The notes under the pieces: generated by a model | What the model was told of the DNA's origin: nothing | Databases searched by the model: none | Seen by the model: the letters and a program-made list of their open reading frames with translations, nothing else | Shown here: positions 1 through 64,000 of the stretch, one piece after another | Position numbering within the stretch: position 1 is the first letter of the stretch | Layout: each line of letters starts with the position of its first letter | Assembly: GCA_040882285.1 (NCBI GenBank) | Contig: JBBEBQ010000025.1 | Location: forward strand, 1-64,000 | Origin: Gemmatimonadaceae bacterium | GTDB lineage: Bacteria; Gemmatimonadota; Gemmatimonadetes; Gemmatimonadales; Gemmatimonadaceae | DNA length: 64,000 nucleotides | Direction: 5' to 3' | Made by a program: the position numbers and the translations under genes

Positions 1-42
1 GCCGTCCAGGGACTGGTTCATTCCGAACACGAGCTTAGCCAT
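1..42 (-). CDS. Dihydrofolate reductase/RibD-type protein, N-terminus only
   Basis: Only the first 14 codons lie in the window; the gene reads leftward off the edge. The translated start, MAKLVFGMNQSLDG, matches the opening beta-strand and SLDG motif of the RibD C-terminal/dihydrofolate reductase-like family (NADPH-dependent reductases of unsettled substrate). The ATG is at 42-40 and is preceded on the minus strand by a good purine-rich ribosome site (GGAAAGGAAG, 43-60). It is divergent from, and functionally unrelated to, the ribosomal operon that follows. Confidence 0.7.
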   Translation of the reverse strand, partial: MAKLVFGMNQSLDG

Positions 43-196
43 ACCCACTTCCTTTCCTTACGCGGCACATCCGCGCGGTTCTGATTGCGCCATGCAACCT
101 GACGGACGGAGCAGCAAAGGCGCGTCCCCTGCGGCCTAGCGAATAATCTCAGCCGCGGGGGCGCGCGCCCCCCCGACGTTCGTCGGCGGCGGCACG
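43..196. other. Gap at the dhfr/rplD junction with a GC palindrome
   Basis: This stretch holds the 5' leader of the leftward reductase gene and then passes directly into rplD coding sequence. The L4 reading frame is open from 140, after a TAG at 137-139. Residues encoded from about 158 (GARAPPTFVGGGTVFGP) already look like the conserved middle of L4. A perfect 16-nt palindrome, five G, CGCGCG, five C, lies at 157-172, close to where L4 similarity begins. No promoter or start codon suitable for full-length L4 is visible. Confidence 0.5.
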
Positions 197-829
197 GTGT
201 TCGGACCCTCGCCCCGCAGCTACGCCGAGTACGTGCCGCGGCAGGTGCGTGCGCTCGCCCGGAAGAGCGCGCTCAACGCGCGCGCCCGGGAGAACGCGAT
301 CATCGTCATCGAGCCGCTCGACTTCGACGCGCCGAAGACGAACCGCATGCGCGACCTGCTGGTCTTGCTCGGAGTGGACGGCAGCAAGGTTCTACTGCTG
401 ACCGACGGCGCGAAGCCGAACGTGTACCTCAGTGGCCGCAACATCCCGTGGGCGCACGTGCTGCCGTACAGCGACGTCTCGACTTATCACATCCTCTGGT
501 CGGACGTGGTGGTGATCGAGTCGTCGGCCCTCGGCGGCGAGCTGGAACGCTCGGAGGATCAGAGCGCGCCGGTCCGGCGCGCGGTGAAGAAGCCTGCCGC
601 GAAGGCGAAGCCGGCCGACAAGGCGCCGCGGAAGGCCGCCACGAAGAAAGCTCCCGCCGCGCGCAAGAGCGCGGAGAAGAGCAGCGGCTCCAAGGCGGCC
701 AAGGCCGCGCGGTCCCCGGCCAAGCGGGCGACGGCCTCGGCAGCCGGTGGGAAGACCGCCAAGAAGACGGCGCCGAAGAAGTCGGCCGCCAAGAAGAAGT
801 CCGCACCGAAGAAGAAGAAGGGGAGATAA
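197..829 (+). CDS. rplD: 50S ribosomal protein L4 (uL4), missing its N-terminal part
   Basis: L4 binds 23S rRNA domain I, lines the exit tunnel and in some bacteria autoregulates the S10 operon. The visible protein starts at a GTG inside the conserved FGPSPRSYAEYVP segment, which is around residue 85-90 of ordinary L4. The N-terminal half of the globular domain and most of the tunnel loop are therefore absent. Conserved core (NVYLSGRNIPWAHVLPYSDV) runs to about residue 123. An ~85-residue Lys/Ala-rich tail resembling histone H1 repeats (KKPAAKAKPADKAP, KKTAPKKSAAKKK) follows. The gene joins rplW with a 3-nt gap. The truncation coincides with an unrelated divergent gene, so this is either a real breakpoint or an assembly join; I cannot tell which. 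Confidence 0.85.
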   Translation: MFGPSPRSYAEYVPRQVRALARKSALNARARENAIIVIEPLDFDAPKTNRMRDLLVLLGVDGSKVLLLTDGAKPNVYLSGRNIPWAHVLPYSDVSTYHILWSDVVVIESSALGGELERSEDQSAPVRRAVKKPAAKAKPADKAPRKAATKKAPAARKSAEKSSGSKAAKAARSPAKRATASAAGGKTAKKTAPKKSAAKKKSAPKKKKGR

Positions 830-832
830 GCG

Positions 833-1120
833 ATGTCGACAGTTCACCGCACGATCGTGCGGCCGGTCGTTACCGAGAAGAGCTCGGCCGCCTACCAGTC
901 GCGCGGCGAGTACACGTTCGAGGTGGCTTCGGGCACGAACAAGAACGCGATCAAGACCGCGATCGAGTCGCTCTTCGGCGTGAAGGTCACCGGCGTCTGG
1001 ACGTCGAACCGCCGCGGCAAGGCGCGGCGCGTCGGAACGACGACGGGCCGCCGCCCGCACTGGAAAAAAGCAATCGTGACGCTCCAAGAGGGTGACACGA
1101 TCGAAATCTTCGAGGGTTAA
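833..1120 (+). CDS. rplW: 50S ribosomal protein L23 (uL23)
   Basis: L23 sits at the exit of the peptide tunnel, where it docks trigger factor and SRP. The 95-residue product has the family's usual length. The N-terminal [14 protein letters not shown] motif, the central [17 protein letters not shown] helix and the basic loop ([10 protein letters not shown]) are intact, and it ends in the typical TIEIFEG strand. It starts 3 nt after rplD and stops 3 nt before rplB, as expected inside the S10 operon. Confidence 0.97.
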
Positions 1121-1123
1121 GCG

Positions 1124-1957
1124 ATGCCCGTTCGTCAGTTCAAGCCCGTTACCAAGAGCTCGCGCTTCCGCTCGGTCCCCGACTTCAAGGAGATCACGCG
1201 CACGGAGCCCGAGAAGTCGCTGCTCGAGCCGCTCAAGAAGAGCGGCGGCCGCGACAATCACGGGCACATCTCGATGCGCCGCCGCGGCGGCGGGCACAAG
1301 CGGATGTACCGCAAGATCGACTTCAAGCGGAACCGCTTCGGCATGCCCGCGACCGTCGAGCACATCGAGTACGACCCGAACCGTTCGGCGCGGATCGCGC
1401 TCGTCTCGTACGAGGACGGCGAGAAGCGCTACATCATCCACCCGCGCGGACTGGCGGTCGGCGACAAGATCGTGTCCGGCCCCGGCTCCGACATCCGCAT
1501 CGGGAACGCGTTGCCGCTGCGCGAGGTCCCGCTCGGCACGGACGTGCACAACGTCGAGCTGCTCCCCGGCCGCGGCGGACAGATGGCGCGCTCGGCGGGC
1601 ACGTCGCTGCAGGTGGTGGCGAAGGAAGGCGAGTACGTGACGCTGCGCATGGCGTCGACCGAGATGCGGCTGGTGCACGGCAACTGCCTGGGCACCATCG
1701 GCACGGTCGGCAACGCGGAGCACGAGCTGCTGTCGCACGGCAAGGCGGGTCACTCGCGCTGGAAGGGTCGCCGCCCGAAGGTGCGCGGCGAAGTGATGAA
1801 TCCCGTGGATCATCCGCACGGCGGACGCACGCGAGGCGGCCGCAACGTGGTGAGCCCGTGGGGCAAGAAGGAAGGCGTGAAGACGCGGAACAAGAAGAAG
1901 CCTTCGCAGCGATTGATCGTGCGTGGGCGGAAGCGCGGCAAAGCGACGCAGAGCTAA
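1124..1957 (+). CDS. rplB: 50S ribosomal protein L2 (uL2)
   Basis: L2 is the large primary 23S rRNA binder needed for subunit association and peptidyl transferase assembly. The 277-residue protein keeps the OB-fold region ([15 protein letters not shown] near residue 55), the SH3-like domain with [12 protein letters not shown], and the C-terminal [10 protein letters not shown] with the functionally important histidine. Directly after HPHGG the usual GEG tripeptide is missing: the text reads [11 protein letters not shown] rather than HPHGGGEGRTxGGR. The stop TAA is followed after one base by a heptamer repeat separating it from rpsS. Confidence 0.97.
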
Positions 1958-1958
1958 A

Positions 1959-1982
1959 AGCCAACAGCCAACAGCCAAGAGC
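1959..1982 (+). repeat. Heptamer array AGCCAAC x3 between rplB and rpsS
   Basis: Three consecutive 7-bp units (AGCCAAC, AGCCAAC, AGCCAAG) plus AGC fill the joint between the rplB stop and the rpsS start. The array takes the place where a ribosome binding site would be expected; only GAGCAG and a T-run precede the rpsS ATG. The same unit recurs at 6159-6189 and 10579-10609. Confidence 0.85.
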
Positions 1983-1989
1983 AGATTTT

Positions 1990-2328
1990 ATGGCACGCAG
2001 CGTAAAAAAGGGTCCATATGTCGTCGAGTCGCTCGTCGCGAAAGTCGACGCGATGAACGAGCGCAACGAGAAAAAGGTGATCAAGACGTGGTCGCGCGCG
2101 AGCACGATCATCCCTGATTTCGTGGGGCACACGTTCGCCGTGCACAACGGCAACAAGTTCATTCCCGTGTACGTGACCGAGAACATGGTCGGCCACAAGC
2201 TCGGCGAGTTCGCGCCGACGCGGCTGTTCCGCGGCCACACGGGCGCGAACAAGGCGGTGGACAAGAAGGCGGGTGGCGTTCCGGCCGCGAGAGGCGGCCC
2301 GAGCGGCGGGCCGGGAGCGCCGAGATGA
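1990..2328 (+). CDS. rpsS: 30S ribosomal protein S19 (uS19)
   Basis: S19 binds 16S rRNA in the head of the small subunit with S13. The ATG at 1990 begins [15 protein letters not shown], the canonical S19 start; the frame is open further upstream, but that part reads through the repeat and is not S19-like. The core ([17 protein letters not shown]) is standard. At 112 residues it is about 20 longer than usual because of a Gly/Pro-rich tail ([18 protein letters not shown]). No clear Shine-Dalgarno sequence precedes it; the heptamer repeat lies there. It overlaps rplV by 4 nt. Confidence 0.95.
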
Positions 2329-2699
2329 TGGAGACGAGAGCCATCCAGCGCACCACGCGCCAGTCGCCGTACAAGATGCGTCTCGTGATTGATCAGATCC
2401 GGGGCAAGAACGTGAACGAAGCGCTCGCGATCCTCAAGTTCTCCAAGAAGCACGCGGCCAAGCAGATCGAGAAGGTGCTGAGCTCGGCGGTAGCCAACGC
2501 GGAGTACAAGGCGCGCGAGGACAACGAGTCGCTCGACGTGGACACGCTGTACGTCAAGCACGCGATCGTGAACGAAGGGCCGAAGCTCAAGCGGTTCATG
2601 CCGGCGGCGCAGGGTCGCGCCACGCCGATCGAGAAGCGCACGAGCCACGTCGAGATCGTCGTGGCCGCCAAGGAAGCGAAGCAGCGAGGCAACAAGTAA
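2325..2699 (+). CDS. rplV: 50S ribosomal protein L22 (uL22)
   Basis: L22 contacts all 23S domains, and its beta-hairpin reaches the tunnel constriction. The 124-residue product contains the family blocks [15 protein letters not shown] near residue 14, [20 protein letters not shown], and the hairpin with [18 protein letters not shown]. The start overlaps the rpsS stop (ATGA), and its stop overlaps the rpsC start (TAATG), so translation of the three is probably coupled. A second ATG at 2328 is an equally possible start. Confidence 0.97.
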
Positions 2700-3358
2700 T
2701 GGGACAGAAAGTACATCCTACCGGATTCCGTCTCGGGATCTCCAAGGACTGGCGCTCGCGCTGGTTCGCGAAGAAGGATTTCCCGGCTCTCCTCAAGGAA
2801 GACGAGCTGCTGCGCACGTATCTGAAGACGCGACTCGGCCACGCCGCGATCGCCGACATTCAGATAGACCGCAAGCCGGGCAAGGTCGTGGTGACGATCC
2901 ACACGGGCCGCCCGGGCGTCGTCATCGGAAAGAAGGGGACCGAGGTGGACAAGCTGCGCGACGAGCTCGCGCAGCTCACCGGCAAGGAAGTCGGCGTCAA
3001 CGTCGAGGAGATCAAGCGCCCCGAGCTGAGCGCGCAGCTGGTGGCGGACAACATCGCCAACCAGCTCGCGCAGCGCGTCTCGTTCCGCCGCGCGATGAAG
3101 CGCGCGGTGCAGAGTGCGATGCGGATGGGCGCCGGCGGGATCAAGATCAAGTGCGGCGGCCGCCTGGGCGGCGCCGAGATCGCGCGCGTCGAGGGCTACC
3201 ACGAGGGCCGGGTGCCGCTCCACACGCTGCGCGCGGACATCGACTACGCCACGTCCACGGCGAAGACGACGTTCGGCACCATCGGCGTGAAGGTGTGGCT
3301 GTACAAGGGCGAGATCGTGGAAGACCGTCGCGGCAAGACGTATTCAACCGGCGTGTAG
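2699..3358 (+). CDS. rpsC: 30S ribosomal protein S3 (uS3)
   Basis: S3 forms part of the mRNA entry pore and its helicase site. The 219-residue protein begins [14 protein letters not shown], as nearly all bacterial S3 do. It has the KH-2 domain with [16 protein letters not shown] near residue 75 and the C-terminal domain with [17 protein letters not shown]. Length is normal. The start shares one base with the rplV stop. Confidence 0.98.
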
Positions 3359-3370
3359 GGGTAGAGCGAA

Positions 3371-3802
3371 ATGCTGAGTCCCAAGCGGGTCAAGTTCCGC
3401 AAGATGTTCAAGGGCCGCACGCGCGGTCACGCGACGCGCGGCTCCAAGGTGTCGTTCGGCCAGTTCGGCCTGCAGGCGCTCGAGCCCGGCTGGGTCTCGA
3501 ACCGGCAGATCGAGGCGGCGCGCGTCGCGCTCACGCGCCACATCAAGCGTGGCGGCAAGGTCTGGATCCGGATCTTCCCGGACAAGCCGATCACCAAGAA
3601 GCCGGCCGAGACGAGAATGGGTAAGGGCAAGGGCTCGCCCGAGGGCTGGGTGGCGGTGGTGAAGCCCGGGCGGGTGATGTTCGAGCTCGAGGGTGTGACG
3701 CCGGAGATCGCCCAGAAGGCGATGGCTCTGGCGGCCGCCAAGCTGAGCGTGAAGACGAAGTTCGTGGTACGCGAGGAGGCGCACGCAGATGCAGGCAAGT
3801 GA
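3371..3802 (+). CDS. rplP: 50S ribosomal protein L16 (uL16)
   Basis: L16 organises the A-site tRNA elbow binding region of 23S rRNA. The 143-residue product starts [16 protein letters not shown] and contains the typical [24 protein letters not shown] block with the conserved Arg that is hydroxylated in some bacteria. Its end overlaps the start of rpmC by 14 nt. Confidence 0.98.
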
Positions 3803-4046
3803 CATTCGCGAGCTGAGCGAGGCGGACGTCCGCGCGCGCATCGCCGAGCTGGAGGAGGAGCTGTTCCGCCTCAAGTTCCGCTCCGCGACCGAGACGCTCG
3901 AGTCGCCGCTCAAGCTGCGCGTCATTCGCAAAGACATTGCGCGGCTCAACACGGTGCTCCGCGAGAAGCAGCTCGCGGCGCCGAAACAAGGTTCCGGTGC
4001 GCCGGCTTCACGGTCGAAGAGACCGGCGAAGCGCGCGCGCCGCTAG
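3789..4046 (+). CDS. rpmC: 50S ribosomal protein L29 (uL29)
   Basis: L29 is a two-helix protein next to L23 at the tunnel exit. Residues 1-66 are standard ([20 protein letters not shown], then [10 protein letters not shown]). The final ~20 residues ([20 protein letters not shown]) are a basic extension beyond the usual ~65-residue length. It starts inside the end of rplP. Confidence 0.94.
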
Positions 4047-4064
4047 CAAAGGGCTGGAGAGAGA

Positions 4065-4346
4065 ATGGCAGAGATGACGGGCACTCGCACGGAAGTCCGG
4101 AACGCGCGGAAGACGCGCATCGGGCTGGTCGTGAGCGACAAGATGCAGAAGACGGTGGTCGTAGCGATCGAGCGCCGCGTTCCGCATCCGGTGTACGGCA
4201 AGATGGTGACTCGCACCCGCCGGCTTAAGGCGCACGACGAGCAGAACGAGGCGAAGACCGGCGACACGGTGCGCATCATGGAGACGCGCCCCCTGTCGAA
4301 GGACAAGCGCTGGCGGCTGGTGGAGATCGTCGAGCGGGCCAGGTAG
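4065..4346 (+). CDS. rpsQ: 30S ribosomal protein S17 (uS17)
   Basis: S17 is an early-assembling 16S rRNA binder of the OB-fold type. The 93-residue protein includes [20 protein letters not shown], the [14 protein letters not shown] loop and [20 protein letters not shown], all hallmarks. A good SD (GGAGAGAG) precedes the ATG. Its TAG stop is the first three bases of a TAGTGAC heptamer array. Confidence 0.97.
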
Positions 4347-4374
4347 TGACTGGTGACTAGTGACTAGTCACTAC
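4344..4374 (+). repeat. Heptamer array TAGTGAC inside the ribosomal operon
   Basis: Units TAGTGAC, TGGTGAC, TAGTGAC run directly into the inverse unit TAGTCAC, making the 12-bp palindrome GTGACTAGTCAC at 4360-4371. The first TAG is the rpsQ stop codon. The array occupies most of the rpsQ-rplN gap and belongs to the same GTGACTA family as the loci near 13529, 39298, 44217 and 60712. Confidence 0.85.
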
Positions 4375-4399
4375 AACGTCGGAACAACGAGACAGTGAA

Positions 4400-4768
4400 A
4401 TGATCCAGCAGGAATCAATGGTCAAAGTGGCGGACAACTCGGGCGCGAAGGACGCGCTGGTGATCCGCGTGCTCGGCGGAACCAGACGGCGCTACGCCGG
4501 CCTGGGCGACACCGTGATCGTGACCATCAAGAACGCGCTGCCGAACGGGACGGTGAAGAAGTCGGAGGTGGCGCGCGCGGTCGTCGTGCGCACCGCCAAG
4601 GAGACGCGCCGGAAGGACGGCTCGTACATCCGGTTCGACGAGAACGCCGTCGTGATCATCAACGAGACCGGCGAGCCGAGAGCCACGCGCATCTTCGGGC
4701 CGGTCGCCCGCGAGCTGCGCGAGAAGAAGTACATGAAGATCGTCTCGCTGGCGCCAGAGGTTCTGTAA
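4400..4768 (+). CDS. rplN: 50S ribosomal protein L14 (uL14)
   Basis: L14 forms inter-subunit bridge B8 with 16S rRNA. The 122-residue product starts [20 protein letters not shown] and keeps [12 protein letters not shown] and [23 protein letters not shown], essentially the textbook sequence. It begins after the GTGACTA-type repeat and touches rplX directly (TAA then ATG). Confidence 0.98.
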
Positions 4769-5167
4769 ATGAGAGTGCTCAAGCATCGCCGGACCCTGAA
4801 GGACAAGAACCGCATCCGCCACGAGCGGAACGCGGAGCGCTTCAAGATCCACGTGTCCAAGGGCGACACGGTGCGCGTCATGCGCGGCGAGGAGAAGGGG
4901 AAGGAAGGCAAGGTCGCGCGCGTGTTCCTGAAGACGGGGCGCGTGATCGTCGAAGGCGTGAACATGGTCAAGAAGCACAGGCGGGCGACCAAGCCGGAAG
5001 AGCAGAGCGAGATCATCGAGATGCCCGCGCCGGTGCACGCGTCCAACCTGATGCTGCTCGACCCGAAGACCGGCAGCCCGACGCGCACGCGCGCGCGGGT
5101 GGACGCCGACGGAACGAAGGAGCGTCTGAGCGTGAAGAGCGGGGACTCCATCCCGCGCACGCGCTGA
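4769..5167 (+). CDS. rplX: 50S ribosomal protein L24 (uL24)
   Basis: L24 is an assembly initiator at the 5' end of 23S rRNA. The KOW motif is clear (VSKGDTVRVMRGEEKGKEG near residue 32), followed by GRVIVEGVNMVKKH. At 132 residues it is about 25-30 longer than common L24, the extra lying at both termini, including a basic N-terminal stretch (HRRTLKDKNRIRHERNAERF). It abuts rplN with no gap. Confidence 0.96.
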   Translation: MRVLKHRRTLKDKNRIRHERNAERFKIHVSKGDTVRVMRGEEKGKEGKVARVFLKTGRVIVEGVNMVKKHRRATKPEEQSEIIEMPAPVHASNLMLLDPKTGSPTRTRARVDADGTKERLSVKSGDSIPRTR

Positions 5168-5187
5168 CCTGCACGGAGCGATAGAGA

Positions 5188-5907
5188 ATGGCTGAGACCA
5201 AAGAGAAGAAGGCCGGCGCCGACAAGGCCGCGGGCAAGAGCGGCAAGGGCAAGGGCGGCGCGGGCAAGGCGCAGAAGGACGGCGTCCAGGTCCAGGCCGA
5301 GCACGCCGGCGCGGGACTGCCCGTGCCGCCTGCGCGGCTCAAGCTCCACTACCAGACTCAGATCCGCGAGCGGCTGATGTCGCAGTTCGGCTTCAAGAAC
5401 GTGCACCAGGCGCCGACGGTCTCGAAGATCGTCGTCAATTGCGGCGTGGGGGAGGCGACGAAGAACGCGAAGGTGCTCGACACGATCGTGTCGGAGCTCG
5501 CGATCATCACCGGCCAGCGCCCGGTTCGCCGCAAGGCCAGGAAGTCGATCTCGAACTTCGGGCTGCGCGAGGGCCAGGAGATCGGCGCGTCGGTGACGCT
5601 CCGCGGCGCGCGCATGTGGGAGTTCCTCGACCGCCTGATCACGGTCGCGATCCCGCGGGTGCGCGATTTCCGCGGCCTGCCGACGCGCGGCTTCGACGGG
5701 CGCGGCAACTACACGCTCGGCGTGAAGGAGCAAATGATCTTCCCGGAGATCAACTACGACATGGTGGACAAGGTCCACGGCATGGACATCACGTTCGTCA
5801 CGACGACGAACCGCGACGACGTCGCGATCGCGCTGCTGCGGCATCTGGGGATGCCGTTCCGGGGCGACGACAGGGCAGCGGCGAACAAACAAACAGCTAG
5901 CAGCTAG
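5188..5907 (+). CDS. rplE: 50S ribosomal protein L5 (uL5) with N-terminal Lys/Ala-rich extension
   Basis: L5 binds 5S rRNA and contacts the P-site tRNA. The family part starts near residue 50 ([17 protein letters not shown]) and includes [44 protein letters not shown] and FPEINYD. Residues 1-48 are an unusual extension rich in Lys, Gly and Ala ([18 protein letters not shown]). The last residues (NKQTASS) are encoded by a CAGCTAG repeat that also provides the TAG stop. At 239 residues it is about 55 longer than typical. Confidence 0.96.
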
Positions 5908-5914
5908 CAGCTAG
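5894..5914 (+). repeat. Heptamer array CAGCTAG x3 overlapping the rplE stop
   Basis: Three exact CAGCTAG units span the end of rplE and the start of the gap to rpsZ. The second unit's TAG is the rplE stop codon, so the C-terminal Thr-Ala-Ser-Ser is repeat-encoded. The flanks (ACAAACAAACAG and CAACGAACAACAG) are also locally repetitive. Confidence 0.85.
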
Positions 5915-5934
5915 CAACGAACAACAGAGACCAT

Positions 5935-6120
5935 ATGGCACCGAAATCACTGGTAGAGAAGACGAAACTGAAGCCGAAGTTCAAAGTGCGGCTTCGCAGA
6001 CGCTGCAACCGCTGCGGCAGAGCGCGTGCTCCGCTGCGCCGGTTCGGCATCTGCCGGATCTGCTTCAGGGAAATGGCGCTGGCCGGGTTCATCCCCGGCG
6101 TGCGCAAGGCCAGCTGGTAG
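5935..6120 (+). CDS. rpsZ: 30S ribosomal protein S14, zinc-binding type (uS14)
   Basis: S14 joins S3 and S10 in the small-subunit head. The 61-residue length and the CNRC...CRIC pairs (residues 24-27 and 40-43) identify the short, zinc-binding C+ form rather than the longer zinc-free paralogue. The start [19 protein letters not shown] is typical. It is followed by an unusual hairpin repeat before rpsH. Confidence 0.97.
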
Positions 6121-6127
6121 CAACGAA

Positions 6128-6189
6128 GCTATTGGCTATTGGCTATTGGCTCTTAGCTAGCCAACAGCCAACAGCCAACAGCTAACAGC
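6128..6189 (+). repeat. Heptamer hairpin: ATTGGCT x3 facing AGCCAAC x3
   Basis: After GCT, three ATTGGCT units (6131-6151) are followed by a 7-nt loop (CTTAGCT, 6152-6158) and then AGCCAAC x3 (6159-6179), AGCTAAC and AGC. The arms are complementary with one A-C mismatch per heptad, giving a ~21-bp stem inside the rpsZ-rpsH gap of a ribosomal operon. No T-tract follows, so it is not an ordinary intrinsic terminator. Confidence 0.85.
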
Positions 6190-6216
6190 GACGTAAATCA
6201 CACAGGGACAGACCAG

Positions 6217-6618
6217 ATGAGCATGACCGACCCGATCGCCGACATGTTGACGCGGATCCGCAACGCCTGCGGATCGAAGCATCGCCGCGTGGACATGCCG
6301 GCCTCGAAGGTAAAAGTGGAGATCGCGCGGATCCTGAAGGAGAACAACTTCATTCAGGACTACCGCATGCTCGAGGACGAGAAGGGCAAGCCGACGCTGC
6401 GCGTGGTGCTGAAGTACGCGCACGGCGGACAGCCGGTCATTCGCGAGCTCAAGCGCGTCTCGTCCCCCGGGCTGCGGAAGTACGTCGGCTGCGGCGAGAT
6501 CCCGCGCGTCCGCAACGGCCTCGGCATGGCGATCCTGAGCACGTCGCAGGGCGTCATGTCCGACCAGCAGGCGAGAAAATCGAACACCGGTGGCGAGCTG
6601 CTCGCCGTGGTCTGGTAG
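6217..6618 (+). CDS. rpsH: 30S ribosomal protein S8 (uS8)
   Basis: S8 binds helix 21 of 16S rRNA and in E. coli represses the spc operon. The 133-residue protein has the N-terminal MTDPIADMLTRIRNA block, the GQPVIRELKRVSSPGLRKYV segment and the C-terminal STSQGVMSDQQARK motif with RNA-binding Ser/Thr residues. Length is normal. It starts 27 nt beyond the rpsZ-side hairpin. Confidence 0.98.
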   Translation: MSMTDPIADMLTRIRNACGSKHRRVDMPASKVKVEIARILKENNFIQDYRMLEDEKGKPTLRVVLKYAHGGQPVIRELKRVSSPGLRKYVGCGEIPRVRNGLGMAILSTSQGVMSDQQARKSNTGGELLAVVW

Positions 6619-6629
6619 AGGAATAGTCC

Positions 6630-7169
6630 ATGTCACGCATTGGCAAGCATCCGATCGAGATCCCGAAGGGCGTCACCGTCACCGTCGAAGGCAATACGGT
6701 GAAGGTGAAAGGGCCGCGGGGCGAGCTCTCGCGCACGATCCACCCGGAGCTCAGCGTCGAGCTGAAGGACGACGCGGTCGTCGTGAGCCGGCCGTCCGAC
6801 GAGTCCGGGCACAAGGCGCTGCACGGCCTGAGCCGCACGCTGGTCGCGAACATGGTGGAGGGCGTCACCAAGGGCTTCCAGAAGACGCTCGACATCGTCG
6901 GCGTCGGCTACCGCGCGGAGGCGCGCCCGTACGGGCTGCAGCTCGCGCTCGGCTACTCGCACCCGATCGAGTACAAGGCTCCGCCGGGCATCAAGCTCAG
7001 CGCGCCACAGCCGACCCAGGTAGTCGTCGACGGCGCGAACAAGGAAGTGGTCGGCCAGGTCGCCGCGGAGATTCGCGGTCTGCGTCCGCCCGAGCCGTAC
7101 AAGGGCAAGGGAATCAAATACGCCGGCGAGCAGGTGCGCCGCAAAGCCGGTAAGGCAGGGGCAAAGTAA
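6630..7169 (+). CDS. rplF: 50S ribosomal protein L6 (uL6)
   Basis: L6 lies near the sarcin-ricin loop and the factor-binding centre. Start [17 protein letters not shown], the duplicated alpha/beta domains, the [22 protein letters not shown] segment and the terminal [22 protein letters not shown] are all canonical. At 179 residues it is the normal length. The stop shares bases with the rplR start (TAATG). Confidence 0.98.
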
Positions 7170-7525
7170 TGGCCAGAATTCGTGGTTTGCGCTCGCGTGA
7201 AGGCCGCCGGCTCCGCCGGCACCAGCGCGTGCGGAAGAAGGTGAGCGGCACCGCCGAGCGTCCGCGCCTCGTGGTGCACCGCTCGTTGAAGCACATATAC
7301 GCGCAGCTCGTGGACGACACCGCGCAGCGCACGCTCGCGACCGTGTCCGATCAGGCGCTCGACGGGAAGAAGAGCGAGCGGTCGGTCGAGGTCGGCAAGC
7401 TGATCGCCAGAAAAGCAAAGGAAGCCGGTTTTACGAAGGTGGTCTTCGATCGCTCCGGCTACAAATACCATGGCCGCGTCAAAGCCGTGGCCGACGGCGC
7501 CCGCGAAGCGGGCCTGGAGTTTTAG
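7169..7525 (+). CDS. rplR: 50S ribosomal protein L18 (uL18)
   Basis: L18 carries 5S rRNA into the large subunit together with L5. The 118-residue product has a basic N-terminus ([16 protein letters not shown]), [20 protein letters not shown] and the C-terminal [24 protein letters not shown], matching family length and motif order. rpsE begins 2 nt after its stop. Confidence 0.98.
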
Positions 7526-7527
7526 AG

Positions 7528-8322
7528 ATGTCTGAGAAGGAAGAGCAGAGCGCGGAGCCGGTGGTCCGGTCCGACAACACGACGCCCGATTCGAGCGCGC
7601 CTTCGCCCGAGTCCACGGACAGCGGAGCGGAAGCGGTGGTCGAGCGTCCGGTGCGCGGCGGCAGCGCGCGCGGCGGCGGCGGCGGAGCGGGTAGGGGCCG
7701 CGGCGGTCAAGGCGGCGGCGGTCGCGGCGGCCCGGGCGGCGGCCGGGGCGGCCCCGGCGGCGGTCGTGGCGGCCCGGGCGGCAAGCGCGGCGACAAGGAC
7801 TCGCGCGACGGCGGCAGCGATCTGGTGGAGAACGTCATCGCTATCAATCGCGTGGCCAAGGTCGTGAAGGGCGGACGGCGCTTCTCGTTCAACGCGCTGG
7901 TCGCGGTCGGCGACGGGCAGGGCAAGGTCGGCTTCGCCACGGGCAAGGCCAACGAGGTGTCGGAAGCGGTGCGCAAGGCGGTGGATTCCGCGCGCAAGCG
8001 GATGGCGCCGGTCGCGCGCACGGGTGGAACGATCCCGCACGAGGTGGTGGGCGAGCACGGCGCCGGCAAGGTGCTGATGCGTCCCGCCGCGCCGGGCGCG
8101 GGCGTGATCGCCGGCGGCGCGGTGCGCGCCGTCATGGAATGCGCGGGCATCACCGACATTCTCACCAAGAGCCTCGGCTCGACGAACCCGCACAACATGG
8201 TGCTGGCGGCGCTCGACGGGCTGCAGCAGCTCACGACGGTCGAGCAGATCGCGCGCGAGCGCGGCGTCGAGGTCAGCTCGCTGCCGTACCGCTCACGGGC
8301 GAAAGTGAAGGAGACTGCCTGA
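7528..8322 (+). CDS. rpsE: 30S ribosomal protein S5 (uS5) with N-terminal RGG-type extension
   Basis: S5 lies at the mRNA entry and influences decoding accuracy. The family portion begins near residue 98 ([21 protein letters not shown]) and includes the dsRNA-binding-like domain and [20 protein letters not shown]. At 264 residues it is ~95 longer than usual. The first ~50 extra residues are acidic/Ser-rich; residues ~50-90 are an almost uninterrupted Gly/Arg tract ([18 protein letters not shown]), built from a GC-rich repeat at ~7660-7790. RGG tracts generally bind RNA, but a role here is inference. The stop overlaps rpmD. Confidence 0.96.
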
Positions 8323-8582
8323 TGGCACGGACTCACGTATGGCACCCGACGCGCGGACCCAAGCGGACCGAGCCCAACACGCTCACGTCCGGCATGGTTC
8401 GCATCGAGCAGGTCCGGAGCGGCATCGGCCATTCCTGGCGCATGCGGCGCACGCTCGAAGCGCTCGGACTCAAGCACCACCAGGACGTGGTGGTACACAA
8501 GGATTCGCCTTCGCTGCGCGGGCAGCTGAAGCACGTGCGTCACCTGATCAAGGTCACGCCGGTGAAAGAGGAAGAGAAATGA
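8322..8582 (+). CDS. rpmD: 50S ribosomal protein L30 (uL30)
   Basis: L30 is a small ferredoxin-like-fold protein on the large subunit. The ATG at 8322 overlaps the rpsE stop by one base. The family core begins around residue 25 (MVRIEQVRSGIGHSWRMRRTLEALGL) and continues through VVVHKDSPSLRGQLKHVRHLIKV. At 86 residues it is ~25 longer than ordinary L30 because of an N-terminal leader (ARTHVWHPTRGPKRTEP). An internal ATG at the M of MVRIEQ would give a conventional-length protein, so the start is uncertain. Confidence 0.9.
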   Translation: MARTHVWHPTRGPKRTEPNTLTSGMVRIEQVRSGIGHSWRMRRTLEALGLKHHQDVVVHKDSPSLRGQLKHVRHLIKVTPVKEEEK

Positions 8583-9037
8583 GCGACAAGATCGGGCTGC
8601 ACAATCTGGTTCCGGCGCCGGGCTCGCACCGTAACCGCAAGCGCATCGGCCGCGGGCCGGGCTCGGGCACGGGCAAGACGTCCGGCAAGGGTCACAAGGG
8701 CATCAAGGCGCGCGCGGGCCACCACGGTCCGGGCGGCGGCAAGCCGCGCTTCGAGGGCGGTCAGATGCCCATGACGCGCCGGCTGCCCAAGCGCGGCTTC
8801 AAGAATCCGTTCCGCGTCGAGCACCAGGTCGTGCGGCTGAGCGACCTGGAGCACGTGGGCGGCAAGGAAGTCACGGCGGAGTCGCTCGCGGAAGCCGGGC
8901 TGATCCGCGCGGGCAAAGGTCCCGCGAAGCTGCTGGCGAACGGCGAAGTGACGCAGGCACTGACGGTGCGCGGCGTGAAGATGAGCGACGGCGCGCGCGA
9001 GAAAATCCTGGCGGCCGGGGGCCGCGTCGAGGACTGA
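8579..9037 (+). CDS. rplO: 50S ribosomal protein L15 (uL15)
   Basis: L15 is a late-assembly protein that ties together several 23S domains. The 152-residue product starts MSDKIGLHNLVPAPGSHR. It has the Gly-rich GRGPGSGTGKTSGKGHKG segment and PMTRRLPKRGFKNPFRVE, and ends with the folded domain (VRGVKMSDGAREKILAAGG). It overlaps rpmD by 4 nt (ATGA) and is followed at once by secY. Confidence 0.97.
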   Translation: MSDKIGLHNLVPAPGSHRNRKRIGRGPGSGTGKTSGKGHKGIKARAGHHGPGGGKPRFEGGQMPMTRRLPKRGFKNPFRVEHQVVRLSDLEHVGGKEVTAESLAEAGLIRAGKGPAKLLANGEVTQALTVRGVKMSDGAREKILAAGGRVED

Positions 9038-9038
9038 C

Positions 9039-10370
9039 ATGGCACAACCGAACGCGGCGGCAGCGGTAGCGAACATCTACCGGACACCGGAGCTGTGGCA
9101 GAAGATCAGCTTCACCTTTCTGTGTCTGCTGCTCTACCGTGTGGGCGCGCACATCACCGCGCCCGGCATCGACGTGATCGCGCTCACGGACTTCTTCGCC
9201 AACCGCGGCGGGGCGGGACTGCTGGGCCTGTACGACCTGTTCGTCGGCGGCGGTCTCTCCCGGGCGACGGTGTTCGCCCTCGGCATCATGCCGTACATCT
9301 CGGCCAGCATCTTCATGCAGATCGCCGCGGCCGTGGTGCCGACGGTCGAGAAGCTGAACAAGGACGAAGAGGGCCGGAAGAAGGTCAATCAGTGGACGCG
9401 CTACATGACCGTCGGACTCGCGATGGTCCAGGGGTACGGCTTCGCGCTGTTCACGCAGTCGCTGGAGGGCGCGGTAGCGAATCCGGGCTTCGCCTTCACC
9501 GTGCAGATGGTGCTCTTCCTCACGACCGGTGCCGTGTTCGTCATGTGGCTCGGCGAGCAGATCACCGAGCGCGGGCTGGGCAACGGCGCCAGCCTCCTGA
9601 TCTTCTTCTCGATCGTGGAGCGGTTCTGGCCGGGCATCTTCTCCACGCTGCGGTTCGTGAGCACGGGCGTGGTGGGGCCGTTCTCCCTGATCGTCCTCGG
9701 CCTGATCATGCTCGCGGTCGTGGCGGGCACGGTCGCGGTGACGATGGCGGCGCGGCGCGTGATGATCCAGATCCCGCAGCGGACGATGGCGCGCGGCAGG
9801 ATGCGCGAGGCGACCAAGAACTTCATCCCGCTGCGCGTCAATGCGTCGGGCGTGATGCCGATCATCTTCGCGCAGTCGGTGATCGTGGTGCCGGGCGCGT
9901 TCGCGCAGTTCAGCTCGAACCCCACGGCACAGCGGATCTCCGAGATGTTGAGCCCGGGGACGTGGCTGTATTACATCCTGTCGGTCGTGCTGATCGTCAC
10001 GTTCACCTACTTCTACACGGCCATCATCTTCAATCCGGTGGACCTGTCGGAGAACCTGAAGAAGCAGGGAGGGTTCATTCCGGGCGTGAAGCCGGGGTCC
10101 AAGACGGCGGACTACATCGATCACGTGATGTCGCGGATCACCTTCCCGGGCGCGCTGTTCCTGGCGTTCATCGCGCTGCTGCCGGTGTTCCTGGCCGACA
10201 TGATCAACGTGCCGTTCCAGTTCGGCGGAACGTCGCTGCTGATCGTCGTCGGTGTGGCGCTCGATACGCTAGCGCAGATGCAGCAGCACCTGCTGCTGCG
10301 CAAGTATGATGGGTTCATGAAGAAAGGACGCGTGCGGTTCCGCGGGCGCGCTCCCGGCGGCGCGTTCTAG
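9039..10370 (+). CDS. secY: Protein translocase subunit SecY
   Basis: SecY is the channel-forming inner-membrane subunit of the Sec translocon. The 443-residue protein has about ten hydrophobic segments. It carries the plug region near residue 60 (GGAGLLGLYDLFVGGGLSRA), the ALGIMPYISASIFMQI signature, WLGEQITERGLGNG, and the cytosolic loop NLKKQGGFIPGVKPG. Its position after rplO is the classic spc-operon arrangement. The 246-nt gap that follows is full of hairpins, which may separate its expression from adk. Confidence 0.98.
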   Translation: MAQPNAAAAVANIYRTPELWQKISFTFLCLLLYRVGAHITAPGIDVIALTDFFANRGGAGLLGLYDLFVGGGLSRATVFALGIMPYISASIFMQIAAAVVPTVEKLNKDEEGRKKVNQWTRYMTVGLAMVQGYGFALFTQSLEGAVANPGFAFTVQMVLFLTTGAVFVMWLGEQITERGLGNGASLLIFFSIVERFWPGIFSTLRFVSTGVVGPFSLIVLGLIMLAVVAGTVAVTMAARRVMIQIPQRTMARGRMREATKNFIPLRVNASGVMPIIFAQSVIVVPGAFAQFSSNPTAQRISEMLSPGTWLYYILSVVLIVTFTYFYTAIIFNPVDLSENLKKQGGFIPGVKPGSKTADYIDHVMSRITFPGALFLAFIALLPVFLADMINVPFQFGGTSLLIVVGVALDTLAQMQQHLLLRKYDGFMKKGRVRFRGRAPGGAF

Positions 10371-10404
10371 GATTCTGCGTTTGTATGCGCGCGTCGGCTG
10401 CGGT

Positions 10405-10560
10405 TCCGGGTCCCGCTCCGGCGGCTAGCTTCGCTCGGTCGGAGCCTCGCGGAGCGAGTCTCCTCGGTTGCTCAGACGCCGCTGGCGGGGACCCGGACAC
10501 CGCCGCCGACCCGGGCATCGGAGCCGATGCTGTAACGCGCCGCCGGAGCGCTTCCGCTCC
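10405..10560 (+). other. Cluster of strong hairpins in the secY-adk gap
   Basis: The 246-nt gap contains nested inverted repeats. A long stem pairs 10405-10425 with 10478-10497 (TCCGGGTCCC against GGGACCCGGA, extended imperfectly by GGCGGC/GCCGC). An inner pair, TCGCTC (10431-10436)/GAGCGA (10453-10458), lies inside it. Two separate small hairpins follow: GCATCGG-AG-CCGATGC at 10515-10530, and GGAGCG-CTTC-CGCTCC at about 10545-10560. No U-tract follows any of them. They could be a processed or attenuating mRNA region; no known RNA family was recognised. Confidence 0.6.
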
Positions 10561-10578
10561 AACCTTGTGCGGGCGAAC

Positions 10579-10609
10579 GGCCAACAGCTAACAGCCAACA
10601 GCCAAGAGC
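10579..10609 (+). repeat. Heptamer array AGCCAAC x4 upstream of adk
   Basis: Four units (GGCCAAC, AGCTAAC, AGCCAAC, AGCCAAG) plus AGC end 7 nt before the adk GTG. The order AGCCAAC-AGCCAAG-AGC is the same as at 1966-1982 before rpsS, so both loci carry one element, and in both it displaces a normal ribosome binding site. Confidence 0.85.
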
Positions 10610-10616
10610 GTTCTCA

Positions 10617-11255
10617 GTGATTCTCCTCCTCCTCGGCCCACCGGGCGCAGGCAAAGGCACCCAGGGCGAGCTGCTCGCCAAAGAGCTTGGCATCCCGAAG
10701 ATCGCGACGGGCGACGTGCTGCGCGCGGCCGTGCGCGACGGGACGAAGCTCGGCAAGGAAGCCAAGAGCTACATGGACCGAGGGGACCTCGTCCCCGATG
10801 AAGTCATACTCGGCATCATGCGGGAGAAGTTCGCGGGCGATGAGACGAAGGACGGTGCGATCCTCGACGGCGTCGTGCGGACGGTGCCGCAGGCGCACGG
10901 GCTCGGCGTAATGCTGGCCGAGCTGGGCCGGGGAGTGGACAAGGTGCTGCTGTTCAACATAGACGACGACAAGCTCGTCGCGCGGCTCAGCTCCCGCACG
11001 GTGTGCGACAAGTGCCAGCACCCGTACAAGGACCGCGAGCCAGGCACGAAGTGCGACAAGTGCGGCGGCACGCTCGTGCGCCGCAAGGACGACGAGCCGG
11101 AAGCGGTGCGCAACCGGCTGCGCGTGTACAAGGAGCAGACAGCGCCGGTGATCAAGTGGTACGAGGATCGGAAGGAGGCGCTGCTCAAGATCGACGCGGA
11201 CGGCAGCCTGGAAGAAGTGCTGCAACGCGCGCTCGAGGCCCTGAAGCAAGAGTGA
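10617..11255 (+). CDS. adk: Adenylate kinase, zinc-LID form
   Basis: Catalyses ATP + AMP = 2 ADP in the cytosol. The 212-residue protein has the P-loop GPPGAGKGT at residues 7-15, the AMP-site segments TGDVLR and LDGVVRT, and a LID with two CDKC pairs (around residues 126 and 144), indicating a structural zinc as in Gram-positive and many soil-bacterial enzymes. The usual FPRT is replaced by GVVRT at the AMP arginine position. The start is GTG after a heptamer array with no strong SD. It overlaps map (GTGA). Confidence 0.96.
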   Translation: MILLLLGPPGAGKGTQGELLAKELGIPKIATGDVLRAAVRDGTKLGKEAKSYMDRGDLVPDEVILGIMREKFAGDETKDGAILDGVVRTVPQAHGLGVMLAELGRGVDKVLLFNIDDDKLVARLSSRTVCDKCQHPYKDREPGTKCDKCGGTLVRRKDDEPEAVRNRLRVYKEQTAPVIKWYEDRKEALLKIDADGSLEEVLQRALEALKQE

Positions 11256-12019
11256 TCCAGCTCAAGTCGGTCCGCGAGATCGACCGGATGGCGCAGGGCG
11301 GGGCGATTCTCGCCGCCGCGCGGGACGTTCTCGAGAAAGCCGTCAAGCCGGGAATCAGCACACTCGAGCTCGACCGGATCGCGGAGGATTTCATCCGCTC
11401 CAACCCCGGCGCGAAGCCGTCGTTCAAGGGGCTGTACGGGTTTCCCGGCAGCATCTGCACCTCGATCAACAACGAGATCGTGCACGGGATCCCGTCGAAG
11501 AAGCGCGTGCTGCGCGAGGGCGACATCGTGTCCATAGACATCGGCGTGCTGTTCGAGGGATTCCACACCGACTCGGCCACGACGGTCGCGGTGGGAGAGA
11601 TACCGGCGGAGTCGGCGCGACTGCTCGACGCGACGCGGCGCGCGCTGGCGGCCGGCGTCGCCGCGGCCCGCTTCGGCAATCACATCGGCGACATCGGCGC
11701 GGCTGTGCAGAGCGTCGTCGAGAGCGAAGGTTTCTCAGTCGCGAAGGACCTCGTGGGACACGGCATCGGCGAGAGCTTCCACGAGGAGCCGCAGGTGCCG
11801 AACTTCGGCAAGCCGCAGCGCGGCACGCGGCTGGTGCCGGGACTCACGATCGCGATCGAGCCGATGGTGAACGCGGGCCGGGCGGACACGCGCACGATGC
11901 CGGACAAGTGGACGATCGTCACGGTGGACGGCTCGCGCTCGGCGCACTTCGAGCACACCGTCGCGATCACCGAGAACGGCCCGCGAGTGCTTACTGCGTC
12001 AGCGTCGCCTCGACCCTAG
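11252..12019 (+). CDS. map: Type I methionine aminopeptidase
   Basis: Removes the N-terminal Met from nascent proteins. The GTG at 11252 overlaps the adk stop (GTGA) and starts the family-typical IQLKSVREIDRMAQGG; 255 residues is normal. Metal ligands are visible in order: Asp in SIDIGV, Asp in HTDSATT, His in GHGIGESFHEEP, Glu in AIEPMV and Glu in SAHFEHTVAI. It is the last gene of the ribosomal string; infA and rpmJ, which usually follow, are absent. Its 3' end overlaps the convergent FTCD gene by 29 nt. Confidence 0.96.
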   Translation: MIQLKSVREIDRMAQGGAILAAARDVLEKAVKPGISTLELDRIAEDFIRSNPGAKPSFKGLYGFPGSICTSINNEIVHGIPSKKRVLREGDIVSIDIGVLFEGFHTDSATTVAVGEIPAESARLLDATRRALAAGVAAARFGNHIGDIGAAVQSVVESEGFSVAKDLVGHGIGESFHEEPQVPNFGKPQRGTRLVPGLTIAIEPMVNAGRADTRTMPDKWTIVTVDGSRSAHFEHTVAITENGPRVLTASASPRP

Positions 12020-13514
12020 CCGCGACCTTCTCCGCGATCGCCGACACGCGGCTCACGATCTCCGCCGCCTGATCGTTCAATCGCTTCGCCACGGCTTTGT
12101 CGGTGATGGACGTGGCGTTGATGCGCACGTTGTACGACGCGGCTTTGCAGCCGGCCTCCGCGAGCAGCGCCGCCACCCCCGCATCCGATACGGCGTTCGT
12201 GTTTCCACGCTCGGCCGCGGCCAGCGCCAGCTCGGCGACTTCGGCGCAGGCGCGCGCGGTCTCCAGGGGCACGTCCGCCGCCTTCGTGAGGGAAGCCTGG
12301 ATGGCTGCCTCGCGCGCCGCCTGGTCGGCGTCTGTCTCCCTGGGCAGCGCGTACGCGGTGGAGACTTCGGTGTAGGCGTCCGCGTCGCGCTTGACCAGCG
12401 CTGACAATGTGTTGCCGAGCGCCGCGGCGCGGATCGCGAGCTCCTGCATCTCCGCTTCGGCGGACGCGTACTTCTTCTTGCCGATGGTAAGACCGGCTAC
12501 CATTTGCGCCAGCGCCGCGCCCAGAGCGCCCGCGTGCGCGGCGACGCTGCCGCCGCCGGGCGCCGGCGCGGACGAAGCCAGCGCGCCGAGGAAGCCGCTG
12601 ACGCTCTCGCCGCCCGCCGCGTGCTCGCGCACGCGCGCCTCGAGCACCTGCTCGGTCGTGAACTGCGCCAGCTGAAGATGGTGCGCGGCGGTCTCGAACA
12701 GCGCGCTCTCCGGCACGAGTCCGACGATCTCGCTCCACGTCACCGGGACGCCGTGCGCCTGCGCTTCCATCCGGATGAAGTCGAAGACGCGATGCACCGG
12801 CGTCTGTGTTGTGTCCACCAGGTTCATCGAGACCTGCGCCTGGCCGTCCACCTCGAGACCGAGCCCCTTCACGTAGCGGAAGCCGCCGGACGAGCCGCGC
12901 ACCGCCTTCGCGATCTTCTTCGCCACGGGGAGGTTCGACGCCGCGCCGAGATAGACGTTGTACGCAACGAGGAACGGCCGCGCGCCGATGGCGACGGCGC
13001 CGAAAGTGGGATGACAGCGGTTGGGGCCGAAGTCGGGCTCGCGCTCCGGATTGGTGCCGATCTCGGCAAGCAGGCCCTCGAACTGGCCCCGCCGCACGTC
13101 GGCGAGGTTCTCGCGAGTCGGGCGGGTGGCCGCGCGCTCGTACAGGTAGACCGGAATCTCCAGCTCGCGCCCCACGCGCTCGCCGAGCGCGCGCGCGAGC
13201 GCGACGCAGTCTTCCATCGTCGTGCCTTCGAGCGGGATGAAGGGCACTACGTCGGTCGCGCCCATCCGCGGGTGCTCGCCGGTGTGCTTGGTCAGGTCGA
13301 TCCGGTCACGCGCTTCCCGAATCCCGGCGAACGCCGCATTGACAGCCGCGTCCAGCGGGGCGACGAACGTGATGACCGAGCGATTGTGTGAGTCGTCGGA
13401 CGACACGTCGAGCATGGCGACCCCCTCGACCGACGCGATGGCCGAGCGGATGGCTTCGATTACTTCGGGGCGCCGTCCCTCGGAGAAATTGGGGACGCAT
13501 TCGACGAGTTTCAT
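11991..13514 (-). CDS. ftcD: Bifunctional glutamate formiminotransferase / formimino-THF cyclodeaminase
   Basis: Transfers the formimino group of N-formimino-L-glutamate to tetrahydrofolate, then releases ammonia to give 5,10-methenyl-THF, the end of one histidine-degradation route. Residues 1-~300 form the transferase domain (MKLVECVPNFSEGR, HTGEHPRMGATDVVPF). Residues ~305-507 form the cyclodeaminase domain (FLGALASSAPAPGGGSVAA, RGNTNAVSDAGVAALL). Many bacteria split these into two genes; here they are fused as in animals. No other hut genes are in the window. The 3' end overlaps map convergently. Confidence 0.94.
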   Translation of the reverse strand: MKLVECVPNFSEGRRPEVIEAIRSAIASVEGVAMLDVSSDDSHNRSVITFVAPLDAAVNAAFAGIREARDRIDLTKHTGEHPRMGATDVVPFIPLEGTTMEDCVALARALGERVGRELEIPVYLYERAATRPTRENLADVRRGQFEGLLAEIGTNPEREPDFGPNRCHPTFGAVAIGARPFLVAYNVYLGAASNLPVAKKIAKAVRGSSGGFRYVKGLGLEVDGQAQVSMNLVDTTQTPVHRVFDFIRMEAQAHGVPVTWSEIVGLVPESALFETAAHHLQLAQFTTEQVLEARVREHAAGGESVSGFLGALASSAPAPGGGSVAAHAGALGAALAQMVAGLTIGKKKYASAEAEMQELAIRAAALGNTLSALVKRDADAYTEVSTAYALPRETDADQAAREAAIQASLTKAADVPLETARACAEVAELALAAAERGNTNAVSDAGVAALLAEAGCKAASYNVRINATSITDKAVAKRLNDQAAEIVSRVSAIAEKVAARVEATLTQ

Positions 13515-13528
13515 GGGGCGTAAGATAA

Positions 13529-13570
13529 GTGACTAGTGACTAGTGACTAGTGACTAGTGACTAGTCACTG
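13529..13570 (-). repeat. Heptamer array of five GTGACTA units between ftcD and suhB
   Basis: Five uninterrupted GTGACTA units (13529-13563) are followed by GTCACTG, with the palindrome GTGACTAGTCAC at 13557-13568. Read on the minus strand, the direction of both flanking genes, it is GCAGTGAC followed by TAGTCAC units. The TGA stop codon of the inositol monophosphatase (13567-13565) lies in the first of these. The GCAGT edge is the same one that begins the right arms at 39388, 44265 and 60769. Confidence 0.88.
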
Positions 13571-14377
13571 CTCCACGGCCTCGTCCAACGTGCGTAGGAG
13601 CCACGCGTGCATTTCGCGTCCGCCGGCAACGTACGCGCCGAAGCCGGGAATCGCATCCGTGCCCTGGAGGTCGGTGACGAGGCCGCCGGCTTCGCGGATC
13701 AGCAGAACCCCAGCGGCCACGTCCCACGGCGCGAGGCCGAGCTCCCAGAAGGCATCGAACCGGCCGCACGCGGTGTCGGCGAGATCGAGCGCCGCCGAGC
13801 CCGCGCGGCGGACGCCGGCGGTGCGGCGAGTGACCAGCGCGAACTGCCGGAGAAATTGCGGCAGATGCTCGAGCTGCTTGAAGGGGAACCCGGTGCCGAT
13901 CAGCGCGCGCTCGGGCGCGGTCTCGTTCGATACGCGGATCGGCTCGCCGTTCAGCGTCGCGCCGCAGCCCGCGGACGCGGCGAACAGCTCGCGCGTTTGC
14001 ACGTTGAGAATCGCGCCGGCGAGCAGGTCGTCTCCGTAAGCGGCGCCGATGGACACGGCGTAGTGCGGGAAGCCGTGCAGGAAGTTCGTGGTGCCGTCGA
14101 GCGGATCGATGATGAACGACAGCCCGGCGCCCGAGACTGCCTCGGGGGAGAACTCCTCGCCGATGATGATCGCGCCGGCGAACTCTTTGCCGAGCACCGA
14201 CAGGATGTGTTGCTCTGCGTTCCTGTCCACTTCGCTGACAAAGTCGGCCGCGCCCTTGTGCTCCCACACGAGCGAGGACGAAGTCGGCGCGGCGCTCCGG
14301 ATGATTTCGCCGGCGCCCAGTGCGGCCGCCTGCACGGTGCGCGCGAGGCGGGACAGCTCAGCGGCGTCGAGGCTCAC
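13565..14377 (-). CDS. suhB: Inositol monophosphatase family protein
   Basis: Mg-dependent, Li-sensitive-type phosphatase that hydrolyses myo-inositol phosphates or related sugar phosphates. The two metal motifs are intact: GEE near residue 74 and IDPLDGTTNFLHG near 90-102, plus the C-terminal WDVAAG near residue 220. The 270-residue length is standard. The stop codon is supplied by the adjoining repeat. The exact substrate is not decided by sequence; SuhB-type use of myo-inositol-1-phosphate is the default reading. Confidence 0.9.
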   Translation of the reverse strand: MSLDAAELSRLARTVQAAALGAGEIIRSAAPTSSSLVWEHKGAADFVSEVDRNAEQHILSVLGKEFAGAIIIGEEFSPEAVSGAGLSFIIDPLDGTTNFLHGFPHYAVSIGAAYGDDLLAGAILNVQTRELFAASAGCGATLNGEPIRVSNETAPERALIGTGFPFKQLEHLPQFLRQFALVTRRTAGVRRAGSAALDLADTACGRFDAFWELGLAPWDVAAGVLLIREAGGLVTDLQGTDAIPGFGAYVAGGREMHAWLLRTLDEAVEQ

Positions 14378-14409
14378 GGGATCCGTCTGTTTTGTCGTTC
14401 AGGCTGGAC

Positions 14410-14650
14410 TCTGCGTAAAGGCGACCTCCACGAATTCGGAGGAGGGATCCGAGCTGTTGGCGGTGAGTCGAACAATCAGTTGAGAGCGGGAAGTAAGACA
14501 AGCGGAGCACCAGTGTTGAGCCATAAGTACTGGCACGGCTCAGAACTTGGCAGTCCCGAAGCGTACTTCCTGCTGTCCACTAATCAACTCACGGCTAACA
14601 GCTTGGATTCCCTTGCCACCCAATCATGGGCAGCGTACAAGCAAGCTAAC
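14410..14650 (+). repeat. ~240-bp imperfect palindrome filling the suhB-trpS gap
   Basis: Nearly the whole gap folds on itself around 14529. Paired segments found by eye: GAGCC (14518-14522)/GGCTC (14537-14541); GGAAGTA (14489-14495)/TACTTCC (14564-14570); AGCTGTTGGCGGTGAG (14452-14467)/CTCACGGCTAACAGCT (14588-14603), with two mismatches; and GGGATCC (14444-14450)/GGATTCCC (14605-14612). Weaker similarity extends outward on both sides. Paired coordinates keep a constant sum (29055-29059), so this is one continuous structure. The stretch is visibly less GC-rich than its neighbours. It could be a MITE-like element or a large folded RNA leader of trpS. Confidence 0.65.
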
Positions 14651-14668
14651 GCCTAAATTCTCTCCCCA

Positions 14669-15641
<973 letters not shown>

Positions 15642-15652
<11 letters not shown>

Positions 15653-16754
15653 GAGTCCGGCGCGAGAGGCCAAGCGCCTCATAGACCGGATCGCCGAAAC
15701 GCCGCGCGCCGCCGGCACGGAGGGCGAGGCCCGGGCGAGAAAGTTCTGCGCGGACTATCTGATGCGCGCCGGCTTCGCCGTGACGGAGGAAGAGTTCAGC
15801 TATTCCGCGCTGCCGGGCACGTGGGCCGTACCGCTGTTCGGCCTCCTCTCGCTGACCTGGTTCGCCGTGCTGGGCGCGGCACTGGACCACACCGTGCCCG
15901 AGCAGACCGTTCGCGCGGCCATGGTTTTTCTGCCGTTGCTGCCGATCCTGTTCCTCGCGGCCAGGAATATGATGCGTCGCCCGCGGTTCATGTTGCGACG
16001 CGCGCGCAATCTCATCGCCGTTCGCGGCGGCGCTCCACGGGTCTGGCTGATGGCGCATCTCGATTCCAAGTCACAGCCGGTCCCGATGCTCGTGCGCATC
16101 GGCGGGATCCTGCTCGCGTCGTCGGCGATGCTGCTGACAATCGTCGCCTCTTTCATTCCGCGAGTGTACGACCTCGGCAACGCGTTCTGGGTGCCGGTCA
16201 CGATCGCGGGCACCGCCGGGTCGTTGGCCGTGCTGCTCTCGACTGTCGGGAACCGGTCGCGGGGCGCCCTGGACAACGCAAGCGGCGTTGCGGCCGCCAT
16301 GCTCACCGCCGCCAATACGCCGACCGGAACCCCGGTCGGCGTCCTGTTGACCAGCGCGGAAGAGGTGGGCCTGGCCGGGGCGTGGGCCTGGGTTCAGGAC
16401 CAAGCCGAGCGACACGCGACCCGGCATACGAAATATGCGATAAACTTTGACGCCCTCGACGACGTAGGGGCACTTACTTGCATGTCCGATCCGGACAACC
16501 CTCTTGCAGGCCAGCTGCGGCTCGCAGCTTCCGAGACCGGGGCCGATCTGAGGGTGAGGAAGGTTCTGCCGGGAATCATGGTCGATTCGTCCGCGCTGAG
16601 CCGGTCCGACTGGGATGCCGTGACGATCAGCAAGGGTAATTTTTCGACGCTCGCTCGCATTCACACGCCGGGAGACAGCCCTGATCGACTCACGGGCACG
16701 GGTGTCGCGGAAGCGGTCGAGGTGGTCACGAACTTCATGGAAAGAGAGGGCTGA
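15642..16754 (+). CDS. Membrane-embedded M28-family metallopeptidase
   Basis: Predicted zinc aminopeptidase. Metal-ligand motifs of family M28 are in order: WLMAHLDSKSQ (His-x-Asp), GALDNASGVAA (bridging Asp), TSAEEVGLAG (catalytic Glu-Glu), INFDALDD, and a final His in RIHTPGDS. Between residues ~60 and ~200 it has about four hydrophobic segments, two before the first ligand motif and two inserted between the HLD and DNASG motifs. The peptidase is therefore anchored in the membrane with the catalytic fold split around helices. 370 residues. It overlaps trpS and is followed directly by the DUF456 gene. Substrate unknown. Confidence 0.8.
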
Positions 16755-17246
16755 GTGGCGCTGCTACTTCTTGCGATCGTGCTCATCGCATCGCTCATCA
16801 TGATCCCCTTCGGGCTCCCCGGGCTGTGGGTAATGCTCGGCGCGGCGCTCATTTACGCCTACTCGGGTGGCGGAGCGGCGATCAGCACGGCTACTCTTGT
16901 GCTGGTCGCTCTGCTCGCGGGCATCGCCGAGGTGATCGAATACGTGCTCTCGGCGAGGTACGTCCGTATCTACGGAGGGTCTCGCAGGGGCGCGTGGGGT
17001 GCCATAATCGGCGGAACGATTGGCGCGATAATGGGTGTACCAATACCTATTATAGGATCGCTGGTCGGAGCGTTCGCCGGATCGTTCGCCGGCGCGCTCA
17101 TCGCGGAGCTCGGCGCGGGCGCCGAGAAGAGGGATGCGTCGCGCGCCGCGCTCGGAGCGCTGGTGGGAAGGGCGGTCGCAGCGGCCATGAAGGTGGCCAT
17201 CGGTCTAGGGATTGCGGTTTGGATCTTCTTTGCGGCATGGAGCTGA
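16755..17246 (+). CDS. DUF456-type small membrane protein
   Basis: The 163-residue product is almost entirely hydrophobic with Gly-rich turns. It starts LLLLAIVLIASLIMIPFGLPG and has the IGGTIGAIMGVPIPIIGSLVG core typical of DUF456 (YqgC-like) proteins, whose function is unknown. The GTG start follows the peptidase stop with no gap, suggesting coupled translation with the membrane peptidase. At least four transmembrane helices are expected. Confidence 0.75.
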   Translation: MALLLLAIVLIASLIMIPFGLPGLWVMLGAALIYAYSGGGAAISTATLVLVALLAGIAEVIEYVLSARYVRIYGGSRRGAWGAIIGGTIGAIMGVPIPIIGSLVGAFAGSFAGALIAELGAGAEKRDASRAALGALVGRAVAAAMKVAIGLGIAVWIFFAAWS

Positions 17247-17268
17247 CCAACATGGAAACCGTTCAGGC

Positions 17269-17420
<152 letters not shown>

Positions 17421-17424
<4 letters not shown>

Positions 17425-19778
17425 GCAGCGTAACGCGTGACGGCTTAGCCGTCGCGCCGAGCCAGCAGCTCAGCGGAGAGCGGCTAGCCGAGCTTCTCTC
17501 AGTCATCTCGGAAGCCAACGAGTTCTCCACTGCCGCGGCCTTCCTGGTCGCGCAGTTCGCCGACGTCGCGAGCGCCACGCGGGGGTGCGTGCTCACGATC
17601 GATCCGCAGCAGCAGCAGCTCGAGTCCGTGGCGGCGGTCGGTTTCGCTCCCGGCGAGAAGCCGGCCATCTCCATCCCGCTCGCCGACGATCGCCACCCCC
17701 TGGTGGCGGCAACGCTCTCCCTCCGGCCCGTGTCGTGCGCGAGCTCCGATACGACCGCGTCCGGGATTCCGTTCGGTAGCTGGATCGCGATCCCATTCCC
17801 GCAGCCCCAGTTCAAGGGCGCGGTCGATTTCATTCCCGACGACAAGGTCGAGTCGCTCGAGCTCAAGTCGTGCTCGGTGCACATGGCCGATCCGCGCGAG
17901 CGCCGTCGCCGCGCCGGCCACGCGCCGTGCGGCATCGTCATTCTCGAGGCGCAGCCGGACGAAGAGATGGTGACGCAGCTGTTTCACGCGGCGTCGCTGG
18001 CGGGACCGGTGCTGTCGCGGATGTTCGCGGTGGAGGAATACCGCCGGTCCGCGGAGCGGCTCGACCAGCAGCGCGACCTCCTGAGCGCGCTCATCAACTC
18101 GCTGCTCGATCCGATCATCATCACCAGCTCGACGGCCGACATCGTGGTGCAGAACAAGCGCGCCGAGCACCTGCTCTCGATGAAGGAGCGTGACTCCGAG
18201 GGTCGCCGCCGCGCGGTCGAGATCAACAACCTCCTGTTCACGTCGCACTTGGCGAAGACCGCCATGGGCGCGCCGGCCGAAGCCGGGGCGCGCGAGCTCA
18301 ACATGGTGGACCCGGACGAGGGGGCCGACCTGCTGTTCGAGGTGCTCACGCACCGGCTCGAGCCGGACACGGGCATCGAGCCGGGCTCCGTCGTATCCGT
18401 CCTGCGCGACGTCACCGACCTTCGCCGTGCGGCGAGGGAGCTGGAGCGGCAGGTGCAGCGCGCGCTCGTGGCCGAGAAGGACGTCACCCGCGAGCGCGAC
18501 CGCCTGGACCTGATCCTCGAGAACGTGGCGGACCCCATTCTCGTCACCGACGATCGCTCGAACATCATCCTGATGAACCGGCAGGCCGAGGCGCTCTTCT
18601 CGCTGGACGCCACCGACGACAAGTCATCCGCCGGAATGCGGCGCGAGCGCGCGCAGTCGGTCCGCGCCAACGACACGAAATTCACCACGTTCATCTCCGA
18701 TTTCACGATCCACCCCGAGGCGTCGCGGCGCGAGGAGATGAGCCTCAGCGTGCCCGACAGCGGCGTCGAGCTGCCCGTGGAAGTGGTGTCGGGCAAGATC
18801 TTCAACGCCCGCGGCGAGCCGATGGCGATCGTATCCGTGCTGCACGACCTCACGGAGCAGGCGGAGAACGAGCGCCTGTACCGCGAGCTCAAGACGTTCA
18901 GCAGCCAGCTCGAGGACCGCATCCGCGCGGCCACGTCCGATCTGGCCGCCCAGAACGCCCGGCTGCAGTGGCAGTCGCAGGAGCTGGAGAAGGCTTACCG
19001 CTTGAAGTCGGAGTTCCTCGCCAGCATGTCGCACGAGCTGCGCACGCCGATCAACGCGCTGATCGGGTACACGGCGCTGATCCTCGACAAGATCTACGGC
19101 GACGTGAACGACCGCCAGGTCGAGGCGCTTCAGCGCATCCACGCTTCGGCGCAGCACCTGCTCGTCCTGATCAACGACATCCTCGACCTCGCCAGGATCG
19201 AGGCCGGCCGCATGCCGCTGCATCTCGAGAACGTGGACCTGCGGCACATCCTGCTGGAAGTGACGTCGCAGATGGAGCCGCTCTTCCGCAAAAAGGGACT
19301 CGTCTTCTCCTGGAAAATGGATCCCGGGACCGTGCCGATGCGCACGGACAGGACGAAGGTCAAGCAGATCATGCTCAATCTCCTGTCGAACGCGGTGAAG
19401 TTCACCCACCGCGGCAGCGTCGGCGTGACCGCCGTAGCGCAGAACGGCATCGTGAGCATCTCGGTCGTCGATACCGGCATCGGGATCGCCGAGGAGCATC
19501 TCGCGGGGATCTGGGAGGATTTCCGGCAGGTGGATCAGTCGAGCACGAGGGAGTTCGGCGGGACCGGTCTCGGGCTCAGCATCACCAGGAAGCTCGTGGA
19601 GGCGCTGGGCGGTCATGTCGACCTGCGCAGCACGCTCGGCGAGGGCTCGACCTTTACGATCACGCTTCCGCGGGAGTCAGAGACCGCCACGGATGAGGAA
19701 TCCCTCCTCACGACCGGTGAATCGGTTGTTTTCGTGGGCACCGCGGAAGGACCGACCCGACCGATCGACGAGTCCTGA
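17421..19778 (+). CDS. Multi-sensor histidine kinase (GAF-PAS-PAS-HisKA-HATPase)
   Basis: 785-residue soluble-looking sensor kinase with no clear transmembrane helices. Residues ~25-200 resemble a GAF-like sensor; two PAS modules follow (~220-330, LLDPIIITSSTADIVVQNKRAEHLL; ~365-480, VADPILVTDDRSNIILMNRQAEALF), then a coiled coil. HisKA has the phospho-acceptor His538 (SMSHELRTPINALIG). HATPase boxes are present: N (NLLSNAVKFT ~653), G1 (DTGIGI ~683) and G2 (GGTGLGLSI ~713). No receiver or regulator lies beside it. The TTG start is inferred from its overlap with the upstream stop and is uncertain. Confidence 0.88.
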
Positions 19779-19810
19779 GGCGCCCCGAGCGCCACCACGC
19801 CGCTGCCGGG

Positions 19811-19819
19811 TGCTAGAAT
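19811..19819 (+). promoter_or_regulatory. Extended -10 element upstream of purA
   Basis: TGC-TAGAAT at 19811-19819 matches an extended -10 box (TGnTATAAT with one change), 33 nt before the purA ATG, in the only gap (73 nt) between the histidine kinase and the long purA operon. No -35 is convincing, which is acceptable for extended -10 promoters. Prediction only. Confidence 0.4.
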
Positions 19820-19851
19820 ACGGGCTGCGGCCATCTCAACGGCATTAAGAA

Positions 19852-21137
<1,286 letters not shown>

Positions 21138-21141
<4 letters not shown>

Positions 21142-22499
21142 CCAGCGCGGCGAAATCGGGGACTGACGTCATGGAGAAGCTCGTCTCACTGTGCAAGAGA
21201 CGGGGATTCATCTTTCAGTCGTCGGAGATCTACGGCGGGGCGGGCTCCGTGTGGGACTACGGCCCGCTCGGCGTCGAGCTCAAGCGCAACATCAAGGAGC
21301 TGTGGTGGAACGCGATGGTCCGCGCGCGCGACGACATCGAGGGTCTCGACGCCGCGATCCTGATGCACCCGCGCGTATGGGAGGCGAGCGGCCACGTCGC
21401 GGGCTTCGTGGATCCGCTGGTCGACTGCAAGAACTGCAAGAAGCGCTTCCGTGCCGACGATCCCAGGATCAAGGGCACTCCCGGCGCGCCCGACGCGCAA
21501 TGCCCGGCGTGCGGAATGAAGGGGACGCTGAGCGAGCCGCGCCAGTTCAACCTCATGTTCAAGACGTTCATGGGGCCGGTCGAGGACAGCGCGTCGGTGG
21601 CGTACCTGCGCCCGGAGACGGCGCAGGGGATCTACGTCAACTTCCTCAACGTGCAGCAGTCCACGCGGCAGAAGGTGCCGTTCGGGATCGCGCAAATAGG
21701 CAAGGCGTTCCGCAACGAGATCACGCCGGGGAACTTCATCTTCCGCACGCGCGAGTTCGAGCAGATGGAGATGCAGTTCTTCGTGGAGCCGGACGACGCG
21801 CCGAAGTGGTTCGACTACTGGAAGGCCGAGCGCATGAGCTGGCACGCGTCACTCGGTCTGGACGAGAAGCGCCTCAGCTTCCACGAGCATACCGGGGCCG
21901 AGCTGGCGCACTACGCCAAGGCCGCCTTCGACATCCAGTTCGATTTCTCCGGGACGCTCGGCCCGCAGGAGATCGAGGGAATCCACAATCGCGGGGATTT
22001 CGACCTGACGCAGCATCAGACCTTCTCCGGCAAGAAGCTCGAGTACTTCGACCAGCCCAACAACCGCCGGTTCGTGCCATGGGTCATCGAGACGTCCGTC
22101 GGCGCGGACAGGACGGCTCTCGCGGTCCTCACCAACGCGTACCGCGAGGAAAGCGTGGCGGGTGAGGATGAAGGGCGGACCCTGCTCGCGCTCTCTCCGC
22201 TCGTGGCGCCGATCAAGGCGGGCGTATTTCCGCTGGTGAAGAAGGACGGGATGCCGGAGATGGCGCAGAAGCTGGCCGCCGAGCTGCGCGCCTCGTTCCC
22301 GGTGTTCTACGACGACAGCGGCGCGATCGGCCGGCGGTACAGGCGGCAGGACGAGGTCGGCACGCCGTTCTGTGTAACGATTGACGGCGACTCGCTCGCG
22401 GAGGGAACGGTGACGATCCGCGACCGCGACACACTCGGGCAGATCCGGCTCCCCGCCGAGCGGGTGGGCGAGTACATCAGCGAAAAGATCGCGAGGTGA
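21138..22499 (+). CDS. glyS: Glycyl-tRNA synthetase, dimeric (alpha2) type
   Basis: Class II synthetase charging tRNA-Gly. Its start ATGA overlaps purA. The 453-residue length and single-chain organisation identify the homodimeric type rather than the alpha2-beta2 GlyQ/GlyS type. Motif 1 region ([18 protein letters not shown]), a zinc-binding insertion (CKNC ... CPAC, residues ~96-130), motif 2 ([19 protein letters not shown]) and motif 3 ([14 protein letters not shown]) are all visible. The C-terminal anticodon-binding domain is complete. Ends in GTGA overlapping the peptidase. Confidence 0.96.
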
Positions 22500-24016
22500 C
22501 CGCGCTCACCCTCGAGCGGCTACGCCGGGAGGGTCAGGCGTTCACCGAAGAGATTTCCAGGGAAGGGTATCTCGCGCACGCGGGACACAAGCCGACGGCG
22601 GAGCTCCAGCCGATCTACGACCGGCACGCCGCCGTGCTCGGCCGCGACGCGCTGGAGCTCACGCTCGACCTGTTTCGCTCCTCGCCGGAGTCTTCCGAAG
22701 AGCGCCGGTCCGCGGGCTATCTGCTGGAGTGGCAGATCGAGTCCCAGGCGGCGCGCGCGGTCGTGGAGCTGGACGAGCGGGAAGTGGCGTGGGAGAGCTC
22801 CGCCATGATCGACGTGGCCGGAGCGCGCCGCATCCCGTACCAGCGCGCGGCGATCGAGATCGCGAACGCGAAGCAACGGACCGAGCGTCTCGCGATCGAC
22901 GACGCGCGCGCGCTGGCGGCGGCCGCGGAGCACGGGCCGCTCCGGCTGGAGCGCATTCAGCGCGAGAAGGCGTACATCGAGGAGCTGGAGCTGGCCGACG
23001 GGTACATCCCGACGTTCGAGACGCTCACCGGATTCTCCCTGCGCGATCTCGGATCGCAATGCGCCGCATTCATCGCCGACACCCGGGCGATGTGGGACGA
23101 CACGCTGCCTTTCTTTCTCCGGCGGAATCTCGCGATCACTCCCGGCGAAGCGACGCGCGCGGACGCGCTGGCGCTGTTTCGCGGCAGGGAGTTCGACGGC
23201 GCGTTTCCCGCGTCGGATCTGGAACCGTCCATCCGGCGGCACGCGGCGGAGCTCGCGATCGATCCGTTCGCCGGCGGCAGGATCACGTTCGATCTGGCCG
23301 AGCGCGAGGGGAAGGACTCGCGCGCGTTCTGCGCCCCCGTGCGCGTGCCGGAAGAGGTTTATCTGGTGCTCCGTCCGCACGGCGGCGTCGCCGACTACAC
23401 GACGCTCCTGCACGAGCTGGGGCACGCGCTGCACTTCGGTTACGCGGACCCGCACTATCCGTTCGAGTACCGGTGGCTGGGCGACAACTCCGTGACCGAA
23501 GGCTACGCGATGCTGTTCGACCACCTCATGCGGGATCGCGGCTGGCTGCTGCGGTACACCGGGCTGGGAAAGAGCGACGCCGGCGAGTTTCTCCGGATGG
23601 CGGCGTTCGAGGAGCTGCACTTTCTCCGGCGGTACTGCGCCAAGCTCCTGTACGAGCTCGAGGTATACAGCGGAAAGACGTCCTGGGACGTTCTTCCGGA
23701 TGTGTACGTGGAAACCCTTTCCGCGGCCACGGGTTTCAGATACCGGAGCGCCGACGCATTCATCGACCTCGACCCCCGCTTCTATTCGTCCCGCTACCTG
23801 CGCGCATGGCAGCTGCAGTCGGTTCTCGCCCGGTATCTCGTGAAGAGGTTCGACGAAGACTGGTTCCGCAATCCAGCCGCCGGCCCCTGGATGGTCGAGA
23901 ATCTTTTCGCCGAGGGCCAGCGCGAGACCGCGCCGGAGCTCGCGCTGCGCGCGTCGGGGGAGGCGCTGTCGTTCGATCCGCTCGTGCGAGCGATCGAGCG
24001 GGGGCTGACGGGGTGA
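22496..24016 (+). CDS. M3-like gluzincin metallopeptidase
   Basis: 506-residue predicted zinc peptidase. The [10 protein letters not shown] motif at about residue 305 gives HExxH, and [13 protein letters not shown] about 30 residues later gives the third ligand Glu, the gluzincin pattern of family M3/M32 oligopeptidases. The rest of the protein is mostly helical, as in thimet-oligopeptidase folds, but it is shorter than oligopeptidase A and has no signal peptide, so a cytosolic peptide-trimming role is likely. GTG start, overlapping glyS. Confidence 0.78.
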
Positions 24017-24632
24017 CAATGGGTGTCGGCGGGCGCGCGCAAAAGAGCCTCGTGATCGTTCGCGACATCCTGCACGCGTCGCTCAACGCGACTGATTCAG
24101 GCGAGCTGTTCCAGTTCGCGCTCGAGCGCGTGAGCCCGGCCGTGGACGCGAGCTTCGCCTCGATCTACCTGGTGGATGGGGCGTCCGAGGTCATGCGGCT
24201 CGCCGCCGCGTACAACTGGCCTGAGCGCTTCCGGCCGGTGCTCGGCGACGTTCGCGTCAGGATGCCGTTCGGGCCGAGCGGACAGGCCGCGAGCGAGCGC
24301 CGCGTGGTGCGCGTCGAAGACGTCTTCGCCGATCCGGATCTCGAGGATTGGCAGGAGGTCGCGACCGAGCTGGGCTTTCGCGCGATCGTCGCGCTCCCGC
24401 TCGTCGCCAACACGAACGTGCTCGGCGTGCTTACGTTTTACTTCGACGACCGGTCCCGGATCGCCGAGGAGGCGCTCGACCTGATGAACATCGCCGCGGA
24501 TCAGATAGCGGCCGCCGCCGAGAAGACTCTTCTGTCGGAGGCGCTGCGACGCGCCGAGGCCGCGCTCGCTGACGCCGAAGCCGATCGCGAGCGGCTGGCG
24601 CAGCCCGCGGCCGCGCCCACGCCCGTCGAGCC

Positions 24633-24636
<4 letters not shown>
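24013..24636 (+). CDS. GAF-domain protein
   Basis: 207-residue cytosolic protein consisting of one GAF domain (residues ~15-170; SFASIYLVDGASEVMRLAA, IVALPLVANTNVLGVLTFYF) and a C-terminal helix likely to form a coiled coil (EALRRAEAALADAEADRER). No output domain is attached, so it probably senses a ligand and acts through a partner. Start GTG 24013 overlaps the peptidase stop in the GTGA style used throughout this operon; ATG 24019 is an alternative. Directly precedes the MoxR gene. Confidence 0.75.
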
Positions 24637-25661
<1,025 letters not shown>

Positions 25662-25663
25662 CC

Positions 25664-26533
25664 GTGCCGGCAGCCGAGGTTTTTTCCTACGGCGAGATTC
25701 TGGATCAGGTGCGTCCGCTGCGCTGGCCCGCGCGGACCGCGGTGTCGGCGGTGCTGCCGGGCCGGCATCTGTCGCACCGCCACGGCACATCGGCCGAGTT
25801 CACAGAGTACCGCCCCTACCGGCAGGGCGATCCGCCGCAGAGGATCGACTGGAAGGTGTTCGCGCGGACGGACCGGGCCTACATCAGGCTGTCGCACGAC
25901 CACGCGGTGCTGCCGACCGCTTTCGTCGTGGACGCGAGCGCGTCGATGGCGTTCCCCGCCGGGACCAACGACAAGTACGCGCGCGCGTGCCGGTTGGCGA
26001 CGGGCCTCGCGTCCATCGCCTACAACAGCGGTGACCCTGTCGGAGTGGTGGTGGTCGCGGGAGCCGGCATGCGGACGTTCCCGCCGCGGAGCCGCTCGGG
26101 GGTCATTCCGGAGATAGCGCGCACGCTCGCGTCGACGGAGCCCGCCGGCACCGTGAGGATCGCCGACGCGCTCGCCGCGGCGGCGCGCCTGGCGCAACGC
26201 GTGGTCGTGATATCGGACATGCTGGGCGACCTCGAGGAGACTCTCGAGGTCGCGCGCGCGGAGCGGGCGCGCGCGCGCGAGCTGTACGCCGTGCACGTGG
26301 TCGGCGCGGACGAGCTGGATCCGCCGCGGCTCGCTCTCGTGGAAGATCCCGAGGACGCGGCGCTTCGGCGCACGCTCTCCGTTTCGTCGCACGCGGAGTA
26401 TGCCGGCCGGTTCGCGGAATGGCGCGCGGCCGTCGCGGCGGGCTGGCGCGCGGCGGGCGTGTCCTATCACGAATCGGTGACGGGGAGCGCGCTGCTGCCC
26501 GATCTCCGCCGGATCGTAGCGCGGCCGGGGTGA
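25664..26533 (+). CDS. DUF58 domain protein with VWA-like fold
   Basis: 289-residue partner of the MoxR ATPase. The DUF58 signature (FTEYRPYRQGDPPQRIDWKV) lies near residues 46-66. A metal-ion-dependent adhesion site is preserved as VVDASASM (D-x-S-x-S, about residue 90). No membrane segment is visible. GTG start 2 nt after MoxR. MoxR-DUF58 pairs are widespread in Bat-type operons; the client here is unknown. Confidence 0.85.
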   Translation: MPAAEVFSYGEILDQVRPLRWPARTAVSAVLPGRHLSHRHGTSAEFTEYRPYRQGDPPQRIDWKVFARTDRAYIRLSHDHAVLPTAFVVDASASMAFPAGTNDKYARACRLATGLASIAYNSGDPVGVVVVAGAGMRTFPPRSRSGVIPEIARTLASTEPAGTVRIADALAAAARLAQRVVVISDMLGDLEETLEVARAERARARELYAVHVVGADELDPPRLALVEDPEDAALRRTLSVSSHAEYAGRFAEWRAAVAAGWRAAGVSYHESVTGSALLPDLRRIVARPG

Positions 26534-26540
26534 TCGCCGC

Positions 26541-27821
26541 ATGCTGAGCTTCTTCGCGCCGTGGTATTTGCTCGCCGCGCTGGCGGCCGCGGCCGCGCTG
26601 GTGGCGGCGCACTTCATCGTTCGCCGGCAGCCGCGGGCGATGCTGCTGCCCACCGCGCGGTTCGTGCCCGATGCCCCCGTGCTGACGACCGGGTGGGCGC
26701 GCCGGCCTTCCGATCTCGCGCCTCTCGCGCTGCGCGTGCTGTGCGTCCTGCTCGCGGGTCTCGCGCTCGCCGGACCATTTCTCCGGCAGCGCGCCGGCGG
26801 GACCGCGAAGGTGCTTCTGCTGGACCGATCCCGGGCGGTCGCGGACTCCACCGAAGCGCGCGACAGCGTCGCCGCCATCCGCGCGGACGGTGACGTCGTG
26901 CTCGGCTATGGTGCCGCCGCCGAGCGCGGCTCGCTCTCCGCGGGACTCGTCGCGGCCACGCGCGCGGCGTCGCGGCTCCGCGGCGGCGCCGACTCGGTGG
27001 AGCTCGTGATCGTCTCGTCGTTCGCGGCAGAGGAGATCGACGCCGCGTCGGCGCGGGTACGGCGCGAGTGGGCGGGACGCGCGCGGCTCGTGCGTGTCGC
27101 GGCGCCGACGCCGGACAGCTTGCGCCGTCCCACGATCGCCGGCGATCCTGCCGACCCGCTAGCAGTCGCGCTCGCGATCGCAAAGCCGTTGGCGCGCGCC
27201 GACGTGCGCATCGTCCGTAGCGCGGCCGGCGCGGCTGATTCGCAGTGGACGACCGGGCAGCCTGGTCGGGTGCTGCTGCACTGGCCGGTGAGCGCCGCGC
27301 CCGAGGGATTCATCGCGCGCGGGGAGAGCGCTCCCGCCGGAGGCGTGGTCGCGCGTGGGCCGGCCGTCATCGCGCCGTTCCAACGTCGCTGGCAGTTCGT
27401 TCCCGCGCTCGGCAGAAAGCCCGTCGCCTGGTGGATCGACGGCGACGTGGCCGCGGCGGAAGCCGTGCTCGGCGGCGGTTGCGTGCGGTCGGTCGCGATC
27501 CCCGTGAGCGCGGCCGGCGACTTCGTGCTGCGGCCGGACTTTCACGCGCTGCTGCGCGATCTCGCGCAGCCCTGCGGCGGCGCGCCGGCGTACGAGCCGA
27601 TTCCCGCGAGTATTATGGCCATGCTCGCCGGCACCGGCGGGCTCTCGCCGTCGAGCTCGTTCGCGAAGCCGCCGGCCGAGACGTCGCCGGCGGCAAAATG
27701 GCTGCTGCTGGCTTCGCTCGCGTGCGCGTTGCTCGAGCTGATGTTCCGTCGGGGTCGCGCGGTCGGAGTGATGGCCGATCCACGCGGCGCAGCCGTTGCG
27801 GCGGCGAGGAAGGTCGCTTGA
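26541..27821 (+). CDS. BatA-like membrane protein with degenerate VWA
   Basis: 426 residues. The N-terminus (FFAPWYLLAALAAAAALVAAH) is the aerotolerance-type BatA N-terminal domain with two membrane helices (residues ~5-25 and ~55-78). A VWA-like region follows, but the metal site reads LLLDRSRAV, so the D-x-S-x-S motif is incomplete. A last hydrophobic helix (WLLLASLACALLELMF) anchors the C-terminus. It follows the DUF58 gene by 7 nt. Loss of the metal site suggests a structural rather than metal-dependent binding role (inference). Confidence 0.68.
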   Translation: MLSFFAPWYLLAALAAAAALVAAHFIVRRQPRAMLLPTARFVPDAPVLTTGWARRPSDLAPLALRVLCVLLAGLALAGPFLRQRAGGTAKVLLLDRSRAVADSTEARDSVAAIRADGDVVLGYGAAAERGSLSAGLVAATRAASRLRGGADSVELVIVSSFAAEEIDAASARVRREWAGRARLVRVAAPTPDSLRRPTIAGDPADPLAVALAIAKPLARADVRIVRSAAGAADSQWTTGQPGRVLLHWPVSAAPEGFIARGESAPAGGVVARGPAVIAPFQRRWQFVPALGRKPVAWWIDGDVAAAEAVLGGGCVRSVAIPVSAAGDFVLRPDFHALLRDLAQPCGGAPAYEPIPASIMAMLAGTGGLSPSSSFAKPPAETSPAAKWLLLASLACALLELMFRRGRAVGVMADPRGAAVAAARKVA

Positions 27822-27834
27822 GGGAAGGCCACCG

Positions 27835-29769
27835 GTGACAGCGCGACAGCGCGTCTCACGCACGCGAGCGTATCTGGCGACGGCGGTGGCGATCGCGGCC
27901 GCCGCGTGGGCCGTCGCAGCGGCGCTGGCAGTGGGTGCGGCACTCGTGCTCGCCGCGCGCGTGACGGGAAGCGAGCTGCCCGGTGCCTTCTCGCTCCTGC
28001 CGGGCGTGGCGGCGCTGGTTGCGGCGGGCGCGATCGTGTATCGCGCGTGGCCGGGGCGCTCGTTGGAGCGCGTGGCGCTGTGGGTCGAGGAGCGCCAGCC
28101 GTCGCTGGCGTTCGCTCTGGTGACCGCGAGCGACCCGACGGTGGCGGAATCGTCCGCGCTCGAGCGCGCCGCCGAGTTCGATCCGGTGAAGGTCGTGCGC
28201 CGTCCGGTGACGACGATGCTGCTCGTCGCCGGCGCGGCAGTGGTCTTCAGCGGCGCCGCGGCGTGGGCGCTCGCGGGTACGGAAGGAGCTCGCGACATGC
28301 TCGCGGGGCGCGCGTCCACCAGCTCGCTGCGCGCGGCAGCCGCGCCCGAAGATCCGCTGGCGGGCCTGCGCGCGACGATCACTCCGCCCGCGTACTCGCG
28401 GCTGCGCGCGACCGGTGTGGACGATCCGTCGTCGATCGCCGCGCTCCGCGGGAGCCGTGTCACCGTGACCGGGCGCGGCTCCGGAGTCGCCGCGTTTCTC
28501 GGCGACGCGGGGTTGACTGTCAGGGACGGACGCCGATGGGCCGTCGCGCTGACGATGCCGGCGCGGCCGGTGGCGCTCACGCTGCGGCACGGGGAGCGGC
28601 GCCGGGTGATCGTGCTCGAGCCGAGGGCGGACGCGGCACCCAGGGTGCGGCTCACGTCGCCCGCGCGCGACACGATCATGCAGCGGGCCGGCGGCGTCGT
28701 GCGCGTGGCCGCGACCATCGAAGAGGACATCGGGATCGCGAGCGGGCACATCGAGTACATGCTCAGCTCGGGCGCGGAGGAGACGTTCACGGCGCGCACG
28801 GTGGTCGTCGGCAGGCGGGAGTTCCGCGGCGCCGCCCGTGGCGATCTCTCGACGACGATGGATCTCTCCTCGTTGAAGCTGGGTCCGGGCGATCTCCTCT
28901 CCATCCGCGCGGTGGCGCGCGACGCGAATACCGTTTCCGGGCCGGGAATCGGCGTGTCCGACACGCGCACCTACCGCGTCGCCCGGCGCGACGAGTACGA
29001 CTCGCTCGCGGTGGAAGCCGGCGCGCCGATCATCCCGGAGAGCACGGTCGTCAGCCAGCGCATGCTGATACTCCGCGCCGAAGCGCTCCTGCGCGAGCAG
29101 CCGTCGCTGGCGCGCGATTCCGTTCTCACGCGCGTGCGCGGCATCGCCACGGACCAGATCCGGCTGCGCGAGCGCGTGCACGACATCATCTATCCGGCGC
29201 ACACGCACGCGGAAGGAGAGGTTGAGGCGGAAGGCGAGCCGGAGGACACCGAGGAGGCCGGGGCGCCGGTGAATCCCCACCTCAAGACCGCGTACGAGGA
29301 GATGTGGAGCGCGTCGCGGGAGCTGCAGATCGCGGACGCCGCCACCGCGCTCCCGTTCATGCGTGCGGCGGCGGCGGCGCTGGACAGAGCCCGCCTCGCG
29401 AACCGGTATTACCTGCGTAGCGGCACGGCGCGCGTGGTGGTGGACGTTCCTCGCGTGCGGCTGCAGGGGAAGGAGACGGGCGCGTCGACCGCACGGAGCC
29501 CGCGCGCCGCAGAGAGGGCTCGGCAGGAAATCGCCCGCGACTTCACGCGGGCAGCCGCCATTCGCGATCCGGTCGCGTCCGCCAATGAGCTGTCGCTCGT
29601 TCGCGTGCGTGCGCTGGCCGAGCTGCCCGAGCTCGCGGCGGCGCTCGAGCCGGTGATCGACGCGCTTCGCCGCGGCCGGGATCCGCGCGCCGCTCTGGCC
29701 GCCGCCAGAAGCGAGCTGGACCGGGCCGAGGCCGCCGCGCGGGACGGCGCGAGCTGGAGCCGGTGGTGA
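27835..29769 (+). CDS. Large membrane protein of the Bat-type operon, DUF4175-like
   Basis: 644 residues. Start GTG 27835 is chosen because GGGAAGG lies 7 nt upstream; the frame is open earlier but inside the previous gene. Two N-terminal membrane helices (AYLATAVAIAAAAWAVAAAL and a second near 58-76) are followed by RSLERVALWVEERQPSL and a third helix near residue 130. A long periplasmic region includes a beta-sandwich-like part (~190-330) and a helical acidic stretch. This resembles DUF4175-type proteins found beside MoxR/DUF58/DUF4159. Function unknown. Confidence 0.6.
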   Translation: MTARQRVSRTRAYLATAVAIAAAAWAVAAALAVGAALVLAARVTGSELPGAFSLLPGVAALVAAGAIVYRAWPGRSLERVALWVEERQPSLAFALVTASDPTVAESSALERAAEFDPVKVVRRPVTTMLLVAGAAVVFSGAAAWALAGTEGARDMLAGRASTSSLRAAAAPEDPLAGLRATITPPAYSRLRATGVDDPSSIAALRGSRVTVTGRGSGVAAFLGDAGLTVRDGRRWAVALTMPARPVALTLRHGERRRVIVLEPRADAAPRVRLTSPARDTIMQRAGGVVRVAATIEEDIGIASGHIEYMLSSGAEETFTARTVVVGRREFRGAARGDLSTTMDLSSLKLGPGDLLSIRAVARDANTVSGPGIGVSDTRTYRVARRDEYDSLAVEAGAPIIPESTVVSQRMLILRAEALLREQPSLARDSVLTRVRGIATDQIRLRERVHDIIYPAHTHAEGEVEAEGEPEDTEEAGAPVNPHLKTAYEEMWSASRELQIADAATALPFMRAAAAALDRARLANRYYLRSGTARVVVDVPRVRLQGKETGASTARSPRAAERARQEIARDFTRAAAIRDPVASANELSLVRVRALAELPELAAALEPVIDALRRGRDPRAALAAARSELDRAEAAARDGASWSRW

Positions 29770-30377
29770 GCCAGTTCGTGTTCTGCACCGGCGAGTACGC
29801 ATCGGGCGACTGGGAGAGCGCGCCGCTCGTCGCGCCCAACCTGATCGATTCGGTCGCGCGATACACGTCCATCGACGTCGCGTCCACGGGAGTGACCGTG
29901 CCGCTCGACTCGCCGCGGCTGTTCGAGCATCCGCTCGTGTACCTCACCGGCCACTTGCCGTTTCGCCTGACGGAGGCGGAGCGCGCGAACGTTCGCGCGT
30001 TCACCGATCGTGGCGGAATGATCTTCATGGACGATCACAACCACGACGTCGGCGGGATCTTCCACAGGACGGCCACCGAGGAGATCGCGCGGACATGGTC
30101 GCCGCTGCGGCAGCTGCCCAACACGCACGGGCTGTACTCCGCGTTCTTCGAGTTCGACGACGGCCCGCCCACGACCAGCCACGAGCTGAACGGCTGGGGC
30201 GACAATCTCGTGCATCCGAACCTGAGCGCGGTCGTGCGCGACGGGCGGATCGTGGTGCTGTACAGCAACAAGGACTACAGCTCGGAGTGGAGCTACCATC
30301 CGGACAACAAGCGGTTCAGCTCCGTGAACAACACCAGGTTCGGTGTCAACATCATCGTGTATGCGCTCACGAGTTGA
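29766..30377 (+). CDS. DUF4159 domain protein
   Basis: 203 residues starting SQFVFCTGEYASGDWES. The flavodoxin-like/glutamine-amidotransferase-like core of DUF4159 is clear (HPLVYLTGHLPFRLTEAE, RGGMIFMDDHN, NKDYSSEWSYHP). No signal peptide is visible at this start; two adjacent GTGs (29763, 29766) are possible starts and the second makes the GTGA overlap. DUF4159 genes usually accompany MoxR-Bat clusters in soil bacteria; activity is unproven. Confidence 0.8.
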   Translation: MSQFVFCTGEYASGDWESAPLVAPNLIDSVARYTSIDVASTGVTVPLDSPRLFEHPLVYLTGHLPFRLTEAERANVRAFTDRGGMIFMDDHNHDVGGIFHRTATEEIARTWSPLRQLPNTHGLYSAFFEFDDGPPTTSHELNGWGDNLVHPNLSAVVRDGRIVVLYSNKDYSSEWSYHPDNKRFSSVNNTRFGVNIIVYALTS

Positions 30378-31605
30378 GTGGGCGCTGCGCGCCGTCGTGC
30401 TGGCGGCGCTGGTCCTCCTGCTCTGGAGGACGGCGCGGCCTCCGGAGCCCCCGGAAGCAGTGGTCATGGCGCGCGGCGCTCTGGATCGGGCGCTCGTCAA
30501 CGCGACGCGCGAGCCCCTGGCGGCGCTTGCGCTCGACTTCGACAGCGTGCCCGATCGCGTGCACCGCGATTGGCTGGGAGCGATCCGCGCGGCGGGCACG
30601 AGCGTCACATGGAACGCGCGCGAGCTCACATCCGTCGCCATCGCCGCCGCGATGGTGCCCGAGCCGGAAGGTCGCATCAGGGTGGTGCTCGGCGGCCTGG
30701 ACACCGTCGGCGTCGTGCTGTCGGACGCGCTCGGCGCCATCGATACGATCGGAGCCGCCGACGCGCCCGCGGCCAGGCTGTTGCGGACCGCCAGCGGAAC
30801 TTTGTCTGCCGCGGCTCCAGGCGTGCGCGCCGCCGCGCCGGCCGTCACTCCGGTTCGAGTGCGCCGCCTGCTGCTGCTCGGCTCGGCGGGATGGGAATCC
30901 AAGTTCGCGATCGCCGCGCTGGAGGAGGCGGGTTGGACGGTCGACGCGCGCATCCGTGTCGCGCCGGGAGTAGAGACCAGGCAGGGCGCGGACATGTCAT
31001 TGGACACCGCGCGCTACTCGGCCGTCGTCGCGCTCGACGGCGCGGCCGCGCCGAGCGCGGGCGCGATCGCGCGGTACGTGGCCGCGGGCGGGGGGGCGGT
31101 GTTGGCCGGAACCGCGACGCGGCTGCCCGCGCTCTCACGAATCACTCCCGCGAGTGCCAGCGCGCGGCGCGTCGCGGAGCCGCGATCCGGCCTTGTGCTC
31201 GGCGGCGTGAAGGGTGACGCGGTCGTATTGGAGTCGCGCGCTGATCTGCCGCTCATCGCCGCCCGCCGGTCGGGGACGGGGCGCGTGATCGCGAGCGGGT
31301 ACGACGAGACCTGGAAGTGGCGAATGCAGCGCGCCGACGATGCGCCGGCGGCGCACCGCGAGTGGTGGACGGCGCTCGTGAGCGCGGTCGCGTACGCTCC
31401 GCCGCTCACGGCGGGGGATTCGCCCGGCGTCGGCGATCCGGCTCCGGTCGCGGCGCTGACCGCTGTGCTCGGGCCGCCGTCGGACCGTCCGCGGGGGTCG
31501 GCGGCGCCCGGCTCGCGACTGCCGCCCGCCTGGCTCCTGTTCGGCGTTCTGCTCGCCGCGCTGCTCGGCGAGACCGTGTCCCGTCGGTTGAGGGGGGCCG
31601 CCTGA
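30361..31605 (+). CDS. Bat-operon membrane protein, amidotransferase-like
   Basis: 414 residues. An N-terminal helix (WALRAVVLAALVLLLW) and a C-terminal helix (WLLFGVLLAALLGETVSRRL) bracket an extracytoplasmic region with two alpha/beta parts. The second (RLLLLGSAGWESKFAIAALEE, then YVAAGGGAVLAGTATRLP) looks like the class I glutamine-amidotransferase-like domain common at the end of Bat operons. Start ATG 30361 lies 17 nt inside DUF4159; an upstream in-frame alternative exists at 30343. Last gene of the purA string. Function unknown. Confidence 0.6.
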   Translation: MRSRVEWALRAVVLAALVLLLWRTARPPEPPEAVVMARGALDRALVNATREPLAALALDFDSVPDRVHRDWLGAIRAAGTSVTWNARELTSVAIAAAMVPEPEGRIRVVLGGLDTVGVVLSDALGAIDTIGAADAPAARLLRTASGTLSAAAPGVRAAAPAVTPVRVRRLLLLGSAGWESKFAIAALEEAGWTVDARIRVAPGVETRQGADMSLDTARYSAVVALDGAAAPSAGAIARYVAAGGGAVLAGTATRLPALSRITPASASARRVAEPRSGLVLGGVKGDAVVLESRADLPLIAARRSGTGRVIASGYDETWKWRMQRADDAPAAHREWWTALVSAVAYAPPLTAGDSPGVGDPAPVAALTAVLGPPSDRPRGSAAPGSRLPPAWLLFGVLLAALLGETVSRRLRGAA

Positions 31606-31629
31606 CGGTGCCTTGTCACGTGTTAAATT
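31602..31629 (+). promoter_or_regulatory. Candidate sigma70-type promoter before the ubiquitin-like/HDAC genes
   Basis: CTGACG (31602-31607), a 16-nt spacer and TG-T-TAAATT (31621-31629) make a plausible extended promoter 35 nt before the first ATG of the next gene set, in a relatively AT-rich patch just after the Bat-type operon ends. The same TTAAATTC word occurs upstream of nrdJ (54400). Prediction only. Confidence 0.35.
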
Positions 31630-31663
31630 CCGGTCGGATTGATTGAACTCCCAGATCCCCTCG

Positions 31664-31999
31664 ATGATGCCTTCCCGACAACGCGATAGATCGATTCAGG
31701 AGTACCGGACCTCGCTCGCGCCCGCGGCCACGCTCGCTGCCGCGAAGACTTTCTTCTCCCGCCGCAACAGCATCTACTCGGCGTTTCTCGAGCAGGAGAG
31801 CGAGCGGCACGTCACGCTGCGGGGCCAGGGCGGCGAGGAGATCGTGATCGGCGTCGCGGGGGACGCGTCGGGCACGCGCGTGACCGGCTCGTCGTATCTG
31901 TTCGATCAGCAGGTCGCGCGATTTTTCGCGACGCTGCCCCCGGCCGCGGCGCAGGAGCCGGCCGGTGCGGACGTGGCGGTAGAGGTGGCTCATCCATGA
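31664..31999 (+). CDS. Unrecognised 111-residue protein before the ubiquitin-like gene
   Basis: I do not recognise this family. The ATG pair at 31664/31667 starts MMPSRQRDRSIQEYR. The sequence is soluble, with a helix (YRTSLAPAATLAAAKTFFSRR), beta-rich middle (ERHVTLRGQGGEEIVIGV, TRVTGSSYLFDQQVARFF) and a Pro/Ala-rich end. It overlaps the next gene by ATGA, so it is probably co-translated with the ubiquitin-like protein. The strand pattern could fit a small SRPBCC- or PH-like fold, but this is a guess. Confidence 0.6.
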   Translation: MMPSRQRDRSIQEYRTSLAPAATLAAAKTFFSRRNSIYSAFLEQESERHVTLRGQGGEEIVIGVAGDASGTRVTGSSYLFDQQVARFFATLPPAAAQEPAGADVAVEVAHP

Positions 32000-32337
32000 C
32001 GGCTCCATTCGTAGTGCAGCTCCGGAGCCGGCCGGGCGTGAGCGTGCTGCCAGCGTCCGCCGATGAGAGCGAACAGGAAACGCTCCACCTGCGCGTGGAG
32101 ATGCCGGAGGTGTGGGACGTCGCGCGCATCGACGCCTCACCGGACGAGCCGGTGCTCGCGGCGAAGGTGCACGCCCTGGCGGCCCTCTACCCGAGGGCCG
32201 GGTCGCACGACGATTTCGTCATCAAGCTTCGAGGCATCGAGATCTTCGACGAGAGTGCGTCGCTCGCCGACGCCGGCGCGCGCGACGGCTCGACGTTCCT
32301 CCTGACCCACCGGAGACGACGACCGGTACGCAGCTGA
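31996..32337 (+). CDS. Ubiquitin-like beta-grasp protein
   Basis: 113 residues. Residues ~30-108 have the ubiquitin-like order: a beta-hairpin (LHLRVEMPEVWDVARIDA), a helix (EPVLAAKVHALAALYP), strand VIKLRGIEIF, a loop DESASLADAGARDG like the ubiquitin LEDGRTLSDYNI segment, and a last strand STFLLTHRRRRP. It ends in Arg-Ser with no Gly-Gly tail, so it is closer to YukD/EsaB-type non-conjugated proteins than to conjugated ubiquitins. It overlaps the neighbours by ATGA and CTGA. Role unknown; homology is inferred by eye. Confidence 0.55.
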   Translation: MTAPFVVQLRSRPGVSVLPASADESEQETLHLRVEMPEVWDVARIDASPDEPVLAAKVHALAALYPRAGSHDDFVIKLRGIEIFDESASLADAGARDGSTFLLTHRRRRPVRS

Positions 32338-33272
32338 CGCCGGCCGGGGCCGCCTTCGTCTCGCACTCCGACTGCGGGCGGCACGACACCGGGTGGAGCC
32401 ACCCCGAGCACACCGGCCGGCTGCGCGCGATCACACGAGCGCTCCGCTCCGAGCCGGAGCTGTTCCACGGAGTCGAGCACGTCGAAGGCCGGCATGCCGC
32501 GCGCGACGAGCTCGCTCTGGCGCACACCGCCGCGTACATCGACAGCGTCGAGCGCATGAGCGCGGCGGGTGGCGGGCGGTTCGACGCCGACACGCTGGTC
32601 AGCGAAGGCTCGTGGGACGCCGCCCGCGCGGCGACCGGCTCGGTCCTCACGGGCGTCGATCTCGCGCTCGCGGGCGCGACACCCCGCGCGTTTTGCGCGG
32701 TGCGGCCGCCGGGACACCATGCGGTCGCGGACCGCGCGATGGGGTTCTGCATCTTCGGATCAGTCGCGGTCGCCGCCAGGTACGCGCGCACGAGGCACGG
32801 GCTCGACCGCGTGCTGATCGTCGATTGGGACGTGCATCACGGCAACGGGACGCAGGCTCTCGTGGAGAGCGATGCCGGAATTCACTTCGTCTCCATGCAT
32901 CAGTGGCCGTGGTATCCAGGCACCGGCCCCGCGAGCGATCGCGGTCCGCACGGCAACGTGTGGAACGTGCCAATGGCCGGAGGGCTGGCGGCCGAGGCGT
33001 ACGTGGACGCGTTGCGGTCCGCGACCGACGCGGCCACCCGCGGCTTCACGCCCGACCTGGTCCTGGTGTCGGCGGGGTTCGATTGCCTCGCCGGCGATCC
33101 GCTCGGCGGCTTTACACTCGAGTCGGAGCACATCGCCGATCTTACGACGTGGATCGTGGCGCGCGCGGAGGACTGGTGCGGCGGCCGGGTGGTGAGCGCG
33201 CTGGAAGGGGGTTACGCGCCCGATCGCGTGGCAGCCGCCGCGGTCGAGCATCTCAAGGTGCTCGCCGCGTGA
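32334..33272 (+). CDS. Histone-deacetylase-family amidohydrolase
   Basis: Zn-dependent deacetylase of the arginase/HDAC superfamily (bacterial class II HDAC-like; substrates include acetylpolyamines or acetyl-lysines). Motifs: HPEHTGRLRAI near residue 24, VRPPGHHA (catalytic His pair, ~127), DWDVHHGNGT (zinc Asp and His, ~163) and SAGFDCLAGDPLGG (second zinc Asp, ~249). About 310 residues. In frame there is no ATG, GTG or TTG near the expected start; the only candidate is CTG 32334, which overlaps the previous stop as CTGA. The start is therefore uncertain. Confidence 0.85.
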   Translation: MTPAGAAFVSHSDCGRHDTGWSHPEHTGRLRAITRALRSEPELFHGVEHVEGRHAARDELALAHTAAYIDSVERMSAAGGGRFDADTLVSEGSWDAARAATGSVLTGVDLALAGATPRAFCAVRPPGHHAVADRAMGFCIFGSVAVAARYARTRHGLDRVLIVDWDVHHGNGTQALVESDAGIHFVSMHQWPWYPGTGPASDRGPHGNVWNVPMAGGLAAEAYVDALRSATDAATRGFTPDLVLVSAGFDCLAGDPLGGFTLESEHIADLTTWIVARAEDWCGGRVVSALEGGYAPDRVAAAAVEHLKVLAA

Positions 33273-33328
33273 GCTGGCCCACGTCGTACTGGCCGCGCGC
33301 CGACACGAAGCAGTACACTTAGCTCTCC

Positions 33329-34372
33329 ATGGAGACAGCCACCAGACCGGAGCCGGAAGTAACGCGCGAGACCGCCGCCGCGGCGCCGGCGTCGGCGCCC
33401 CGCACCGTCTACCTGGATGCCTCGGGCAGGCCCGCCCAACTCCGCACCGCGGACGAGATTCGCGCGGCGCTCGCGTCCGGCACGCGCTCGATGTGGGTGG
33501 ACCTGGACGCGACCGATCCAGACGAGACGGCGCTGCTCTCCGACCCGTTCAACTTTCACCCGGTCTCGATAGAAGAGGCGAGGAATCCCGAGACCCGGGT
33601 CAAGGTCGAGGAGTTCGACGACTACCTGTTCGTGATCGTCCGCACGGTGGGCTTTCAGGAGCGGACCGAGGATGACCCCTACGACCTCGCGACCGTGAAC
33701 CTCGCCTGCTTCCTTGGCAGGAACTTTCTGGTCACGGCGCGGGGCGGGAACACCTCCGCGCTCGACGAGCTGCTCGCCACGGCCGCCGCGAAGCCGCACC
33801 TGCTCGCCGCCGGCCCCGCGCGACTGCTCCATCTTGTCCTCAATGAGGCGGTCGACGAGTTTTTCCCGATACTCGACCGCATCGAGGAGTTTCTCGACGA
33901 TCTCGAGGAGCGCGTGTTCGCCCAGTACGACCAGGCGACTCTGCGCGACATCTTCAGCATCAAGCGGCTGGTGCTCACCCTCCGCCGGCATCTGGCTCCC
34001 GAGCGCGACGTGTTCACCACCCTCGCCAACCGGCCGAACGCCTTTCTCACCACCGACGCCCAGCGGTACTTCCGCGACAGCTACGACAAGGTGCTCCGGA
34101 TCAACGACGGGCTTGAGACGTACCGCGAGCTCCTGAGCAACACACTCGAGAGTTACCTGATGCAGATCTCCAATCGTCTCGGGAACATCACGAAGACGCT
34201 GAGCATCGTCGCGACGATCAGCGTACCGTTCGTCGTGGTGAGCGGCATGTGGGGGATGAACGTGATCGTTCCGTTCGCGAACGAGGCGCACGGGTTCTGG
34301 ACGCTGCTCGGGGTCCAGCTCGCGCTCGGTGCGCTGCTTCTGCTCGGATTGAGATGGCGCAGAATCCTGTAG
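33329..34372 (+). CDS. corA: CorA-family magnesium/divalent cation channel
   Basis: 347-residue inner-membrane channel. The large cytosolic N-terminal domain (PFNFHPVSIEEARNPETRVKV near residue 70) leads to a long stalk helix and two C-terminal transmembrane helices. The selectivity motif Gly-Met-Asn is present in SGMWGMNVIVPF near residue 306. The N-terminus has a short Ala/Pro-rich lead. It overlaps the following GvpL/F gene by 19 nt, starting a five-gene coupled set. Confidence 0.9.
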   Translation: METATRPEPEVTRETAAAAPASAPRTVYLDASGRPAQLRTADEIRAALASGTRSMWVDLDATDPDETALLSDPFNFHPVSIEEARNPETRVKVEEFDDYLFVIVRTVGFQERTEDDPYDLATVNLACFLGRNFLVTARGGNTSALDELLATAAAKPHLLAAGPARLLHLVLNEAVDEFFPILDRIEEFLDDLEERVFAQYDQATLRDIFSIKRLVLTLRRHLAPERDVFTTLANRPNAFLTTDAQRYFRDSYDKVLRINDGLETYRELLSNTLESYLMQISNRLGNITKTLSIVATISVPFVVVSGMWGMNVIVPFANEAHGFWTLLGVQLALGALLLLGLRWRRIL

Positions 34373-34983
34373 GCGCGCTGCAGCTCTTCGGCATAATCGC
34401 CGCCGATCCCGGCGCCCGCTCGCCGGCGCCCGACACCTCGCTCGTGCCGTTTCGCGCGATCGCGGCGGTCGTGGCGCCCGCGGCTTACCAGCGCCCGACC
34501 CTGAGCGACGAGCGAATCCAGGCATACGCCCAGACGGTCGAGGAAGCCTTCCGGTACGCGGCCATACTACCCGCTCCGCCCGGAACGATCTTCCGCTCGC
34601 GTTCGGCGCTCGGGCGCTGGCTCGAGCTGCATTACGTGACCCTGAGCGACGCGCTCGCCCTCTTGGACGGGAGCAGCGCGGCGCGCGTGACGGTGCGGCT
34701 GCGGGACGAGCTTGAGAACGACGAGACGGTCCGGGAGTGGCACCTGGTGGCGACCGAGATAATGCGTACGCTCCGCGGCCATGCCTCGGCGCTGTCCATC
34801 CTGGACTCGACACAGGGCAACCAGAGAGTGATCGGCCTCGCGTCATTCCTGATCGAGCGGGATCGCTGGTCCGCGTTCGAGGCGGGCGTCGCGGCCGAAG
34901 GCAAGCGCCATCCCAGCCTGGAGCTCGGCATGACCGGACCCTGGCCGCCATACGACTTCGTGAAGATGCAGTTCACCAGCTGA
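34354..34983 (+). CDS. GvpL/GvpF-family protein (orphan)
   Basis: 209 residues with both ends of the GvpL/GvpF fold. The N-terminal ALQLFGIIAAD strand is followed by a region with the conserved TLRGHASALSIL-type helix and the diagnostic C-terminal LTGPWPPYSF-like motif, here GMTGPWPPYDFVKMQF. GvpL/F proteins line or stabilise gas vesicles, but no gvpA, gvpN or other gas-vesicle gene is in the window. Here it sits between CorA and a protein kinase, so another role is likely. ATG 34354 lies inside corA. Confidence 0.72.
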   Translation: MAQNPVGALQLFGIIAADPGARSPAPDTSLVPFRAIAAVVAPAAYQRPTLSDERIQAYAQTVEEAFRYAAILPAPPGTIFRSRSALGRWLELHYVTLSDALALLDGSSAARVTVRLRDELENDETVREWHLVATEIMRTLRGHASALSILDSTQGNQRVIGLASFLIERDRWSAFEAGVAAEGKRHPSLELGMTGPWPPYDFVKMQFTS

Positions 34984-35987
34984 TGTTCTGTCCATCCTGC
35001 GGGCACTGGAACCGGAGCGAGGCCGCTCGCTGCACGCAGTGCAGCGAGCTGCTTCCCCCTGTCCCGCGCCGCGCCGACGCGCCGCCGGATCCGGAGATCT
35101 CCACCCTCAGGCGGGTGACCGGCGGGCGGTACGCCATCACGCACCGCCTGGGCGGCGGCGGCATGGCGAACGTGTACTACGGGATTCATCTCGCGCTCGA
35201 CCGGCCAGTGGTGGTCAAGATGCTGCACCCGCATCTGGCGCGGGACCCGGAGATGCGCGAGCGGTTTCGCCGCGAAGCGGAGTCCGCTTCGCAGCTGGTG
35301 CATCCGCACGTGTGCCCGATCATTGACTACGGCTCGGCGTCGGAGATGGTTTATCTGGTGATGCCGTACCTCGCGAGAGGCACGCTGGGCGACCGTATCT
35401 CGGAGCACCGCGCGCTCACACCGGATACGGTCGCGGCGGTCGCGGCCCAGGTAGCGTGCGCGCTGGACTACGCCCACCGCCACGGGATAGTGCACCGCGA
35501 CATCAAGCCCGACAACATCATGTTCGACGAAGACGAGCATGCGATGGTGACGGACTTCGGAATCGCCACCGCCCACTTCCGCAGCCGGGTGACGGGCACG
35601 GGCAACGTGATGGGCACGCCGCACTACATGTCTCCGGAGCAGGTGCGCGGCCGGATACTCGACGGCCGCAGCGATCTGTACACCGTGGGCGTCGTGATGT
35701 ACGAGGCGCTGCTCGGGTTCCCGCCGTTCGACGGGGCGGACGTCTATTCGATCAGCTACAAGCACGTGCACGAGACCGCGGTGTCGCCGGAAGTGGTGGA
35801 CTCGCGGATTCCCGCCGCGCTCGCGGCGATCATCATGCGGTGTCTGGCCAAGTCTCCGGCCGACCGGTACGCGCGCGGGCACGAGTTGGCGGACGCACTG
35901 CTGAGCTGGCTCCCCACCGGTGAGTCAGCGGCCGCGATCCGCGCCGCCCGAATCGCCCGGAGGCCGACTCCCGCCGGCGTCTTCTAG
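34983..35987 (+). CDS. Zinc-ribbon Ser/Thr protein kinase, soluble
   Basis: 334 residues. An N-terminal zinc ribbon (CPSCG ... CTQC, residues 3-20) precedes a complete Hanks-type kinase domain: Gly loop LGGGGMANVYYG near residue 57, VVVKM Lys, catalytic HRDIKPDN near 170, DFGIA near 193, and APE-type MSPEQ near 218. There is no transmembrane helix, PASTA or other sensor domain, so it is cytosolic and its input may come through the zinc ribbon or a partner. The ATG shares a base with the GvpL/F stop (TGATG), and the next gene overlaps its stop. Confidence 0.9.
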   Translation: MFCPSCGHWNRSEAARCTQCSELLPPVPRRADAPPDPEISTLRRVTGGRYAITHRLGGGGMANVYYGIHLALDRPVVVKMLHPHLARDPEMRERFRREAESASQLVHPHVCPIIDYGSASEMVYLVMPYLARGTLGDRISEHRALTPDTVAAVAAQVACALDYAHRHGIVHRDIKPDNIMFDEDEHAMVTDFGIATAHFRSRVTGTGNVMGTPHYMSPEQVRGRILDGRSDLYTVGVVMYEALLGFPPFDGADVYSISYKHVHETAVSPEVVDSRIPAALAAIIMRCLAKSPADRYARGHELADALLSWLPTGESAAAIRAARIARRPTPAGVF

Positions 35988-37015
35988 TGCGCGTGGAGCA
36001 TGAGATCCTCACGCTCCACACCCGTAACCCTTTCGTAATCGCGCGAGGCGCGTACGCGGAGCACGTGAATGTGCTCGTTCGGCTGACGGCCGAGGACGGC
36101 GAATTCGGGCTGGGCGAGGCGGCCCCGAACGCGTACTACGGAGAGAGCCGGCAGACCGCCGTGGAAGCGCTGGAGCGCGCGGCTCCGCTGCTCGCGCGGC
36201 TCCGCGGCGACGACGTCGCGGCCGCGGAGGACGAGCTTCGCGCCGCGCTGCCGGACGCGCGCTCGGTCACCGCGGCGCTGAGCATAGCGCTGTACGATCT
36301 GGCCGCCAGGCGCCTGTCGGTGCCGGTGTACCGGATGTGGGGGCTGGATCCGGGCGACGCACCGCGGTCGAGCTTCACGATCCCGATCGGAGATCCGTCG
36401 GTGCTGGAGGAGAGAGTGCTCCGCGCCGCGGAGTATCCCATTCTCAAGATCAAGCTCGGCGCCGGAGACGAGCGGCGCATTCTGGAGATCGTGCGCGGCG
36501 CCGCGCCGCGCAAGGCTCTCCGCGTGGACGCCAACGCGGCGTGGTCGCGCGCGCGCGCAATGGAGATGCTCCCGGTGCTCGCCGAGCACGACGTCGAGTT
36601 GCTGGAGCAGCCGCTGGCCGCGAACGACGTCGACGGGCTCCGCGAGCTGCAATCCCGCACCTCGATTCCGATCATCGCCGACGAATCCTGTCGCATCGCG
36701 CACGACGTCGAGCGGCTCGCGGGCGCGGTCCATGGAATCAACATCAAGCTTGCCAAGTGCGGGGGGCTCACCGAAGCGCGCCGCATGATCAGCGCGGCGC
36801 GCGACCGCGGCATGAGCGTCATGGCGGGCTGCATGATCGAGTCGAGCGTCGGGATATCCGGCATCGCTCAGATCGCGCCCCTGCTGGACTACGCGGATCT
36901 CGACGGCGCGGCGCTGCTGGCCGACGATCCGTTCACCGGCGTGTCCATTCCGGAAGGGCGCATCACCTTTCCGGAAGTTCCGGGAATCGGCGTGAGGAGA
37001 AGGGACGCGACGTGA
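35987..37015 (+). CDS. Dipeptide epimerase (enolase superfamily)
   Basis: 342 residues, muconate-lactonizing subgroup. Catalytic Lys pair in LKIKLGAG near residue 158; metal ligands Asp (RVDANAAWS), Glu (LLEQPLA) and Asp (IIADESC); second base Lys in INIKLAKCGG near residue 250. This matches L-Ala-D/L-Glu epimerases that recycle murein tripeptide-derived dipeptides, consistent with the peptidoglycan-recycling operon at 46810, though other dipeptides are possible. GTG start overlapping the kinase stop (TAGTG). Confidence 0.85.
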   Translation: MRVEHEILTLHTRNPFVIARGAYAEHVNVLVRLTAEDGEFGLGEAAPNAYYGESRQTAVEALERAAPLLARLRGDDVAAAEDELRAALPDARSVTAALSIALYDLAARRLSVPVYRMWGLDPGDAPRSSFTIPIGDPSVLEERVLRAAEYPILKIKLGAGDERRILEIVRGAAPRKALRVDANAAWSRARAMEMLPVLAEHDVELLEQPLAANDVDGLRELQSRTSIPIIADESCRIAHDVERLAGAVHGINIKLAKCGGLTEARRMISAARDRGMSVMAGCMIESSVGISGIAQIAPLLDYADLDGAALLADDPFTGVSIPEGRITFPEVPGIGVRRRDAT

Positions 37016-39294
37016 CGCGAGCCGATCCCGGGACGCTGATCGAAGTCGCGCTGCCGCTGCCGCTCTTCCAGACGTTCACGTATCTCGTAGACGACTCGCT
37101 GGCCAATCCCGTGACGGTGGGATCCCGCGTCGTGGTGCCGTTCCGGCAGCGGCGGCAGATAGGAGTCTGCGTGCGGCTGGGGGCCGAGCGAAGACCGGGG
37201 ACACGCATCAAGAAGGTCCTGGACGCGCCCGATCCCGAACCTGTCGTCGCGGACGATCTCGTCTTCCTCTGCAACTGGATCGCGGAGTACTACGTGGCGC
37301 CGCCCGGCGCGGCGCTCCGGCTGGCGCTGCCGGTGCTGCTGACCGGCGCCGACGCGCCGCGGCCGAAGCCGCGCACGCGCCGCATCCTCCGAATCACCGG
37401 CGAGCCGCCATCGCTCATCGAGCGGGAGGCGATCTTCGGCCGGGCGAAGCAGCAGCGCGCGCTGTTCGAGGCGATCGAATCCCTGGGCGGATCCAGCAGC
37501 GCGGAGCACCTTCGCGACCAGCTGGGGTTCACGCCCGCGGTCATCGCGGGGCTGGAGAAGCGCGGGCTCGTAACGGTGGAGGAAGAAGTAGTCGCGCGCG
37601 ACCCGTTCCTGTCGCGCGCGATCGTGCCGGCCCCGCCGTTGGAGCCGACCAGCGCGCAGCGGAGCGCGATCGAGGCGCTGTCGGCCGCGTCCGGCGCCGA
37701 GACGTTCCTGCTGCACGGAGTGACCGGGAGCGGGAAGACGCTGGTGTACATCGAGCTGCTGCGCGCCGTCCTCGGCCGCGGGAAGTCGGCGATCGTGCTG
37801 GTGCCCGAGATCGCGCTCACGCCCCAGACGGTGGACCGTTTCCGCGGCGCGTTCGGCGACGCCGTCGCGGTGCTGCATTCCGCCTTGAGCGACGGCGAGC
37901 GGTACGACGCGTGGCTCGCGCTCAAGCGGGGCGAGAAGCGGATCGCGGTCGGCGCGCGGTCGGCGGTGTTCGCGCCGGTGAGCGATCTCGGCGCGATCAT
38001 CGTGGACGAGGAGCACGAGGCGAGCTACAAGCAGGGCGAGGCGCCGCGCTATCACGCGCGCGAAGTCGCGATCATGCGGGCGCACGAGGCTGGCGCAGTC
38101 GTGGTGCTCGGAAGCGCGACGCCGTCGCTCGAGAGCTGGGTGAACGCGGAAGCGGGGAAGTACCGGCTGCTGCGGCTGCCGGACAGGGTGGCGGGAGGGA
38201 AGCTCCCGCGGGTCGAGATCGTCAACCTCCGCCGGCGGTTCTCCGGCGGCAACGGGACCGGCCCCGCGCCCGCCACCGATTACGAGCGCGCGATCAGCCC
38301 CGAGCTGGACGAGGCGCTGCACGCGCGGCTCGCGCTCAAGCAGCAGAGCATCCTGCTGCTCAACCGGCGCGGGTACGCCTCGTTTATTCAGTGCGACGAG
38401 TGCGGCTACGTCGCCGTGTGTCCCAACTGCTCCATCACGCTCACCCATCACCGCACGCCCGAGCGCCTTGTCTGCCACTACTGCCTGCACCAGGAAGATC
38501 CCGCGGCGAATTGCGCCAGGTGCGGCGGGACGACGCTGCGCCAGCGCGGCATCGGCACGCAGCGCGTGGAGCGGCTGCTGGGGGAGCGGTTTCCCGCGGC
38601 CGGGATCGCGCGCATGGACGTGGACACGACGAGCGGCAAGTGGGCGCACGTCGAGATACTCGACCGGGTGGCGTCGGGCGAAGTCGACATCCTGCTGGGC
38701 ACGCAGATGATCGCCAAGGGACTCGATTTCGCGAACGTCACGCTAGTCGGAGTCGTGGACGCGGACGTCGGGATCAACCTGCCGGACTTTCGCGCCTCGG
38801 AGCGCTGCTTTCAGCTGCTGAGCCAGGTCGCGGGCCGCGCCGGCCGGGGACCGAAAGGCGGGAGCGTGATCATTCAGACGAGGGTTCCGGAGCACCACGC
38901 CGTGGTCCACGCGCTGACGCACGACTACGACGCGTTCGTCGCCGCGGAGATCGAAGGCCGCCGCGAGCCCGCGTACCCGCCGTTCGTGCGGCTCGCCAAC
39001 ATCGTGTTCAGCGCCGTCGAGGAGAGCGCCGCCATGGAGCTCGCGACCTCGGCGGCCGAGTGGATGTCGCAACTCCTGGTCGCGGGGCAGGTGGAGGGGA
39101 TCACCCTCGTGGGGCCGGCGCCGTGCCCGATCGAGCGGATCAAGAACCGGTGGCGGTGGCACCTCCTGCTGAAGTCGTCGCAGCCGGGAACGCTCACGCG
39201 CGCTCTGCGGTTCTTCGCGGAGCGCTTTGAGCCGGCGACGGCGACGGCGCAGCGGAGGATCACGATTGACAGGGATCCGGTGTCGCTCTTGTAA
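37012..39294 (+). CDS. priA: Primosomal replication protein N' (PriA helicase)
   Basis: Restarts stalled replication forks by loading the replisome. The GTG at 37012 (GTGA overlap) begins the 760-residue protein. N-terminal DNA-binding domain, Walker A GVTGSGKT near residue 237, DEEH box IIVDEEHEASYKQ near 330, eight zinc-site cysteines (CDECGYVAVCPNC, CHYC, CARC) at residues ~460-510, and the helicase motif GTQMIAKGLDFANVTLVG are all present. Ends 3 nt before a heptamer-repeat hairpin. Confidence 0.96.
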   Translation: MTRADPGTLIEVALPLPLFQTFTYLVDDSLANPVTVGSRVVVPFRQRRQIGVCVRLGAERRPGTRIKKVLDAPDPEPVVADDLVFLCNWIAEYYVAPPGAALRLALPVLLTGADAPRPKPRTRRILRITGEPPSLIEREAIFGRAKQQRALFEAIESLGGSSSAEHLRDQLGFTPAVIAGLEKRGLVTVEEEVVARDPFLSRAIVPAPPLEPTSAQRSAIEALSAASGAETFLLHGVTGSGKTLVYIELLRAVLGRGKSAIVLVPEIALTPQTVDRFRGAFGDAVAVLHSALSDGERYDAWLALKRGEKRIAVGARSAVFAPVSDLGAIIVDEEHEASYKQGEAPRYHAREVAIMRAHEAGAVVVLGSATPSLESWVNAEAGKYRLLRLPDRVAGGKLPRVEIVNLRRRFSGGNGTGPAPATDYERAISPELDEALHARLALKQQSILLLNRRGYASFIQCDECGYVAVCPNCSITLTHHRTPERLVCHYCLHQEDPAANCARCGGTTLRQRGIGTQRVERLLGERFPAAGIARMDVDTTSGKWAHVEILDRVASGEVDILLGTQMIAKGLDFANVTLVGVVDADVGINLPDFRASERCFQLLSQVAGRAGRGPKGGSVIIQTRVPEHHAVVHALTHDYDAFVAAEIEGRREPAYPPFVRLANIVFSAVEESAAMELATSAAEWMSQLLVAGQVEGITLVGPAPCPIERIKNRWRWHLLLKSSQPGTLTRALRFFAERFEPATATAQRRITIDRDPVSLL

Positions 39295-39297
39295 GAC

Positions 39298-39457
39298 GTG
39301 ACTAGTGACTAGTGACTGGTGACTAGTAACAGATCTTTTCCAGCCGATAGTGACTCATGGCCGCAAAGTGCATAGCTTCGAAGTTGCAGTTCACTAGTCA
39401 CTAGTCACTAGTCACTAGTCACTAGTCACTAGTCACTAGTCACTAATCACTAGTCAC
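39298..39457 (+). repeat. Large heptamer-repeat hairpin after priA
   Basis: Left arm: GTGACTA, GTGACTA, GTGACTG, GTGACTA and GTAAC (39298-39330). Then ~58 nt of non-repeat sequence. Right arm: GCAGTTCAC followed by nine units of TAGTCAC (39395-39457), the eighth being TAATCAC. The arms can pair over at least four heptads, and the right arm has about five units in excess. The left GTAAC edge and right GCAGT edge are shared with the loci at 44217 and 60712. It fills the whole priA-39462 gap. Confidence 0.9.
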
Positions 39458-39461
39458 CGCC

Positions 39462-39839
39462 TTGAACGACACCACCGAACGCTTCCTGCGCGAGATCGCC
39501 GAGAACGTTGCTCCGGAGACCATCTCGGAGGTGCGCCTCTTTCCGGCGATCCGGCAGGGTCCCGTTGAGACCGGAGTGGCCGTGGTGGCCGCGCACCCCG
39601 ACGCGAACGCGGAGATCACCCCCGACCGCCACACCGTCTACACCGCCCGGTACCGGCTCGCGGTCAAAGGCGCCGATCGGGGCAAGTGGGAGTTCGAGAT
39701 TCGCGCCGACGCCGACGCGCCGCTGCCGACGGTCGACGCCGTGGTCGACGGGGTGATGCGGCGCGCTGGGGAGTCGTTCGAGCCCGAGCGCATATCAGCG
39801 CACGCGTTCCGGAGCATCCTGGCGAATCCGGTGCAGTGA
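39462..39839 (+). CDS. Unrecognised 125-residue protein upstream of the Fur-family gene
   Basis: No family recognised. TTG start (NDTTERFLREIAENVAPETI) directly after the repeat hairpin; soluble alpha/beta protein, with VRLFPAIRQGPVETGVAVVAA and HTVYTARYRLAVKGADRGKWEFEI as likely beta-strands and a C-terminal helix (VVDGVMRRAGESFEPERI). It ends with GTGA, overlapping the Fur-family gene, so the two are probably co-translated. The lack of Cys/His clusters argues against metal binding. Function unknown. Confidence 0.6.
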   Translation: MNDTTERFLREIAENVAPETISEVRLFPAIRQGPVETGVAVVAAHPDANAEITPDRHTVYTARYRLAVKGADRGKWEFEIRADADAPLPTVDAVVDGVMRRAGESFEPERISAHAFRSILANPVQ

Positions 39840-40273
39840 ACTCCGCGCTCGAGAGCTTCGCCTCGTACCTGCGGGACCACAACCTGCCGGTCACGCCGCA
39901 GCGGCTCGCTATCGCCGATGTGGTGCTCGGCTCCGCGAGCCACCTCTCGGCTGACGACGTGGCCCGGGAGCTGAAGAGCAGGGGTGCCGCCGCGGGGCTG
40001 GCCACGGTGTACAGGACGATCGAGGTGCTGCTCCACAGCGGGCTGGTCGTCGAGCGGGACTTTGGAGAAGGGTTCAAGCGGTACGAGCCGGCGCGGGACA
40101 TGCCCCACCACGAGCACCTGCTGTGCTCCGTATGCGGCAGGGTCACGGAGTTCAGGGACGAGCGGCTGGAGCGGATGACGACGTTGATCGCGGAGCAGCA
40201 CCGATTCTCCAGACAGGGACACCGTCTGGTGATCTACGGGACGTGCGCCGAGTGCAGGAGAGGACTTACGTAG
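39836..40273 (+). CDS. Fur-family metalloregulator
   Basis: 145-residue transcription regulator. Winged-helix domain (NLPVTPQRLAIADVVLGSASHLSADDVARE near the N-terminus, then ATVYRTIEVLLHSGLV), hinge, and dimerisation/metal domain with HHEHLLCSVCGRVTEF and the final CAEC pair, giving a structural Cys4 zinc site. The subfamily (Fur, Zur, PerR) cannot be fixed from this alone. GTG start overlaps the upstream gene; the 3' end overlaps the convergent receiver gene by 8 nt. Confidence 0.9.
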   Translation: MNSALESFASYLRDHNLPVTPQRLAIADVVLGSASHLSADDVARELKSRGAAAGLATVYRTIEVLLHSGLVVERDFGEGFKRYEPARDMPHHEHLLCSVCGRVTEFRDERLERMTTLIAEQHRFSRQGHRLVIYGTCAECRRGLT

Positions 40274-40649
40274 CTGCTTTGACGGCCGCCAGCAGATCGG
40301 CCGTCGTCGTGGGCTTGAGCAGGACCGCCTCGCATCCCGCCGCGGCGCAACGTTCCCGGGTAGCCTCGTCCGCGTGACCGGTCAGCGCGATGACGCGCGG
40401 CTGCGCGACGCCGCACTCGCGCCAGCGGTGCAGGATCTCCATCCCGTCCTCGCCGTCTCCGAGCGAGACGTCGAGCAGCACGACCCGGGGCGTGTCGTGC
40501 ACGCCGACCTGCACCGCTTCCGCCACGTTGGCCGCCGCGCTGACCCTGTAGCCGCTGTGCTCGAAGAAAATGCGCAGCGCGTCGGTCACGTCGGTGTTGT
40601 CCTCGACCAGCAGCAGGTGCGGCCGCGAGCCCGCGCTATCGTCAGACAG
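40266..40649 (-). CDS. Single-domain response regulator (CheY-like)
   Basis: About 127 residues: receiver only, no output domain. The complete fold needs LLLVEDN (acidic pair at residues 16-17), phospho-acceptor Asp60 in VVLLDVSLGD, Thr in VIALTGHA and Lys in VLLKPTT. A GTG at 40589 is the first standard start but would delete the acidic pair. Upstream, the only usable in-frame start is CTG at 40649-40647, which overlaps the histidine-kinase stop. Cognate kinase is immediately upstream. Start uncertain, function clear. Confidence 0.82.
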   Translation of the reverse strand: MSDDSAGSRPHLLLVEDNTDVTDALRIFFEHSGYRVSAAANVAEAVQVGVHDTPRVVLLDVSLGDGEDGMEILHRWRECGVAQPRVIALTGHADEATRERCAAAGCEAVLLKPTTTADLLAAVKAAT

Positions 40650-41460
40650 CGAGATAGGAGCTGGGGACGGAAAAGAAAAAGCGACTGCCGCGGCCGAGCT
40701 CGCTCTCGAGCCAGATCCGGCCGCCGTGCACCTCGACGAGCTGCCGCGCGATCGTGAGGCCGAGCCCGGTGCCGTGATGCGCGCGCGACGGGGAAGCGTC
40801 CACCTGCGCGAATTCGCGAAAGATCAGATCGTGATGCTCGGGGGCGATGCCGACCCCCGTGTCGCCGACCTCGATCACCAGCTCCGGCCTCTCCTCGTGG
40901 ACAACCATGCGGCCGTTCACCCAGATCCGGCCGCCGGCCGGAGTGAACGCGATGGCATTGCCGAGAAGATTCCCGAGGATGTGCGCGATCTTCTGCCTGT
41001 CGGCGCGGAGCAGCGGAACTTCGCCCTCGACCGAAGAGCTGAACTCCAGATTCTTGCGCGCGAGCAGCGACGTGTTGAGGATGCGTATCTGCTCGATGAG
41101 ATCCTCCAGCGAGAACTCGCTGATCACCAGGTCGAGCTGATTGGCCGAGCCTTTGGCGTAGGTCAGGATCTCGTTTACCATGTTGAGCACCTGCCGGCCG
41201 CCCGCGATGATGCCGTCTATGCTCCGGCGCTGCTGCTCGTTGACCTCGCCGATCATGCCGTCACGGAGGATCTCGGCGTGCGTCACGATGGCGGTGAGCG
41301 GCGTGCGCAGGTCGTGCGAGATGTTGGACAGGAACTGCGTCTTGAGCGAGTCGCGGACCCGCAGCTCGTTGATCAGCCGCATCGCCTCGAGGCTCTGATT
41401 CTCGAGGGCGGTAAGATGCAGTTCCCAGGGGGAAGTTTTCTCGAGCTGCGTCACGCTCAT
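40642..41460 (-). CDS. Sensor histidine kinase without sensor domain
   Basis: 272 residues. A short N-terminal helix is followed by HisKA (FLSNISHDLRTPLTAIVTHAEI, phospho-acceptor His near residue 59) and HATPase_c with N box (ILGNLLGNAIAFT), G1 (VGDTGVGIAPEH) and G2 (HHGTGLGLTIARQLVEVHGG). No transmembrane or PAS region, so the signal probably arrives via a partner. The ATG 41460 is chosen as the start of MSVTQLEKTSPW; the frame is open upstream but into the ABC exporter gene. Co-directional with the exporter and receiver. Confidence 0.88.
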   Translation of the reverse strand: MSVTQLEKTSPWELHLTALENQSLEAMRLINELRVRDSLKTQFLSNISHDLRTPLTAIVTHAEILRDGMIGEVNEQQRRSIDGIIAGGRQVLNMVNEILTYAKGSANQLDLVISEFSLEDLIEQIRILNTSLLARKNLEFSSSVEGEVPLLRADRQKIAHILGNLLGNAIAFTPAGGRIWVNGRMVVHEERPELVIEVGDTGVGIAPEHHDLIFREFAQVDASPSRAHHGTGLGLTIARQLVEVHGGRIWLESELGRGSRFFFSVPSSYLAV

Positions 41461-41476
41461 CGGGGGGCTTTCATCG

Positions 41477-43282
41477 TCAATCAATAGTAGGGCTCGCCAC
41501 CGAAGCCGCCAGATGTTGCTCCCCGACCTCCTCGATCGAATCGACGAGCTGTTGCCGCCGGAGCAGCGACCAGTACCGGCCTCCGCGTGCCAGCAGCTCG
41601 GCGTGCCGCCCGTGCTCCACCGCGCGCCCCCCATCGAGCACGACGATGTGATCGGCGCCGCGCAACGCGCTCACGCGATGGGAGGCGATGATCGCCGACC
41701 GCGTGTCTCGCACCGACTGGAGGGCGCCGAGGATGTCCGCCTCCGTCCGCGTATCCACCGCCGACAGGGCGTCGTCCAGCAGCAGCACGGCGGGCCGGCG
41801 CGCGAGAGCGCGGGCCAGCGTCACCCGTTGCTTCTGGCCGCCGGAGAGGTTGATCCCGCGCTCCCCCAGCATGGTCTCGTACCGCGCCGGAAACTCCGAG
41901 ACGGTCTCGGCCAGCTGAGCCAGGCGGGCGGCTTCCATCCAGTCGCGCTCGCTGCGCGCGCCGTACCCCAGGTTGGCCGCGATCGTGTCGCTGAATACCA
42001 GGCTCTCCTGCGTCACGTAACCGATCTCCGCGCGCAGCGCCTCCAGATCGAGCTCGCGCAGCGGAACTCCGTCCAGGAGAATCTCCCCTTCCTGCGGGTC
42101 GTACAGCCGGGGGATGAGATCCATGAGCGCGCTCTTTCCGCTGCCCGTCGCGCCGGCGATCCCGACGGTTTGGCCCGGCTCGCAGATGAACGAGACGTCG
42201 CGGAGGACCCAGCGCGGCTGCTCTCCCTCGGGCGCGGGATAGTGGAAGCCGACGCCGCGGAACTCGATTCGGCGGCCGCCGGCCGCGAGCGGCACCGGCC
42301 CGGTGGCATGCCCTGCCAGCGCGGAGCGGGAGTCCAGGATCTCGTGCAGCCGTCCCATCGACGCTTCGCCGCGCTGGAACAAGTTGATCACCCACCCCAG
42401 TGCGATCAGCGGCCACATCAGCATCGCGAGGTACAGGCTGAACGCGACGAACGAGCCGATGCTGAATACCCCGCGCATCGCGAGGAGCCCGCCGATTCCG
42501 AGGACGATTGCGGTCGCGATCCCCGCCAGGAGCCCGAACACCGGGTGCAGAATGCCCCAGAGCCGCACCAGCGACATGTTCCGGACGAGGTACTCGTCGT
42601 TCAGCCGCGCGAAGCGCTCGATCTCCGCGTCCTCCTGCCGGTATGCCCGGACGATGCGAGCGCCCGCGAGGTTTTCCTGCGCCCGCGTTGTAAGCGTGGA
42701 GAAGTGCTCCTGCACCGCCTCGAACCTGTCGTGCAGCGCCTTGCCCATCCGGATTCCGATCACCGGGAGCAGCACCATCGGCAGCAGCGCGAGCGCGGTG
42801 AGGAGCGCGTTGATCCGCAGCATGAAGGCGATGGCGAACACGCCGCCGAAGATGGTGTTGGTGAGGTACATCACGGCGGGACCGACGGCCATCCGCACGG
42901 CGCCAAGGTCGTTGGTCAGCCGCGCCATGATGTCGCCCGTCCTCGTCGCGCCGAAATACGAGGTGTCGAGCGTCGTCAGCCGCGCGAACAGGTCGTTCCG
43001 GAGGTCGAACTCGATGCGCCGGCTCGCGCCGTTGAGCAGCTCGCGCATCCCGTAGCGCAGCGCGCCGCCCACGACCGCGACTACGGCAATCGTGCCCGCG
43101 TATCGCCATGCGACTCGGGCCGGCTCACCCGCGCCCATGGCGTCCAGCGCCTGTCTCAGCAGCCAGGGGATTACGCTCCAAACGGCCGACGAAAGGACCA
43201 CCAGAGCGAGGCCCCAGAGAACTTCCTTGCGGTAGGGGGCGTAATATGGAACTAACCGTCTAAGGTGTTTCAGATAAGGCAC
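41477..43282 (-). CDS. ABC exporter, fused membrane and ATPase half-transporter
   Basis: 601 residues of type IV (MsbA/LmrA-like) architecture. Six transmembrane helices (residues ~20-300, starting YYAPYRKEVLWGLALVVLS) are followed by the ATPase with Walker A GATGSGKSALM near residue 375, signature LSGGQKQRVTLARAL, and Walker B AVLLLDDALSAVD. A Q-loop (YVTQESLVF) and H-loop His (ASHRVSAL) are present. A second half-subunit is not adjacent, so it may homodimerise. Substrate unknown; it precedes the two-component pair on the same strand. Confidence 0.93.
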   Translation of the reverse strand: MPYLKHLRRLVPYYAPYRKEVLWGLALVVLSSAVWSVIPWLLRQALDAMGAGEPARVAWRYAGTIAVVAVVGGALRYGMRELLNGASRRIEFDLRNDLFARLTTLDTSYFGATRTGDIMARLTNDLGAVRMAVGPAVMYLTNTIFGGVFAIAFMLRINALLTALALLPMVLLPVIGIRMGKALHDRFEAVQEHFSTLTTRAQENLAGARIVRAYRQEDAEIERFARLNDEYLVRNMSLVRLWGILHPVFGLLAGIATAIVLGIGGLLAMRGVFSIGSFVAFSLYLAMLMWPLIALGWVINLFQRGEASMGRLHEILDSRSALAGHATGPVPLAAGGRRIEFRGVGFHYPAPEGEQPRWVLRDVSFICEPGQTVGIAGATGSGKSALMDLIPRLYDPQEGEILLDGVPLRELDLEALRAEIGYVTQESLVFSDTIAANLGYGARSERDWMEAARLAQLAETVSEFPARYETMLGERGINLSGGQKQRVTLARALARRPAVLLLDDALSAVDTRTEADILGALQSVRDTRSAIIASHRVSALRGADHIVVLDGGRAVEHGRHAELLARGGRYWSLLRRQQLVDSIEEVGEQHLAASVASPTID

Positions 43283-43354
43283 ATGAATTGCCCCGATTTA
43301 CATTGGAAGCACCCAAGCCGATCATGACGGCAATCCCAGTCTCGGAGGAGACAG

Positions 43355-44212
43355 ATGTTGAAATATACCCGCCTGTTTGCGGCGCTTTCCCTGACCTTCG
43401 TGGTCGCCGCATGCGGCGACGACAGCAGGGACGACACGCTGGCGACAGACACGACTCTCAATCGTGACCTCGAGCTTGCGAACGTAGACACGGGCGTGCA
43501 GCCGGCGTTGACGGACGTCCCGTCCGCGGCCGAGCCGGCCCCTGCCGCACCCGCGCCGCGAACCACGACGACACAGCCGCGCACGACGACTCGCACGACT
43601 CCGAGGCCCACGACGACCAGCACGGCTCCCCGGACCACCAGCAGCGGCAACGTCTCCACGGCCGGAACGGGCACCGCCGAGCGGTCGATGGGAACCATCG
43701 CCGCGGGCTCCACCGTGAGCCTCAGCTCGAGCACGCGGGTCTGCACCAATACGCACAAGGTTGGCGACAGATTCACCGCCACGGTCCGGCAGAGCGTGAC
43801 TGGGAGCAACGGGGCCGTAATCCCCGCCGGGGCGACAGCGACGGTCGAGATCACCTCGCTCCACCGCAGCGACAACGTGAATGATCCGATAGTGGTAGGC
43901 GTGGCGATCCGCTCGATCAGCTTCGGTGGGCGGACGTACGCGGTCAGCGGCACGACGAGCTCCGCGCAGGTCGACCGGGTTCGCAGCAGCACCACCCGTG
44001 ACGACGTGAAGAAGGTCGCGACGGGCGCCGCCATCGGCGCGATCGCGGGCCAGATACTGGGCCGCGACACGCGGGGGACGGTGACCGGCGCGGCGGCCGG
44101 TGCCGCGGTGGGCGCCGGTGCGGCGGTCGCGACGGCGAACTATGAAGGGTGCATTCCCACCGGCGGCGCGATCACGGTCTCGCTGAACAACTCGGTGCAA
44201 GTGCATACGTAA
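43355..44212 (+). CDS. Surface lipoprotein with Thr-rich linker and glycine zipper
   Basis: 285 residues. A signal peptide ends in a lipobox (FVVAAC, Cys at about residue 21). A long Thr/Pro/Ala linker (TTTQPRTTTRTTPRPTTTS) precedes a beta-rich domain with VGDRFTATVRQSV. The end has a glycine-zipper helix pair (ATGAAIGAIAGQILG, GAAAGAAVGAGAAVA), as in outer-membrane SlyB/17-kDa-type proteins. A strong SD (GGAGGAG) lies 6 nt before the ATG. Divergent from the ABC exporter; followed by a heptamer hairpin. Function unknown. Confidence 0.75.
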   Translation: MLKYTRLFAALSLTFVVAACGDDSRDDTLATDTTLNRDLELANVDTGVQPALTDVPSAAEPAPAAPAPRTTTTQPRTTTRTTPRPTTTSTAPRTTSSGNVSTAGTGTAERSMGTIAAGSTVSLSSSTRVCTNTHKVGDRFTATVRQSVTGSNGAVIPAGATATVEITSLHRSDNVNDPIVVGVAIRSISFGGRTYAVSGTTSSAQVDRVRSSTTRDDVKKVATGAAIGAIAGQILGRDTRGTVTGAAAGAAVGAGAAVATANYEGCIPTGGAITVSLNNSVQVHT

Positions 44213-44216
44213 CAAC

Positions 44217-44300
44217 GTGACTAGTGATTAGTGACTAGTGACTAGTAACTGCTTTCTGTTTGTTGCAGTAACTAGTCACTAGCCACTAGTCACCAGTCAC
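44217..44300 (+). repeat. Heptamer-repeat hairpin between convergent genes
   Basis: Left arm GTGACTA, GTGATTA, GTGACTA, GTGACTA, GTAACTG (44217-44251); a 14-nt loop (44252-44265); right arm CAGTAAC, TAGTCAC, TAGCCAC, TAGTCAC, CAGTCAC (44266-44300). The arms pair over 35 positions with few mismatches. The left arm is identical in unit order to the one at 60712. It lies between two genes that converge on it, with no T-tract. Confidence 0.9.
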
Positions 44301-44306
44301 CGCTTT

Positions 44307-45944
44307 TCAGTGTCCCGCCGCGCTCCCTGAATAGCGCGGGTCCACCACTCCTTCCCAGCCGTTGCCACGGCGCGCCACGGCGATCACACGGCCGATGTAG
44401 GGCAGCGTGTCGGTGCGAATCGGCTTCAGCTTGTAGCCCATGGCGCCGAGTGAGTCGAGCACGGCCGGCGCGAACCCCCGCTCGAACCAGACGGAGTCGG
44501 GACTCACGACGTGATGCACGCGCGGCGCGCGCATGGCGTCGAGCAGCCTCATCCGGTGATCCACCACGTTCACGATGAGCTGCACCACGCTGGTGATGAT
44601 GCGCGGGCCCCCGCGCGATCCGATTACCAGCAGCACGCGGCCGTCGGGGTCGAGCACGATGGTGGGAGCCATCGAGCTCATCATCACCTTCCCGGGCGCT
44701 ATCGCGTTGGCTTCCGCGGCCATGATCCCGTCCGCGTTCACGGCGCCGGGGCGGGCAGCGAAGTCGTCCATCTCGTCGTTGAGAAAGAAGCCCGCGCCCT
44801 CGACGAACACGCCGGAGCCGTAGATGTCGTTGATCGTCGTCGTCAGCGAGACGACGTTGCCGAAGCTGTCGGCGACCGCGATGTGTGTAGTCTCGTTGCC
44901 CTCGCGCACCGCGGCACGGGCCGCGCGCGTGGTCGTTGCCCGGGCAGGATCAATCGTGCGCGCGAGCCGCCGGGCGTATGCCTTGCTGGTCAGCAGCTCG
45001 GTGGGGATCGGCGCGGCGTCCGGGTCGCCGATCAGCTCGTTCCGGTCGATGAAGGCCCGCTGAAATGCCGCGAGCAGCAGGTGCGCGCGCTGCGCCGTCC
45101 CGAAGGGCGGCAGGTCGCCGAACGCCTCGAGGATGTTGAGCGACGCCGCGACCGCGATTCCACCCGAGGCCGGCGGCGGCATGCCGATCACGGTATGTCC
45201 GCGGTAGGTAGTCTCCAGCGGTGCGCGCCAGCGCTCACGGTAGGTCGCAAGATTTTCGGCCGTGATGAGCCCGCCTCCCCGGCGCATCTCCGCGACGATC
45301 AGCTCCGCGATCGGTCCCCGGTAAAACGCCGCGGCGCCGGCGTGCGGCGCGATCCGCGCGCGCTGCCCGGCGATCGTACGGCTGAACGTGGTGTCCACGA
45401 TGAAGCCGTTACGCGCGAGCGCTATCGCCGGCGCGATCGCTTGCTCCCGGCTCACCGACCCGAACCGCTCCAGCGCCGCGAGCATTCCCGCGACGGCACT
45501 CGGAACACCTGAAGCGAGATGACTGCGGGTGCTCGCGCCCGGGGGCACTCCCGGCTGGGAGAACATGGCGCGCGTGGCCGCCGCCGGCGCGCGCTCGCGA
45601 AAATCGAGCGCAGCCGTGCTGCCGTCCGCCAGCCGGACGAGCATGAACCCGCCGCCGCCGATGTTGCCGGCCTCGGGGTGTGTCACCGCCAGTGCGGAGG
45701 CGACCGCGACCGCGGCGTCCACGGCGTTCCCGCCGCGCCGCAGGATCTCCACTCCGACGGCGGTAGCCAGCGAGTCGTTGCTCGCGACCATGCCGTGTTG
45801 GCCGAATGCCGCGGTGGCACTCGCGCCGAGATTCCAGCCGGGCTCGAAGTCTCCGCTGCCCGCGGCGCTCCCGCGGGGAAGTCCGTGGCATCCGACCGCA
45901 AAAAAAACGCAGGAAGCGACGAGCATCCGTCGCGCCCCGCGCAT
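44307..45944 (-). CDS. ggt: Gamma-glutamyltransferase (lipoprotein form)
   Basis: Ntn hydrolase that cleaves gamma-glutamyl bonds (glutathione, poly-gamma-glutamate) and is processed autocatalytically. The nucleophile Thr starts the small subunit at NETTHIAVAD (about residue 352). Substrate motifs include NIGGGGFMLVRLADG, PPPASGGIA and SMAPTIVLDPDG. About 545 residues is normal. An N-terminal lipobox (FFAVGC) suggests attachment to the membrane. ATG 45944 has a GGTGG-type SD; ATG 45971 upstream is an alternative. Confidence 0.93.
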   Translation of the reverse strand: MRGARRMLVASCVFFAVGCHGLPRGSAAGSGDFEPGWNLGASATAAFGQHGMVASNDSLATAVGVEILRRGGNAVDAAVAVASALAVTHPEAGNIGGGGFMLVRLADGSTAALDFRERAPAAATRAMFSQPGVPPGASTRSHLASGVPSAVAGMLAALERFGSVSREQAIAPAIALARNGFIVDTTFSRTIAGQRARIAPHAGAAAFYRGPIAELIVAEMRRGGGLITAENLATYRERWRAPLETTYRGHTVIGMPPPASGGIAVAASLNILEAFGDLPPFGTAQRAHLLLAAFQRAFIDRNELIGDPDAAPIPTELLTSKAYARRLARTIDPARATTTRAARAAVREGNETTHIAVADSFGNVVSLTTTINDIYGSGVFVEGAGFFLNDEMDDFAARPGAVNADGIMAAEANAIAPGKVMMSSMAPTIVLDPDGRVLLVIGSRGGPRIITSVVQLIVNVVDHRMRLLDAMRAPRVHHVVSPDSVWFERGFAPAVLDSLGAMGYKLKPIRTDTLPYIGRVIAVARRGNGWEGVVDPRYSGSAAGH

Positions 45945-45996
45945 ACCACCTACAACCCTCTGCCTCAGCATGGCACCCGGAAGCAGGCCCGTGGCG

Positions 45997-46710
45997 TCAG
46001 CGCCTGCGTCTCACGCCGGTGCGCGAGCGCGTGCCGAATCCCTGCCGCAGGCTGATGCGGAAAGTCCGCGGCACGAGCGTGTTCCGCTGATCGCTGGAGA
46101 GCCCGTCGCGGCTGTGGTACACGAGGCCGATGTCGTATACGCCGACGACCGAGGTGCGCGGCGAGAAGGCGTAGCCGAAGCCGTAGCTGAAAGTTCCCGA
46201 GAGCGCATTGACCGCGTCCGTCGGGCGAAGCTCGACGCCGTCGCTCGTGCGCTCGAAGTTGGCGTACCGCGTGACGCCGATGCTGCCGCCGTACACCTGA
46301 TGAAGGCCCATCCCGCTGCCGGCCTCGAAGTTCACGCCGAGAGAGTACACGTCGACCTCCGCGTCGCAACGTCCGCAAAACGGCGCGGGATTTTCGGGAT
46401 TGGGATCAACCGTAAAGTTGGCGAAGTATATGATGGGCGCTCTGACGTATGTCCCTGCAAGACCCACGGCCATGCCGTTGGAGAAAGCCTTCTCCAGCGA
46501 CGCGCGGTACAGCGGCGACGTGGCGTTGCCGAAATCCCAGGTGGTCTGGGAGTCGCCGTCGCTCACGCTGTTCGCGGAGAAAGCGCCGATCCCGACCGAG
46601 ATCCAGTTGGCCGGCGGCCCCGGCGCGGGCTGCTGGCGACGGATTTGCGCATCGGCGCTGCCGGCGAGGCCGACCAGCGCAACCAAACCAAGTGCAATGA
46701 CCCTATTCAT
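45997..46710 (-). CDS. Secreted beta-barrel-type outer-membrane protein
   Basis: 237 residues with a clear signal peptide (VIALGLVALVGLAGSADAQ, cleavage after ADA). The rest is a series of amphipathic strands rich in Gly, Tyr and Phe (NWISVGIGAFSANSV, GTFSYGFGYAFSPRTSVVGVYDIGLVY) ending in a basic tail. No enzymatic motif. Two cysteines (CGRC) are close together. ATG 46710 has GGGAGTG upstream; a GTG two codons earlier is less likely. Divergent from murQ. Function unknown. Confidence 0.65.
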   Translation of the reverse strand: MNRVIALGLVALVGLAGSADAQIRRQQPAPGPPANWISVGIGAFSANSVSDGDSQTTWDFGNATSPLYRASLEKAFSNGMAVGLAGTYVRAPIIYFANFTVDPNPENPAPFCGRCDAEVDVYSLGVNFEAGSGMGLHQVYGGSIGVTRYANFERTSDGVELRPTDAVNALSGTFSYGFGYAFSPRTSVVGVYDIGLVYHSRDGLSSDQRNTLVPRTFRISLRQGFGTRSRTGVRRRR

Positions 46711-46809
46711 GAACACTCCCGTTATTCTTGCAGGCGTGGAATCGCGCCCGGTAAGTTACTCCCGTGCAGCGCACTGCATCATTGCGCGACGGCTGACGCT
46801 CACCGCATA

Positions 46810-47724
46810 GTGAGCCTTGATCCGCGCGAAACCGAGCGGCGTAATCCGCGTACCGCGGAGATAGATCTCGCCGGTCCGTTGGAGATCGTCGATCTAATAA
46901 ACGCCGAAGACCGATCCGTTCCCGACGCCGTCGCCGGCCAGCGGGAAGCGATCGCGCGGGCCATCGAGATCGCCGAGCAGTCCTTCCGCGCGGGCGGCCG
47001 CCTCATCTACGTGGGCGCGGGCACCTCCGGCCGCCTCGGCGTGCTCGACGCCAGCGAGATCCCGCCCACTTTCGGCGCGCCACCCGAGCTGGTCCAGGGC
47101 ATCATCGCGGGCGGCCCGCCCGCCTTGACGAGATCGCAGGAAGGCGCCGAGGACGTCGTCGGGAACGGAGCGAAGGAGATAGATGCGCGCGCGGTGGGGC
47201 CGAACGACTTCGTGCTCGGCATCGCGGCGTCGGGGACCACGCCGTACGTGCGGGCCGCGCTGGTGCGCGCGCGCGAGCGCGGCGCGAAGACCGGCATTCT
47301 GTCGTGCTCCAACATTCCTGGCGATTTCACCGAGGCGGTGGATGTGGTGATCCTGCCGATCGTCGGACCGGAGGTGGTGACCGGGTCGACGCGCATGAAG
47401 GCGGGGACGGCGACCAAGCTGGTGCTGAACACGATCACCACCGGCGCGATGATCCGGCTCGGCAAGACTTTCGGAAACCTCATGGTGGATCTGCGCGCGA
47501 CCAACGACAAGCTGCGCGACCGGAGCGAGCGGATCGTGATGGAAGTGTGCGTCGTCACGCGCGAGGCCGCGCGCGAGATCCTGAACGCGGCGGGCGGCAG
47601 CGTGAAGCTGGCGATCGTCATGCACAAGCTCGGCGTATCGCGCCCGGACGCGGAGCGGGCGCTGGAGCAGGTCGGCGGGGTCATCCGAAAAGTGGTGCCC
47701 GGTCCGCCGCCACCGGTCGGCTGA
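46810..47724 (+). CDS. murQ: N-acetylmuramic acid 6-phosphate etherase
   Basis: Cleaves the lactyl ether of MurNAc-6-P to GlcNAc-6-P and D-lactate, a key peptidoglycan-recycling step. SIS-domain protein; the 304-residue length is standard. TERRNPRTAEID near residue 7, YVGAGTSGRLGVLDASEIPPTF, the catalytic region ILSCSN, and TGSTRMKAGTATKLVLNTI are all typical. The GTG start is chosen because it gives the family's short lead; no SD is evident. First gene of a recycling operon; anmK overlaps its stop (TGATG). Confidence 0.95.
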   Translation: MSLDPRETERRNPRTAEIDLAGPLEIVDLINAEDRSVPDAVAGQREAIARAIEIAEQSFRAGGRLIYVGAGTSGRLGVLDASEIPPTFGAPPELVQGIIAGGPPALTRSQEGAEDVVGNGAKEIDARAVGPNDFVLGIAASGTTPYVRAALVRARERGAKTGILSCSNIPGDFTEAVDVVILPIVGPEVVTGSTRMKAGTATKLVLNTITTGAMIRLGKTFGNLMVDLRATNDKLRDRSERIVMEVCVVTREAAREILNAAGGSVKLAIVMHKLGVSRPDAERALEQVGGVIRKVVPGPPPPVG

Positions 47725-48860
47725 TGCCGGAACGCCGTCCGCTCGTGCTCGTCGGCCTCATGTCCGGCACGTCGCTGGACGGGATCTCGGCGGCCGTCGT
47801 GCGGTTCTCGGAAGGGCCCGCCTCGCGAATCGAGTCGGATCTGCTGGCCTTCACTTCCACCCCGTATTCGCCCGAGCAGCGGCAACGGCTCGGCGCCGCT
47901 CTGCACGGGACGAATCCCGCGGAGTACTGCAGGCTGAACTTCGAGCTGGGCGAGTGGCTGGCCGCGGCGGCCGTGACGGCGATAGCGGAGGCCGGCATCG
48001 CGCGCGCGGACATCGCGGGCATCGCGTCGCATGGCCAGACCGTGTGGCACGAGCCCGGACATTCCACGTGGCAGTTCGGCGAATCGTCGGTGATCGCGGA
48101 GCGGACGGGCCTGGACGTGATCAGCGACTTCCGGGTGCGCGACGTCGCGGCGGCGGGGCAGGGCGCGCCGCTGGTGCCGATAGCCGACGCGCTGCTGTTC
48201 TCCTCCGACACCGGCTGGCGCGCGCTGCAGAACCTGGGCGGAATCGGCAACGTCACGGTCGTTCCTCCCGGCGGTGAGCTGACCGGCGTGCGCGCATTCG
48301 ACACGGGGCCGGGCTGCGCGGTGATAGACGGCGTCGTGCGCAAGCTGTTCCCGGAGCTGCCGTTCGATCGCGATGGCGCGATCGCCGCGCGGGGCAAGCC
48401 GGTGGACTCGATCGTGACCCGCCTGCTCCAGGACCCGTATTTCAGCGCCCCGCCCCCGAAATCCACCGGGCGCGAGCTGTTCAGCATTCCGTACATCGAG
48501 CAGCTGATCGAGGATTGCCGCGCGGCGGGCGCGAGTGACGAGGACGTCGTCGCGACCGCGGTGGCGCTGACCGCGCGCAGCGTGGCCGATTCGTATCGCC
48601 GGTTCATGCCCGAGCCGGTCGAGGAGGTGCTCGTCTCGGGCGGGGGGGCGAAGAACCCGACGCTGGTGGCCGCGATAACGTCCGCCGTGGCGCCGCTGCG
48701 TGTGACCGATTTCAACAAGGCGTACTTCGACGGGGAAGCAAAGGAGGCCGTGGCATTCGCGTTGCTTGGGTATCTCCACCTCATGCGGATCCCGGCGAAC
48801 GTTCCGACCGCCACAGGAGCCCGAGGCCGGCGCATCCTGGGCAAGCTCACGCCCGCATGA
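47724..48860 (+). CDS. anmK: Anhydro-N-acetylmuramic acid kinase
   Basis: Converts 1,6-anhydro-MurNAc from lytic transglycosylase products to MurNAc-6-P, the substrate of the preceding gene. The 378-residue protein begins with the ATP-site motif VGLMSGTSLDGISAAVV. It also has GIASHGQTVWHEP, FRVRDVAAAGQGAPLVP, LQNLGGIGNV, FDTGPGCAVID and the C-terminal VSGGGAKNPTLV. Start and stop overlap both neighbours, so MurQ, AnmK and NagZ are made together. Confidence 0.96.
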   Translation: MPERRPLVLVGLMSGTSLDGISAAVVRFSEGPASRIESDLLAFTSTPYSPEQRQRLGAALHGTNPAEYCRLNFELGEWLAAAAVTAIAEAGIARADIAGIASHGQTVWHEPGHSTWQFGESSVIAERTGLDVISDFRVRDVAAAGQGAPLVPIADALLFSSDTGWRALQNLGGIGNVTVVPPGGELTGVRAFDTGPGCAVIDGVVRKLFPELPFDRDGAIAARGKPVDSIVTRLLQDPYFSAPPPKSTGRELFSIPYIEQLIEDCRAAGASDEDVVATAVALTARSVADSYRRFMPEPVEEVLVSGGGAKNPTLVAAITSAVAPLRVTDFNKAYFDGEAKEAVAFALLGYLHLMRIPANVPTATGARGRRILGKLTPA

Positions 48861-50317
48861 GCGACGCGCGCGAGCTGCTGCTCCCGGCTATCCGGTGGGA
48901 CGCCGACGCCGGGTACGACAGGGAGCGGGCGGTGATCGAGCACGCGCTGGAGCTGGCCGTCGGGGGATTCGCGCTGTTCGGCGGCGAGGCCGAGGAAGTC
49001 GCCAAGCTGACCAGCGAGCTGCGGGAGCGGTCGAGAATTCCGCTGCTCATCGGCTCGGATCTCGAGCGCGGCGCCGGGCAGCAGTTCCAGGGCGCTACGG
49101 GATTGCCGCCGCTCGCGGCCATCGGCTCTCTCGACGACGTGGACGCCATTCGCCGCGCAGCCGCCATCAGCGCGCGGGAAGCGCGCGCGCTGGGGGTCAA
49201 CTGGATCTACGCCCCCGTCGCCGACGTCGACCTCGAGCCCGACAATCCGATCATCGGAACGCGCGCGTTCGGCGGCGACGTGCGGAGAGTCGCGCGGGAC
49301 GTGGCAGTGTGGATCGAGTCGTGTCAGAAGGAGGGCGTGCTGGCGTGCGCCAAGCACTTTCCCGGACACGGCCGCACCACCGCCGACTCGCACGCGACGC
49401 TGCCTACCGTGACCCTGGACGCGGAGGAGCTGCGCGCCACCGACCTCGCGCCGTTCCGCTCCGCGATCGCGGCGGGAGTGGCGAGCGTGATGTCGGCCCA
49501 TATCTCGTATCCCGCGCTGGATCCTTCAGGCGCTCCGGCCACTCTGTCGCCGCGAATACTCGGCGACATCCTTCGCGGCGAGCTCGGCTACGAGGGTCTC
49601 GTCGTCACCGACGCGATGATCATGGAGGGCGTGCTCGGAGAGGGTGAAGCGATAGCCGCAGTTCGCGCGCTCCGCGCCGGGTGCGATTTGCTGCTGTACC
49701 CAACCGACCTCGACGCGGTGGCCGAGGCGGTGCAGCGCGCGCTCGACGACGGCGAGCTGGAGGTCGGGCGGATACGCGCATCGGCGGAGCGCAGGACGGC
49801 ACACGCGCGCGACGCGTGGCAGGGGCCGTCCGACGTCTCGAAACTGGGCGAGGACCGCGCGTGGGCCGAGGAGCTGGCGCAGCGGGTGATCCACGGGGTG
49901 CGCGGCGCGCTGCCGGGCCCGCTGACCGCCGTGGAGCTGACCGTGGTGGACGACGACGTCGGGGGGCCGTATCCGCCGCCCTCCCGCGAGCCGTTCTCGT
50001 CGGAGCTTAAGGCGCGCGGCGCCGCGGTGCGCGAAGCGGAAGGAAGCACCGGCGACGACGCCACGGCGGTCATCGCGCTGTTCGGCGACATCCGGTCGTG
50101 GAAGGGCCGGCCGGGTTATTCCGCGGCATCGCTCGACGCCGTTCGCGCCGCCGTCGCCCGCGCCCGCGACCGCGAGCAGGAAATCGTGATCGTGCAGTTC
50201 AGTCATCCCAGACTCGCGGCGTCCATCGAAGCCGCCGTGCCCGTCGTCTGCGCATGGGGCGGAGAGTCCGCCATGCAGCGCGCGGCTGCGCGCTGGCTGA
50301 CCAGAAGCCGGAAATGA
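48857..50317 (+). CDS. nagZ: Glycoside hydrolase family 3 beta-N-acetylhexosaminidase
   Basis: Removes GlcNAc from GlcNAc-anhydroMurNAc muropeptides, supplying AnmK. The GH3 catalytic pattern is present: KHFPGHGRTTADSHATLP near residue 170 (His and Asp of the NagZ acid/base loop) and nucleophile Asp in GLVVTDAMIMEGV near residue 256. At 486 residues it is longer than one-domain cytosolic NagZ (~340); residues ~350-486 form an additional alpha/beta domain. No signal peptide, so recycling is cytosolic. It overlaps anmK by ATGA. Confidence 0.93.
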   Translation: MSDARELLLPAIRWDADAGYDRERAVIEHALELAVGGFALFGGEAEEVAKLTSELRERSRIPLLIGSDLERGAGQQFQGATGLPPLAAIGSLDDVDAIRRAAAISAREARALGVNWIYAPVADVDLEPDNPIIGTRAFGGDVRRVARDVAVWIESCQKEGVLACAKHFPGHGRTTADSHATLPTVTLDAEELRATDLAPFRSAIAAGVASVMSAHISYPALDPSGAPATLSPRILGDILRGELGYEGLVVTDAMIMEGVLGEGEAIAAVRALRAGCDLLLYPTDLDAVAEAVQRALDDGELEVGRIRASAERRTAHARDAWQGPSDVSKLGEDRAWAEELAQRVIHGVRGALPGPLTAVELTVVDDDVGGPYPPPSREPFSSELKARGAAVREAEGSTGDDATAVIALFGDIRSWKGRPGYSAASLDAVRAAVARARDREQEIVIVQFSHPRLAASIEAAVPVVCAWGGESAMQRAAARWLTRSRK

Positions 50318-50334
50318 ACTGACGGAGGAGGACT

Positions 50335-52107
50335 GTGCGCGGCGTTGACTGGCTCATAGTGATCGGCTACATGGTGCTGACGCTCGCGCTCGGCGTGGTC
50401 CTCGCGCGGAAAGCGTCGGGCAGCATGGCCGACTTCTTCGTCGGCGGGCGGAACGTAAAGTGGTGGCTCGCCGGGACGTCGATGGCTGCCACGACTTTCT
50501 CCATCGACACCCCGCTGTACGTGGCCGGCGTGGTCGGGACGCGCGGCATCGCCGGCAACTGGGAATGGTGGTCGTACGGGCTCGCGCACGTCATCATGAT
50601 CTACATGTTCGCGCGTCTCTGGCGACGCGCGGAGATCGTGACCGACAACGAGCTGACGGAGCTGCGGTACGGCGGCCGTCCCGCCGCGACGTTGCGGGCC
50701 GTGAAGGGTTTTTTGTTCGCCGTCGTGATCGGCTCGATCGGAGCGGGCTACGCGATGCTGGCGATGGTCAAGGTCGTAGACGCGCTGCAGATCTTCCCAG
50801 GGCTCGGGATCGATGCGGGCGACGCCACCAAGCTGTGGTCGATAATCGGGATCAGCGTGATCGTGCTGTTCTACGCCAGCGCGGCCGGGCTGTGGGGCGT
50901 CGTGGCGACGGACTTCTTCCAGTTCTTCCTCGCGCTAATCGGCGCGATCATCGTCGCGGTCGCCGCCGTGAACCACGTCGGCGGGCTCGGCGAGATGGTC
51001 TCGGAAGCCCAGCGGATCACCGAGTTCGACGCGCTCGCGTTCACGCCATTCGAGTTCAGCCGGGACGGGTTGATCAGCTTCTCCAAGACGGCGGGGATCA
51101 CGGCGAGCACCTTCTTCGCGTACGTGACCGTGCTGTGGTGGGCGTTCCGCCGGTCGGACGGCGGTGGGGAGTTCATCCAGCGGCTGTCCTCCGTTCCCAA
51201 TGAGCGCGACGCGGAGAAGGCCGCGTGGTTCTTCAACATCATGCACTACGTGGTACGCACGTGGCCGTGGATCATCGTCGCGCTCGTCGCGCTGGTCGTG
51301 TACCCGGACCTGGAAGACCGTGAGCTCGGCTACCCGCGGCTGATGCTCGACTTCCTGCCGGCGGGATTGCTCGGGCTCGTGGTCGCCTCGCTGCTCGCGG
51401 CGTTCATGAGCACGATGTCGACGCTGATCAACTGGAGCGCGTCGTACATGACGAACGATCTGTACGGCCGGTTCATCCGTCCCGAGGCGACGCAGAAGGA
51501 GCTCGTGTTCGCCGCCCGCGTGTCGTCCGCGATCGTGACGGCGATCGCCGGATTCGCCGCGTTTCAGGCGGACAGCATCGCGACCGTGTATCGCCTGATT
51601 CTCGCCGTGGGCACGGGCCCCGGGCTCGTGCTCATTCTCCGCTGGTACTGGTGGCGCATCAACGCCTGGGCCGAGCTGTCGGCGATGCTGGCGGGATTCA
51701 TCGTCGGGTTCCTCACGTCGGTGGACAACCCGATTTACACGCTGAAGATCGCGGATTTCGGCATGCGCCTGTTCGTGACGGCCGGCGTCACGCTGCTGGT
51801 GTGGGTGCCGATCATGCTCGCCACGAAACCGGAGAGCGACGAGAAGCTGGACGCGTTTTACCGCCGTGTGCGTCCCGGCGGACCGGGCTGGAAGCGGCAG
51901 CGCGAGCGCACGGGCGAGGCACCGGTGCAGAACCTGGCCGCCGACATCCAGCGCGTTGGCGCCGGCGTAATGATCCTGTTCGGTTTGATGTTCGCCACGG
52001 GCGCGCTCCTGCTGTACCGCTGGACGACGCTGGTGGCGATGCTGGTGATGACGGTGGTGGGGCTGCTCTGGCTCCGGCGGTCGGGCGCGAGCTCGGTGGC
52101 GAGATAG
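50335..52107 (+). CDS. Sodium:solute symporter (SSS family)
   Basis: 590 residues with about 13-14 transmembrane helices. It begins GVDWLIVIGYMVLTLALGVV; the SSS core includes FFVGGRNVKWWLAGTSMAATTFS, and WWSYGLAHVIMIYMF and MSTMSTLINWSASYMTNDLY follow. GTG start with GGAGGAG upstream, 17 nt after nagZ, so it is part of the recycling operon. Placement makes an imported cell-wall sugar or muropeptide a reasonable substrate guess (inference; the SSS family also carries sugars, amino acids and sialic acid). Confidence 0.85.
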   Translation: MRGVDWLIVIGYMVLTLALGVVLARKASGSMADFFVGGRNVKWWLAGTSMAATTFSIDTPLYVAGVVGTRGIAGNWEWWSYGLAHVIMIYMFARLWRRAEIVTDNELTELRYGGRPAATLRAVKGFLFAVVIGSIGAGYAMLAMVKVVDALQIFPGLGIDAGDATKLWSIIGISVIVLFYASAAGLWGVVATDFFQFFLALIGAIIVAVAAVNHVGGLGEMVSEAQRITEFDALAFTPFEFSRDGLISFSKTAGITASTFFAYVTVLWWAFRRSDGGGEFIQRLSSVPNERDAEKAAWFFNIMHYVVRTWPWIIVALVALVVYPDLEDRELGYPRLMLDFLPAGLLGLVVASLLAAFMSTMSTLINWSASYMTNDLYGRFIRPEATQKELVFAARVSSAIVTAIAGFAAFQADSIATVYRLILAVGTGPGLVLILRWYWWRINAWAELSAMLAGFIVGFLTSVDNPIYTLKIADFGMRLFVTAGVTLLVWVPIMLATKPESDEKLDAFYRRVRPGGPGWKRQRERTGEAPVQNLAADIQRVGAGVMILFGLMFATGALLLYRWTTLVAMLVMTVVGLLWLRRSGASSVAR

Positions 52108-52113
52108 GGAACG

Positions 52114-52155
52114 GCGCTGCGTGCTGCGTGCGGCAACTGCGCAGCGTGCTGCGTA
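52114..52155 (+). repeat. GTGCTGC heptamer-type repeat between convergent genes
   Basis: Units GCGCTGC, GTGCTGC, GTGCGGC, then AACTGCGCAGC, then GTGCTGC again. GCTGCG (52116-52121) can pair with CGCAGC (52140-52145), giving a small hairpin. It fills the gap between the symporter stop and the end of the minus-strand lipoprotein. Unit sequence differs from the GTGACTA family but the period of seven and placement agree. Confidence 0.6.
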
Positions 52156-52156
52156 G

Positions 52157-52474
52157 TTAAGTCGTGTCCCGCCGCAACTGGATAGAGTCCGGCGGCCACG
52201 GAATCGACGGCCGCGTATCCCGGGGCGGAGGGGGCTGCTTGAGCACCGGCTCGGACTGAGCAGGCGTCTGCCGAGCTGGCGGCGTCGAGCCGGCCGCAGT
52301 CACGGACTCCGCCGGGACGGGCTGAGAAGCCGCAGCGGGCTCTCCCGGCACAGTGAGCGCCGCGGAGTCGGGTAAATCGTTCTCCGGGCTTCCAGAGCCC
52401 GTACAGCCCGCGAGCGCGGCAGCCGCGGCCGCGATAAAAAGTCGTTTCGTCTGCCCAAGCATGGCGCGCTCCAT
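52157..52474 (-). CDS. Small Pro/Ala-rich lipoprotein
   Basis: 105 residues. ATG 52474 follows GGAGGGG on the minus strand. Signal peptide GQTKRLFIAAAAAALAGC with lipobox LAGC; the mature part is a disordered Pro/Ala/Ser stretch (PPARQTPAQSEPVLKQPPPP) ending in a basic tail, with no recognisable domain. Longer in-frame starts run into the amidase promoter region and are less likely. Divergent from the amidase gene, so it may be a cell-envelope factor, but nothing shows its function. Confidence 0.6.
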   Translation of the reverse strand: MERAMLGQTKRLFIAAAAAALAGCTGSGSPENDLPDSAALTVPGEPAAASQPVPAESVTAAGSTPPARQTPAQSEPVLKQPPPPRDTRPSIPWPPDSIQLRRDTT

Positions 52475-52553
52475 TTGACCCCTCCAGAGGCCGGATATTT
52501 GCTTACCCCAGTCTGAGCTAAACCAGGCCGACCATTCCGTTCCAAGGCAAGCT

Positions 52554-54338
52554 ATGCTCAGACTGAGAGTTCTGCCGCTGCTCGCACTTGCGGCGGCATG
52601 CGCGCCCGCCTCCCGCGTTCCGGTTCCTGGTCCCATGCCCGGCCGCCCTCCGGCGCCCGTAAACCCGAGCCTTCCTCCGATCCCCCTCGTGACCGGGCCC
52701 ATGGAGATCAAGGTGGTTTATCCGACGCCGAACTCCGTCGTCGCATCCCGCGACTCGAACTTCATCTTCGGCTCGATCGGTAACGGCAACGCGGCGCTCT
52801 TCATCAACGGCGAGCCCGTGCCTGTTTGGCCCAACGGAGCGTACCTGGCGTTCCTCCCCGTGCCTTCCCGCGACATGTCGCGGTACGACATCGTCGCGGT
52901 GCTCGGCCGCGATACCTCGCGACTGTCGCATCCCATCCGGCTGCTTCCTCCGCCGGACACGACGACTCCGGTGACGCCCGCTCAACCGCAGCCAGTCGAT
53001 ACGGCCGTGCGGTACGGCATTTTGGTGGGGCCGACGACCGTGTCGAACGATACCGACCGCGTGGTCACCGGCCAGCCGTCGCCGGATCCCAACATCGTGC
53101 GCTACTTCCTGTTCCCCGGGACGGTCGTGCGCACGCAAGGGACGGTCGGCAACGAGACCGTGGTGGAGCTGGAATCGTCAGTGAGGTTCCGCGTCGCCAA
53201 CAGCCAGATCCAGGAGCAGCCGGCCGGGTACGAGCCGCCGCAGGCGATCGGCCGCGACACGATAATCCCATACGCCGAGTCGGTGGATCTGATAGTGCCC
53301 GCGCTGGCGCCTCCCGCTTACTACGTGCGGGTCGACAGCTCGCGGCTGACCGTCACGTTGTTCGGCGTGACGCCGTTCGCGCCGCGCACGGAGGGAAGCC
53401 GGGTCATCCAGGATCCGCTGTTGCGAAGCATCAGCATCGCGCATGGTCAGGGGCGGACCGAATACATCCTCGATCTGTCGGGCCCCGTGTTCGCGTATCA
53501 GCCCCTGTTCGAGAATGGCAACTTCGTTCTCAAGGTGAGACGGCCGCCGGTGATCGACCCGTCGGCGCCGCTGCGCGGCCTGCGGATCGCGATCGACCCC
53601 GGACATCCAGGGCTGGAAGGACAAGCCGGCGGCGCGACCGGCCCGACCGGACTGCCGGAGCGCGAGGCCGTCGTCCCGGTCGCGCTGCGCGCGCGGGATC
53701 TGCTGATCGAGCGTGGCGCGGAGGTGCTGCTGACCAAGACGGAGCCGGAGCAGGCCGTGGATCTGAATCTCCGTCCGACGATGGCGAGACGCGCGAACGT
53801 GCACGCGCTGGTGTCCATCCACTACAACGCGTTCCCCGACGGTGTGAATCCGTTCGTGAACAACGGCACGAGCACTTACTCCTTCCACGCGCACTCGGCG
53901 CGGCTGTCGCAGCTCGTGCACGAGGCCATGATCCGGAACATGCATCTCGGGGATCTCGGCACGCGCCGCGCGAACTTCGCGGTGGTGAGGCCGACGTGGT
54001 TCCCGGCTGTCCTGACGGAGGCGGCGTTCATGATGCTGCCGGACCAGGAGCACGCGATGAAGACGGCGGAGTATCAGGACGCGCACGCGCGCAGCATTGT
54101 GGAGGGTTTGGAGCAGTTCTTCCGCGAGCTCGGAGCATCACAATCCGCTACCGTGCTTCCGAGCAAGTCTTCTGAGCCGCCGCCGGCCGTCGTCGCCCCG
54201 CCTCGCGCCGACGATGGGGCGGGGAGCCGGCGCTCCAAGATCTGTAACGCTTTGAAAGATTTAGTGTTACGCCGCCGAGCCGGGGTGAGCGACGCGGAGC
54301 AGGCAGGGCAGTGCGGAGAAGTCTCTCTCCACCGTTGA
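52554..54338 (+). CDS. N-acetylmuramoyl-L-alanine amidase, lipoprotein form
   Basis: 594 residues. A signal peptide with lipobox (ALAAAC) suggests lipid anchoring. Residues ~45-330 are two beta-rich parts, including an AMIN-like carbohydrate-binding region (SISIAHGQGRTEYILDLSGPV). Residues ~340-530 are an Amidase_3 domain: zinc His in IAIDPGHPG, Glu in GLPEREAV, His in SIHYNAFPD and catalytic Glu in VLTEAAFMM. The last ~60 residues are low complexity. It cleaves the MurNAc-L-Ala bond in the periplasm, as in daughter-cell separation. Confidence 0.88.
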   Translation: MLRLRVLPLLALAAACAPASRVPVPGPMPGRPPAPVNPSLPPIPLVTGPMEIKVVYPTPNSVVASRDSNFIFGSIGNGNAALFINGEPVPVWPNGAYLAFLPVPSRDMSRYDIVAVLGRDTSRLSHPIRLLPPPDTTTPVTPAQPQPVDTAVRYGILVGPTTVSNDTDRVVTGQPSPDPNIVRYFLFPGTVVRTQGTVGNETVVELESSVRFRVANSQIQEQPAGYEPPQAIGRDTIIPYAESVDLIVPALAPPAYYVRVDSSRLTVTLFGVTPFAPRTEGSRVIQDPLLRSISIAHGQGRTEYILDLSGPVFAYQPLFENGNFVLKVRRPPVIDPSAPLRGLRIAIDPGHPGLEGQAGGATGPTGLPEREAVVPVALRARDLLIERGAEVLLTKTEPEQAVDLNLRPTMARRANVHALVSIHYNAFPDGVNPFVNNGTSTYSFHAHSARLSQLVHEAMIRNMHLGDLGTRRANFAVVRPTWFPAVLTEAAFMMLPDQEHAMKTAEYQDAHARSIVEGLEQFFRELGASQSATVLPSKSSEPPPAVVAPPRADDGAGSRRSKICNALKDLVLRRRAGVSDAEQAGQCGEVSLHR

Positions 54339-54377
54339 AAACCTGACCCCGCGCGGACATTCGTGATGCCCGGCGGG

Positions 54378-54402
54378 TAACCTTTTGTGGCATAACAGGT
54401 TA
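54378..54402 (+). promoter_or_regulatory. Inverted repeat upstream of nrdJ
   Basis: TAACCT (54378-54383) and AGGTTA (54397-54402) are a perfect 6-bp inverted repeat with a 13-nt spacer, overlapping TTAAATTC at 54400-54407. It lies in the 228-nt gap before the ribonucleotide reductase gene and could be an operator or part of an mRNA leader. The adenosylcobalamin riboswitch core was looked for and not found. No NrdR box was recognised. Speculative. Confidence 0.3.
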
Positions 54403-54566
54403 AATTCAACTGGCGCGGATACACGTACTCGGATACGTTGACCCCCCGCGCAAAAGTGGTCGATTTCAGGCGCGAAAAGATTGCAGCACAAGGCTTTGAG
54501 TCCTTTTCGTACCGAGCGACCCGGCAAGGTGCGTTGTAAGCTTACCGAGAGCGGAGAATTCAGAAG

Positions 54567-57059
54567 ATGGCCGTCGCACTCACCCCTCCTACGGCGCCCG
54601 CGGAGCTGAATCAGAACGCGCGGACCGTGATCGAAAAGCGCTACCTCATCAAGGACGTCGCGGGTAAGCCCACCGAGCGGCCCGAGGACATGTTCTGGCG
54701 CGTATCGACTACGGTAGCCGAGGCCGACAGGCGCTACGGCGCCAGTGAGGGGGCGATGACCGCGCTGGCCGAGGAGTTTTACGGGCTCATGACGCGCCGG
54801 CGGTTCGTGCCGAACTCGCCGACGCTGATGAACGCGGGCCGGCCGCTGGGCCAACTCTCCGCGTGCTTCGTGCTCCCCGTCGAGGACGCGCTGTCCAACG
54901 GGCAGAACGGCATCTACGACACGCTCCGCTCGATGGCGCTGATTCACCAGTCGGGCGGCGGAACCGGTTTCTCCTTCTCGAAGCTGCGCGGCAGCGGGTC
55001 GATGGTGCGCTCGACGACGGGCGTTGCCTCCGGCCCCGTCTCGTTCATGAAGCTGTACGACGCGTCCACGGACGCGGTGAAGCAGGGCGGCACGCGGCGT
55101 GGCGCGAACATGGGAATTCTGCGCGTCGATCATCCCGACATTCTGCAGTTCATCGACTGCAAGGAAGACCTGACGCAGATCACCAACTTCAACATCTCCG
55201 TCGCGGTCACCGACAAGTTCATGGACGCGGTTAAGGCCGGAACGGAATACGATCTGGTGGATCCGGCGAGCGGCGACGTCGTCAACCGGCTCGACGCGCG
55301 CATGGTGTGGGACAAGATGATCGAGGGCGCTTGGCGGACGGGCGAGCCCGGCTGCTTCTTCATCGACGAAGCGAACCGGTACAACCCGGTGCCGCACGTC
55401 GGCCCGTACGAGGCGACGAATCCGTGCGGCGAGCAGCCGCTGCTGCCGTACGACGTGTGCAACCTGGGCTCGATCAACGTCGGTTACTACGTGCGCGACG
55501 GGAAGACGGACTGGGACGCGATGCGCTCGGACATCCACCTCTCCGTGCACTTCCTCGACAACATCATCGACGTCAACAAGTATCCGCTGCCGGAGATAGA
55601 CGCGCTGTCCAAGCGCATCCGCCGCATCGGCTTCGGCGTGATGGGCTTCGCGGACGCGCTCGTGCGACTCGGCATCGCGTACAACACCGAGGAAGGGATC
55701 GAGTTCGGCCGCAAGCTGCAGCATTTCGTGGACGTCGAGTCCAAGCGGGAGAGCGAGCGGCTGGCCAACGACCGCGGTCCGTTCCCCGAATGGGCGCGGT
55801 CGATCTGGGGACCGGACGAGACGAGCGAGCGCGACGAGCGCGGCGCCCGCATCCGCCCGATGCAGCTCCTGCGCAATTGCAACGTCAACACGATCGCGCC
55901 GACGGGAACGATCTCCATCATCGCCGGCTGCTCGTCGGGAATCGAGCCGCTGTTCGCCGTGGCGTTCATGCGCAACCAGGCCGGCGCGATGATGCCCGAC
56001 GTGAACGAGGACTTCCTCGCCATCGCGAAGCGCGAGGGCTGGCATTCTGACGTGCTGATGGAGAAGATCGCCAGGGAAGGGCACATCCACTTCGATGAGG
56101 TGCCGGAGAAGTGGCAGAGCGTGTTCGTCACGGCGCACGACATCACGCCGGAGTGGCACGTGCGCATGCAGGCGGCCTTCCAGGAGCACTGCGACTCGGC
56201 CATCTCCAAGACGACGAACTTCCCGCACGTCGCGACTCCCGCCGACGTGCGCGCGATCTACGAGCTGGCGTACGAGCTCAAGTGCAAGGGCGTCACGGTG
56301 TACCGGGACGGCTCGCGCGACAACCAGGTGCTGTCCACCGGCGCGACGGAGAAGGCCAAGGCCGAGCGCGAGGCGGGCAAGTCGAGCCGCGCCGCGACGG
56401 GCGACCTGCACGGCACGATCGCGGAGCTGAGCGCCGAGGTCGAGCGGCTCAAGGTTGCGCTGTTCGAATCGGAGGCCGAGAACCTCCAGCGTCGCACCAA
56501 GCGGTCGCGCCCCGACAAGCTGCGCGGCACGTCCATCCGCAAGGAGACGCCGCTCGGCACGATGTTCGTGCACATCACCGAGGACGACCGCGGCCAGCCG
56601 TTCGAGGTGTTCATCAACCTCGGGAAGGCGGGCGGCGCCGCGATGGCCGACGTGGAAGCGATGGGCAGATTGATCTCGCTCGCGCTCCGGTCCGGGATTC
56701 CGCTGCGCGAGGTGCACCGCCAGCTCCGCGGGATCAGCTCGGATCGCGCGGTCGGAATCGGCGCGAACAAGGTGCTGTCGGTTCCGGACGCGATCGGCAT
56801 CGCGCTCGAGGAGTGGCTGCGCGAGAAGCAGGGGGTGCAGCAGGATCTGCTCGCCTCGGGAATGACGCCGCCGCTCGGCACGCCGATAACGGTGACGGCA
56901 CCGCTGGCATCGTCGGAAGGCGCGCAGTCGCAATACGCTTTCGACGAGCTGGCGCACGATCAGGCGTCGTTCGGGACGTGCCCGGACTGTGGCTCGTCGC
57001 TGGAGTACGCCGAGGGTTGCGCGAAGTGCCACGTGTGCGGGTTCAGCGAGTGCGGCTGA
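54567..57059 (+). CDS. nrdJ: Adenosylcobalamin-dependent ribonucleotide reductase (class II)
   Basis: Makes deoxyribonucleotides without oxygen dependence using B12. 830 residues. Key features: the substrate-site Cys in QLSACFVLPVEDALSNG, FNISVAVTDKFMD, the radical-site NPCGEQPLLPYDVCNLGSIN, PTGTISIIAGCSSGIEP, and PHVATPADVRAIYELAYE. A C-terminal zinc ribbon (CPDCGSSLEY ... CAKCHVCGFSECG) ends the protein, as in vitamin B12-dependent RNRs. GGAG precedes the ATG. No class I nrdAB is in the window. Confidence 0.95.
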   Translation: MAVALTPPTAPAELNQNARTVIEKRYLIKDVAGKPTERPEDMFWRVSTTVAEADRRYGASEGAMTALAEEFYGLMTRRRFVPNSPTLMNAGRPLGQLSACFVLPVEDALSNGQNGIYDTLRSMALIHQSGGGTGFSFSKLRGSGSMVRSTTGVASGPVSFMKLYDASTDAVKQGGTRRGANMGILRVDHPDILQFIDCKEDLTQITNFNISVAVTDKFMDAVKAGTEYDLVDPASGDVVNRLDARMVWDKMIEGAWRTGEPGCFFIDEANRYNPVPHVGPYEATNPCGEQPLLPYDVCNLGSINVGYYVRDGKTDWDAMRSDIHLSVHFLDNIIDVNKYPLPEIDALSKRIRRIGFGVMGFADALVRLGIAYNTEEGIEFGRKLQHFVDVESKRESERLANDRGPFPEWARSIWGPDETSERDERGARIRPMQLLRNCNVNTIAPTGTISIIAGCSSGIEPLFAVAFMRNQAGAMMPDVNEDFLAIAKREGWHSDVLMEKIAREGHIHFDEVPEKWQSVFVTAHDITPEWHVRMQAAFQEHCDSAISKTTNFPHVATPADVRAIYELAYELKCKGVTVYRDGSRDNQVLSTGATEKAKAEREAGKSSRAATGDLHGTIAELSAEVERLKVALFESEAENLQRRTKRSRPDKLRGTSIRKETPLGTMFVHITEDDRGQPFEVFINLGKAGGAAMADVEAMGRLISLALRSGIPLREVHRQLRGISSDRAVGIGANKVLSVPDAIGIALEEWLREKQGVQQDLLASGMTPPLGTPITVTAPLASSEGAQSQYAFDELAHDQASFGTCPDCGSSLEYAEGCAKCHVCGFSECG

Positions 57060-57173
57060 TCTGAACCCGACCAGCCGTGCTCCACGGCGCGGCAAGCAGT
57101 AAACAGCGCGCGATTGCCCTCACGGGCGCGTCATGGAGAGGGAAGGCTTCGAGCGCGATGCCCAATATTCCGG

Positions 57174-57205
57174 TTGACACATTCCCTGCCTACGGGCGGT
57201 ATTAA
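57174..57205 (+). promoter_or_regulatory. Possible promoter just before a 62-codon gene
   Basis: A perfect -35 hexamer TTGACA (57174-57179) is followed by TATTAA (57200-57205) or GGTATT (57198-57203), spacers 20 and 18. The ATG is only 4 nt after TATTAA, so if used this promoter would yield a leaderless transcript. Spacing is not ideal, so it remains a weak call. Confidence 0.25.
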
Positions 57206-57209
57206 GCGC

Positions 57210-57398
57210 ATGGATAAAAAAGCCATCGAAGCGCTCGCCAGAAAAAACGCCGCCAAGGCGGCGAATACGTCGGGCCGGAAAGGATTCGGCAAGAAGTACG
57301 ATCCGAACCTCAAGGACGAGCCCACGGACCAGGCGACGCTCAAGGAGCGGCAGGAGCACGAGCGATTCTTCAAGGAGATGCGGAAGCGCGAGTTCTAG
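57210..57398 (+). CDS. Small basic hypothetical protein
   Basis: 62 residues, highly charged and probably helical: MDKKAIEALARKNAAKAANT followed by GRKGFGKKYDP and an acidic/basic helix (KERQEHERFFKEMRKREF). No family recognised. The ATG lies right after a possible promoter with no SD in front (TATTAAGCGC), so a leaderless message is conceivable. A separate short frame 57158-57205 ends just before it. Length and composition are compatible with a DNA- or RNA-binding peptide, but nothing proves it. Confidence 0.5.
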   Translation: MDKKAIEALARKNAAKAANTSGRKGFGKKYDPNLKDEPTDQATLKERQEHERFFKEMRKREF

Positions 57399-57473
57399 CC
57401 CGCGCGGAGCAACCCTCGTGCCCCGGTGTATTGGGACTGGGCGCATCGAATTCCACTCTCGCAAGGAACCTAC

Positions 57474-58040
57474 ATGACAGCTTTTTTTCGTCCGCTCGCG
57501 ATCCTACTGGCGAGCGCAGCCGCCGCCCCGGCGCTGCTCGCTCAGGACACACAGCCCGCACCCGTGCGCCTCAGCTTCGAGCAGCCCGCCGGCGCGAGAC
57601 TCGTCACCGGCATCGCCACGATCAATCCGTTCGCGATCATCTTCGGCGGATTCAACGGAGACGTCGAGATCAACGTCGGCACCGGTACCACGGGCGCCAT
57701 CAGCGCGACCTACTTCACGGATGACGACATCGATTACAAGTCCGTCGACTTCACCTTCCGCTACTATCCCGGCGAGATCAATCCCAGAGGCTTCTCTGTC
57801 GGAGCCAGCCTCGGCTATCTCGACCAGGGCCGCGACCGGGACGTCGTCGGCGAGCCGTCGGAGGGGAAAGGCATCGCCATCGGCTTCATCGGCGGCTACA
57901 ACTGGCTACTCGGCAAGAGCGAGCGGCTGGCGATCGCCACGGGCCTCGGCGCCAAGCGGCTGTTCGTGAGCAAGGACAAGTATCCGAACGCGCAGGTCGC
58001 GGCCATCACCGGCCGGCTCGGCATCGGACTGTCGTTCTGA
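57474..58040 (+). CDS. Secreted outer-membrane beta-barrel-type protein
   Basis: 188 residues with a signal peptide (MTAFFRPLAILLASAAAAPA, cleavage near LLAQ). The mature part is a run of short beta-strands (FAIIFGGFNGDVEINVG, SVDFTFRYYPGEIN, GIAIGFIGGYNWLLG) ending in a Phe (GRLGIGLSF), typical for an OM barrel. It resembles DUF3575-like proteins. ATG 57474 is preceded by AAGGAA. Followed by a strong intrinsic terminator. Function unknown. Confidence 0.65.
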   Translation: MTAFFRPLAILLASAAAAPALLAQDTQPAPVRLSFEQPAGARLVTGIATINPFAIIFGGFNGDVEINVGTGTTGAISATYFTDDDIDYKSVDFTFRYYPGEINPRGFSVGASLGYLDQGRDRDVVGEPSEGKGIAIGFIGGYNWLLGKSERLAIATGLGAKRLFVSKDKYPNAQVAAITGRLGIGLSF

Positions 58041-58064
58041 CGTCCCGCCGGTTGCCGCGAAAAG

Positions 58065-58094
58065 AACGGCGCCTCGGTGGCGCCGTTTTTTTTT
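58065..58094 (+). terminator. Intrinsic terminator, bidirectional
   Basis: Stem AACGGCGCC (58065-58073), loop TCGGT (58074-58078), stem GGCGCCGTT (58079-58087), then a run of nine T (58086-58094). Perfect 9-bp stem. It ends the beta-barrel gene (stop 58040) and abuts the 3' end of the convergent DUF2911 gene, whose stop at 58095-58093 shares the T-run. On the minus strand the stem is followed by CTTTT, so it may serve both directions. Confidence 0.92.
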
Positions 58095-59292
58095 AGCGAA
58101 TCGTGAAGCCCGCTTCCGCGAGAGTCCTGTCCCATGCCAGCCGGATGCGCCCTCCGCCTCCCTCAGGCACGAGGGCGATGGTGAAGGTCTCCACGACTTC
58201 GCTCGATTCGCGCACGCGCATCGGGATCCGCGCGATTACCATTGCCGGGTCGACGGCGCTGCTTCCCCACTGGCCGGTTTGCCGGCTCACGAGCAGCGTC
58301 CAGCTGTCCGGCGACGGAATGGTATGCAGCGTGTACGTGCCGGCCGGAACGACCGCCGCGCCGAACTGAAGGTCGCGGCTCGTCGTGAAATGGGTGGCGA
58401 GATTGGCGCCGGTGCGCCAGACAGTGTTCCAGGGCACGACGTTCCCGAAGATCGTGCGACCGCGCTTCGTCGGACGTCCGTAATCGATAGTCAGCCGCGC
58501 GCCGGCCAGCTCGGCGAGCACGGTGTCGCGCCCCGACAGGCTGCCCACCACTCCCGCCGCGCGCTCCCGCGCGGCGAACGCGCGTGACACCGAGTCGATG
58601 TCGATCCAATCGATGCGGGTTCCGACGTAGCCGAGCGACGAGCCGGTCCCGTCGAGTGCGGCAAGCCGTCCGTCCGGGCCGAGGATGACGCGCATCACCC
58701 CCGAGATCTGGCTCCACAGCGTGACTGTATCCCGCGCGACCCGCTTCACCACCAGCGGATATGCGCCGAGCCGCATGGACATCGTGCCGACGATTGAATC
58801 ACCCACGACGCGTGGCGCCCGCAGGGCCAGCAGAACGTAGTTAGGAAACCACAAGTTCCCCGGCAGCGAGATCACCACGTCCGCGCGATCAGGCAACCTG
58901 AGGAATTGCTTGGCGGCGCCGAGGCCGAGGCTGTAGATCGTGGAGTCGGCGGAGAAGGTGACGGTGGCGCTGTCCCGCGCGATGCCGGCGCGCGGGCTGG
59001 CCGGGTCGAAGGTCGCGACGGCGATGGACGACAGCGTCCCGTCCGGGTTCAGCTTGGCGTCGATCGTCCGGAACGCGGCGGCCGGGGCGCGCACGACCGA
59101 TTCCACGTACATTCTGCCCGGAGTGAGCTCGAATCGCTCGACGAACAGCGTGTCGGGGCCGAGGCGCACTATCAGGGCGCCGCGGTCCGTCCCGGGCGGA
59201 ATCTGCTGCCGCGCCGCGCCGCACGCGGCAGCGGGCACGGTCGCGGCAATCACCACCATTACGGGCGCTATCTTTCGACACAAGCGTTTCAT
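58093..59292 (-). CDS. DUF2911-domain lipoprotein
   Basis: 399 residues. Signal peptide with lipobox (VPAAAC) and start ATG 59292 after AAGGCGG. The N-terminal part (residues ~25-240) is a beta-rich region of unknown family. The C-terminal ~150 residues carry the DUF2911 signature (DYGRPTKRGRTIFG, WRTGANLATHF, PAGTYTLHTIP, TGQWGSSA). DUF2911 proteins are common outer-envelope proteins of Bacteroidetes and soil bacteria with no known activity. Convergent with the beta-barrel gene at a shared terminator. Confidence 0.78.
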   Translation of the reverse strand: MKRLCRKIAPVMVVIAATVPAAACGAARQQIPPGTDRGALIVRLGPDTLFVERFELTPGRMYVESVVRAPAAAFRTIDAKLNPDGTLSSIAVATFDPASPRAGIARDSATVTFSADSTIYSLGLGAAKQFLRLPDRADVVISLPGNLWFPNYVLLALRAPRVVGDSIVGTMSMRLGAYPLVVKRVARDTVTLWSQISGVMRVILGPDGRLAALDGTGSSLGYVGTRIDWIDIDSVSRAFAARERAAGVVGSLSGRDTVLAELAGARLTIDYGRPTKRGRTIFGNVVPWNTVWRTGANLATHFTTSRDLQFGAAVVPAGTYTLHTIPSPDSWTLLVSRQTGQWGSSAVDPAMVIARIPMRVRESSEVVETFTIALVPEGGGGRIRLAWDRTLAEAGFTIR

Positions 59293-59395
59293 GGCGTCCG
59301 CCTTGCGGTCAGGGGTGGTGAATTGCGCATGGGCCAGCGAAGGTTCATGTCGCGCATTCGTCCCGAAACTACACCGAGATCGAGGTTCATACATC

Positions 59396-60715
59396 ATGTG
59401 TTGCATGCGAAGTGAATTCCGGGTGTCCGCCATCGTGGCGATTCTCGCGTCCGCCGGCTGCGCCGCGCAGAACCCGGCCGCCGATCAATCGGGCGCGGCG
59501 ATGCAGCTCGGGCCGGCGTGCGGCACCGCGGGGCTCACGTTGCCCGCCGGGTTCTGCGCGACGATCTTCGCCGACTCCATCGGCGCGGCGCGGCACCTCG
59601 TGGTCGCGCCGAACGGCGACGTGTTCGTGGCGCTGCAGCAGGCGCGGCGGAACTCGGCGGTCGAGGGCATCCCGCCCGGGGTCATGGCGCTGCGCGACAC
59701 GAACGGGGATGGCGTCGCCGACGTCAGGCAAAGGTTCGGATCGGCCGGGAACACCGGAATCGCGCTGCACGGCGACTTTCTGTACGCCGACGTCGGCACC
59801 GCCATCGTCCGCTACCCCAAGCCCGCCGGCGCGCTGACGCCGACCGGAGCGCCGGACACGGTGGTGAAGGGGATGCCGTACACGCCGGGACACCGCGCGC
59901 GAAACTTCGTGATCGCGAGCGACGGGTCGCTGTACGTGAACATCGGCTCGCCGACGAACGCGTGCCAGGTGCAGGATCGGCAGCGCGGGTCGCCGGGAGT
60001 GAGCCCGTGCGCGGAGCTCGAGCGGCGCGCGGGGATCTGGCGGTTCGCCGCGAACAGGCTCGGCCAGGAGTTCAGCCCCGGCGCGAGGTTCGCGACGGGG
60101 ATCCGCAACGCGACCGGCCTGGCGATCAACCCCGGCGACGGCACGCTGTATGCGGCGAGTCACGGCCGCGACAATCTCTCCTCCAACTGGCCTGAGCACT
60201 TCACGGAGCAGCAGAACGCGGAGCTGCCCGCGGAAGAGCTGCTGCGCGTGACGCGCGGGGACGATTTCGGCTGGCCGTACTGCTACTGGGACGGCCAGAA
60301 GAGAGTGCGCGTGCTGGCTCCGGAATACGGCGGCGACGGCAGCCAGGTCGGCTTGTGCGCGACGAAGAGGGGGAACGTGGCCGCGATGCCGGCGCACTGG
60401 GCGCCGAACGCGCTGACTTTCTACACGGGCTCGATGTTCCCGGCGAAGTATCGCGGGGGCGCGTTCATCGCGTTCCACGGCTCGTGGAACCGCGCGCCGC
60501 TCCCGCAGGGCGGCTACAACGTCGTGCTCGTCCCGTTCACCAACAACACCAGCAACGGCGCCTGGGAAGTTTTCGCCACCGGCTTCGTCCCGGCCGACGT
60601 GCAGCCGAGCACCGCGCGGCACAGGCCGAGCGGCGTGGCGCAGGGACCGGACGGCGCGCTGTTCGTGACGGATGACGTCAGCGGGCGGGTTTGGAGGATC
60701 ACTTACCGGAAGTGA
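59396..60715 (+). CDS. Sorbosone/glucose dehydrogenase-type beta-propeller lipoprotein
   Basis: 439 residues. Signal peptide ending in lipobox (ASAGC), then a six-bladed propeller: ARHLVVAPNGDVFVAL, RDTNGDGVADV, GRDNLSSNWPEHFTEQQNAELP, DDFGWPYCYWDGQKR, and RHRPSGVAQGPDGALFVTDD. This is the PQQ-dependent L-sorbosone/glucose dehydrogenase family; PQQ use is inferred. Four Cys pairs suggest disulfides in the periplasm. ATG 59396 has GAGG at 10 nt; ATG 59405 is an alternative. Its TGA stop is inside the first GTGACTA unit. Confidence 0.82.
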   Translation: MCCMRSEFRVSAIVAILASAGCAAQNPAADQSGAAMQLGPACGTAGLTLPAGFCATIFADSIGAARHLVVAPNGDVFVALQQARRNSAVEGIPPGVMALRDTNGDGVADVRQRFGSAGNTGIALHGDFLYADVGTAIVRYPKPAGALTPTGAPDTVVKGMPYTPGHRARNFVIASDGSLYVNIGSPTNACQVQDRQRGSPGVSPCAELERRAGIWRFAANRLGQEFSPGARFATGIRNATGLAINPGDGTLYAASHGRDNLSSNWPEHFTEQQNAELPAEELLRVTRGDDFGWPYCYWDGQKRVRVLAPEYGGDGSQVGLCATKRGNVAAMPAHWAPNALTFYTGSMFPAKYRGGAFIAFHGSWNRAPLPQGGYNVVLVPFTNNTSNGAWEVFATGFVPADVQPSTARHRPSGVAQGPDGALFVTDDVSGRVWRITYRK

Positions 60716-60804
60716 CTAGTGATTAGTGACTAGTGACTAGTAACCGCCGGCTAGCGAAGCGTCTCGGTGCAGTCACTAGTCACTAGTCACTAATCACTAG
60801 TCAC
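60712..60804 (+). repeat. Heptamer-repeat hairpin with a perfect 28-bp stem
   Basis: Left arm GTGACTA, GTGATTA, GTGACTA, GTGACTA (60712-60739); right arm TAGTCAC, TAGTCAC, TAATCAC, TAGTCAC (60777-60804). The right arm is the exact reverse complement of the left over all 28 bases, including the variant GTGATTA/TAATCAC. The 37-nt interval begins GTAAC and ends GCAGTCAC. The first unit holds the dehydrogenase stop codon; it ends 3 nt before the convergent yjbQ stop. Confidence 0.95.
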
Positions 60805-60806
60805 TA

Positions 60807-61229
60807 CTATTCCCCCATCGCCTTGATAACCACCCGCTTCGGCCTCTGCCCGTCCCACTCGCCGTAGAAAACCCTCTGCCAGGGCCCGAAGTCGAGCTCG
60901 CCCTTCGTCACCGGCACGATCACTTCGTGGCCGACAGTCAATGAGCGCAGGTGCGCGGCGGCGTTGTCCTCGCCGGTGCCGGTGTTGTGCCTGTAGGCAT
61001 CCGGGTCCCACGGCGCGATACGCTCCTCGAGCCACTTGAGGATGTCCTGCCAGAGGCCCGACTCGTGATCGTTCACGAAGACGGAGGCGGATATGTGCAT
61101 GGCGGACACCAGCACCATTCCCTCGGTGATCCCGGCCTTCGCGCGACATCCTTCCACGAGATCGGTGATGTCGATGATTTGCTGTCGCTTCTTGGTGGTG
61201 AACGTGTGGTAGGTGGTGTGCGTTTTCAT
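60807..61229 (-). CDS. YjbQ family protein (UPF0047)
   Basis: 140 residues, the normal length for this conserved small family. Typical motifs: KTHTTYHTFTTKKRQQIIDIT, SAMHISASVFVNDHE, YRHNTGTGEDNAAAHLRS, GQRVFYGEWDGQR-type ending (WQRVFYGEWDGQRPKRV). Several family members have weak thiamin-phosphate-synthase-like activity in vitro; a physiological role is not settled. ATG 61229 is chosen as the start of MKTHTTYH; in-frame codons upstream are not conserved. Convergent with the sorbosone-type gene. Confidence 0.9.
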   Translation of the reverse strand: MKTHTTYHTFTTKKRQQIIDITDLVEGCRAKAGITEGMVLVSAMHISASVFVNDHESGLWQDILKWLEERIAPWDPDAYRHNTGTGEDNAAAHLRSLTVGHEVIVPVTKGELDFGPWQRVFYGEWDGQRPKRVVIKAMGE

Positions 61230-61249
61230 GCGGCAAAGTTGGTGAGTAT

Positions 61250-61315
61250 CCAGCAAGCCAGTAAGCCAGTTTGCCAGAGAACACTGGCCTTCTGGCTTAC
61301 GGTCTCACTGGCTGC
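61250..61315 (-). repeat. Octamer-repeat hairpin between yjbQ and the P1 peptidase
   Basis: Units CCAGCAAG, CCAGTAAG, CCAGTTTG, CCAGAGAA (61250-61281) face CTGGCCTT, CTGGCTTA, CGGTCTCA, CTGGCTGC (61284-61315). CCAG and CTGG cores pair in register with an 8-bp period, giving an imperfect ~30-bp stem. The last bases reach the peptidase stop codon. It differs from the GTGACTA family in unit and period but has the same design. Confidence 0.75.
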
Positions 61316-62500
61316 TCACTCACTTGAGGGGTTGAGCGCGTTGTATTTGCGAAGAACTTCCAGCGTACGATCGATCGGCAGCGGCTCCACGGTCGTGCCG
61401 CGATAGCGAACCGTCGTCGCGCGCAGCAGCGAATTGTAGATCGCCTCTTCGGTCGCCTCGACCACGGCTTCGTACAGGGGCGACATCCGGTCCTGCCGGA
61501 GCTGTGTCGTCGTCGCGACCGGCGAGGGCTCGCGGCCGTCGGTCGGTATCGCATTGCTCCGGCGAACCGACTCCGCCGTCGAGAAGGCGATGCTGAAGTC
61601 GCCCGAGCCGAAGGACGAGAAGGATCCCGTCCGCGCGAGACCCAGCGAGGCGCGCTGCGCGAGCGACTCGAGCGCGAACGCGTCCAGCGGCGCGTCAGTC
61701 GCGATCACGATGATGATCGAGCCGCGGCCGTCGGCGTCACCTGAGCCACGCTCGAGTCTGTCGGCGAAGGAATACCTGCCGAGCTCGCGCCCGACCGGCG
61801 CGCCGTTCATCGTGAGAATGCCGCCGAAGTTGGATTGCACGAGCACACCCACGGTGTATTCGCCGATCCGCAGCGCCGCGGGGATGCGGCGCGAGCTGGT
61901 GCCGATTCCGCCTTTCCAGCCGAACGCGACGGTGCCGGTTCCCGCGCCGACGCTCCCTTCCTCGACTGCGCCCGCCCGCGCGTTCGCGAGCACCTCGCGG
62001 ACGTGCTCCGGCCGGATCGGGCGCGAACGGATATCGTTCAGTCGGCCGTCGTTCGTCTCGCCCACCAGCGGATTTATCGATCGCACGGTCTCCATCCCCG
62101 GCTGCGCCAGCAGGTGCTCGACGAGCCCGTCGGCGGCGCGCCACACGCACAGCGTGCACGTCAGCAGGATCGGCGTCTCCAGCTCGCCCAGCTCCCGCAC
62201 CTGCGCGATGCCGAGCATCTTGCCGAATCCGTTGAGCACGTGAACGGCGGCCGGCACGCGATCGCGATAGAGATTCCCCGCGTGCGGAAGAATCGCAGTG
62301 AGCCCCGTAGCCACGGTGTCTCCCTCGCGCAGCGTCAAACTTCCGACGAGCACGCCCGGCACGTCGGTGATCGCATTGTGCGCGCCCGGCGGGAAGATCC
62401 CTACGCGAAGGCCAATGTCGCGCGCGCGTGGGCGGTCCTGGGCCTCGGCCGGTGGAACCGCGCCGCCCAGCAGAACACAGATAAACAAGAAGTTCCGCAT
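61316..62500 (-). CDS. P1-family peptidase (DmpA-like aminopeptidase), secreted
   Basis: 394 residues. ATG 62500 has GGAGG upstream; the N-terminus (RNFLFICVLLGGAVPPAEAQ) is a signal peptide, so the enzyme is periplasmic. DmpA family motifs: ARDIGLRVGIFPPGAHNAITDVPGV, GNLYRDRVPAAVHVLNGFGK, SVGAGTGTVAFGWKGGIGTSS, and the nucleophile segment GRGSIIIVIATDAPL, where Gly-Ser autocleavage gives the catalytic Ser. DmpA-type enzymes release D- or beta-amino acid peptides; the exact substrate is unknown. Confidence 0.88.
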   Translation of the reverse strand: MRNFLFICVLLGGAVPPAEAQDRPRARDIGLRVGIFPPGAHNAITDVPGVLVGSLTLREGDTVATGLTAILPHAGNLYRDRVPAAVHVLNGFGKMLGIAQVRELGELETPILLTCTLCVWRAADGLVEHLLAQPGMETVRSINPLVGETNDGRLNDIRSRPIRPEHVREVLANARAGAVEEGSVGAGTGTVAFGWKGGIGTSSRRIPAALRIGEYTVGVLVQSNFGGILTMNGAPVGRELGRYSFADRLERGSGDADGRGSIIIVIATDAPLDAFALESLAQRASLGLARTGSFSSFGSGDFSIAFSTAESVRRSNAIPTDGREPSPVATTTQLRQDRMSPLYEAVVEATEEAIYNSLLRATTVRYRGTTVEPLPIDRTLEVLRKYNALNPSSE

Positions 62501-62540
62501 GATGGTCAACCTCCAGGGTCGTCCAAATATCCCTATTCTC

Positions 62541-62568
62541 AAAGCTCAGCGCTGATGGCTGACTGCTC
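62541..62568. repeat. Degenerate heptamer repeat ANNGCTS x4
   Basis: Consecutive AAAGCTC, AGCGCTG, ATGGCTG, ACTGCTC share the pattern A-N-N-G-C-T-[CG] with period seven, in the gap between the divergent P1 peptidase and transaldolase genes. Arms are too diverged to form a strong hairpin. It looks like a decayed or variant member of the period-seven class. Confidence 0.5.
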
Positions 62569-62675
62569 ACAGCCCGGATTCCCCGTCCGCATTCCTGGAG
62601 CCACCGAGCCGCGAGACCAAGCACGAAGTTACCTTTGAGGGTATCCCGCACGACGACGCACAAGAGGCAACCGAC

Positions 62676-63809
62676 ATGACTACCAACCGCCTGCAGCAAC
62701 TCCACGACGCCGGCGTGTCCATCTGGCTCGACTTCATCGATCGCGAGCTCCTCTCGAGCGGCCGCCTGCGCCGCATGATCGAAGAGGACTTCGTGACGGG
62801 CGAGACCACCAATCCGACGATCTTCGAGAAAGCGCTGGCCGAAGGACACGAGTACGACGACCAGCTCACCGCAGCGCCGCGCGAGCTCACGCCCGCCCAG
62901 CTGTTCGAGCTGGTCGAGACGGAGGACGTGCGCACGGCGTGCGACATATTCACCGACGTGTACGCGCGGACCAGCGGGGGCGACGGCTACGTCTCGATAG
63001 AGGTCTCGCCCGCCGCGGCCAACGATGCCGAGGCGACGGTCCGCGAGGCCCGGCGACTGTGGCGCGCGGTCGACCGTCCCAACCTCATGGTGAAAGTGCC
63101 GGGGACCGCCGAGGGCACGACCGCGGTGCGGCAGCTCATTAGCGAGGGAATCAACGTCAACATCACCCTGCTCTTCGCGATCAACGCGCACGCGCGCGTC
63201 ATCGACGCGTATATCGCGGGGCTCGAGGACCGCTTGCGCGCGGGCAATACGATCGACGGGGTCGCCTCGGTGGCGAGCTTCTTCGTTAGCCGCGTGGACA
63301 GCGAGGTCGACAAGCGTCTCGAGCAGATCGCGGCCACGAAGCCGGAGACCGAGAAGGAGCACATTCTGCGTCTGCGTGGGAAGGCCGCGATCGTGAACGC
63401 GAAGCTCGCGTACCGGCTGTTCGAGGCGAAGTTCTCGGGCGAGCGCTGGGAGCGCCTCGCGGCGAAGGGCGCGCGGCTGCAGCGCCCGCTCTGGGCCAGC
63501 ACCAGCACCAAGAACCCGGCGTACAGAGACACGCTGTACGTCGAGGAGCTGATCGGTCCCAACACGGTCAACACGCTCCCGCCGGCCACGCTCGAGGCGT
63601 TCCGCGATCATGGCGTGGTGAAGCAGTGCCTGACCGAGGGGCTGGATCAGGCGCAGCTGTGTCTCGCGGAGCTGGAGGCGGCGGGCGTCTCGATGGAAGA
63701 GGTGACCGACAAGCTGCTCGTCGACGGGCTCGCGAGCTTCCAGAAATCCTTCGATCAGCTGACGGCGGGACTCGCGAAGAAGATGAGCCTGCTCGTCCAC
63801 GCTACGTGA
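62676..63809 (+). CDS. tal: Transaldolase
   Basis: Pentose phosphate pathway enzyme that moves a dihydroxyacetone unit between sugar phosphates through a Lys Schiff base. The 377-residue length and motifs match the longer bacterial TalA/Tal group: [16 protein letters not shown] near residue 40, catalytic Lys in NLMVKVPGT near residue 139, [19 protein letters not shown], and [18 protein letters not shown]. It ends with GTGA overlapping pyruvate kinase, so central carbon genes are coupled. Confidence 0.96.
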
Positions 63810-64000
63810 CAACGAAACACACTCTCCGCACGAAAATCGTCTGCACGCTGGGCCCCGCGACGGCGACTCCTGACGCCATTCGGGGCCTGATTCAGGCGGG
63901 GATGAACGTGGCCCGCATCAACTTCTCCCACGGGACGGCCGCCGAGCATATAGATACGATCGGGTTCATCCGGGCCGCGGCGGCGGCGCTGGGACAGCCC
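63806..64000 (+). CDS. pyk: Pyruvate kinase, N-terminus only
   Basis: The GTG at 63806 overlaps the transaldolase stop and opens a frame to the window edge (65 codons). The sequence [20 protein letters not shown] followed by [14 protein letters not shown] is the first conserved block of pyruvate kinase (substrate and K+ site region, with catalytic Arg in VARINFSH). The rest lies outside the window. Confidence 0.95.

Follow-up and report, generated by a model that had tools for sequence, protein, structure and literature searches.

The palindrome preceding trpS in a Gemmatimonadaceae genome is probably a decaying member, without a gene, of a dispersed class of seven-base-periodic foldbacks

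Introduction

Why should a 240-bp imperfect palindrome lie in front of trpS? The question is raised by a 64,000-nucleotide stretch of a Gemmatimonadaceae genome (the window; contig JBBEBQ010000025.1, assembly GCA_040882285.1). An initial annotation made from the letters of the window offered three answers, a MITE-like element, a decayed pair of inverted insertions or a large trpS leader RNA, and took the many compensable changes in the arms as favouring a maintained RNA fold. The window's own genome is a metagenome-assembled genome of 2.89 Mb (G000), which we compared with three congeners (G001, G002 and G003) and with genomes further afield.

Two kinds of bacterial DNA bear on the answer. PF05635 is the 23S rRNA-intervening sequence protein (S23p/IVP), a four-helix protein. 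The rRNA intervening sequence (IVS) of Coxiella, as PMC4990558 describes it, has a 28-bp inverted stem and an S23p ORF with tandem heptamers before it; the same paper cites Ralph and McClelland (1993) for the idea that the ORF has a role in mobility. The origin of rRNA IVSs together with the role of S23p, and the origin of intergenic heptameric repeats, are separate open questions, and in the open-licence literature we found no link between them beyond the heptamers inside the Coxiella IVS.

Results

The palindrome is real and lies at the place given for it, filling most of the 291-bp spacer between two divergent genes, a suhB-like inositol monophosphatase gene (13565–14377, minus strand, start at 14377; labelled by eye) and trpS (14669–15652, plus strand). 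The end-to-end fold with coordinate sums of 29055–29059 that had been claimed is made by two pairs of inverted arms. The outer pair (14444–14471, plus, and 14584–14611, minus; 28 nt, 82% complementary) sums to 29055 and the inner pair (14475–14495, plus, and 14564–14584, minus; 21 nt, 81% complementary) to 29059. The left outer arm begins with the cap GGGATCC (14444–14450), and arm and cap recur in copies elsewhere in the genome (C8 and C5) and in G003; the right outer arm ends with GGATTCC (14605–14611). Set beside the G-quadruplex-forming GGGNATC units of intergenic heptameric repeats, the caps GGGATCC/GGAATCC are, by eye, single rather than tandem. The central loop (14496–14563) has no gene of its own and no PF05635 match, mechanical ORFs merely running through it, and the right outer shell (14612–14634) contains a side hairpin (TTGCCACCC...GGGCAGC). 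The whole element, which we assign to a family termed A, extends from one outer terminal motif to the other (14420–14634), limits set by alignment with its G003 orthologue and by the shell motif.

Its symmetry is far from chance. The predicted RNA fold of 14400–14660 has an energy of −110.4 kcal/mol (z −6.3), equalled by 0 of 200 shuffles, and the gapped foldback score is 54 where eight shuffles reach at most 22. The spacer is also less GC-rich than its flanks, as had been remarked (0.53–0.57 over the element against 0.63–0.73 in flanking 200-base windows). Rfam returned no family at gathering score anywhere in the window, and 14300–14700 held no match to a sigma-70-type promoter or an intrinsic terminator.

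A DNA search of the same genome found the further copies that the initial annotation had proposed to look for. Related foldbacks adjoin thyX (C8:65692), precede tig (C5:407386) and lie between smpB and tRNA-Leu (C5:32133; gene names by eye), so that short, gene-less copies occupy non-homologous sites. G003 has an orthologous family-A element between suhB and trpS, 80% identical to the window copy, and about five further family-A sites. In the closest congener (G001, P6-2, JANLGX010000037.1; TrpS 96% identical) the spacer is about 90 bp long and lacks the element, and MGR_bin320 (TrpS 87%) has a different palindrome there, built of GTCAACC units. Element-free spacers are too diverged for a target-site duplication to be read, and none could be defined. 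The MITE-like option thus pointed in the right direction: the copies are dispersed, share a terminal motif and have no gene of their own, and a congener's spacer is free of the element.

Foldbacks of this kind are common in the genus. In samples of 462, 289, 342 and 285 kb from G000, G001, G002 and G003, we found 41, 27, 23 and 41 foldbacks, against 0, 2, 0 and 0 in shuffled sequence, or 132 against 2 over 1.38 Mb. A looser gapped scan was dropped, as GC-rich sequence gave it too many matches by chance (290 foldbacks in G000 against 162 in its shuffles). By a simple gene caller 112 of the 132 are intergenic, although 0.81–0.84 of the sequence is coding, and many have co-directional or convergent neighbours. 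Exact tandem runs are most numerous at an offset of seven bases (49, 29, 6 and 31 in the four samples), with at most six at any offset up to 13 that is not a multiple of seven; a Markov control for G000 gave none at offset 7. Within the arms, self-matching is highest at lag 7 among lags 3–15 (0.36 in family A and 0.46 in a second family, B), the accompanying z-scores being inflated because the arm copies are related. Families A, B and C have a common terminal motif of about 27 bp, GGCTMCNGGRATTYNNNNGGGGRATCC, which gives the copies terminal inverted repeats in common: it matches 23, 15, 8 and 12 times in the four genus genomes (58 in total) and not once in 56 other genomes, and a reversed control pattern has no match. 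In the trpS copy this motif is degenerate. Other Gemmatimonadota have heptamer foldbacks of their own (GGGAATC at L026, GTAGGTC at L047).

The window itself holds three further foldbacks, of (GTGACTA)n/(TAGTCAC)n, at 39298–39443, 44217–44300 and 60711–60805. The one at 39298–39443 follows a priA-like gene; in the corresponding place a family-A element is found in G003 and a (GTGATTA)n foldback in G001. At 62504–62602 (minus strand), a terminal-motif match adjoins half of a B-like element, perhaps a remnant.

Some sister foldbacks contain a gene. At C25:144175 the arms enclose a PF05635 ORF in G001 and G002 (L214 and L220; E-values 1e-26 and 2.7e-29), with arms of type B in G001 and of their own type in G002. 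G000 retains only the second half of the IVP gene that is whole in G001, and the pair catches a gene-less derivative in the making. PF05635 is present in 36 of the 41 relatives searched and in none of 14 control genomes, with 10, 10, 10 and 14 matches in the four genus genomes (44 in total). The gene is under purifying selection (dN/dS 0.05–0.11 at two orthologous sites).

Inverted arms are the rule around these genes. Of 66 IVP genes tried, one lay at a contig end; 48 of the 65 scored (31 in the genus, 34 outside it) have inverted flanking arms that exceed the 99th percentile of 260 cross pairs. The share is 26/31 in the genus and 22/34 in other genera, compared with 4/152 for small control genes in the same geometry (Fisher 1.6e-22); 5/31 and 12/34 fall below the threshold. 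In 24 of the 26 genus elements the arms are at least 82% identical over 28 nt to a foldback that lacks the gene, where shuffled arms reach at most 71%. B arms surround an IVP gene in G001 (C375), C arms in G000 (C5:295025), G001 (C214) and G003 (C172), and AGCCAAT arms in G000 (C25:172454) and at the orthologous sites of G001 and G003. None of the 31 genus IVP genes scored was seen within a family-A copy; family A is tied to IVP by the terminal motif and caps that it has in common with B and C.

Is the symmetry kept as RNA or as DNA? With the G003 structure as reference, 60 of 91 pairs are unchanged in the window copy and five are changed on one side and kept, while one is changed on both sides and kept, 13 are broken and 12 gapped; with the window copy as reference, nine of 79 pairs are broken and again one is doubly compensated. 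An RNA fold would tolerate G-T mismatches. In foldbacks between co-directional genes, read in transcript sense, G-T mismatches are as frequent as A-C mismatches (130 against 134; P=0.85), and hence the symmetry is kept in the DNA and not in the RNA. The compensable changes do not, therefore, speak for an RNA fold as had been supposed. Dispersed copies do covary, with 10 double-change pairs in family B against 5.3 in shuffles (1 of 500 as high; several are common to both G003 copies and hence not independent) and nine in family A against 4.3 (0 of 500 as high), which is what matched palindrome families are expected to give. The initial annotation would have withdrawn its proposals had there been neither covariation nor other copies: the copies exist, whereas the covariation, seen across dispersed copies, is that of any well-matched palindrome family.

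A structured trpS leader, an attenuator or riboswitch kept by selection, is accordingly very unlikely. Its placement in front of trpS, the strong fold and the covariation among dispersed copies would all suit such an RNA, but the closest relative does without the element at trpS, the same family stands at the unrelated genes thyX, tig and smpB, Rfam gave no match at gathering score, and one doubly compensated pair is set against 13 broken ones, with G-T and A-C mismatches equal.

At fixed sites the repeat unit differs between genomes. The spacers at C25:175525 and C25:156800 hold (GTGACTA)n in G000, (GTGATTA)n in G001 and (AGGTATC/T)n in G002 and G003, and across the samples of G000, G001, G002 and G003 AGTGACTAG occurs 75, 3, 0 and 16 times and AGTGATTAG 9, 62, 0 and 2 times. 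Five sites picked from G000 alone, within C25:144001–184000 (a sixth was dropped for want of an orthologous site), have a strong foldback in 12 of 14 scored orthologous spacers, against the 15–24% of intergenic gaps that foldbacks occupy by a different detector, which makes this comparison approximate. At 16 sites with a foldback in at least two genomes, some of them picked for a known family-A copy, arm identity between genomes falls short of both within-element values in 25 of 38 genome pairs and is 0.70 or less in 21 of 38 (11 of the 16 sites), the shuffled level being 0.59. At C25:183319 the left flanks are 0.68–0.86 identical and the cores near the shuffled level in the comparisons with G002 and G003. 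Within an element the arms match each other better than they match arms taken from other elements (0 of 1,000 permutations), a hint only, since elements were picked for matching arms; two of four groups, of the AGCCAAT family, had no clear excess. A comparison of in-register with shifted arms is likewise biased, by the arm-finding procedure. At C25:176322, by contrast, three genomes have the same AGCCAAT foldback and G002 has none.

These observations keep another reading live, as an alternative or an addition to dispersal: intergenic addresses may be fixed and their heptamer arrays rewritten in place rather than newly inserted, by unit slippage with arm-to-arm copying or by genome-wide templating or conversion. 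Genome-specific units at C25:175525 and C25:156800, the differing counts of AGTGACTAG and AGTGATTAG, the occupancy of orthologous spacers, the low identity of arms between genomes, the alike flanks and unlike cores at C25:183319 and the better match of own arms all argue for it. We nevertheless consider it rather doubtful, since dispersal is needed for one family to occur at non-homologous sites (A in G000 and G003, B in G001), the arm-swap test is biased and without clear excess in two groups, some of the 16 sites were picked for a family-A copy and a sharp boundary between flank and core is clear at one site only. Units that are specific to a genome at fixed sites would also offer a clear example of concerted change, with no mechanism known for it.

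Outside the genus the relation between IVP and foldbacks is mixed, with 22 and 2 foldbacks per 100 kb where IVP is present (two genomes) and 5 and 0 where it is absent (two genomes). A tblastn search of plasmids returned 19 records, mainly from cyanobacteria, plus Azospirillum and Bernardetia. Beside the gene, an exact offset-7 run of nine or more occurs in 12 of the 16 homologues fetched, compared with none at offsets 5, 6 and 9 and two at offset 8; in eight the inverted arms score above each of the 48 cross pairs, and one of these lies in an apparent 23S rRNA gene. This is the Azospirillum lipoferum 4B plasmid AZO_p2, in which a PF05635-like ORF lies inside the apparent rRNA gene (L374, 13701–15439; by eye) between inverted arms of seven-base units, where the supplied gene table has no feature.

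Three cyanobacterial plasmids (L366, L371 and L372) have IVP genes near cas genes. In those of Pseudanabaena and Anabaena 90 the IVP gene is flanked by heptamers and stands between cas6 and cas4; in a Picosynechococcus plasmid the gene lies between cas10 and a cmr3-type gene, and no exact offset-7 run was found beside it. The Bernardetia plasmid (L380) has a long (GTGATTA)n array beside its IVP gene, of a unit identical to that of G001.

Discussion

The trpS palindrome is best read as a gene-less derivative of an intervening-sequence-like element. Copies of its family are dispersed and share their ends, sister elements enclose a gene, and the symmetry is a property of the DNA. That the palindrome is a decaying copy of a dispersed foldback we consider probable, and no role for trpS is needed. 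By inference, the arms would pair when the strand is single, during replication or as single-stranded DNA; the IVP protein would bind or process the hairpin and thereby allow its copying or transfer to intergenic sites, and copies without the gene, this one included, would travel in trans, in the manner of a MITE. The trpS copy is old; G003 has it too, G001 lacks it, and its pairing is being lost.

Several observations weigh against this explanation. The main gaps are the missing A copy with a gene and the mixed comparison of IVP with foldback density outside the genus. In addition, no target-site duplication is definable, 5 of 31 genus and 12 of 34 other IVP genes fall under the arm threshold, and heptad periodicity is weaker in A (0.36) than in B (0.46). 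IVP has no known enzymatic activity, so its part may be to bind the hairpin without moving it.

Two other explanations fare less well. The imperfect arms of the window copy could suggest two decayed insertion sequences in inverted orientation, as the initial annotation had it, yet the better-paired copies elsewhere are single short foldbacks, DDE_Tnp_1 is missing from the genome itself and Y1_Tnp from all four genus genomes, and we find this scarcely credible. A function like that of REP sequences, the palindrome being recruited between genes as a transcription terminator, mRNA stabilizer or supercoiling buffer, would fit the intergenic placement of 112 of 132 foldbacks, many between co-directional or convergent genes. 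Against it, the trpS copy lies between divergent genes with no terminator match, presence varies between close relatives, and G-T and A-C mismatches (130 and 134) betray no bias to an RNA strand; such a function is unlikely.

Candidate partners other than IVP were rejected. RAYT/Y1 transposases (Y1_Tnp) are found in none of the four genus genomes and in 5 of 14 control genomes, reverse transcriptase has two matches, both in G003, and DDE_Tnp_1 has three, none in the window's own genome. No autonomous transposon with the same ends was noticed among the GGCTMCNGGRATTYNNNNGGGGRATCC matches or in one region read.

Among known systems the rRNA IVSs come close. Those with an S23p ORF in Leptospira, Coxiella and Brucella, as described in PMC4990558, likewise have inverted terminal repeats that form a stem; the sister foldbacks share with them the S23p/IVP gene in the loop, and in Coxiella tandem heptamers adjoin that gene. 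The Azospirillum homologue, with its heptad-like arms in an apparent 23S rRNA gene, adds to the likeness. The foldbacks differ in lying between protein genes, in many copies that are mostly gene-less and of many heptamer families, and the trpS copy has no S23p/IVP ORF and lies between suhB and trpS, outside the 23S rRNA into which IVSs insert and from which RNase III excises them. Intergenic heptameric repeats including inverted pairs are known from Xanthomonas (GGGAATC) and Nostoc (PMC4692102), and the seven-base periodicity seen here, in the genome samples and in family A arms (lag-7 0.36), is a feature in common with them. Unlike those repeats, the present ones change unit between congeners at the same sites, form compound palindromes (A, B and C) with shared ends, and have PF05635 in some loops. 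The TAACTGA heptamers of Beggiatoaceae, cyanobacteria and Bacteroidetes (PMC4679880), overlapping bacterial groups, are likewise dispersed and intergenic, but their description is of direct repeats that may serve in translational control. The MITEs and REPINs of PMC3116915 are also short, gene-less, hairpin-forming, dispersed and presumably moved in trans; here, unlike there, the four genus genomes have no RAYT, no target-site duplication could be defined, and the candidate partner, IVP, is not a transposase.

An IVP gene between inverted heptamer arms, many times over and with gene-less copies that have the same arms, makes one testable hypothesis for the origins of rRNA IVSs and of intergenic heptamers, so that the sister repeats tie together two long-unexplained kinds of bacterial DNA. 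We put it forward tentatively, as possible rather than probable: S23p/IVP would be the protein at work in heptamer foldbacks across phyla, whether it binds, copies or moves the hairpins; rRNA IVSs would be the members inserted in rRNA; the heptamers of cyanobacteria, Xanthomonas and Beggiatoaceae would be gene-less traces; and at fixed intergenic addresses the system would rewrite the heptamer arrays differently from genome to genome.

Three minor observations follow. The ThyX ORF beside the thyX copy (L002, 1704–3056, minus strand; 450 aa) has an insert (CLSGDTLIY...NGIVTHNSQ) that we take, from its motif, to resemble an intein. In G003 about 570 bp separate smpB from the family-A element (L146; C143:10400–12000), a stretch that is missing from G000 and G001 and similar in G002. 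Heptamer arrays at L003 (320–598) and L004 (2484–2813) run as low-complexity open frames (VGCWLLA and SQQPTANS) and can be mis-called as genes.

Follow-up and report, generated by a model that had tools for sequence, protein, structure and literature searches.

The question raised by this locus is what kind of element forms a near-perfect inverted repeat of seven-base units between two convergent genes of a Gemmatimonadaceae bacterium. The window, that is the whole 64,000-nucleotide stretch of DNA that was analysed, corresponds to positions 1 to 64,000 of contig C25 in a genome of 2.89 Mb (27 contigs, 96.6% complete). At 60711-60805, GTGACTA heptamers are arranged in two arms (60711-60747 and 60769-60805) that are 95% complementary over 37 nt and are separated by a spacer of 21 nt; both arms carry the variant GTGATTA. 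The perfect stem, given as 28 bp in a preliminary description that was otherwise right about the sequence, is in fact 31 bp long, because the fold yields 31 contiguous pairs joining the left arm (60711-60741, plus strand) to the right arm (60775-60805, minus strand) around a core or loop of about 33 nt (60742-60774, AACCGC...GTGCAGTC, no strand assigned). Read inwards from the outer ends, the left arm is composed of GTGACTA, GTGATTA, GTGACTA and GTGACTA with a final GT, and the right arm, reverse-complemented, of GTGACTA, GTGATTA, GTGACTA, GTGACTA and GTGACTG, so that the variant is mirrored at unit 2, as had been reported. The RNA fold of 60700-60830 has a predicted energy of -66.3 kcal/mol (z -10.5), and the DNA fold of the hairpin reaches -37.1 kcal/mol (z -11.95), a value equalled by 0 of 200 shuffles.

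The element itself contains no ORF. Its left arm overlaps the TGA stop of the upstream gene (58940-60715, plus strand), which has a weak glucose/sorbosone dehydrogenase domain (PF07995), and its right arm finishes directly before the stop of the convergent UPF0047 gene (PF01894; 60807-61229, minus strand, in an ORF of 60807-61256 whose called start is uncertain). Neither a T-tract terminator nor a sigma-70-like promoter was found at the hairpin, and an Rfam search of the 64-kb window returned no match. The combination of a GC-rich hairpin and a following T-tract that defines an intrinsic terminator is missing at this site, in agreement with the earlier view that this is not a standard terminator.

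The hairpin is one of many dispersed copies in this bacterium of what looks like a selfish DNA element. The sequence GTGACTAGTGACTA occurs 282 times (130 + 152) in this genome (G000); two congeners have 20 + 20 and 39 + 31 occurrences, and 56 genomes of 34 other genera have 0. These figures include overlapping units and are therefore not numbers of elements. The preliminary description had isolated a real structure, but as a single hairpin; it had missed the multicopy family to which it belongs, the presence of such arms around PF05635 genes, and a stem plan that is that of the 23S rRNA intervening sequences (IVSs). In sampled stretches totalling about 582 kb of the ~2.9-Mb genome, intergenic arrays with period 7 numbered 85, against 7 for all other periods from 4 to 13 (period 14 being taken as two sevens). 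These period-7 arrays occupy 51 intergenic gaps and fall into several coexisting classes, of which GTGACTA is the largest, together with TTGGCTA/TTGGCTG, GCTGCGT and CAGCTAG. The flanking genes of the 51 gaps are oriented minus-minus in 21 cases, plus-plus in 17, minus-plus in 7 and plus-minus in 6; since the gene calls come from a simple caller of our own, start positions are approximate. Among array edges lying at most 40 nt from a stop codon, 35 of 41 were within 11 nt of it. On another contig (G000:C5:257336-258521), five heptamer arrays belonging to several classes lie scattered among tRNA-like sequences.

The window itself is rich in such arrays, with 53 occurrences of GTGACTAGTGACTA at two mismatches or fewer against 0.04 expected. 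A second paired GTGACTA hairpin lies between convergent genes at 44217-44300 (no strand assigned), and at this site (about 44213) the congener G006 has GGTATCA arms and G059 GTGATCA arms. A third, at 39298-39457 (no strand assigned), has arms of 4 and 9 units, and the counterpart of its left arm in the congener G039 is a long array of GTGATTA units. The GTGACTA array at 13528-13569 (plus strand), whose last unit is inverted, is also made of GTGATTA in G039. A short GTGACTA palindrome at 4344-4373 (plus strand) is placed amid ribosomal-protein genes and has related arrays in four of four species, and a CAGCTAG array (5894-5916, plus strand) lies between ribosomal protein genes. After a small S14-like gene, a paired hairpin of the TTGGCTA class (6128-6189, no strand assigned) has both its arms in common with two four-helix-bundle elements, L103 and L106. 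Two single-arm AGCCAAC arrays, both on the plus strand, were found at 1952-1982, where G006 has a complete paired hairpin at the orthologous site, and at 10572-10609, where G006 has a TAGTCAC array.

Further structures were observed in or opposite the window. The long intergenic stretch at 10371-10616 contains imperfect inverted repeats (GGCTAGCTTCGCTCGGTCGGAGCC ... CTCCTCGGTCGCTCAGACGCC) that precede the heptamer array, are conserved in all four congeners and have no Rfam match; it is possibly a structured RNA. An imperfect hairpin of another subfamily, ending near GGGATCC/GGGAATCC, is present at 14378-14668 and in the orthologous gap of G006; its ends resemble those of the four-helix-bundle elements L112, L116, L127 and L173, it is missing at that place in G039, and G059 has there a different element of GGTTAAC type. 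Directly past the UPF0047 gene, a small paired repeat of CCAGTAAG / CTTACTGG type (61230-61315) corresponds to TTGGCTG arrays in G039 and G006, and the stretch at 62501-62675 resembles a lone remaining arm terminating in CGGATTCCCC. In G006, an IS-like element with termini GGCACTAATATACTTGACACACC / GGTGTGTCAAGTATATTAATGCC (L069, G006:C93) lies within a GTGACTA array at the place orthologous to 13515-13564.

Comparison with the congeners shows how the 60711 site differs between them. In G039 the site holds GTGATTA/GTGATGA arms around a different core, which by eye could not be aligned with the core at 60711; in G006 the arms are GGTATCA; in G059 there is no element and the two flanking genes abut. 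At certain sites, then, the hairpin plan is retained although its unit and core differ, which may reflect either replacement or evolution in place. Gap occupancy was scored in the same way for each pair of genomes: with G039, 7 gaps are occupied in both, 0 and 2 in one only and 32 in neither; with G006, 6 in both, 1 and 1 in one only and 31 in neither; with G059, 1 in both, 7 and 1 in one only and 30 in neither. Occupied places are common to this genome and to G039 and G006 beyond chance, and the sharing with G059 is not significant. Such sharing may go back to old insertions or to evolution in place. Across the genome, it is the 7-base unit that turns over very fast and the hairpin plan that stays.

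From the matched variant it had been argued that the arms arose by inverted duplication of an arm, by copying of a palindromic unit or under selection for the stem, and a check for covariation of unit variants between arms at other loci had been proposed. This check was run on 17 GTGACTA hairpins, where 3 unit positions had the same variant in both arms, 4 had different variants in the two arms and 29 had a variant in one arm only; the 3 matches among 36 variant positions are not significantly more than permutation gives (P = 0.17). At other loci the two arms mostly vary independently of each other; the match at 60711 is therefore atypical of the family, and the inference drawn from it is not supported. 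Selection for an RNA stem is likewise unsupported, because on the transcribed strand stem mismatches of G-U type (34) and of A-C type (37) are equally frequent. Copying of a palindromic unit, on the other hand, fits one clear case: a 106-bp element at 117.7 kb of contig C7 (G000) recurs in inverse orientation at 139.6 kb of the same contig with 89.6% identity that does not extend past the arms, and G006 has a third copy. In a masked-core comparison of a wider set, these three (L018, L019 and L051) were the only set with a shared core and no shared flanks. The cores of most GTGACTA hairpins are unrelated, as would be expected from fast turnover of the core or from gene conversion no less than from transposition.

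A partner gene came to light in two 539-bp gaps with heptamer arms, each of which hid an overlooked ORF of the PF05635 family. The loop ORF product matches PF05635 (23S rRNA intervening-sequence protein, S23p; E 9.5e-37) and TIGR02436 (four-helix-bundle protein; E 8.7e-35), and its nearest solved relative is the Xanthomonas protein 2GSC (E 1.6e-24); the Xanthomonas S23p structure is a homopentamer of four-helix bundles (cited in PMC4990558). Each of four congeneric genomes has 10-14 PF05635 matches. Clear period-7 arrays flank the gene on one or both sides at 10 of 30 PF05635 loci (L101-L106, L115, L119, L120 and L124), and inverted arms scoring 17-50 are found at most of 29 congeneric loci, against mostly 8-15 in controls, one of which reached 34; these arms are 7-periodic even where degenerate. 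Between orthologous copies the protein has a dN/dS of 0.05-0.11, indicating purifying selection. In one such four-helix-bundle element (L115, G059:C193), a tandem duplication takes in the right arm and the sequence next to it.

Several observations connect these genes with the dispersed arrays. Protein distance and arm composition distance are correlated (Mantel r 0.47, 0 of 5000 permutations), a value that related pairs may inflate. By what seems to be the same flanking gene, the gene-bearing copy has GTGACTA arms in G000 (L101, in which one arm is complete and the other reduced to a remnant), GTGATTA arms in G039 (L120) and GTGATCA arms in G059 (L102). The G000 sample has 69 dispersed doublets of GTGACTA and 5 of GTGATTA, whereas 44 kb of G039 has 19 of GTGATTA and 2 of GTGACTA; the G059 sample, also of 44 kb, has only 2 GTGATCA doublets. 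In G000 and G039, the unit of the dispersed arrays is thus that of the gene-bearing copy. Moreover, an ORF-less element of G059 has both ends in common with the gene-bearing L119, and gene-less gaps of the present genome share both arms with L103/L105/L106, L116/L127, L122/L130 and L124, although within an element one arm is a copy of the other, so that a match of both does not count as two independent facts.

The association extends beyond the genus. A PF05635 gene is present in 47 of 59 genomes of the family of the source bacterium. Scanning 84,980 species genomes turned up 66 PF05635-type loci in Chloroflexi, Acidobacteria, Bacteroidota, Nitrospira, Planctomycetes, Verrucomicrobia, Actinobacteria, Firmicutes and others; the search pattern, derived from sequences of the congeners, covers one part of the protein family. 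Arm scores of at least 17 were obtained at 22 of 59 PF05635 loci (congeners included) and at 1 of 57 controls, the scores at many cross-phylum loci being modest. In each of the three locus groups, the autocorrelation of the arms has its peaks at lags 7 and 14. When arms are ignored, the best lag between 4 and 13 is 7 in 42 of 58 flanks from other phyla against 4 of 28 controls, and in 21 of 34 flanks from other Gemmatimonadota against 2 of 16. One Pirellulales genome (G067) has a gene-bearing element (L225) with arms of AGTTNNC type; AGTTNNC triple units number 329 there and 0 in a control genome; part of these hairpins sit in a separate TIR element, and the count is therefore no measure of independent mobility. 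A repeated element of this genome (L219, L221, L223, L224 and L228-L230) has ends TATACTCAACGCGGTCAAGAATTGAGGTTTTCGGATT and a conserved core and encloses the heptamer hairpin.

Taken together, we consider the 60711 hairpin to be a MITE-like element without ORF that belongs to a dispersed family of IVS/four-helix-bundle hairpins, with a probability of about 0.72. An element of this family consists of two inverted tandem-heptamer arms around a loop, which in full-length members encodes the four-helix-bundle protein (PF05635/TIGR02436, S23p); the elements lie between genes, often directly at stop codons. The protein may recognise the heptamer arms, and the elements may spread or be homogenised in trans with a host enzyme. 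As in MITEs, the elements are short and have inverted termini in common with a gene-bearing partner in the genome. Occurrence of the same element at unrelated places was seen for L018, L019 and L051 only and not for the 60711 element, and the partner encodes a four-helix-bundle protein, for which we know of no catalytic role, instead of a transposase. No significant target-site duplication was detected at 17 elements (P = 0.066), nor any clean insertion with duplication. Mobility based on a reverse transcriptase was rejected, the RVT_1 model (PF00078) matching in one only (G006) of the four congeneric genomes.

The arrays could also have been built by local slippage and template switching in intergenic inverted repeats and homogenised by ectopic gene conversion, with the four-helix-bundle genes merely sitting in some of them. 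This explanation, which we regard as rather unlikely, accounts well for the fast change of copy number and units, for shared arms with mostly unrelated cores, for the many identical GTGATTA units that follow one another in an arm in G039 and for places occupied in several species; it accounts poorly for the predominance of period 7 over all other periods, for lag-7 flanks that track PF05635 genes across phyla, for a whole 106-bp element at unrelated places and for the correlated divergence of arm and protein. A selected RNA structure, acting as a bidirectional terminator, a stabiliser of mRNA 3' ends or an RNase III processing site, is improbable: the very stable 60711 stem, its position between convergent genes and the closeness of array edges to stop codons would suit it, but there is no T-tract, the G-U and A-C mismatches on the sense strand are balanced, G059 does without the element at this locus, and 38 of the 51 array-bearing gaps are co-directional, ribosomal protein genes being among them. 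A terminator of convergent genes in particular was rejected, only 6 of the 51 gaps being convergent.

Movement by a REP-associated tyrosine transposase, as for REPINs, is very improbable despite the paired inverted units, variable spacer, length of about 100 bp, intergenic position and high copy number, because Y1_Tnp (PF01797, TnpA-REP) is absent from all four congeneric genomes and did match in control genomes. Some contigs end in arrays (for example G000:C3), as an assembly artefact could produce, yet hairpins at orthologous places in independently assembled congeners and in other phyla make this origin, which the preliminary description had considered, scarcely credible.

A dispersed, MITE-like family of this kind was not found described in the literature, subscription journals being poorly covered, so that this absence is weak evidence. 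Its closest known kin is the IVS of Coxiella burnetii, a 428-nt insertion in helix 45 of 23S rRNA. It combines an S23p ORF with a stem of 28 bp and with GACAGAT heptamers, of which two to three stand in tandem depending on the strain; a remnant transposon or mobile element is among the origin hypotheses of the authors (PMC4990558). The elements described here have the same terminal inverted repeats, tandem heptamers in the arms and long stem (~28 bp in Coxiella) and, in gene-bearing members, the PF05635/TIGR02436 loop ORF; they differ in being dispersed between protein-coding genes, not inside 23S rRNA (helix 9, 25 or 45), and in their many copies, several heptamer classes per genome and ORF-less majority. 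ORF-less short forms exist for 23S IVSs too. Because stem, ORF and heptamers agree and location does not, the dispersed elements are not 23S IVSs, but they work like them and are probably related to them.

Among other 7-base repeats, the TAACTGA repeats of Beggiatoaceae, Cyanobacteria and Bacteroidetes are almost only direct repeats and have been read as regulatory (MacGregor 2015, PMC4679880). Like the present arrays, they are intergenic, lie over stop codons or just before starts and place stops in all frames of one strand, and AGTTATC arrays, the reverse complement of a TAACTGA array, occur in the Pirellulales genome whose four-helix-bundle element bears such arms. No link to four-helix-bundle genes was drawn in that study (MacGregor 2015, PMC4679880); we propose that the two may be tied. 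REPIN/REP sequences with their RAYT resemble the present elements in the inverted pair around a spacer, the length of about 100 bp, the intergenic position and the high copy number, and differ in that this genus is without Y1_Tnp and has heptad arms in place of the REP palindrome. The four-helix-bundle protein has a weak similarity, below cut-off, to Avd of diversity-generating retroelements (NF033474, E 2.4e-4); a point of difference is the reverse transcriptase (PF00078), found in just one of the four genomes. The cyanobacterial STRR heptanucleotide repeats, whose likeness had been suggested from the first and is borne out, are also 7-base tandem arrays between genes; to our knowledge, they do not occur as hairpin pairs that enclose PF05635 genes.

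What 23S rRNA IVSs and the S23p protein do, and where they come from, has been an open question for decades, and heptamer repeats of several phyla have so far been described singly, with no agent named. We tentatively suggest, with somewhat less than even confidence, that four-helix-bundle/IVP genes may constitute a broad class of mobile elements without transposase, which would recognise heptad hairpin arms and spread through them; the 7-base families of Gemmatimonadota, Planctomycetes and Chloroflexi, and perhaps of Beggiatoaceae and Cyanobacteria, would then be debris of such elements, and the rRNA IVSs copies that landed in 23S genes. Linking arms, protein and dispersed repeats in this way offers one hypothesis, directly testable, for several unexplained families of 7-base repeats.
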